Origin: a virus
Strand: one strand, 5' to 3'
Length of the DNA stretch: 26,703 nucleotides
IMG/VR virus record: IMGVR_UViG_3300037264_002106
Span: 1-26,703 of that record
Position numbers and translations under genes: made by a program. Below, piece after piece: positions 1 through 26,703 of the stretch; the first letter of the stretch is position 1, and every line of letters starts with the position of its first letter. The notes beneath the pieces were generated by a model. It did not search any database. It saw nothing but the letters and a program-made list of their open reading frames with translations, and had not been told where the DNA came from.

Positions 1-1046
1 ATGTCTTGATCCTCAGCCCATACTATATCCTCAATGAGCTCATCTATTCCTTTATACTGAACGCCTCTTAGAGAAAACCCATTTATTCCTGCTGCTACAT
101 CAGCAGCTGACGTTTGGAAAATTAAGGGTCTTCTGTTATTAGCAGAGGTATCTCCAACAACAAACACCATAGGACGAACTTCATAATCTCCTATTCCGTT
201 TTCTTTACTCCATTCCTCAACAGCTTTAACATAGAAGGCATTTTGTAGGAAATAGGAATTCTTAATATACATGTGATCAAATGATTCGTTATCATAGGTG
301 GTCTTTAAGTCTATTGGGTGAATTATACGAAACTCATGATCTATCTTAAGAAGATCTATTTCACTCTTACATGGATAATGTCTATTAAGAAGAAGAGGAT
401 ATTTCCACTCAATTGCAAAATGAGTAAATATTTCTACGTGCTCTTCTCCTTTAAATATATCTTTTGTAAAAGAATCATGTATCAGCCTTTCAGCTATTCC
501 TTTTGCTTTATCAACAAGACTTGCTTCTATTACAGTTTTACCTATATTTTCTATTTTCTTGTCGTAGTAATGTTTTCCATTATCATAGAAATCTTCAAGA
601 ATCTTGTCACTATCCTTACCTTTGTACTTACCTTCCGCTTGAACTCTAATAATAGCTGCTTGAAACATACTATCAAAATCACATGTAATTTGCCCTTTTT
701 CATCAAGAGAACTTTCTGCTTCTTCAAAAATATAATCAGCCAACATAAATACCTGTTTACTACTTATATTTCCCTCGAACAAAACAAATCTCTCCTCCAG
801 CCTATTCATAAATTCCAAATCATCACCTTTACATCCCAATATGTAAAAATCCACAAGATCTCCAATAATCATCCCTGTATTTTTCTTGTCCCTTCTCCTC
901 TTTCCTAATTTAAATTCTTCGTAGAACTTGACAGGGTCACTACTAAACAGTTTAATCATTGTTTGATTAAGAGCATCAAGCTTTCTATAATTAATAGAAG
1001 GGTTCTCGATGATTCTTCTCGGTTGTATTTGTTTACCTTTTATCAT
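1..1046 (-). CDS. RecB-like PD-(D/E)XK exonuclease (3' end cut by window edge)
   Basis: This gene starts at 1046 and runs off the left edge, so only the first 348 residues are visible. The nuclease core is at residues 229-272. SEID puts the metal-binding Asp at 231, IDLKTT gives the (D/E)xK pair at 246-248, and LQNAFY gives the Q-x3-Y element (Gln268, Tyr272) typical of RecB-family nuclease domains. The N-terminal 220 residues are helical and charged, as in phage exonuclease VIII-type proteins. The expected role is digestion of DNA ends to make single strands for recombination or replication, which fits the Sak4-like ATPase elsewhere in the window. The start overlaps the end of the preceding gene by 14 bases. 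The active-site pattern is clear; assignment to an exact family such as exodeoxyribonuclease VIII-like is less certain. Confidence 0.75.
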   Translation of the reverse strand, partial: MIKGKQIQPRRIIENPSINYRKLDALNQTMIKLFSSDPVKFYEEFKLGKRRRDKKNTGMIIGDLVDFYILGCKGDDLEFMNRLEERFVLFEGNISSKQVFMLADYIFEEAESSLDEKGQITCDFDSMFQAAIIRVQAEGKYKGKDSDKILEDFYDNGKHYYDKKIENIGKTVIEASLVDKAKGIAERLIHDSFTKDIFKGEEHVEIFTHFAIEWKYPLLLNRHYPCKSEIDLLKIDHEFRIIHPIDLKTTYDNESFDHMYIKNSYFLQNAFYVKAVEEWSKENGIGDYEVRPMVFVVGDTSANNRRPLIFQTSAADVAAGINGFSLRGVQYKGIDELIEDIVWAEDQD

Positions 1047-1263
1047 TGACTAATTTTTTTACTTTGTTTCTAAAGTATGTTTCAATAGAACTAGGCTCTA
1101 GCACTTGTCCTCTAGACGCTGCTATATCTCTTATAATAGCTGCTCTCTGCCATAGCTCAAAATGAATTGCAAATCCTAAAGAGTCACATAGTTCTTCTGT
1201 AGATTTAGCTTTCATTTTCTTTTCTATCTGAACCTTCTGTTTTTTTGTCATCTTCTTCTCCAT
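1033..1263 (-). CDS. Small basic protein of unknown function
   Basis: A 76-residue protein that I do not recognise. The first 20 residues are mostly Lys, Gln and Glu (MEKKMTKKQK), the middle is hydrophobic and probably helical (residues 27-50), and the C-terminus is Lys-rich. There is no signal peptide, membrane segment or metal motif. It sits between an HNH nuclease (5 bases upstream) and the RecB-like exonuclease, whose start codon it overlaps. It is therefore probably translated with the exonuclease and could assist it, but nothing in the sequence proves that. Confidence 0.6.
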   Translation of the reverse strand: MEKKMTKKQKVQIEKKMKAKSTEELCDSLGFAIHFELWQRAAIIRDIAASRGQVLEPSSIETYFRNKVKKLVNDKR

Positions 1264-1268
1264 ACTTT

Positions 1269-1739
1269 CTATTTAGCTTTTAAATAGGCTTTTGTTTTAA
1301 TTGAATGACACTCCTTACACAAAACCTGATAATCTGAAGGATTTTCCTTGGTGAGATTGATAATAAAGGGAACTATGTCTTCGTATTTATTTAAAGCCCC
1401 ACATTCTACTATATGGTCCACTTGTACGTATTTCCTCATAAACCAATTCTTACAATGATTGCACTGGTATTCCTTCTTTTGTCTTTTATTAGGACCACTA
1501 TAAGGCCTTGCTGCTCTCTCTGCAGCATCTGTTATAGGTTTCCAGAATCTGAAGGTTCTTCTCAGAGCACTCCTTATTTTTTGAAAGAATTGTCCTTCTG
1601 TCATGGTATTTACATTTCTTGTCTTAGGGGTTATTACTCTCCTTGCTGAAGCTCTCTTCTTTGCCAACCTCTTTCCCTTGCTAGAAGTATCATTACGAGG
1701 CTTCTTACCAATATCTCCTTGCTTTCTTTTTCTACTCAC
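1269..1739 (-). CDS. HNH endonuclease
   Basis: A 156-residue protein. The last 65 residues form an HNH nuclease: a zinc-knuckle pair Cys93-x2-Cys96, the catalytic VDHI at 107-110, and a second pair Cys141-x2-Cys144 followed directly by His145. The first 45 residues are extremely Lys/Arg-rich and may be a DNA-binding tail. Met46 is a possible alternative start. HNH proteins of this form are common in Bacteroidota phages as nicking or homing-type nucleases, sometimes acting with terminase. Here it lies between two PD-(D/E)XK nucleases rather than in an intron or intein, so it looks like a free-standing member of a nuclease cluster. It overlaps the upstream gene by 4 bases (stop TGA). Confidence 0.82.
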   Translation of the reverse strand: MSRKRKQGDIGKKPRNDTSSKGKRLAKKRASARRVITPKTRNVNTMTEGQFFQKIRSALRRTFRFWKPITDAAERAARPYSGPNKRQKKEYQCNHCKNWFMRKYVQVDHIVECGALNKYEDIVPFIINLTKENPSDYQVLCKECHSIKTKAYLKAK

Positions 1740-2245
1740 AGTACACCTTTAATATGATCCAAATCAGAAACTAAAACATACCAATTGTCTGCTAAACAGA
1801 TGAAGCCATTACTTGGATCGTATTCACCCTTTTTCATAAATCGTCTTATTTTTTTAAATCTCTGATTTGAAATATATCCAAGTAGCCAAGCTTCATTAAA
1901 ATTAGTGCTTGTAAATACATAGTAATCACACTCCTGTTCGTCATTAGAGCATGTAACAGAGCATGTGTAGTAGCTTAATGGAGGATCTTTTCTTTGCTTT
2001 GTTTTTACTTCATAGAGTGTTTCATTCAATAATACATCAAATTGATATACATCTCTACCTATACTTTCTGTTCCTCCTGAATATTCTATAAAAGCCATCT
2101 CTCCAACACCTCCTGTTATTCTTCCTTCTCCTTTTAAAATTGAGTTTTTAATGTTGGCAGGTATCTTTTCACCTCTTATTTTAGCTAATGCATATAGCTC
2201 AGAGGTGACTCCTATTGTAGGGTAAGTTTTTGCTGTTTTAATCAT
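1736..2245 (-). CDS. PD-(D/E)XK fold endonuclease
   Basis: A 169-residue protein with the layout of a restriction-endonuclease-like fold. It has a conserved Glu in GGVGEMAF (Glu49), an Asp in the next strand (QFDVLL, Asp70) and the E-x-K pair in LYEVKTK (Glu79, Lys81). Four cysteines follow, including CSVTC at 95-99, and they may hold structure. The fold implies a metal-dependent DNA nuclease; its target could be host DNA, junctions or recombination intermediates. It overlaps the gp88-like gene upstream by 8 bases and the HNH gene downstream by 4, so the three are probably co-translated. The fold call is strong from motif order; specificity cannot be read from the sequence. Confidence 0.65.
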   Translation of the reverse strand: MIKTAKTYPTIGVTSELYALAKIRGEKIPANIKNSILKGEGRITGGVGEMAFIEYSGGTESIGRDVYQFDVLLNETLYEVKTKQRKDPPLSYYTCSVTCSNDEQECDYYVFTSTNFNEAWLLGYISNQRFKKIRRFMKKGEYDPSNGFICLADNWYVLVSDLDHIKGVL

Positions 2246-2951
2246 CTATTACAAATTTATTTTTTAAATAATGAATACCTTTTGGTACCTTGTATTTCAA
2301 TCCTACTATTACTCCTTTCTCATCCAACACTCTTTCATCTGAAAGATCTCCATTTATCACCTTGAAACCTTTATAGGACAAAGGTATAGTGTTTTTAAAT
2401 ACAATAGCAACATTTGCTGTCTTTTCTTTTAGAAATTTCTCACACCATTGCCAATTACCACCAGAATAAGAGAAGGTGAAATGTTGATTATTAAGAGTAT
2501 TGCCTAATATATGATAAGGCACTTTAGTATAAGCATAAAATAAAAGATTCTTAAAATCTCCAAGAGATTTGTTCTCCTTCTTCATCTCTGCTTCCCAATC
2601 AACATCACTAACCACATTCAACCGAATTAGAATTGTCTCTTTAGCTTTTTTGTCCAAGTGTTCTAACTCTTTATATAACTTATTGACAAACAGAGGTTTC
2701 TGATATACAAAGAAATCTGTCTTATTAACACGAGCCTGCTGAACACTATTAAATCCAGCTCTTCCTGACATATTTAGACACATTGCTCTACATTCCTTAG
2801 TAGAACCCTTACATAAATTCTCCCCTTTACTATTCAGAGAGTGAGGGATGAGGGACAATCCATATGTCTTCATCTTATTCTTAGCCATTTTAGTATTAGT
2901 CTTTCCATCTGCTAACAGCTTCTTATTATTATAATATTCTATATAATTCAT
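2238..2951 (-). CDS. gp88-family phage protein
   Basis: A 237-residue protein resembling the 'gene product 88' family described from mycobacteriophages and found in many tailed phages. The family hallmark is an N-terminal block with SLIPHSLN, then Cys47, Cys54 and Cys58, then SGRAGFNSVQQARVNKT at residues 62-78. This is followed by an acidic segment SDVDWE (115-120) and a domain rich in aromatic and Gly residues. The conserved Cys/Arg/Asp residues suggest an enzyme or metal site, but I know of no established function. The start codon lies directly after the U-tract of an intrinsic terminator (2952-2983), so its expression may depend on read-through or an unseen promoter. Confidence 0.65.
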   Translation of the reverse strand: MNYIEYYNNKKLLADGKTNTKMAKNKMKTYGLSLIPHSLNSKGENLCKGSTKECRAMCLNMSGRAGFNSVQQARVNKTDFFVYQKPLFVNKLYKELEHLDKKAKETILIRLNVVSDVDWEAEMKKENKSLGDFKNLLFYAYTKVPYHILGNTLNNQHFTFSYSGGNWQWCEKFLKEKTANVAIVFKNTIPLSYKGFKVINGDLSDERVLDEKGVIVGLKYKVPKGIHYLKNKFVIDD

Positions 2952-2983
2952 AAAAAAGAAAAGGGAGAGTGTATAGCTCTCCC
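2952..2983 (-). terminator. Intrinsic terminator after the winged-helix gene
   Basis: On the minus strand a perfect 7-base-pair stem, GGGAGAG/CTCTCCC, with a 7-base loop is followed at once by TTTTCTTTTTT. It lies 17 bases past the end of the gene at 3001-3690, and its U-tract abuts the ATG at 2951. It is a textbook rho-independent terminator. Its position just ahead of the next gene suggests partial read-through or attenuation. Confidence 0.85.
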
Positions 2984-3000
2984 AAAAACTTAGTTGGTTT

Positions 3001-3690
3001 TTATTTCACTGTTACAAGAAATCCATTCACCTCAATACCTTTCAAATTGGATATTCTATCTTTGATATATCCAGAAACTGACTTCTTTTGGTTCTTAATC
3101 TCTTGTATAGACATGTTTCTACCACTTACTAAAATCACACCAGTGATAATTGGTTGATTTTTAGTTACATAGCTTAGTAAATTGCTTCTACCTACTGTTT
3201 TATTCCTAGGTTGTTTACCTATAGACAGAGCTGGAGTTGTACCCACACTTATACTACCAACTCTCTTTGAATTAGTAGTTTGGATAGTAGAAGGATCCAC
3301 CCTTGTAGTAACAGTCTTCTTCTTAGGAAGAGAGTAAATACGAAATGTCCCATTATCAACATAGTCAAACAATCCATCTCCGGATAGTTGAATCATATAA
3401 TTACTAACTGTGGACTGATCCCAGTAGTAATAAGGATAATCTCTTCGTAACTCTGTCTTGATTTCAAGAGTAGTTACAGTGTTATTTGCTTTCAGTAAAG
3501 TTTTTGCTGTAGTTAATACAGCTTGTTTCATTGCTTTCATTGTTGTTGTTTTATTTAGTAAATAAATCTCGTTTTCCCGAATAGTAAGACAGTTTCCATG
3601 TGCATCGCAAATGTCATACTGTCCATCACCAAGTTCTCTAAATACCCTAAAGGCACGTATCACCTTTACATAATCTCCTATTTTAATCAT
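3001..3690 (-). CDS. Probable winged-helix DNA-binding protein
   Basis: A 229-residue protein of unrecognised family. Residues 1-48 look like a small beta-barrel (SH3 or KOW type): GDYVKVIRAF, then YDICDAHGNC. Residues 50-122 look like a winged helix: a helix rich in Ala and Lys, then TTLEIKTELRRD, WDQSTVSNYMIQLS as a candidate recognition helix, and a wing ending in GTFRIYSL. A Thr/Ser/Lys-rich linker leads to a C-terminal domain of about 60 residues. Met50 or Met53 (TTTMKAMKQ) could be an internal start giving a protein without the barrel. It is the last gene before a terminator, so it closes a transcript. DNA binding is inferred from shape only. Confidence 0.6.
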   Translation of the reverse strand: MIKIGDYVKVIRAFRVFRELGDGQYDICDAHGNCLTIRENEIYLLNKTTTMKAMKQAVLTTAKTLLKANNTVTTLEIKTELRRDYPYYYWDQSTVSNYMIQLSGDGLFDYVDNGTFRIYSLPKKKTVTTRVDPSTIQTTNSKRVGSISVGTTPALSIGKQPRNKTVGRSNLLSYVTKNQPIITGVILVSGRNMSIQEIKNQKKSVSGYIKDRISNLKGIEVNGFLVTVK

Positions 3691-3691
3691 A

Positions 3692-3937
3692 TTACTTTTT
3701 TTTGAATGTTATTTCTGATTTATTTTTCTCTAACCATTTCCCTAAATTTACAGGATTTCCTTCCCATAACTCTTCCTCTTCATCATATCCCCAAGGCTGA
3801 ATAGTGAAGTTTGAAGAGGGTGTAAATTTCTCCAATCCATCATTACACCTCTTACACAGTACATTCTGTCTGTGGCTTCCAACAGGATTGTTATCCTTGT
3901 CTAGAATTGTGTACTCTATTACATTTGCTGATGTCAT
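3692..3937 (-). CDS. Small protein of unknown function
   Basis: An 81-residue protein that I do not recognise. It begins with a short beta-type segment (EYTILDKDNN), has one CxxC pair (LCKRCND, residues 27-33), and ends Lys-rich. A single CxxC could be half of a zinc site completed by dimerisation, or part of a small HNH-like remnant, but no matching His motif is present. It ends directly before the winged-helix-like gene and begins at the edge of the largest non-coding gap in the window, so it may be the first gene of a transcript that runs to the terminator at 2952-2983. Confidence 0.6.
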   Translation of the reverse strand: MTSANVIEYTILDKDNNPVGSHRQNVLCKRCNDGLEKFTPSSNFTIQPWGYDEEEELWEGNPVNLGKWLEKNKSEITFKKK

Positions 3938-3948
3938 GTCGTTTGTTT

Positions 3949-4035
3949 TTAAAATTCTTTAACACTTGGTGAAGGTGCAGGTAACAAATCAACTTTCAAA
4001 AACTCATGAATGCCTATTTCAATCTGCTTATCCAT
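3949..4035 (-). CDS. Possible 28-residue peptide
   Basis: A short open frame encodes MDKQIEIGIHEFLKV followed by a Pro/Ser-rich tail and a TAA stop 11 bases before the next gene. Its ATG lies 14 bases after the inverted repeat at 4050-4086, like other genes here that follow structured leaders. It has no recognisable motif and could equally be a chance frame in the leader of the gene at 3692-3937. Confidence 0.28.
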   Translation of the reverse strand: MDKQIEIGIHEFLKVDLLPAPSPSVKEF

Positions 4036-4049
4036 TATAAGAGTTAATT

Positions 4050-4086
4050 TTTGCGAAAGGTACTGCATATCGGTACTTTTCGCAAA
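4050..4086. repeat. 14-base inverted repeat with 9-base loop
   Basis: Left arm 4050-4063 (TTTGCGAAAGGTAC) pairs with right arm 4073-4086 at 13 of 14 positions. The odd pair is G-U on a plus-strand RNA but C-A on a minus-strand RNA. No T-run follows in the direction of the genes, so it is not a typical terminator. It could be a protein-binding site or a structured leader for the short frame or gene that follows. Confidence 0.7.
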
Positions 4087-4126
4087 TTATCTATCTGCTA
4101 ATTTAGTAATAATTTATACACAAAAC

Positions 4127-4150
4127 TGCAAACATTGCAAAGGCTGCAAA
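4127..4150. repeat. Three phased TGCAAA direct repeats
   Basis: TGCAAA occurs at 4127-4132, 4136-4141 and 4145-4150, exactly 9 bases apart (TTTGCA on the gene strand). The array ends one base before the stop codon of the gene at 4152-4361. Phased short repeats of this type often bind a replication initiator or a regulator. Three copies in an AT-rich genome is suggestive rather than conclusive. Confidence 0.5.
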
Positions 4151-4151
4151 C

Positions 4152-4361
4152 TCAGGTTTTCCGGTAATGACCGGCTTTTAATTTATCCAAAGCCTTGCCG
4201 GTAGCGTTGTGGACAAAAGAAACTTTGTCTGTTTCTCCATCTCTATAGGAAGAATAATTAACCTTCTCATAACTATAGAAGTTCTTGTGAATTTCAGAAG
4301 CTATTTGAGAAAAATTCTCAGCTGTATATTTGGTATTACCGTGCATGCTATAAATATACAA
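4152..4361 (-). CDS. Small protein of unknown function downstream of the PARP gene
   Basis: A 69-residue protein that I do not recognise. It is rich in Tyr, His, Lys and Ser and has no signal peptide or membrane segment. Two starts are possible, Met1 and Met6. It begins 7 bases after the PARP-like gene ends, so the two are almost certainly on one transcript and it may be a partner or modulator of that enzyme; nothing in the sequence tests this. Its last codons overlap a short palindrome (CCGGT/ACCGG), and its stop codon borders the phased TGCAAA repeats. Confidence 0.55.
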   Translation of the reverse strand: MYIYSMHGNTKYTAENFSQIASEIHKNFYSYEKVNYSSYRDGETDKVSFVHNATGKALDKLKAGHYRKT

Positions 4362-4368
4362 AATTTTC

Positions 4369-5559
4369 TTATTTCAACCAAATTATATAACGGATTCTTG
4401 CCTGTTCCTCATTATATGCACATATTTCTGAATTCAGTAGTCCGTTACCTGCCTTAACAAACAAACTATCATATCCTCTCTTTTGAAGCTCTTTGTAACA
4501 CAGTTCAAATTCTGAACCTTTATACCATCCGTTGTATGTGTAAAATTTTCCCACATGAACCTCGTATACTAAGATTATTCTATCTTCAGTATAACCTGTG
4601 TATCCAAGCGACTTTTGCATAGTCTCACTAAAATAATTGGCATTCCCATAGATTTTTCCTGAAAATTGGTAATTTCCTACTGGCCTGATCTTGAGACCTA
4701 TTTCAAGAATCGGGATCACTGAAGTTGTTCTCGTCCCGTGGATAAGCATTTTAGTACTCTTATCTTTCTGTTTATCCAACCATTTGTCAAAGACATCATC
4801 CTCTGCTGGTTTGTTTAGCTCAAATACAGAGACTATCTTTCTCCCATGATTCTGCTTTACCAAATACTCTACTTCTTTAGGAACTCCATTACATTCTTTC
4901 ATAGAAGAGATTCCCAATTTATCTAATAGAGTTTGGGCTTTCTTCTTGTCTTTCTTGGCATCTTTAGTAGTTTGAGTTTTTAATAGACTCACTTGCCCAG
5001 CCATCGCATCGATATTATCCTGCTCCTGAACCATCGTCTTACCTAAGTTGATATTAGGGAGTAAATGGTCTGGAACCCTTGACATATATCTAGGAATCAC
5101 AGTGTATAACTCTACCAATTTATCATTAACCTGTCTGATCAAACGTGCATCCATTTTTCCAATTTCATCAATTAATTCCTGAGCTTTATCCACTTGCTTT
5201 TGGGATACTGATTCAGCCTTAACAGAATAGGTAGTACTAACCAGCTTATCTGTATAATTCTTCATTAAAATAAGGAACTCGTTAACTGTCTTATCTTTAA
5301 TATCTGTCAAGTTTTCTTTTTGTTTTGTAACTGGTTGTACATCAACAGTTACCAAATCAGTGACATCCTTATACCCTTTATTTATTTTTTCATTATACTT
5401 TGTGCTCCATTTACCATATGGGTAGCTCACTGATTGAGATGTACTCTCTACTCTTCCATACTTAACAGAGAACTCAGTACCTCCATTCCAAGTCATCTCA
5501 TAAAATTTATTATTGTTATCAGGAGTTACCATTATCAATTTACAATACTTATTATTCAT
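4369..5559 (-). CDS. Poly/mono(ADP-ribose) polymerase (PARP) with WGR domain
   Basis: A 396-residue PARP-type ADP-ribosyltransferase with three domains in the order of PARP2/PARP3. Residues 1-68 match a WGR domain: KFYEMTWNGG, VKYGRV as the WGR signature, and a closing NKGY. Residues 88-235 resemble the helical regulatory domain, with VSQKQVDKAQELIDEI (118-133) and LYTVIPR (151-157) aligning to its known landmarks. Residues 270-396 are the catalytic domain. HGTRTT gives His274, ANYFSE gives Tyr309 and NSEICAYN gives Glu378, so the His-Tyr-Glu triad looks complete. PARPs transfer ADP-ribose from NAD+ to proteins or DNA ends, and WGR domains bind DNA breaks. The start overlaps the upstream gene's stop. 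Family identity is strong; target and chain length are unknown. Confidence 0.9.
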   Translation of the reverse strand: MNNKYCKLIMVTPDNNNKFYEMTWNGGTEFSVKYGRVESTSQSVSYPYGKWSTKYNEKINKGYKDVTDLVTVDVQPVTKQKENLTDIKDKTVNEFLILMKNYTDKLVSTTYSVKAESVSQKQVDKAQELIDEIGKMDARLIRQVNDKLVELYTVIPRYMSRVPDHLLPNINLGKTMVQEQDNIDAMAGQVSLLKTQTTKDAKKDKKKAQTLLDKLGISSMKECNGVPKEVEYLVKQNHGRKIVSVFELNKPAEDDVFDKWLDKQKDKSTKMLIHGTRTTSVIPILEIGLKIRPVGNYQFSGKIYGNANYFSETMQKSLGYTGYTEDRIILVYEVHVGKFYTYNGWYKGSEFELCYKELQKRGYDSLFVKAGNGLLNSEICAYNEEQARIRYIIWLK

Positions 5560-5795
5560 AATTTTAGGTCTTTTTTAAGTAATTCTATACTCTGTTCAGC
5601 ATGATGTCTATTTTTTGAATACATGTAACGATGTCCTCCATCTCTACATGTATGTACAAGTTGTATAACATCATTAAGAGCATTGGGAGATATACCCTTG
5701 CTTTGAAGATCCTTTACCATCTTTAGATAGAAATCATAACTCTTTCTCTTTCTTACCCTCTCATCAGGATAAACCTTGCTGAAATCATATCTCAT
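5556..5795 (-). CDS. Small basic protein of unknown function
   Basis: A 79-residue protein, Lys/Arg/His-rich and probably all helical, of no family that I recognise. Its first half is strongly basic (residues 12-20 RVRKRKSYD). It contains a Cys and several His (HTCRDGGH, RHH), but no regular zinc spacing. It overlaps the PARP gene downstream and the small gene upstream by 4 bases each, so it is co-translated with the PARP. A nucleic-acid-binding helper role is possible from charge alone. Confidence 0.6.
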   Translation of the reverse strand: MRYDFSKVYPDERVRKRKSYDFYLKMVKDLQSKGISPNALNDVIQLVHTCRDGGHRYMYSKNRHHAEQSIELLKKDLKL

Positions 5796-6025
5796 GTTTT
5801 TATTTTTAAGAATTTTTGAAGTGACTTGTATAATTTCTTAGCTTGTTTTTCATTAAGAGCTATCCCATATCTAGGAAATCCTACTATAGGGTTTTGAACT
5901 TCTTCAGAAATAAGCTGTTCTATTTCCTCATACTCAAGTCCTTCTGTATCTATATCAGCCTCTTCTATATTATATCCATCAGACCAACTCTGCTGAGGGT
6001 CTACTGTTACTGTAAGAATTCTCAT
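5792..6025 (-). CDS. Small acidic protein of unknown function
   Basis: A 77-residue protein that I do not recognise. Residues 1-9 form a beta strand (MRILTVTVD), residues 18-45 are very acidic (many Glu and Asp), and the C-terminal 20 residues are a Lys-rich helix, giving a strong charge split. There are no Cys, and no signal or membrane segments. It lies in the run of small genes between the ligase and PARP genes and overlaps its downstream neighbour by 4 bases. Confidence 0.58.
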   Translation of the reverse strand: MRILTVTVDPQQSWSDGYNIEEADIDTEGLEYEEIEQLISEEVQNPIVGFPRYGIALNEKQAKKLYKSLQKFLKIKT

Positions 6026-6035
6026 GCTTTAGTTT

Positions 6036-6272
6036 TTAATTGTTAATACTATACCTTCTGACATATCCAGAAAATGAGAAGTAGATTTCATCAAGTATTC
6101 TTCTTTGTCTAAAGTTTAATTCACTATTAAACCAATTGCAATTAATACCTAGCTTTATACAAGCAGCATATCTTGAATACCCATATATCATTATTTCTCT
6201 TACTCTTCTAAGAGCATCGTAAAATTTTAGCTGTTTCTGTTTCAAGTTTGATACTTTTATGTAGTTATTCAT
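6036..6272 (-). CDS. Small protein with possible helix-turn-helix
   Basis: A 78-residue basic, aromatic-rich protein of unknown family. Residues 24-52 (REIMIYGYSRYAACIKLGIN and the following NWFN) have the pattern of a resolvase- or transposase-type helix-turn-helix: a small residue before Ser, an Ala-Cys turn, then Leu-Gly-Ile before a second helix. A DNA-binding role is possible but weakly supported. It starts inside the last codons of the ligase gene (8-base overlap), so it is probably translated along with it. Confidence 0.58.
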   Translation of the reverse strand: MNNYIKVSNLKQKQLKFYDALRRVREIMIYGYSRYAACIKLGINCNWFNSELNFRQRRILDEIYFSFSGYVRRYSINN

Positions 6273-7344
6273 ATTCTTTACGGTTTAATTTAATAATGTA
6301 AGGGAAGCGTGGCACGTCATCTGGGGTACGGTTGAAATACTTAACAGTAGCCTGAGTACCTATGTATTTTTTATGATTTTTCCAAATGTCCTTGAGAAAT
6401 TCGAAATCACCTTTAACATTGCTTTTGAATGTTTTGTCTTTTTGTTTGTCATGTGCCATAATAAAGTAGCCAATTGTCCCAGCACGACCCCCTTCTCCTT
6501 CTTCTGCTCCAATAATTTTGAATTCTTCATCTACAAAATCCTTCTTCTTCAGAAGCTGTTTACTTCTCTTGCCCTCATAAGGTCCTAAATCAAGTCTGAT
6601 AATACTGCCCTCATACCCTTCTGATAGAAACTTTTCATGATATTTATCCACATCTGCCTGATTCTTAACTTCATAGGTGGGAACAAGCTTATATCCAAGT
6701 AAGAATTCAAGAGCTTTTTTCAGAGCTTTATATCTCTCAGAAAATACGCCTTGATGTTCTGGAAAATCATAAGCCCAAAATTCTACCTTCTTGTGAGACT
6801 CCACTAACTCCTCAGCTGTAGGTTTCTGCTTCTTACACAAGGATACTATTTTATTGAAATCATCATGTAATTCATGATTATATAACTCTCCATCTAAAAC
6901 ATAATGAGTTTGATAGAGATGGAGACAAGCTAAGTAGGGTTTACCGTTTCTACTCATCAAGGTATTATCCTGACTGATAGCTCTTAAACCATCTAGTTTG
7001 GGCTGAATATAGGTGGGTACTGTAAATAGAAACTTCTCATACTTACTTATTTCATGAGCTAACATAGGTTGAAAGAATTTCTTTTCTCTTGTTAGCTTTT
7101 CATTGTATCCACTATCCACCTTCTTTTGCCATTTTGCTTGTGCTTCTGCAATAGCTTGCTCCTGAGGGGTAGTTTCGTTACTTCTTCCTATATTTTTACT
7201 CTTACAGTAAGTGGGAAGGGACTTTGTAATAGTCCCATCCACTATACCTTCTTCTGTCCAAAAGTGGTCATCCTTAACAAATATCTGCCACTGCTGAATT
7301 TGATCTTTTTCTGTATACTTAAATAGTATTGGGAATTTTTTCAT
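6265..7344 (-). CDS. ATP-dependent DNA ligase with N-terminal WGR-like domain
   Basis: A 359-residue ligase that seals nicks using ATP. The adenylation motif is KLDGLR at 116-121, with Lys116 as the AMP acceptor. Further nucleotidyltransferase motifs follow: LDGELY (150-155), EGSIIR (245-250) and LLKKKDF with FKIIGA (264-280). A short OB-type C-terminus completes the core. Residues 15-85 are not part of the core. They resemble a WGR-type domain: QQWQIFVKDDHFW, then EEGIVDG, NIGRSNETTP and a closing DSGY. The same kind of domain begins the PARP about 0.7 kb downstream. The gene overlaps the metallophosphoesterase upstream by 4 bases. The ligase call is very secure and the WGR-like call is good. 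Confidence 0.93.
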   Translation of the reverse strand: MKKFPILFKYTEKDQIQQWQIFVKDDHFWTEEGIVDGTITKSLPTYCKSKNIGRSNETTPQEQAIAEAQAKWQKKVDSGYNEKLTREKKFFQPMLAHEISKYEKFLFTVPTYIQPKLDGLRAISQDNTLMSRNGKPYLACLHLYQTHYVLDGELYNHELHDDFNKIVSLCKKQKPTAEELVESHKKVEFWAYDFPEHQGVFSERYKALKKALEFLLGYKLVPTYEVKNQADVDKYHEKFLSEGYEGSIIRLDLGPYEGKRSKQLLKKKDFVDEEFKIIGAEEGEGGRAGTIGYFIMAHDKQKDKTFKSNVKGDFEFLKDIWKNHKKYIGTQATVKYFNRTPDDVPRFPYIIKLNRKEYE

Positions 7345-8078
7345 ATATTAATTATTAAAGGGTTAGTAATCAATTGAGTATAATCATTTGTAAGAACAGC
7401 AGCATTTGAGAATAGTACCCTTCTGGCATTAGACACACTTTCTAGTGTTACACCATACTGATCATGAATATGACCAAAACAAACTAATTTAAGATTGAAC
7501 AGTCTCTTTCTCATAACAGCAAGCAGATCTTTACATCCTCTATGTATATCCTCATCTTTAGCCTGTTTGTATTTCTCAGGTATTTTATCAAATATTCCAT
7601 AAGGAGGAGTATGTGTTATGAGCACATTAACATCAGAAGGAATCTTTGCCCAATATTTGTTAATTTCTACTCCTATATCGGCATTAAATACCCAATTTTT
7701 TCTATGAAAAGAAGGAGAAATAGGAGAACCATAGAACTTTATTCCCTTGTAAACATACTCCTCATTTTCTAAATAGTGTACAGCATAATTACTTAGAAGA
7801 TTTTTGGATGCTTCATGTTCTACAAGAGAATGCAAGTGTTCCTGAACATCTGACTTTTCGGACACCCATTTTTTATCTAGACAAATATCATGATTACCTG
7901 CACAAAATATTTTTACATCTGCGGGTTGCTGTTCAAACCATATTAGAAACTCAGTCAACTCTCTAGAATTAGTCCTTCCACCGATATCTCCAGAGTGGAT
8001 GAGAACATCACACTCTGGGATTACTAATTGACTGTGTCCTTTATGTCCATGTGTATCAGAAATATGCACTATTTTCAT
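7341..8078 (-). CDS. Calcineurin-type metallophosphoesterase (first copy)
   Basis: A 245-residue metallophosphoesterase with all core motifs: SDTHGH (Asp8, His10), HSGDIGG (Asp31), AGNHD (Asn62-Asp64), THTPP (His156) and GHIHDQYG (His203, His205). These residues bind two metal ions and hydrolyse phosphomono- or phosphodiesters. The THTPP and GHIH layout is closest to the small MPPED-type or YfcE-like soluble enzymes; there is no signal peptide. It lies between rIIB and the DNA ligase with 4-base overlaps on both sides. A role in trimming DNA-end phosphates or cyclic nucleotides is possible, but the substrate cannot be read from the sequence. Metallophosphoesterases are common in crAss-like replication modules. 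Confidence 0.88.
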   Translation of the reverse strand: MKIVHISDTHGHKGHSQLVIPECDVLIHSGDIGGRTNSRELTEFLIWFEQQPADVKIFCAGNHDICLDKKWVSEKSDVQEHLHSLVEHEASKNLLSNYAVHYLENEEYVYKGIKFYGSPISPSFHRKNWVFNADIGVEINKYWAKIPSDVNVLITHTPPYGIFDKIPEKYKQAKDEDIHRGCKDLLAVMRKRLFNLKLVCFGHIHDQYGVTLESVSNARRVLFSNAAVLTNDYTQLITNPLIINI

Positions 8079-9478
8079 ACTATATGTTTTACTCTATTCT
8101 TTAACAAATTTCTTATCTGATCCAAATCCACCAAGGATACAGAAGGAACATTATCCTGAACACTTAACCCATAAAATGTCTTGTTACGAGCTGCATCCTC
8201 TAGTTCTTCCAGAGTGAAATCATGATATTCCTCATCAAATGCAGATAGACCATTGTCATCAAAATGTATACCCTGAGGTTTATCATTTATACAAGCAACA
8301 AACATTTCAGTTGTTCTTAATTTACCAACATCTCCTAAAGGAACGGTTATAGCCTTACTTGGATTAACTAGTACTACTACTGGAGTATCACCATATCCTG
8401 AGTAATTATAATCTACTGAAGCAGCATGTAGCCCACCTGCAGCACATATTCCATTATTTAGGTTTATTTTATTATCAGGAATACTATATATACCACCTAT
8501 CTTAATAGAAGTATTCATTGCATACCAAGCTCCATAATCATTCTCCTTGAATGTAGGTAATTCTAAGTACATAACTTGTAGATTTCCAATCAGTTCTGAG
8601 TTAAACTTATATTCATCATTAAGAGATACAACATAATATCCTTTTTCTCCTTTACCTACTGCATATTCACGGGGATCTCTACCACTCTTCTTTATTGAAT
8701 AATAAGTCTGACTTACAAAAGAAAGTAGAGCTTTATCAGTACCTCCTTTACTAACAATGCGCCTATATAGGATAAGATTACCATTTCTTGTGATACGTAC
8801 ATCATTCTTCCTTACAAACAAAAGCAGGTCTTCTCTACTTTGAGCAAGAGGGTTAAGTGCCAGCTTTAACCAGAACATTGTTAATGCAGTGTAGCTATCT
8901 TGTAGCTCTTTACGCTCTTCCTCATCCATTGAACACTCTAATTTTTCTAATATCTCTATAAAAGATGCTATTACAGGAGCTGGAATATCCAAATTAACTC
9001 CTTTCATAGTCACTGTATTACCCTTTATGGTAAAATCTCCACTATCTCTAATTACATCTAAACTATTCATTATCAACCTTCTATCATATTCTGTGTCAAT
9101 TTCCTGTTCATCATGACTAGTATACACTTGATCAACTAACAAATCTTCTATTTCTGATTGTGTTTTAGCACTCTTTACATCTTGAAAGAGAGAATTATCT
9201 ACTCCGGTCTTACAGATAACATCCCCATTTGCAAATACTACAGTGATATGTCCGTCACAATAGAGGATATTCTTGTATGGTCGGTCTGGTGCTTTTGGCT
9301 CCATTAGACCATAGTCCATAATATGTCTAGGAGGTATTGTACTTTGTTCTGTTGTAGAAGTACTAGGAGGGGTATAACCACTATCACCCTCTCTATTATC
9401 TTTTTCTTGTTTTTCCTTAGCTTCTTTAAGGATTTTTCTTTCTTCTGATGTAAGCCATAACATTTTAAACCATTTCAT
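8075..9478 (-). CDS. rIIB: rIIB-like protein
   Basis: A 467-residue homologue of phage T4 rIIB, a protein tied to lysis inhibition and protection against lambda Rex-type exclusion. The recognisable part is residues 228-400. ITRNGNLILYRR lies at 229-240, a central MNTSIKIGG strand follows, then the diagnostic CAAGGLHAASVDY (345-357) and VVVLVNPSKAITVP (367-380). T4 rIIB is 312 residues long; the extra length here is an N-terminal extension of about 200 residues. That extension has a charged coiled segment (12-30), a Ser/Thr/Pro linker (34-50) and a small beta domain starting at GHITVVFANGD. It overlaps rIIA by 4 bases in the same gene order as in T4. Confidence 0.8.
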   Translation of the reverse strand: MKWFKMLWLTSEERKILKEAKEKQEKDNREGDSGYTPPSTSTTEQSTIPPRHIMDYGLMEPKAPDRPYKNILYCDGHITVVFANGDVICKTGVDNSLFQDVKSAKTQSEIEDLLVDQVYTSHDEQEIDTEYDRRLIMNSLDVIRDSGDFTIKGNTVTMKGVNLDIPAPVIASFIEILEKLECSMDEEERKELQDSYTALTMFWLKLALNPLAQSREDLLLFVRKNDVRITRNGNLILYRRIVSKGGTDKALLSFVSQTYYSIKKSGRDPREYAVGKGEKGYYVVSLNDEYKFNSELIGNLQVMYLELPTFKENDYGAWYAMNTSIKIGGIYSIPDNKINLNNGICAAGGLHAASVDYNYSGYGDTPVVVLVNPSKAITVPLGDVGKLRTTEMFVACINDKPQGIHFDDNGLSAFDEEYHDFTLEELEDAARNKTFYGLSVQDNVPSVSLVDLDQIRNLLKNRVKHIV

Positions 9479-11751
9479 ATTTGTGTGTTTTGTGGAAGTA
9501 CAAATTCTGTACCCTCCGGTAAATCGTCATAATATTTTTTCCGAAAATAAAGAATTTGGGTAATAAGAGTTTTATACCTCTTATTCATCTGTAGATCCCA
9601 AGAAGTGGGTTGATCCAGAAGTGTGATAAAATCATACTTCTTTATATTGTCCCTCAATCTTACATACTTATCCCATAAGGATAGGTCATATAGTTTATAT
9701 TCATCTGCTATGTTCTTTATATACTCATAGATTTTAACATCTGCCTTAAGCTTCAGATTTTTCTCAACATATTCAGCTAACGCCTCTCTATCCTTCTTCA
9801 TATCTTTTACAAATTTATTAAGTATTCCATTATTAAAGGACTTAAGCTCATTTATATCATCAAGGAGTCTTTGAAATACTAGTGCAGAGGCCAATCTCAT
9901 AAAAGGTTTACAATTCGACATAAAATTAGTTAAATTTATAAATTGATGAATATCAGGTACTTTCTTTCTCTCATTTTTTCCTACAGTGGCAAACTTAATA
10001 TTAGGACATTTCATAAAGTTTATCATGAGCTTTATCATATCTATATTAGGTTCATTCTCATCCAATAGAACAGTTAAGAATTTATTACTTGGTAGAGATG
10101 AAATAGGAAAGCTTGCCTTTTTGAAGGATACTCCTCTAAGACTTGTATAACTATAAGCCATAGTGACATCACCTAATTTCTTATTTAGTCCACTATATAT
10201 TCCTTTTGTAGCATTAGCCAATCTTAGCTGTTTTTGATCCTCTTTCTTTTCTTCAAGCCATTTGATATATATAGGAGTTGAGTCTACTGCCGTTTCATCC
10301 TTAAAAGTACTAATAACACTTGACTCTACAAAATCAAATTCATCTATATAGGATTGCCAGTTGGGTTTATTATTAGGCAAAAGAAGAAGCATAGAACGGT
10401 AGCTTTCAGGCTCTCCTGAAATTGGTAGAGCACCAGCTGAATCTATCACTCGCACTATAGAATTTTTTCTTACGAATAAAGTGTTAGACTTGTATTTTGC
10501 TTTTAAATATTCTTTAATATTTCCAACAAAATTCATTCCTACAAGTACAGTTAATTTCTTATCAAATATATGAGAATTCTTATTAACTCTGAGTCTTCTG
10601 CCTTCATTTTTCATAATTCCTCCATGATTCAAATAACCTGCTATATTATATTGAGCAAAGAAATGTCGATTTAACTTATGATAAAAATCAGCACTCTTTA
10701 GATTAATCCCAGTAACTACTGGAGACTTTACAGAATGTTTTGAATATTGAAGAATAGGATTAATAAGAAAACCATCTAAAGTATAATCAGAAATATTCAA
10801 ATGAGGATATGCGTCTAGGAATGTAGTAAATTGCTTCACTCTATCATTATATGTAAGTACAAACCAGTCTGCCACCTTCTTTATCTTATCTAGGATAAGC
10901 TTTTTAGTCTTCTCATTGGTAATATAACTTTCTCTGGATGGAGTTGGAGTAATTCCTTCTCCTAGCTCGAAACGAAGAGCTACACCTACATTTATAGCCG
11001 AAATATAACCTAGTGCCTCCCAATCTATTGAGTAATATACATCCTTTAGACATATATGCATCACTCTATTAGTATTTAGGGTAGACCATTGAAAATCTAC
11101 ACTCCTATTTATCGTATTCTCCACCACCTGTCCATCTATTATAAGGGCTACAGTGTCATAGTAGGCTAGTTTTTGTTTAGCTTTACTAGTAAAAGTACTG
11201 TATTCACTCCATCCATTTATTACCAATTCAGCTTTCACCCCACTTTTCTCAGTAGTGGGACGGGCATATATCAGGTCAAAATTAACAAACTCCTCACCCT
11301 CATATACAAGATATTTTCTCTCTATTCCGTTCTTCCTGCATATAAAAGTGGCAGAGCGTTCAAGTGATAAGAATGACTTCATACCCAATCCCCATGAACC
11401 AATAAACTCATTACTATCCTCTTTAGTAGATTCCAAATAGTTCATACATATATCCTCAAAATCTCTATCATCTAACCCAACTCCAAAATCCTCTACTGAG
11501 AACATATGCTTATTATTTTCCCTTTCTATTTTTACCAGAACAGGATTCTCTATGGGACTTTTTCCAGTCTGTACAACACTATCTACCCCATTATTTACCC
11601 ATTCAGCTATCACTGCTGTAATAGGATCCTTATATAACCCTTTAGTAAGGAGATACTGAAGTTTTCCAAGCTTATCCTGACTAATTTTGGCTCGCTTACT
11701 TGTATCCTCCCCAACTACAGTTAATTGCTTAATCTTTTCTTTTATAATCAT
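9475..11751 (-). CDS. rIIA: rIIA-like protein with GHKL ATPase domain
   Basis: A 758-residue homologue of T4 rIIA (725 residues). The N-terminus is a GHKL-type ATP-binding domain like those of gyrase B, Hsp90 and MutL. AEWVNNGVDS gives Glu50, Asn54 and Asp57, VEDFGVGLD gives the D-x-G-x-G at 88-92, and GSWGLGMKS (118-126) is the ATP-lid glycine loop. The remaining 500 residues are helical and Lys-rich without a named domain. rIIA acts with rIIB, probably at the inner membrane, to delay lysis and resist exclusion by resident prophages; the molecular activity is unsettled. Its stop codon overlaps the rIIB start and its start overlaps a small unknown gene. Confidence 0.85.
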   Translation of the reverse strand: MIIKEKIKQLTVVGEDTSKRAKISQDKLGKLQYLLTKGLYKDPITAVIAEWVNNGVDSVVQTGKSPIENPVLVKIERENNKHMFSVEDFGVGLDDRDFEDICMNYLESTKEDSNEFIGSWGLGMKSFLSLERSATFICRKNGIERKYLVYEGEEFVNFDLIYARPTTEKSGVKAELVINGWSEYSTFTSKAKQKLAYYDTVALIIDGQVVENTINRSVDFQWSTLNTNRVMHICLKDVYYSIDWEALGYISAINVGVALRFELGEGITPTPSRESYITNEKTKKLILDKIKKVADWFVLTYNDRVKQFTTFLDAYPHLNISDYTLDGFLINPILQYSKHSVKSPVVTGINLKSADFYHKLNRHFFAQYNIAGYLNHGGIMKNEGRRLRVNKNSHIFDKKLTVLVGMNFVGNIKEYLKAKYKSNTLFVRKNSIVRVIDSAGALPISGEPESYRSMLLLLPNNKPNWQSYIDEFDFVESSVISTFKDETAVDSTPIYIKWLEEKKEDQKQLRLANATKGIYSGLNKKLGDVTMAYSYTSLRGVSFKKASFPISSLPSNKFLTVLLDENEPNIDMIKLMINFMKCPNIKFATVGKNERKKVPDIHQFINLTNFMSNCKPFMRLASALVFQRLLDDINELKSFNNGILNKFVKDMKKDREALAEYVEKNLKLKADVKIYEYIKNIADEYKLYDLSLWDKYVRLRDNIKKYDFITLLDQPTSWDLQMNKRYKTLITQILYFRKKYYDDLPEGTEFVLPQNTQI

Positions 11752-11984
11752 TTTGTACTATTTAAAATTTCAATTAATTCGTTTATATCCTCTTTAGGAA
11801 TAGTGAGGTATCCACTTGCTACTCCTCTTGTAGATATGCCTGATAGCATAATTTCATTTCTTCTAGAAATTACAATAACATTTACACCAAGTGTAGTATA
11901 TTGTCCATTTCTCCCTTTACTGGAAGTAACTCTGTTATTTTCAAAATAGAGATCTCCTCCATCTTTGTCAAGGTTTTGTTTCAT
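11748..11984 (-). CDS. Small protein of unknown function upstream of rIIA
   Basis: A 78-residue protein that I do not recognise. It looks like a compact beta sheet (LYFENNR, TTLGVNVIVISRR, EIMLSGIS) followed by a short C-terminal helix (KEDINELIEIL). There are no Cys, signal peptide or membrane segment. Its stop overlaps the rIIA start, and its own start overlaps the gene before it, so it is part of the same transcript. The pattern of beta strands plus one helix would suit a small binding protein or a DNA mimic, but this is only a shape argument. Confidence 0.58.
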   Translation of the reverse strand: MKQNLDKDGGDLYFENNRVTSSKGRNGQYTTLGVNVIVISRRNEIMLSGISTRGVASGYLTIPKEDINELIEILNSTK

Positions 11985-12280
11985 ATTTCTAGTTTTAAAT
12001 AATCTATTATATAAGTATAATATTCCAGATACTCAGTAGGTAAGTCATCTTTAGATATTTTAGCAATTCTATCACCTGTACCATAAATATAGCTTTTATG
12101 TATAGATTTTCCTTCTTGTATTCTTTTCAAAGTGTAATCTATATGTGTCCTATGCTTATAAAGAGTGTAAAATTTTGGATTTCCCTTACATCCCAGTTCT
12201 ATATAAATAGCAGGAGATAAGTGATTGTTATAAGAGACTATAATCAAGTCTCCTTTTTGTAAGCTTTTAGCAAGTATCAT
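11981..12280 (-). CDS. Small protein of unknown function
   Basis: A 99-residue protein of no family that I recognise. The first half is beta-rich and begins SLQKGDLIIVSYNN, a layout often seen in small SH3- or PUA-like barrels. The second half is Tyr-rich (EYLEYYTYIIDYL) and probably helical. It overlaps both neighbours by 4 bases (ATGA junctions), which shows it belongs to the rIIA operon. No catalytic or metal-binding pattern is visible. Confidence 0.57.
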   Translation of the reverse strand: MILAKSLQKGDLIIVSYNNHLSPAIYIELGCKGNPKFYTLYKHRTHIDYTLKRIQEGKSIHKSYIYGTGDRIAKISKDDLPTEYLEYYTYIIDYLKLEI

Positions 12281-12486
12281 AATGGTAATTCTCCTTGTTT
12301 AAATTGATTTTTGTCATGTAATTTTTCTAACTCGTTCTTATAAAGATTCTTCATAACTATTGACCCCAGTTTTATATTAATCTCTGGTTCATAATAGTTA
12401 GATAGATCCTCTATAAACTGCTTAAACTCTGGCATATTCCAGAGTTTAAGCTTAGCTTCTAGTATTTGTTTCTTATTCATCATCAA
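12277..12486 (-). CDS. Small protein of unknown function
   Basis: A 69-residue protein, largely helical and charged, that I do not recognise. It can start at any of its first three Met codons (MMMNKK); the outermost leaves 9 bases to the preceding metallophosphoesterase gene. The sequence alternates Lys/Glu-rich helices with a short YYEPEINIKLGS segment. It has no Cys, signal peptide or membrane segment. Tight spacing places it in the same operon as rIIA and rIIB. Confidence 0.55.
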   Translation of the reverse strand: MMMNKKQILEAKLKLWNMPEFKQFIEDLSNYYEPEINIKLGSIVMKNLYKNELEKLHDKNQFKQGELPL

Positions 12487-12495
12487 TCATTTTAG

Positions 12496-13137
12496 TTAAC
12501 GTGAATTAGTTTCTGAAGTGTGGTGGTCATTAAAGGCTATTTCTCTTTTATCAAGTATTTTAATCACCTCATCTATATGAAAGGGACGATATTGTTTTAG
12601 TATCTTGTAAGCATTATCTATCCCTACATCCATACTCTTCCCATTTGGACTATCCTCCAGACTACTATGACTGTGACCATAGAGATGATAGTTTCCTTTA
12701 TGACTTCCTAACCAAATCCTCATAGCATAATGTAATAGAAAGAATTTTCTTCCTCCGATGTCAAGCTCTTTGTAATGCTGAACACTACTAAACATATCCT
12801 GTATATTAGTGTGACGTTCCTCATTTCCTTCTTTAATAGTATATTGTTTATTCTTTTCAATGTGATGATCATGATTACCCAATATCAGGTGTATCTCCTT
12901 GCATCTCAGTTGTTTACGAAATCCCCAAATATTATCAATACCTTGAAAAGCCCAATCACCCAAACACCAGAGTATATCATCTTCAGCAACACACTTATTC
13001 CATTCTTTTACAATATGTTTGCTCATTTCCACTTCATTTTCAAAGTTTCGATATCCATCCTTCCAAGAAGACACTTTTTTACCACTTATATTTTTATGCA
13101 TGTAATGTGGATCCGAAGTAAACCATATATTACTCAT
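12496..13137 (-). CDS. Calcineurin-type metallophosphoesterase (second copy)
   Basis: A 213-residue phosphoesterase of a different subgroup from the one at 7341-8078. Its motifs are TSDPHYMHKN (Asp9, His11), CLGDWAF (Asp61), LGNHDHH (Asn88, His89, Asp90), LLHYAMRIW (His136) and YGHSHSS (His155, His157). The YMHKN and LHYAMRIW wording is typical of the COG4186-type cytoplasmic phosphoesterases found in bacteria and phages. Both metal sites look intact. It opens the stretch leading into the rIIA and rIIB genes. Substrate is unknown; nucleotide or DNA-end phosphates are the obvious candidates. The start ATG follows the upstream stop by only 4 bases. Confidence 0.87.
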   Translation of the reverse strand: MSNIWFTSDPHYMHKNISGKKVSSWKDGYRNFENEVEMSKHIVKEWNKCVAEDDILWCLGDWAFQGIDNIWGFRKQLRCKEIHLILGNHDHHIEKNKQYTIKEGNEERHTNIQDMFSSVQHYKELDIGGRKFFLLHYAMRIWLGSHKGNYHLYGHSHSSLEDSPNGKSMDVGIDNAYKILKQYRPFHIDEVIKILDKREIAFNDHHTSETNSR

Positions 13138-13141
13138 TTTA

Positions 13142-13831
13142 CTAAGATTCTAAGGTTAATAATTTTAAATATTCTCCACCAGTAAGATGTCTTGGAGTTA
13201 GAAGTTCGTTATATTTACCTTTTGGTTTTATAAGGATACAGTCCCCTTGTCTTATTATATTTGCTATATTTCCTTTGGGTATATTAGTTTGGATAGTCCA
13301 TGCTATAGCCTCCACTGCTGTAATCTCCGGTTTAGTGTTTGTCATCCAATTAATAAAACGGTTATTTGTATTTAAGACAGATGGAGCATCTATCCATATC
13401 ATATATTCTCTTTCTGTAGAGGTGTCCTTGAATTTTACAAAATAAGCAGTTTCTGTTCTTCCCCAATTAGAGGAAAGTCCCTTATTTAGCTTATCCGATT
13501 TAACATAATATAGTTTGTATATATCCTTATATTCTTTAGTAACCAATTTGCCATCTACTACCCATGTTGTTGTTTTATTTATTATTTTTTTATCTTCTAG
13601 TTTTGGTTTGATTTCTTTTATAAGTCTTTCTAAACCAAGACATAAGATACCAATTCTTCTCTCTTCAATATTAGTAAACCGAGAAATTTCTTCAAAGGTG
13701 ATAGGTATAATATCATCCCAGATGTCGCCTATGTCTTTATACATATATTCAGGACAATTGGTATACTTTAGCTTAAGGAGTTTACATCCCAAATCATATC
13801 CAAAACTGTGATTTTCAATTATAATTCTCAT
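13142..13831 (-). CDS. Protein of unknown function
   Basis: A 229-residue soluble protein that I cannot assign. It starts with beta strands (MRIIIENHSFGYD), has a helical stretch at 45-80 (FEEISRFTNIEERRIGILCL) with some helix-turn-helix character, and ends with a segment containing AVEAIAWTIQTNIP and GDCILIKPKGKY (173-205) that looks like a small barrel. No signal peptide, membrane segment or catalytic motif is apparent. It ends with TAG, so TAG is a normal stop in this genome. It lies one base from the upstream acidic protein and 4 bases from the metallophosphoesterase. Confidence 0.62.
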   Translation of the reverse strand: MRIIIENHSFGYDLGCKLLKLKYTNCPEYMYKDIGDIWDDIIPITFEEISRFTNIEERRIGILCLGLERLIKEIKPKLEDKKIINKTTTWVVDGKLVTKEYKDIYKLYYVKSDKLNKGLSSNWGRTETAYFVKFKDTSTEREYMIWIDAPSVLNTNNRFINWMTNTKPEITAVEAIAWTIQTNIPKGNIANIIRQGDCILIKPKGKYNELLTPRHLTGGEYLKLLTLES

Positions 13832-13832
13832 A

Positions 13833-14477
13833 TTATTCTTGTTTATAGACTGTTACTGAATAGTTTACGTTTACTACCAAATTCTTGTCTCTGATTTCTA
13901 AAGAATTATCATCATTTGCTGTATTAAAGGAATAGAATTCTTCCAAATCTCCCTCCTCTGTTACAGGTTCAAAAGCAACGATAGTATTCTCTATCTTCTT
14001 CTCTAGTTGTGAAACCAATATTTCATCATCATTTGATAAAATAAAATCTCTCTTAAAATTTATTACCGTCTGACCGTCATCCCCAACACAGTTTAGCATA
14101 TTTGTATTGATAAATGCTTCTTCTTCTTCTATTAGAGGTATTAATACTTCCCTCTCCACATCCTCTCTATACTGAGATTTACTATCTTTAGAATAATTAA
14201 AATCATCATCATCATCCAGAGTTATTGTAACTATTCCACTTTCTCCTTGATAGTGTCCATCAGAGTTAACATAAAATTCTACCCTATCATAGACTTCTTC
14301 ATAAAAGAAATTCTCTATTTCCTCATTTTTTACATTTTTTCCTTTTTTGTTATAAATATAAATATAAGTATCGCCCATACTATCCCCTCCAGCATAGAAT
14401 TCAAACTCGATCCTATCAATATTCTTCTTTTTCCATAATACTACTATGGTTTCCTTTAGTTGTCGTTCCTTTTTCAT
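13833..14477 (-). CDS. Acidic protein resembling DUF6878
   Basis: A 214-residue, very acidic protein. Residues 20-110 have the look of the DUF6878 family: EFEFYAGGDSMGD, then a helix EEIENFFYEEVYDRV and a Gly-rich EFYVNSDGHYQGESG before an Asp run (TITLDDDDDF). A second half has a similar alternation of acidic strands. Family members are of unknown function; the acidity could suit a DNA mimic or a metal-binding protein. Its first 62 bases overlap the end of the DUF6915-like gene in another frame, an unusually long overlap here. No later Met codon would keep the conserved N-terminal block, so I keep this start. Confidence 0.6.
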   Translation of the reverse strand: MKKERQLKETIVVLWKKKNIDRIEFEFYAGGDSMGDTYIYIYNKKGKNVKNEEIENFFYEEVYDRVEFYVNSDGHYQGESGIVTITLDDDDDFNYSKDSKSQYREDVEREVLIPLIEEEEAFINTNMLNCVGDDGQTVINFKRDFILSNDDEILVSQLEKKIENTIVAFEPVTEEGDLEEFYSFNTANDDNSLEIRDKNLVVNVNYSVTVYKQE

Positions 14478-14865
14478 TTAGTTTTTCTTTTAGTTGGTTA
14501 TTTAATTCGATAGCTTCAGGATTGTCTATTATTTTTACTCCATTATTCATCCACGGTTGTATCTGAAGATGTTTGAGATAATCCTGAACAGTGGGGATAA
14601 ACTTTCCCCTGAAATCTTCTGAGACATGAAGCATTGCTACATCCACTGTATCAACACTCCTCCCATCTGAATTGGTAATATTATACCCAAATATTTTTGG
14701 AATGATATGGTAACAAAACCATATATTATGTGTCAACATTCTGGAAGTGTTATTATTCATAGTTGATTTTGGAGAGTCTAGTAATTCGTGGATAGAGATG
14801 TAATCATCCACCTTTCCTCCCCATCGCTTAACACTTGATTTTGAGTGTATTAAAGGGTTTGCCAT
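14416..14865 (-). CDS. DUF6915-like protein
   Basis: A 149-residue protein resembling DUF6915, a phage and bacterial family of unknown function. Landmarks in order are NPLIHSKSSVKRWGGKVDDY (3-22), IHELLDSPKS, a helical segment ending in HIIPKIFG, then ITNSDGRSVDTVD (63-75), HVSEDFRGKFIPTVQDYL (80-97) and PWMNNG (104-109). The C-terminal 35 residues are charged and encode the long out-of-frame overlap with the next gene. It has no catalytic signature that I can name. Its start codon lies 20 bases after the branched RNA-like fold at 14886-14997, so its translation or transcription may be controlled there. Confidence 0.62.
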   Translation of the reverse strand: MANPLIHSKSSVKRWGGKVDDYISIHELLDSPKSTMNNNTSRMLTHNIWFCYHIIPKIFGYNITNSDGRSVDTVDVAMLHVSEDFRGKFIPTVQDYLKHLQIQPWMNNGVKIIDNPEAIELNNQLKEKLNEKGTTTKGNHSSIMEKEEY

Positions 14866-14885
14866 AAATTTAACTTTAAATGAAA

Positions 14886-14997
14886 GGGTCTTATAAGGCT
14901 GTATTTTACGTCACCATGAGCGAATACATTTTTACGATAAGCCAGTTATTCTTATCCACCTTACAAGACCCAGTCGTGAACTACCCTTGTTCAAGGG
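14886..14997 (-). ncRNA. Branched structured RNA element in the leader of the DUF6915-like gene
   Basis: This gap folds into a three-way junction. The closing stem pairs 14886-14898 with 14959-14971 (13 pairs). Its single irregular pair is G-U on the minus-strand RNA but A-C on the other strand, which points to a minus-strand RNA. Inside are a hairpin pairing 14936-14941 with 14951-14956 (6 pairs, 9-base loop) and one pairing 14900-14905 with 14923-14928, which contains a further small helix at 14909-14922. A separate hairpin, CCCTTG/CAAGGG (14984-14997), precedes it. No T-run follows. It is not a tRNA (no T-arm) and lacks hammerhead core bases. Riboswitch, processing site or regulatory RNA are all open. 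Confidence 0.5.
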
Positions 14998-15003
14998 GTG
15001 TTT

Positions 15004-15267
15004 TTAATCCCAAACTTGGGAAATTTCTCTCTTAAAAGGATTATATTCCACTTGTTTTCCCATAACCCACTCTCCATTTTTTACAGGAAGAGTTTTATGT
15101 TCTTTTGAGAAAGCTCCAGAGGGATCCTCATGTTTTAGCAGACCACCCTTTGTCACTTTCAATTTAGAGAAGTCTTTTATTTCTTTCTCTACCATTAAAT
15201 CTCCATGTAATACGTGCTGATTAGCACCCTCTCCTTTAAGAAGAAGTTGTTTCTTTACTTTTTTCAT
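15004..15267 (-). CDS. Conserved small phage protein of unknown function
   Basis: An 87-residue protein resembling small phage proteins that share a Gly-His N-terminal beta block and an LPxxNGEW/xxQxEYxPF ending. Here these are QHVLHGDLMVEK (17-28), GLLKHEDPSG (42-51), TLPVKNGEWVMGKQ (59-72) and EYNPFKREI (74-82). The sequence is all beta, Lys-rich and has no signal peptide. Function is unknown to me. It is the only gene between two structured gaps apart from the lipoprotein gene 49 bases upstream, and its end contains a small CCCAA/TTGGG hairpin. Confidence 0.62.
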   Translation of the reverse strand: MKKVKKQLLLKGEGANQHVLHGDLMVEKEIKDFSKLKVTKGGLLKHEDPSGAFSKEHKTLPVKNGEWVMGKQVEYNPFKREISQVWD

Positions 15268-15316
15268 TTTTCTTATTTTTAGTGATTATTTAATGTCCTT
15301 AATGTTTTTGCTTCTG

Positions 15317-15508
15317 TCATGGCTTCTTTGATTTTTCGTACTCAGGAATGTAAGATTTAAGTATTTTTACATCATATATCTCTACCCAATAACCAGCACC
15401 TTTTCCTTTATGCTTTCTTTCCATATGTGATTTTACGCAAACGTATTTACTCTCACGTTTACAAGAGTATGAAGTAAAAATTAATAAAATAATAATTGCA
15501 TATTTCAT
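15317..15508 (-). CDS. Small predicted lipoprotein
   Basis: A 63-residue protein with a short N-terminal signal (MKYAIIILLIFTSYSC): a basic residue, a hydrophobic run and a Cys at position 16 preceded by SYS, a plausible Bacteroidota-type lipobox. The mature part is about 48 residues, Lys-rich, with a second Cys at 24. Small phage lipoproteins can block superinfection by masking receptors (Llp type) or act in lysis as outer-membrane spanins. Neither is shown here, because no inner-membrane spanin partner or lysis gene is nearby. Its leader contains the structured element at 15537-15615. The signal is convincing; the role is open. Confidence 0.62.
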   Translation of the reverse strand: MKYAIIILLIFTSYSCKRESKYVCVKSHMERKHKGKGAGYWVEIYDVKILKSYIPEYEKSKKP

Positions 15509-15536
15509 TTTGTTATGATTTATTGTTTTTAGAGGT

Positions 15537-15615
15537 CACTATCCTCCTATTTAATATACCCCTTTCCCCGTATTAGTTTATCGGGATAAAGATGCTTATA
15601 GGCGGGAGGATAGTA
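15537..15615 (-). ncRNA. Structured RNA element in the leader of the lipoprotein gene
   Basis: Positions 15538-15547 pair perfectly with 15605-15614, and the next outward pair (15537/15615) is G-U only on the minus-strand RNA. Inside, 15567-15570 pairs with 15582-15585 and 15562-15565 with 15588-15591, giving a bulged hairpin with an 11-base loop. An AGGAGG on the gene strand is locked in the closing stem, about 35 bases before the ATG at 15508. No T-run follows, so it is not a standard terminator. Confidence 0.45.
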
Positions 15616-15625
15616 CCCCAAGTTT

Positions 15626-16420
15626 TTAAAAAGGTGCTTTTTTATACTTATCCCATTCATTCTTGTCCCACATTATACAACTTGCTCTATTACCAGTAGC
15701 TATTTTATTTTCAGTGATTATTTTGTTAATAGTGTTGAAAATGTCTTGACAATCCCAATCTGTACCAGCATAAGAAGCTGCTGCAGGGTGAGATAGTTCA
15801 AAAATCTTACAAAATGGATTAATATACTTTTTCATCCTTAAAGACGCCTTTCCACATAAGACGTAAATGATATCCTTCTTACTACCCAAAATATCCTCAA
15901 GAAGGTATTGTTGAAAAGGTTCCCATAATCCCTCATGAGAGGCTGTTTTATTCAATTTACAGGTAAGATCGGTATTTAGGAGCATTACCCCTTGTTCATG
16001 AAGATACTCTAAGGAAGGGCTATAATTAACCTTCTCATCCATACTATTAGAGAGAGCATCATACCATTTTAACAGAGAGGGTTGTATCTTCCCATCGGGA
16101 CTATTTGAACAGTCCATTGCAATTCCAGTTGCCTGAAAAGTCCCGTTACTATATTTACGAGGATACGGGTCCATTAAGTAGAAAATAACTGTTGTCCAAT
16201 TCATAGGGGTAGTGCTAAAAGCCCGGAACAAGTCCGAGCTCTTAGGAACTACCACGTCTTCAAGGGAATCTTTTTTTATCCTCTGCATTATATCCCACAT
16301 CGGTCTACTCTCAATAAATGGATGAAACCTATCACTCCAACTTCCAAGTTTCTCTTTAAATGATTGGAACTCAAGCTGTTCTCCTGTCCACATTTCTATT
16401 TGTTTAGTTTTTATAATCAT
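15626..16420 (-). CDS. ung: Uracil-DNA glycosylase, family 1
   Basis: A 264-residue enzyme that removes uracil from DNA. The catalytic-water loop reads LMDPYPR (82-88), keeping Asp84 and Tyr86 but replacing the usual leading Gly-Gln and final His. The uracil-specific segment is MLLNTDLTCKL (146-156) with SHEGLWEPF (161-169). YVLCGKASL (186-194) matches the strand before the Leu-intercalation loop, and LSHPAAASY (209-217) is the HPSPLS loop with His211. The extra N-terminal 60 residues are usual for this family. Uracil-DNA glycosylases are frequent in crAss-like replication modules. It overlaps the macro-like gene upstream by 4 bases, linking base removal with possible ADP-ribose binding. The fold is secure; full activity needs testing because of the altered first motif. 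Confidence 0.83.
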   Translation of the reverse strand: MIIKTKQIEMWTGEQLEFQSFKEKLGSWSDRFHPFIESRPMWDIMQRIKKDSLEDVVVPKSSDLFRAFSTTPMNWTTVIFYLMDPYPRKYSNGTFQATGIAMDCSNSPDGKIQPSLLKWYDALSNSMDEKVNYSPSLEYLHEQGVMLLNTDLTCKLNKTASHEGLWEPFQQYLLEDILGSKKDIIYVLCGKASLRMKKYINPFCKIFELSHPAAASYAGTDWDCQDIFNTINKIITENKIATGNRASCIMWDKNEWDKYKKAPF

Positions 16421-16890
16421 ATTAATTGATTACTTGTATCAGGATATTCCATAGTGTTTCGTACATCATTGTCTGTTGCCTCCTGTTTATCAATAATGTC
16501 AATAAACTCCTGAGGAAGCCAGACATTTTGTTGAAATCTTACTGAATCAAAGAAAGGAGCTATTAATTCAGGAGTATATCCTGCCAATCCACATCCTATT
16601 CTTGTCACCTTAAATTTCCATCCGTCAGTCATCTTCCTGCGTGTAAAGGCAATAAATCTATCAACGTATTGTTTAATAATTGGTAGAGGAAGAGGATTCA
16701 TTTCCCAACTCTTTGTAGGAATGGCAAATGTCTGAGCAGATGGTCCAAATCCTTGTCCTAAGAAAGCTCCGAATTTCTCATAGGCAAGCTTGGCTGCTCC
16801 TGCTCCGTGTACCCCCAGTTCATTACTTCCGAAGACAAACATCTCGTCTCTTTCTAAGTCAGCTATGTTTTCTGGTGTTACTCTGGCCAT
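16417..16890 (-). CDS. Macro-domain-like phage protein (A1S_2505 type)
   Basis: A 157-residue protein of a family common in phages and plasmids. Its landmarks are MFVFGSNELGVHGAGAAKLA (17-36), GQGFGP (45-50), FAIPTKSW (55-62), VTRIGCGLAGY (95-105) and IAPFF (110-114). The early Asn before a Gly-rich HGAGAA loop and the later GCGLAGY loop mimic the ADP-ribose-binding loops of macro domains, and I believe this family adopts a macro-like fold. Binding or removal of ADP-ribose is therefore plausible and interesting given the PARP in the same window, but it is not established for this family. It overlaps the uracil-DNA glycosylase by 4 bases. Family membership is good; function is inferred. Confidence 0.65.
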   Translation of the reverse strand: MARVTPENIADLERDEMFVFGSNELGVHGAGAAKLAYEKFGAFLGQGFGPSAQTFAIPTKSWEMNPLPLPIIKQYVDRFIAFTRRKMTDGWKFKVTRIGCGLAGYTPELIAPFFDSVRFQQNVWLPQEFIDIIDKQEATDNDVRNTMEYPDTSNQLI

Positions 16891-16892
16891 AA

Positions 16893-17636
16893 TTATACAA
16901 TTTGGGGTTTATGAATAGGTGAAAATAATCCTTTATGTCCTGTTAATTGAAATTTGTCACATACATAAGTATGAAACTTTATATGCTGAGTACTATAATA
17001 AGAAGGATGAGAATTTTTAAAAGACTCTGTACAATTATTATAGAAATCCCAGAGGGTATTTCCTTTAAAATTATGGGATTTTCCCAGTTGTTGTCTAATA
17101 ATACCCAATTGAACACTTGTAATAAGCTCTTCATTTATTAACATATCTCCTATTAAATTGGCAATCACAGTTTTATCAACAATGGTGTTCTTCATTTCCT
17201 TTTTATTGGTTTTTAAACGAGTAAATTCACTCTCCAGATTTCCCACTGCTGATTTCATATGAACTCTAAAGTCCTCTAAGGCGTTCCCTATATGTTTTCT
17301 GGAATATTGACCAACCGTTCCTATCATTCCGTTTTTACATACTAAAACAAGTGCTCCCACTCTCACCTCTGCTCTCTTTTGTTTATTATAGGAGTTAGTA
17401 AAACTTATGGAAGGAGCCAATTCTGTGTCATCATTTTTAATTCTAAAAACCCCTGACATTAGCTTACAATCTCCCGTTGTAAGATATCTCTCTTCCTCTA
17501 TAATATACCCTTTGTTAGTTAATTCATCGTGAATTTCCTCTATAAGCACCTTATGAGGAATAACTGCATACTTTCCCCCATAATTTGGCAGGGGAGCGTC
17601 TAATATCGCTTGTCTTGTTGTTTTCCAATTTTTCAT
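16893..17636 (-). CDS. DUF932-like protein
   Basis: A 247-residue protein resembling DUF932, a phage- and plasmid-linked family of unknown function. Family-like blocks are YAVIPHKVLIEEI (23-35), LMSGVFRI (59-66), FTNSYNKQKRAEVRVGALVLV (79-99, broken here by a turn) and the diagnostic CKNGMIG (100-106) followed by SRKHIGNALE. The C-terminal half is helical, ending in a Tyr/His-rich segment. In plasmids such proteins sit near replication or anti-defence genes. Here it is two bases from the macro-like gene. No catalytic residues can be named. Confidence 0.6.
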   Translation of the reverse strand: MKNWKTTRQAILDAPLPNYGGKYAVIPHKVLIEEIHDELTNKGYIIEEERYLTTGDCKLMSGVFRIKNDDTELAPSISFTNSYNKQKRAEVRVGALVLVCKNGMIGTVGQYSRKHIGNALEDFRVHMKSAVGNLESEFTRLKTNKKEMKNTIVDKTVIANLIGDMLINEELITSVQLGIIRQQLGKSHNFKGNTLWDFYNNCTESFKNSHPSYYSTQHIKFHTYVCDKFQLTGHKGLFSPIHKPQIV

Positions 17637-17686
17637 ATTATTTATAGTTTATAGTTATCTTTTATAGTATGTTTGTTTAACTCTTT

Positions 17687-17887
17687 CTATAGATTACCTA
17701 TTTCACTCTCATAATCTGAGATTATAACACTAAGATTTTCTACTTCATTTTCTAATTGTGAACAATCGTCTTCTAACCTATCTACTTCCTTAATTAGACG
17801 TTCGTTTTCTTGTTCTAGATTTTCCAATTCTGATATTAAGTCAGAAACCCCAGACTCTATATCTCTTCTGATTCTATTTATATCCAT
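17687..17887 (-). CDS. Coiled-coil protein
   Basis: A 66-residue protein made almost wholly of one coiled coil. Leu/Ile/Val residues recur every 3-4 positions from residue 5 to 60 (for example LISELENLEQENERLIKEV), with heavy Glu/Asp and few Lys. It ends with TAG. The short length suggests a dimerisation or spacer protein that works with a partner. I cannot name a family. A 50-base AT-rich gap separates it from the DUF932-like gene, with no visible signal. Confidence 0.6.
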   Translation of the reverse strand: MDINRIRRDIESGVSDLISELENLEQENERLIKEVDRLEDDCSQLENEVENLSVIISDYESEIGNL

Positions 17888-17893
17888 AGTATT

Positions 17894-18160
17894 TTAATTT
17901 CTTTTAATAGAAGGTGAGTAAAGTTGTTCACTGTGCCAGAGGTTTAAACTATCCAGCATATCTGGTTTACCTTGTATATCTTGCAATGCATTAAGTATTC
18001 TGTTCCAATACATCATAGATAGTTGACACTTATCCACTAGAAGTTTCCTAACCTCTTCCGTAGTCCAATCATCGATGTAAAATCTGGCAGCTATAGCATA
18101 CTCTGGAGGTTTAAAGGCATCCATAATATTATTTCCTAATTTAACATATTCATCTATCAT
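17894..18160 (-). CDS. Small helical protein downstream of primase
   Basis: An 88-residue protein, predicted all-helical, that I do not recognise. Landmarks are YAIAARFYIDDWTTEEVRKL (21-40) and MYWNRILNALQDIQGKPDML. It contains one Cys and no metal or nucleotide motif. Its start overlaps the primase stop by 4 bases, so it is co-translated with primase and could be a primase accessory factor; this rests on position only. Confidence 0.58.
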   Translation of the reverse strand: MIDEYVKLGNNIMDAFKPPEYAIAARFYIDDWTTEEVRKLLVDKCQLSMMYWNRILNALQDIQGKPDMLDSLNLWHSEQLYSPSIKRN

Positions 18161-19182
18161 ATAATATTTTTTTGTTTAAAATGATTAGTAACACCCTTCA
18201 CTCCAAAATTGTAACATAAGTCTGCAAAGTCTGTACATTTTGGTTGAACTGTAAGATATTTATCGGGAACGTTGATATGTTTAAACTGATGTTCTTTGGT
18301 TAGCCACCAGCTAAATTCTTTCCCTTTTTTATCATTATCCATAACACAGTAACGATTATCAACAGATTTAAAGATATTCAATGTTTCTTCTGATAGACAG
18401 GCAGGATCTTCTGCCTGTACGTCTCCAATACAATTAGTTTGAAGTGCTTTCATTAGTACCATTCTATCCTTCTTTGATTTAGATAGAAATACCTTACTAC
18501 AATCTTTATTAATACTAGATATATTATCTATATAATCAAAAGGCACATTGCTGTCCCACTTCCAATGATTAAGATAGGTATTTTCTATTTTTTTAGGAGC
18601 AAATGGACGATAAATTTTCCACTTATCTATACTCTGATAATAGTAAACAAACGTTAGTAAATCACCTAATGGTAACCTTCTTCTATTTCTCCATATTTCC
18701 TTTGGTTGAAAGATATTCTCTCTTTTTAAGTCATCTTCACCTTGTTCAAGTTTACCCCAGTAGTCTAATCCTCTCTTCGACATTTTAGAGTAATAAATAA
18801 TATGAAAAAGAGGAGGGGGTTTTAATTCTACGTTTGGTTTTTCCCATGTTATAACCGATTTTACTGAAATAGATGAATCAACTAAACCAAAGTCTTTACT
18901 TATTATACGAAGAGCTGTAGGAAAGTCACATTTATAAATTTGTTGAACAAAGTTAAAACAATTACCTCTCCAGTTATAATCACCAAAATCCTTATGTGTC
19001 AGCTCTCTGGTTAGTTTGTTTCCTATGATAAGAGAGGGATCTTTTTCTCCTCTACATTTGTTTATACAAACAGTGTTAAGCTTAAAAGGGCCCTGATAAT
19101 AACGATAGATATCATAAGGTGATACCATAGATAGGATTTCTTCAGACGTCAATCTGGCTTCTTTCTTTTTACCTTTGATCAT
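18157..19182 (-). CDS. DnaG-type primase
   Basis: A 341-residue bacterial-type primase that would make RNA primers. Residues 22-100 match the primase N-terminal region: YDIYRYYQ, CINKCRGEKDPS (39-50, normally the first zinc-ligand loop plus ExxPSF), WRGNCFNFVQQIYKCDFPTALRII (read as 71-94, with Cys75 and Cys85). The TOPRIM part begins VFLSKSKKDRMVL (231-243), then GDVQAED and VMDNDKKGKE (280-289, Asp282 and Asp284), and ends with TDFADLCYNFG (317-327). The usual catalytic Glu of the first TOPRIM motif is replaced in SKSKKD, a variant also seen in some phage primases. An intrinsic terminator lies just upstream of its start. Confidence 0.78.
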   Translation of the reverse strand: MIKGKKKEARLTSEEILSMVSPYDIYRYYQGPFKLNTVCINKCRGEKDPSLIIGNKLTRELTHKDFGDYNWRGNCFNFVQQIYKCDFPTALRIISKDFGLVDSSISVKSVITWEKPNVELKPPPLFHIIYYSKMSKRGLDYWGKLEQGEDDLKRENIFQPKEIWRNRRRLPLGDLLTFVYYYQSIDKWKIYRPFAPKKIENTYLNHWKWDSNVPFDYIDNISSINKDCSKVFLSKSKKDRMVLMKALQTNCIGDVQAEDPACLSEETLNIFKSVDNRYCVMDNDKKGKEFSWWLTKEHQFKHINVPDKYLTVQPKCTDFADLCYNFGVKGVTNHFKQKNII

Positions 19183-19193
19183 ATAGTATAATT

Positions 19194-19223
19194 AAAAAAG
19201 GGGTATATTTTATAATATACCCC
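19194..19223 (-). terminator. Intrinsic terminator after the SSB-like gene
   Basis: On the minus strand a perfect 10-base-pair stem, GGGGTATATT/AATATACCCC, with a 4-base loop is followed by TTTTTT (19194-19199). It starts 21 bases after the SSB-like gene ends and finishes 11 bases before the primase ATG at 19182. This is a strong rho-independent terminator placed inside the leader of the next gene. Confidence 0.88.
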
Positions 19224-19244
19224 TCTTATTACAATGAAACTTGT

Positions 19245-20183
19245 TTAATACTCACTTGAATGAGGAGATGGCACTTCCTTAGCTACTTTCATACCCCCTG
19301 TTATGTCTTTTGTAACATCATATTCTACTAAAGGTACTAATTCTGTATAACCATCAAACCCGTAATCTCCAGTCACTTCTTCTTTAAATCTCTTCCACTG
19401 TTTCCTATTATACTCACTAGAGAATTTAGGTCCATCTATACCACCAACAGTTATATGTTTTAAATAATCAGCTGGTAGGAATCCCTTTCCCCACACCTGT
19501 TGATATTTCTTATTGGGGTCATCTCCATCTGTTCTTACACCTGCCAATATTACAAAAGGAGTGTCGTAACCCTCTTCTGTAAAGTCTCTATTTGCATCAA
19601 GACTAATTAACTCTCTCAATTCCTTATAGTTCTCTTTGAACAATTTCTTAGTATCAATTAACACTTCTGTCTCCGTATCTAAGAATTTAATTCGTCCCAA
19701 CCATACTCTGAGCAGAATTACTAACTCTTCTTCTCCTGATAAAGCTTTTCTCCATTTTTTAGGACCCAATATTTTCCCTTGTTTATCCGTAAAGTTGGAA
19801 AACCAGCTTTGGATTAAACTCTCATCTACCTTGTCTGTTCCCTCTATAAGAGGAGCCCATGACGTATTACAGGTAGAATTAATAATCTGCACTTTCTTCT
19901 CATCCTTACTTACTCTTCCTCTGTTAGTTAGATGAAAAGAATGAACAAACATTCTTCCTGTCTTCATATCCTCAAGCCAAAAAGATAGACGAAGTCTATC
20001 GTTGTTGTCCTGATCGACACCGAGATAGGTCATCTCTTTTAAAGTGTCATCACCTTCTCTACCAACTAATTTGTTAATCTCTTCTCTTGAAGGATTAACT
20101 GCTACAACTTTGACTGATGTGAACCCTACAAATAATTCTTTTGTGAATTCTTTTTGCTCTTTTTTGTTGCCTTTTACTGACAT
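19245..20183 (-). CDS. Probable single-stranded DNA-binding protein
   Basis: A 312-residue protein placed directly upstream of primase, where crAss-like phages usually carry their SSB. Residues 12-110 are beta-rich and contain GFTSVKVVAVNPSREEINKL (20-39), LRLSFWLED (63-71), VHSFHLTNRGR (80-90) and VQIINSTCNTSW (98-109), a pattern that I associate with crAss-type phage SSBs. Residues 145-165 include LSGEEELVILLRVWLG. The C-terminus is short and not the acidic tail of bacterial SSB. A separate terminator follows, so it can be expressed at a higher level than primase. The call relies on position and resemblance. Confidence 0.55.
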   Translation of the reverse strand: MSVKGNKKEQKEFTKELFVGFTSVKVVAVNPSREEINKLVGREGDDTLKEMTYLGVDQDNNDRLRLSFWLEDMKTGRMFVHSFHLTNRGRVSKDEKKVQIINSTCNTSWAPLIEGTDKVDESLIQSWFSNFTDKQGKILGPKKWRKALSGEEELVILLRVWLGRIKFLDTETEVLIDTKKLFKENYKELRELISLDANRDFTEEGYDTPFVILAGVRTDGDDPNKKYQQVWGKGFLPADYLKHITVGGIDGPKFSSEYNRKQWKRFKEEVTGDYGFDGYTELVPLVEYDVTKDITGGMKVAKEVPSPHSSEY

Positions 20184-20193
20184 ATTATTTTCT

Positions 20194-20244
20194 GTTTAGT
20201 AGTTAGCGTCATTGCTAACCGAGGGCCCAAAAGGGCCACTTAAC
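20194..20244 (-). promoter_or_regulatory. Cruciform-like structured leader of the SSB-like gene
   Basis: Two perfect hairpins sit side by side: 20202-20207 with 20214-20219 (GTTAGC/GCTAAC, 6-base loop) and 20224-20228 with 20233-20237 (GGCCC/GGGCC, 4-base loop). They are enclosed by a weaker stem pairing 20194-20200 with 20238-20244 (6 of 7 pairs), giving a three-way junction. The structure ends 10 bases before the ATG at 20183 and has no T-run, so a leader controlling expression is more likely than a terminator. Confidence 0.45.
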
Positions 20245-20271
20245 AAAAGATAATCTGTAGGTTTATCAGTT

Positions 20272-20832
20272 TTATTTTACACTATACTTTATTCCTTTAA
20301 GAATGACATATTTTATTGTACGAGGATCTACTAGCCTTTGTCTTGTATCATAATCCTTGCTAGTATCCTTGTCCTTCTCCATATCTATGAAACGTATTCT
20401 TCCAAATTCGTCTTTAGTACCATAATGCCTTCCTATCATAGTTCTTTCTTCACCACTTAGAGCACTTTCAATAGCTTCAGCTACTTTTTTCCTGTAACTA
20501 GATTCGGATAAAATCTTGCCTCCTTTATTAGGATAAAGTAAATAGAGTTGTTTTCTGACTTCATTTTCGTCAACTTGTTTATTATAGTTGACTGTCAACA
20601 CTATGTTAGTTGATGCTAAAAATAGGTTAACTATATCTGTACGTGACATAGTTTTTTCTTCATAATATTGATCAGCACTAACTAAACATTTTTCTACATA
20701 ATCAGTAGTTACTACTATAGGTTCATTATAGTCATTTCTTAATTGGACTTGACCATCTTGAATTTTTTCAACTCTATAGTATTGAGTTTCACTTAATTTT
20801 GAACCAACTTTAAGATTTCTGAATTTTGTCAT
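20272..20832 (-). CDS. Conserved replication-region protein of unknown function
   Basis: A 186-residue basic protein between the Sak4-like ATPase and the SSB-like gene. The N-terminal 50 residues look like a small barrel (VGSKLSETQYYRVEKI). Residues 85-130 are helical with SSYRKKVAEAIESAL, and the C-terminus ends RLVDPRTIKYVILKGIKYSVK (two strands, 166-186), an ending that I believe recurs in related phages. Residues 133-150 (GRHYGTKDEFGRIRFIDM) are Gly/Arg-rich. The layout suggests nucleic-acid binding, but I cannot name a family. Its leader contains half of a 16-base tandem repeat. Confidence 0.6.
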   Translation of the reverse strand: MTKFRNLKVGSKLSETQYYRVEKIQDGQVQLRNDYNEPIVVTTDYVEKCLVSADQYYEEKTMSRTDIVNLFLASTNIVLTVNYNKQVDENEVRKQLYLLYPNKGGKILSESSYRKKVAEAIESALSGEERTMIGRHYGTKDEFGRIRFIDMEKDKDTSKDYDTRQRLVDPRTIKYVILKGIKYSVK

Positions 20833-20839
20833 AAATTAT

Positions 20840-20871
20840 TTATTAAATGAATATTTTATTAAATGAATATT
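20840..20871. repeat. Perfect 16-base tandem duplication
   Basis: TTATTAAATGAATATT occurs at 20840-20855 and again at 20856-20871, with a further partial copy (TTATT) after it. The second copy holds the last codons and stop of the Sak4-like gene, and the first lies in the leader of the next gene. It looks like a recent slippage duplication that copied the end of the gene without changing its reading frame. Confidence 0.85.
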
Positions 20872-21662
20872 TTATTCCAATCTGCAATATCATTATAACC
20901 CCGCAAATGTTCACACCTGTTTCCACCTATTCTATCTTCACTACCTGTAAAATTAATCTTAATTACCCCTTCCTCATTATATACATATCCTATAGCATCC
21001 ACTTTTCTAGGAAGAATATTCCTTAGTTTCCCTGTTAACGCTAATTGTTTAGGAAGAAGCACCTCTGTATTTTCTATCGTGGCCATATACTTATCTTCTA
21101 CATGACATACATAGAAAATACATTTTTTTACTACTCTTTTATACTTTTCGAAAATACGTAAAGTATCTTCTCTTGACCATCTGTATCCATATCCCTGCCC
21201 AAGTGTGTGTACACTCTGATAATCATCAGAACTAGGTAATAGCGCCACTCCATCATCATCTCTATTAAACCCTTTACCCTGAGCAGATAACATGTAACGA
21301 TATGTACCTGACCATTCTGCTAATTCATTTACTTCAGTTAATGTGTCTAACGCAATATAATCATAAGGTTTACCTTCGCTAATTAGATAATCAGCAAAAT
21401 CATCCAACCATTTCATCTTTCCTACAGGGCCCCTATCTTCAGGAACTTTCTTTATTATAGCGCTAATCTTATTTGTGCCATTTTCTGTATCAATAATTAA
21501 GCAATTAGGTAATTTTGATAAAAGAGTTGTTTTTCCACATTTAGGAAGTCCAAAAAGAATGCAACTCTGCATATTTATTTCTGGTACTGAGATTTTTGTT
21601 GGTAATTCAAAATCACCATTACTTGCTTTTTGTACGGGTTTTTCTGCTGTTTTTGTTGCCAT
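20859..21662 (-). CDS. RecA-like ATPase of the Sak4 type
   Basis: A 267-residue single-domain RecA-fold ATPase. Walker A is GLPKCGKTT at 38-46, a DTENG element follows at 58-62 and Walker B ends YIALDT (102-107). A later Gln/His-rich stretch (DDYQSVHTLGQGYGYRW) and YVCHVED match the C-terminal core of Sak4-like phage ATPases. Such proteins assist single-strand annealing and recombination with the phage SSB. The short size and lack of DnaB-type motifs argue against a replicative helicase. With the RecB-like exonuclease at the left end and the SSB-like protein it would complete a recombination set. The leading 25 residues are a flexible, Lys-rich tail. Confidence 0.75.
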   Translation of the reverse strand: MATKTAEKPVQKASNGDFELPTKISVPEINMQSCILFGLPKCGKTTLLSKLPNCLIIDTENGTNKISAIIKKVPEDRGPVGKMKWLDDFADYLISEGKPYDYIALDTLTEVNELAEWSGTYRYMLSAQGKGFNRDDDGVALLPSSDDYQSVHTLGQGYGYRWSREDTLRIFEKYKRVVKKCIFYVCHVEDKYMATIENTEVLLPKQLALTGKLRNILPRKVDAIGYVYNEEGVIKINFTGSEDRIGGNRCEHLRGYNDIADWNKIFI

Positions 21663-21721
21663 ATTTTTTATGGAGGGAAGTATTGTCCCGTCCTTATCTT
21701 GATTATATCAAAGATACAATA

Positions 21722-21895
21722 TTATGTGCTCTCTTCCAAATTATTTTCTTCTTCTTCTGAAGATTCTGGAACAACCCACTCATCAGATTCTTTATCATAT
21801 ACTTTATGCTCATTTGGGCAACCACGTTCATGTATAAATACATCTCTATATGGGCCCCAACTAACATACATACTATCGCATTGATTACATTTCAT
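21722..21895 (-). CDS. 57-residue zinc-ribbon-like protein
   Basis: A short gene between the SF2 helicase and the Sak4-like ATPase. It starts MKCNQCDSMYVSWG, giving a CxxC at residues 3-6, followed by GCPNEHKVYD at 25-34, which supplies Cys26 and His30 as likely third and fourth ligands. The last 20 residues are nearly all Glu and Asp. The protein is probably a one-zinc binder; acidic tails of this kind often contact replication proteins. Its start lies 6 bases after the helicase stop. A hairpin-prone 59-base gap follows before the ATPase gene. Function is unknown. Confidence 0.68.
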   Translation of the reverse strand: MKCNQCDSMYVSWGPYRDVFIHERGCPNEHKVYDKESDEWVVPESSEEEENNLEEST

Positions 21896-21901
21896 AACAT
21901 A

Positions 21902-24373
21902 TTAATTTATAGACCTTAGTCTTCTTATTTCAGCAAGAATCGGAGATGCCTTGCCTATATCATCAAGATTTTTAAGAGCCCAATCTCTCCACCATTGAGG
22001 AGTCTCATGAACTAATTTTCCATTGAATTTTCCAAAAGTGACTACCACTTTATTATTTATTAATGCCTCCTTATGCACTTGCTTTAATCTAACTTTCTCA
22101 TTTTCAGATTCATCTGTTACATCTCCTATTGCATGAATAGGAACTCCTGTAAGAAGTCTTCCACCTGTTCCATATAACTTCCATATATTCTTCTTTTTAA
22201 AATGAAGATCTTCTATTCTTCCAAATTTGCTAGTGTTTCCTACAAAATCTATAATAAGACAATTTTTCTTAGCGGGGTGAATACGAGTACCTCTTCCACA
22301 CTGTTGATAAGATAATGATAATGAAGCAGTTGGGCGACCTAAAATAACACAATCTACCTCAGGATAATCAAATCCTATAGAAAACACATTAACATTAATA
22401 GCAACTTGTATTTGTTGACTTTTAAACATATGAACAGCTATCTCTCTTTCATCTCTTGGCATATTTCCGTATACAGCTACAGAGGAAGGTATAATTTGAG
22501 CCAACCTTTGAGCCTCAGCTACAGATGGAACAAATACTATTATACTTCTTCTCCTATCTCTACTATTTATATCAAGTATCTTGTCAACAATTCTTTCTCC
22601 TATATTTTGGTTATTATATGCTCGTTCAATAGACTCATCTGTATATTCAGCTTGAGTGCTATTATAGATAAGATCTCCTGTATCAAAATCATATTCCTCA
22701 TATTCTAACTTTGCCCAATAATTATCTTTTATAATATCCTGAATCTGAGTAATATGTATAATATTCTTAAAAAAATTACCATGTTTACTCTTTGAAGTGA
22801 GTATTTTAATAATACTATACGCCTCCATATTCATAGAATTGGTCTGTAACTTAAAAGGAGTTGCTGTAAATCCTAATACCTTTTTTATCTGTGACTCCTT
22901 TAAGAATTTACCAAGCATACTGTCATTTGTTCTGGGATATCTGTCACAATTATGGACTACTATACCATCTGCAGAAAAATTTCTCTTTCTACAATTATCT
23001 GAACAGACTATAAAGTTGTGATTATCTAATACTTGAATATCATACACCTGTTCACTTTTTATAGGTAAGCTACTTATAAAGACAGATACATTTGGTAAAC
23101 TCTTACTATTCCACTCATATGTCCCACATCGTTTTTTGTAATAGTTCGGAATTTTATAAGCCATACTCTTATGGACATAGATTGAAATTCTGCTCATTAG
23201 TTGTTTAGTCCCTAATTTTCTTATTCCAATACACCAGTAAGGTTTCTTTGTTGAAGAGCTTTTTCTATTATAAATTACTGTGTCTGTAATCCCTAATTCC
23301 GTTAACTTCCTCTGGAGTGCTTGTACTAAAGTCTGTGAATTAGCGCATGAGAATAGAGTACAATTATTCTCGTACTTACCTAAACTACCATCATCCATCC
23401 AAATAATAGCTAATTGTTTTAGATTTAAAGAATTTATAAGAGACATTTTGTCTTTTATATTTCTATCATCGTAAAACGTAGGAGTTGTAAATCTAATTGC
23501 TGACTTCTGAGAATATCCATTATTTAAAACAGATTCAGTTTTGGATGATAATAATTTAGCCTTCCATTCAATATAATTAGACTGTTTCATACCATGAATA
23601 CAGGTAATTCTACCGCTAAATTTACCACATCTCTTATGAAAATAGGAATCTCCTAAACAACTTCCAGCTACTACGTCTAACTGATCAGCATTATACTGAA
23701 TAAAGTCACTTTTTGAATGTTTTTCTTTAGTAGAAGAAATTACTGTGTCACCAAATATAAGACTATCTGCTCTTCTCCAACCACTATTTGTTAGAAATAA
23801 GTGATTATCAGTACAAGTAATATTTCTTCTATGAGAAAATCTAAGTTTCAATAATCGTTTATCCCCCCTCTTTATAACAGACTTAATTTTCTTGAATTCA
23901 AATTTCTTAGTCTTTAAATTATAGGTTTTTACTTTAGGTAATATTATTCCTTTTATAAATTTATTATATAAAGTGCCTATTCTCTCACATCTGTTTTCTG
24001 TAGAAATTTGAGTATTATAAGGAAAACACTCATCTATAATAAGATTTTTACAATCAGTAAATTTATTTCCTATTTTACATATAGAACCTATCGTTGCATA
24101 AGTAATATCTCCAAACTCTTTTTGTCTCATCGATGCAGAATAAATGGAGGCTTTACCACCTAAATTTACTAATTTTTCATAATTTTGTTCAAGTAGTTCC
24201 TTAGAAGGTTGTAAAATAATAGTCTTTCCTTCTATTTCTTTAGCAATATGAGCAATCACTATTGACTTTCCAAATGCTACGGGTTCAACCATAAGGGAAG
24301 GAACAGAATAAGGTTGTTTAAAAAATTCTATACCTATATTAACAGGATCAATTTGATTCTCTCTTAATTTCAT
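21902..24373 (-). CDS. SF2 DNA helicase interrupted by an intein
   Basis: An 823-codon gene encoding a superfamily-2 helicase of 463 residues once its intein is removed. I choose the ATG at 24373, which gives MKLRENQIDPVNIGIEF and starts 11 bases after the upstream stop. An upstream ATG at 24427 would add 18 residues and overlap that gene by 43 bases. From the chosen start, motif I is PVAFGKS (31-37), motif II is DE before and CD after the intein (114-115 and 476-477), motif III is TAT (503-505) and motif VI is QQCGRGTR (690-697). The compact layout resembles phage UvsW-like branch-migration helicases. Motif II is split, so the helicase should be inactive until splicing. Confidence 0.88.
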   Translation of the reverse strand: MKLRENQIDPVNIGIEFFKQPYSVPSLMVEPVAFGKSIVIAHIAKEIEGKTIILQPSKELLEQNYEKLVNLGGKASIYSASMRQKEFGDITYATIGSICKIGNKFTDCKNLIIDECFPYNTQISTENRCERIGTLYNKFIKGIILPKVKTYNLKTKKFEFKKIKSVIKRGDKRLLKLRFSHRRNITCTDNHLFLTNSGWRRADSLIFGDTVISSTKEKHSKSDFIQYNADQLDVVAGSCLGDSYFHKRCGKFSGRITCIHGMKQSNYIEWKAKLLSSKTESVLNNGYSQKSAIRFTTPTFYDDRNIKDKMSLINSLNLKQLAIIWMDDGSLGKYENNCTLFSCANSQTLVQALQRKLTELGITDTVIYNRKSSSTKKPYWCIGIRKLGTKQLMSRISIYVHKSMAYKIPNYYKKRCGTYEWNSKSLPNVSVFISSLPIKSEQVYDIQVLDNHNFIVCSDNCRKRNFSADGIVVHNCDRYPRTNDSMLGKFLKESQIKKVLGFTATPFKLQTNSMNMEAYSIIKILTSKSKHGNFFKNIIHITQIQDIIKDNYWAKLEYEEYDFDTGDLIYNSTQAEYTDESIERAYNNQNIGERIVDKILDINSRDRRRSIIVFVPSVAEAQRLAQIIPSSVAVYGNMPRDEREIAVHMFKSQQIQVAINVNVFSIGFDYPEVDCVILGRPTASLSLSYQQCGRGTRIHPAKKNCLIIDFVGNTSKFGRIEDLHFKKKNIWKLYGTGGRLLTGVPIHAIGDVTDESENEKVRLKQVHKEALINNKVVVTFGKFNGKLVHETPQWWRDWALKNLDDIGKASPILAEIRRLRSIN
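22949..24028 (-). other. LAGLIDADG intein inside helicase motif II
   Basis: A 360-residue in-frame insertion. It begins with Cys (CFPYNTQIST, block A) and has a TxxH-type block B (TCTDNHLFLTNSGW). It carries two LAGLIDADG helices (LDVVAGSCLGD at 232-242 and LAIIWMDDGS at 321-330 of the host protein), then VYDIQVLDNHNFIVCS (block F), and ends IVVHN followed by Cys as the +1 residue (block G). All splicing residues appear present: Cys1, the block-B His, the penultimate His, the terminal Asn and Cys+1. The two endonuclease motifs keep their acidic residues. It splits the helicase between Glu and Cys of DECD, a conserved active-site position typical of homing targets. Confidence 0.93.
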
Positions 24374-24384
24374 TACTTTGAATT

Positions 24385-24753
24385 TTAATCCCAAAATTGA
24401 AATATTGGATGTACCCACTTTGGACATTTGCCTCTTGCAAAAATTACGACACCAACAACTGTAGTTCCCCTTATTTGATATTTTTTCTTAGCTTCTTCCA
24501 TTGATTCTCCAGTTGTTAAAACATCGTCAACAATCAAAGTGATACGTTTAGAACCTGTTCCACCATACGGTCTCAATTTTTCTGCTAATAGGTTACCACC
24601 TTTAGGAATACCATAAACATCCATAAACTTATATTTTTTAGCTATTAAGTAAGCTAAACACTCTATATCTGTATCTGTTAGTTCATTACATTCAATTTTG
24701 AAGTCAGATTTCTTTCCAGAATGTAAAATTAGATTCTTTTTACTAAATAACAT
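24385..24753 (-). CDS. Orotate-phosphoribosyltransferase-like protein
   Basis: A 122-residue protein of the type I phosphoribosyltransferase fold. The PRPP-binding motif is LIVDDVLTTGES (73-84). Residues 9-24 (ILHSGKKSDFKIECNE) resemble the N-terminal hood of orotate phosphoribosyltransferases, and VYGIPKGGNLLAEKL (46-60) the loop before the active-site Lys region. It is shorter than cellular PyrE (about 210 residues), as many phage versions are. The presumed role is nucleotide salvage or synthesis for phage DNA. An alternative is that it has become a regulatory PRPP binder. It sits between a small gene and the SF2 helicase within the replication block. Confidence 0.78.
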   Translation of the reverse strand: MLFSKKNLILHSGKKSDFKIECNELTDTDIECLAYLIAKKYKFMDVYGIPKGGNLLAEKLRPYGGTGSKRITLIVDDVLTTGESMEEAKKKYQIRGTTVVGVVIFARGKCPKWVHPIFQFWD

Positions 24754-24764
24754 AAATATCCATT

Positions 24765-25001
24765 TTAGACATTAAATTTTTTGTTATAGTAATCGTAAAA
24801 ATTACTATAAATACTATTAGCAGTAACTCTTTTAGGTCCATTCTGCGTTATAATTGCAGGTGTGTTTTGAGCTTTTACGAGTAATTTTTCAAAATCTTGT
24901 ATATTATTAATAAGTCCTCCTTTCTCTTTATAGAAGTCAAATAATGCAGAAGTTGGTACTTCGATTAATTCTCTCATTTGAAGATATTCTTCTTTAGTCA
25001 T
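24765..25001 (-). CDS. Small protein of unknown function after DnaB
   Basis: A 78-residue protein that I do not recognise. Two helices (MTKEEYLQMRELI and NIQDFEKLLVKAQ) flank a Gly-containing turn, and the C-terminus is Tyr/Asn/Lys-rich. It has no Cys, signal peptide or membrane segment. Its start overlaps the end of the DnaB-type helicase gene by 4 bases, so it is co-translated with it. A helicase-loader or accessory role could be guessed from position only. Confidence 0.57.
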   Translation of the reverse strand: MTKEEYLQMRELIEVPTSALFDFYKEKGGLINNIQDFEKLLVKAQNTPAIITQNGPKRVTANSIYSNFYDYYNKKFNV

Positions 25002-26095
25002 GGTCTTTCCTCCAAAAAATAGCTTTTATTTTTTACGGACTCAACTAAATTAAATAATTCTGTATCATTAAGAGAATCTTTCCTTGGTAACTCCTTAAAT
25101 TGTCCACAGAATCCATTGAATGCTAATGGAATACGTAAATCATCCTCTCCATAAGAAGATTTACAAATCATAACTGACCTAAAGTACTTTGCCCCGCTAG
25201 TCTTGTCCAGAAAGTCCATAGGATTATAACCTGTTCTACTACTCTGCTTATACTTAACAGGGTCAAAAAGGGACAGAGCTACGTCACACGCATCTCCCAT
25301 ATCTCCACTCTCTTTAACATCATCCAGTGTCAATTCAGCCTCTGTATCCTTAAGTCTCATAGGATTAGAAATGGCTCTTCCCACTTGAGCTATCCATAAT
25401 GGGGAAGCTCCTTCCAAATCCCTAAATCCTTGCATTAATTCACACAGATTATCTACTGCATGTTTCTTACTAGGATAGTCTTTTGTCCTGCGGGTAAGAT
25501 TTCCGTGGTCTATAATAGGAGAAACTATTAAATCTGGATCATTTGGAATATATATTCGTTTATAAGGATTATCAGGATGTACGTCATACTTACCATTCTT
25601 TTCGAAGAATTCCTTGAGAATTCTATAGACGTCAGCTCCACTTCTAGCTCCTTCATATATGTCTATATATTCATCTATAAGTAGGTCTATATAGTCCTTA
25701 TAACGAACAAACAAGTCATATTCCTTAGTTGTTAATTTCTCATTCCACCAGCCCAATAATTTAGGAATAGGAATAACTTCTCCTTCATCCATGAAAATCT
25801 TCCTGCTAACCCATTTTGCTATACGATAATGCTTAGAACGTTCCATAGAAAAGAGAATAAACTTTATCTTCTTTCCTGTTATTTTACTATTCTTCATACA
25901 CCATTCTGCAGCATTTAACATCATATCATCAGCCATGGACGATTTTCCTGCTCCTGTTGAGGAAAAGAGTAGAGTAAATATTCTCTTTTTCCAATTAATG
26001 TACCTTCCTAAACGAGGTAATCCTATAGGAATAGCCTCATTCCTCCCTTCCATTCCATTCTTTACTTCCTTTTGTAATTTATCAAATTCACTCAT
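24998..26095 (-). CDS. DnaB-type replicative helicase ATPase
   Basis: A 365-residue RecA-fold helicase lacking the N-terminal collar domain of cellular DnaB. Walker A is SSTGAGKSS (45-53). ILFSMERSKHYRIAKW (80-95) matches the DnaB 'FSLEM' motif, PIIDHGNL (193-200) is the Walker B strand with Asp-His, WIAQVGRA (234-241) is the DnaB motif-3-like region, and GDMGDACDVALSLFDP (264-279) matches the 'GSGAIEQDADVV' motif. Residues 100-180 carry a helical insertion. A ring-shaped helicase at the phage fork is the expected role, acting with the DnaG-type primase in this window. Gp4-like fusion is excluded because the primase is a separate gene. It overlaps both neighbours by 4 bases. Confidence 0.85.
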   Translation of the reverse strand: MSEFDKLQKEVKNGMEGRNEAIPIGLPRLGRYINWKKRIFTLLFSSTGAGKSSMADDMMLNAAEWCMKNSKITGKKIKFILFSMERSKHYRIAKWVSRKIFMDEGEVIPIPKLLGWWNEKLTTKEYDLFVRYKDYIDLLIDEYIDIYEGARSGADVYRILKEFFEKNGKYDVHPDNPYKRIYIPNDPDLIVSPIIDHGNLTRRTKDYPSKKHAVDNLCELMQGFRDLEGASPLWIAQVGRAISNPMRLKDTEAELTLDDVKESGDMGDACDVALSLFDPVKYKQSSRTGYNPMDFLDKTSGAKYFRSVMICKSSYGEDDLRIPLAFNGFCGQFKELPRKDSLNDTELFNLVESVKNKSYFLEERP

Positions 26096-26325
26096 TCTCC
26101 CTCCTTTTCATAGCTATTAATATAAGCCTCGTTTCTTTCCACAATAACTTCTAAATTTAAACTTTCATCAATTCTTAATCCTATAGGGTTCAAACCTTTG
26201 TCTGTTAGTATTTTAAAGAATTCTTTTAAGTTATTTCTAATAAAGAATCCTCCAACTGCTTCATACTCTCCATCTTTAAAAAATATATGCTCCATATTAT
26301 TGTGTTTAAAAGGGTAAATCTTCAA
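26092..26325 (-). CDS. Small protein of unknown function
   Basis: A 77-residue protein that I do not recognise. It is beta-rich at first (MKIYPFKHNNMEHIFF) and has a helical middle (RNNLKEFFKILTDKG) and a final strand (NLEVIVERNEAYI). It has no Cys, signal peptide or membrane segment. The start overlaps its upstream neighbour by 20 bases and its stop overlaps the DnaB-type start, so it is in the helicase operon. Met11 is an alternative start that would remove the overlap and shorten the protein to 67 residues. Confidence 0.55.
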   Translation of the reverse strand: MKIYPFKHNNMEHIFFKDGEYEAVGGFFIRNNLKEFFKILTDKGLNPIGLRIDESLNLEVIVERNEAYINSYEKEGE

Positions 26326-26575
26326 CGTGTAAAATTTTCTCTGAACGTATGTCTATTATCAAATTATTACCTGATGAAAGAAATGGGATATCCTGTGGGA
26401 AACACCCAATTTCTTCTGCAATTACTTCTATAGAGAGAAGTTTTCTATTAGTACTAAATCCATAATCAGCTTTATCTAATATCTGCTTTAGTTTAGATTC
26501 TGCATCATTTAAATTAGTTGCTATTACATAATAATTTCCTAATCCCTGTGTTCTTAATATATACAGTTTTTTCAT
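26306..26575 (-). CDS. Small conserved phage protein of unknown function
   Basis: An 89-residue protein with a beta-alpha-beta start (KKLYILRTQGLGNYYVIATN), a helix (DAESKLKQILD), and then DYGFSTNRKLLSIEVIAEE (37-55). The pairing of YGFS with a following SIEVIAEE strand recurs, as far as I recall, in small unknown phage proteins. No catalytic or metal motif is visible. It is 2 bases from the truncated gene at the right edge, consistent with one transcript. The function is unknown. Confidence 0.57.
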   Translation of the reverse strand: MKKLYILRTQGLGNYYVIATNLNDAESKLKQILDKADYGFSTNRKLLSIEVIAEEIGCFPQDIPFLSSGNNLIIDIRSEKILHVEDLPF

Positions 26576-26577
26576 AT

Positions 26578-26703
26578 TTAAATATTTACAATTGAATCAT
26601 CATTTTTAACTACCTCATCTATGCTTTCCATGTCTGTCACCATAGTAGAACTGTTATTTTTAATAATATAGTACCCTAATATAGGAAACCACGATTTAGC
26701 TTT
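26578..26703 (-). CDS. C-terminal end of an unidentified protein (5' part outside window)
   Basis: An open frame enters from the right edge and ends with TAA at 26578, giving the last 41 residues of a protein. They begin KAKSWFPILGYYIIKNNSS and end in an acidic stretch (MESIDEVVKNDDSIVNI). The visible part is too short to identify. The 2-base distance to the next ATG and shared strand suggest the same operon. Confidence 0.55.
   Translation of the reverse strand, partial: KAKSWFPILGYYIIKNNSSTMVTDMESIDEVVKNDDSIVNI

Follow-up and report, generated by a model that had tools for sequence, protein, structure and literature searches.

What role does a poly(ADP-ribose) polymerase (PARP) play in a virus of bacteria? 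To our knowledge, the function of PARPs outside eukaryotes is essentially unknown. The window, i.e. the whole stretch of DNA that was analysed, is an entire IMG/VR record of 26,703 bases, which is itself a fragment of a phage genome. Pfam and PHROG matches show its gene content to be that of a phage replication, recombination and repair module, with genes for a DnaB-like helicase, a helicase with a homing-endonuclease insert, a Sak4-like protein, a primase, UDG, a DNA ligase and an HNH endonuclease; rIIA- and rIIB-like genes (PHROGs 612 and 609) are also present. We favour, with a probability of about 0.6, a phage PARP of the DNA-dependent (PARP1/2/3) type that would serve in this repair module together with a winged-helix partner and an eraser. 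The features concerned are listed below.

4369–5559, minus strand: PARP, 396 aa, WGR – helical regulatory domain – ART catalytic domain (Pfam, PHROG, alignment, model)
5350–5559, minus strand: WGR domain, residues ~1–70, with Y34-G35-R36 at the WGR position (Pfam matches of relatives; structural alignment to 4dqy_C)
4978–5298, minus strand: helical regulatory domain, residues ~88–194, with LYTVIPR (model helices; alignment to the PARP1 helical domain)
4372–4905, minus strand: ART catalytic domain, residues ~219–396, triad H274-Y309-E378 (Pfam, alignment, structure)
3001–3690, minus strand: winged-helix partner gene, 229 aa (co-location, model, fold matches)
3331–3552, minus strand: winged-helix domain, residues 47–120 of the 229-aa protein (model)
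3692–4361, minus strand: two small ORFs, 81 aa (3692–3937) and 69 aa (4152–4361), separating PARP from the winged-helix gene (ORF list)
6265–7344, minus strand: ATP-dependent DNA ligase, 359 aa (Pfam DNA_ligase_A_M 3e-14; PHROG 114 1.5e-72; synteny)
16417–16890, minus strand: A1S_2505-family protein (P0003), 157 aa, candidate divergent macrodomain (NCBIfam NF049995 1.6e-36; hhalign)

Several other features of the window can be mentioned. In the gap downstream of PARP, positions 4050–4086 contain a 16-pair inverted repeat, TTTGCGAAAGGTAC...GTACTTTTCGCAAA, which may be a terminator or a regulatory site. The rIIA/rIIB-like genes form an adjacent pair at 8075–11751, immediately upstream of the ligase-PARP cassette. 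At 21902–24427 a helicase ORF is broken by an insert that resembles a homing endonuclease (PHROG 11023) and is probably an intein.

The PARP open reading frame occupies exactly positions 4369–5559 of the minus strand, and the plus strand across this region has stop codons throughout. Pfam detects the catalytic domain at residues 228–340 (E 3e-15), and PHROG 23333 covers the protein over its full length (E 9.4e-63). The Pfam WGR score of the window PARP is weak (E 0.0099; 16.4 bits, below the cut-off of 22); the same family is matched by 19 of 20 aligned relatives (best 1.3e-7). No match to Pfam PARP_reg was found in the window PARP. A phmmer comparison with the PDB finds the helical and catalytic domains of PARP1 (5e-10), and a profile of the 20 relatives reaches PARP2 at 1.4e-27, as well as PARP1, PARP3, PARP4 and the tankyrases. 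The helical segment aligns with the PARP1 helical domain both by sequence and by structure. These sequence and structure matches are far beyond chance.

A sequence-only reading of the window had proposed a phage-encoded PARP with a three-domain layout like that of PARP2/PARP3 and a complete His-Tyr-Glu triad, and had suggested superposing a predicted structure on human PARPs. The motifs were verified by position (Y34-G35-R36, LYTVIPR, H274 in LIHGTRTT, Y309 in NANYFSE and E378 in LLNSEICAYN), the triad residues being where that reading had placed them; H274, Y309, E378, G35 and R36 are invariant in an alignment of 16 phage and bacterial sequences. The AlphaFold2 model (pLDDT 79.3, pTM 0.77) matches over residues 1–396 the WGR-HD-CAT portion of human PARP1 (4dqy_C, bound to a DNA double-strand break), with a Z of 25.1 and an rmsd of 3.7 Å for 354 residues. 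This structural alignment takes in WGR residues 1–70, and the Z scores to PARP1/2/3 structures are about 22–25, which bears out the proposed layout. The domain limits needed small corrections: the three domains follow one another in the order given, but the catalytic fold begins near residue 220–240 and not at 270, and the helical domain spans about residues 88–194. As judged from sequence and model, the ART fold, H-Y-E triad, WGR and helical domain place the window PARP in clade 1, the DNA-dependent PARPs (ARTDs).

The model alone is no proof of active-site geometry, since loops 291–305 and 371–375, near the active site, have pLDDT values below 50. These low-confidence loops, together with the weak Pfam WGR score, could be read as signs of an inactive or mono-ADP-ribosylating relic that is retained for DNA binding. 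A relic is very improbable, however, given the invariance of the triad in the 16 diverged sequences, reading frames that remain full-length at 22–69% identity, and the retention of erasers beside sister PARPs, as described below.

PARP genes were reported from four dsDNA viruses, Cellulophaga phage phi4:1 among them, by Perina et al. (2014; PMC4245714), who also list bacterial PARPs with the H-Y-E triad. The related Herpetosiphon PARP requires DNA and produces long PAR chains (PMC4245714). Most bacterial PARPs have YGR and a helical domain that is undetected by Pfam (Garcia-Saura et al., 2018; PMC5966428). Relatives of the window PARP are found in at least 68 viral loci of IMG/VR (with two short sequence patterns), in 14 phage GenBank records and in many Bacteroidota genomes. 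Thus, the rarity in phages and bacteria that the sequence-only reading had assumed is not upheld. The lineage, which it had left as possibly undescribed, was reported in 2014 (phi4:1; PMC4245714), and the annotation of a Klebsiella phage protein names all three of these domains. With the phi4:1 homologue, the annotation in phage FBKp34 and the 68 IMG/VR loci, the window PARP represents a known kind of gene.

A PARP is also carried by a contig of a Candidatus Nanoarchaeia MAG (L025), which is relevant because archaea were said to be without PARPs. It was rejected as an archaeal PARP: the same contig has homologues of the ligase and the metallophosphatase of the window, and these phage-like neighbours make a binned phage probable.

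The winged-helix partner gene of these PARPs appears to be new, as does the TARG1-like eraser neighbour described below. Nothing on a PARP–winged-helix pair or a PARP–TARG1 pair in prokaryotes or phages was found in the open-access journal literature searched. In the phage clade of the window, a winged-helix homologue lies directly downstream of PARP in L001, L002 and L028/L029; in the window itself the two small ORFs intervene. The homologue is 762 bp downstream in L003, directly upstream in L083, and represented by gp030 in phi4:1. The gene adjoins PARP in all 15 Bacteroidota loci with sufficient downstream sequence (L010–L017, L019–L024 and L026), at gaps of −55 to 446 bp, or 1,176 bp in L026; the HMM was seeded partly by L014, L015, L020 and L022, and the remaining loci were not seeds. 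All 13 PARP-bearing Bacteroidota genomes contain it, 12 of them as a single copy at the PARP locus.

Genome samples, none of them corrected for phylogeny, served as controls. Among 395 genomes sampled class-wide, three have PARP, four have the winged helix and two have both, including the query genome; without the query genome, the co-occurrence has a Fisher p of 0.015. The order sample (n=150) shows both genes in the same two genomes, one of which is the centre genome and both of which were previously known PARP carriers. In the Spirosoma-family sample (n=150), the winged helix is present in 18 of 18 PARP genomes, 11–203 bp downstream and on the same strand, vs. 15 of the 132 genomes without PARP (p 1e-14, with kinship not corrected for). 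The two genes are not strictly inseparable, in view of these 15 PARP-less genomes and of the sister phage clade of PARPs, in which the winged-helix gene was not found. Several of the Spirosoma-family orphans share both locus and flanking genes with PARP carriers, and one orphan (L106) has a decayed PARP fragment beside it; loss of PARP is therefore likely for those orphans. In a quick PARP tree, winged-helix linkage needs two changes, one in a phage clade and one in a bacterial clade.

The Spirosoma-family PARP loci have additional flanking genes. Small helical paralogues (L020 8880–9836, L021 8700–9830, and L100–L119) match PADLOC pPIWI_RE_Z (1e-14 to 1e-19), and a conserved divergent gene that by eye is similar to WYL-type regulators is also found. 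The locus in this family is possibly defence-like.

The winged-helix domain has no match in Pfam or NCBIfam. In the model of the 3001–3690 protein, helices at residues 47–69, 74–84 and 92–104 are followed by strands at 109–112 and 117–120, which is the helix-helix-helix-strand-strand topology of a winged helix; pLDDT is about 70–97 over blocks 51–130, and the beta-rich flanks are of low confidence. The model matches Zur (3mwm) with a VIA Z of 10.9 and an rmsd of 2.0 over 69 residues, many further winged helices match as well, and the best Foldseek match is 2mh2, titled homologous-DNA recognition domain. The fold is also like that of small DNA-binding repressors (BlaI, MecI, Fur, PadR), and in most bacteria the protein is small (about 80–140 aa), as might be expected if it only regulates transcription of the PARP operon and is no working partner. 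We regard this as possible but appreciably short of an even chance. The gene is mostly downstream of PARP, not upstream; it is kept in phages, where the protein has extra flanking regions; and winged helices are found in DNA-recombination proteins too, as with 2mh2. The downstream position and the retention in phages weakly favour a working partner; such a partner would probably recruit PARP to DNA, or else modulate its activity or its choice of targets.

The sister phage clade has another neighbour of PARP. Of the 36 nonredundant PARP sequences in this clade, 30 have a macrodomain of ~145 aa encoded directly upstream, typically within 15 bp, and five more have it about 700–900 bp upstream. 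The resulting two-gene pair of writer and eraser is seen across many phage genomes among L032–L078 (e.g. L060, 9528–9965); at least L051, L053 and L067 have an extra gene, homing-endonuclease-like by eye, between macrodomain and PARP. The L060 macrodomain matches human TARG1/OARD1 at 1.4e-27, and the TK (LITK/LVTK) and GCGLD motifs are kept. Pfam Macro is present in 28 of 36 PARP phage records, and among these it is absent from every record of the window's close clade.

The window encodes an A1S_2505-family protein, P0003, ~11 kb from PARP. Among the PARP phage records searched, the family is found only in the phage clade of the window (G689, G690, G691 and G720; 0 of 33 others). It is not PARP-specific, since 415 phage records, often N4-like, contain it. 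An hhalign comparison of the P0003 profile with the TARG1-like family gives a probability of 89% (E 2e-6), and the best PDB profile matches of P0003 are macrodomain-type proteins, but at E 0.12 or worse. P0003 has no Pfam match; an invariant K60 lies near the TARG1 Lys motif, and the Asp of GCGLD is replaced by Ala (GCGLA). Single-sequence patterns revealed no close relatives in IMG/VR; relatives came to light through synteny and among N4-like phages. From these profile and motif similarities the protein is possibly a divergent macrodomain, an assignment that is not firm, and a role as ADP-ribose eraser for the window PARP is a guess. In one relative (L083 17104–21045, minus strand; G720 29407–29784), the A1S_2505 domain forms part of a very long open frame of 2355 aa, which suggests a fused polyvalent protein.

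Ligase, PARP and winged-helix genes are neighbours in the window, L001, L002, L003, L083 and phi4:1, and their orders differ; L028, where the ligase is far from PARP, is an exception. Retention of the cassette despite changed gene orders argues for function and not for a frozen order. Given the linkage to ligase and the surrounding repair module, the most likely role of the PARP is to signal breaks in phage DNA or to help process that DNA. The sequence-only reading had suggested that the enzyme could tag phage or host proteins, cap DNA ends or interfere with host NAD+-based defence; judged by the genes around it, DNA repair with reversible ADP-ribosylation is a better fit than depletion of NAD+. 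Two further observations concern these neighbours. The ligase N-terminus resembles a second WGR domain by eye (KW..K...GY), a candidate that was provisionally discarded at an hhalign probability of 0.9%. In L028, which comes from a phage related to that of the window, the gene directly upstream of PARP (8346–9968) looks by eye to encode GroEL.

The main rival to a repair role is counter-defence, whereby the PARP would ADP-ribosylate a host immune protein, a nucleic acid or an NAD+-sensing factor, and the repair neighbours would be incidental. The rIIA/rIIB-like genes of the window can be seen in this light, as the T4 rIIA/rIIB pair affects exclusion. There is also the precedent of AcrIF11, which shows that phage ADP-ribosyltransferases can be anti-defence (PMC12421852). 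Nevertheless, we consider counter-defence unlikely: PARP is linked to DNA ligase within the clade, its WGR-HD-CAT layout is that of the DNA-break type and not of a compact toxin-like ART, and Bacteroidota chromosomes have a counterpart with the same winged-helix partner. In addition, PADLOC has a match for neither the PARP nor its winged-helix partner, and the PARP was accordingly dismissed as a known defence component.

For the preferred DNA-repair role, a sequence of events can be proposed. By analogy with PARP1/2 and the Herpetosiphon PARP, the window PARP would be activated by DNA breaks, use NAD+, and carry out auto- and trans-modification. The WGR domain would dock on a break or nick, the helical domain would loosen, and the H-Y-E site would open to host NAD+; ADP-ribose would then be put on the PARP itself and, at the break, on proteins or on the DNA ends. 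The enzyme may act in this way within the replication, recombination and repair module, next to DNA ligase and with the winged-helix protein. Later, the ADP-ribose would be taken off by the TARG1-like macrodomain in the sister clade, and possibly by the A1S_2505-type protein in the window phage.

PARPs that travel with winged-helix or eraser genes suggest that phages have their own reversible ADP-ribose tagging circuit. A broader proposal, which is tentative and which we place a little below an even chance, is that phages and Bacteroidota have a PARP module of their own, consisting of a break-activated PARP, a dedicated winged-helix cofactor (an HPF1-like role) and, in phages, a dedicated eraser (a TARG1-like macrodomain or an A1S_2505-type protein). 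If true, this would give phage DNA repair a full cycle of ADP-ribose addition and removal. The tight single-copy partner and the PARP-eraser operon provide handles on the role of DNA-break ADP-ribosylation in prokaryotes, and the operon raises the question of whether it is a phage counterpart of eukaryotic writer-eraser logic.

With respect to known systems, gp031 of phi4:1 (AGO49444.1), annotated as poly(ADP-ribose) polymerase, has 32% identity to the window PARP over 100%. As in the window, a winged-helix gene (gp030) and a DNA ligase gene (gp029) are its neighbours, but the order is PARP–winged helix–ligase, unlike that of the window, and phi4:1 has an annotated macro domain protein, gp002 (a weak macro match), where the window has the A1S_2505-type protein. 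The PARP of Klebsiella phage vB_KpM_FBKp34 (QQV91759.1), whose record note names WGR, regulatory and catalytic domains, is 24% identical to that of the window; it is without a winged-helix neighbour, and a macro-like gene is 2.4 kb upstream. The macrodomain of the sister clade is like TARG1/OARD1 (C6orf130), whereas the window clade is without Pfam Macro and its A1S_2505-type protein has GCGLA. Human PARP1, PARP2 and PARP3 have in common with the window PARP the WGR-HD-CAT order, the H-Y-E triad and the whole-length fold. The phage protein differs from them in its ~22% identity, in being without zinc fingers, in having YGR for WGR, and in its compact size of 396 aa. YGR and the H-Y-E triad are shared with bacterial PARPs (Herpetosiphon, Clostridioides difficile CD160 and Bacteroidota; PMC4245714; PMC5966428), whose helical domain is likewise often missed by Pfam. 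What sets the window PARP apart from these bacterial enzymes is its setting in a phage replication module and its DNA ligase neighbour.
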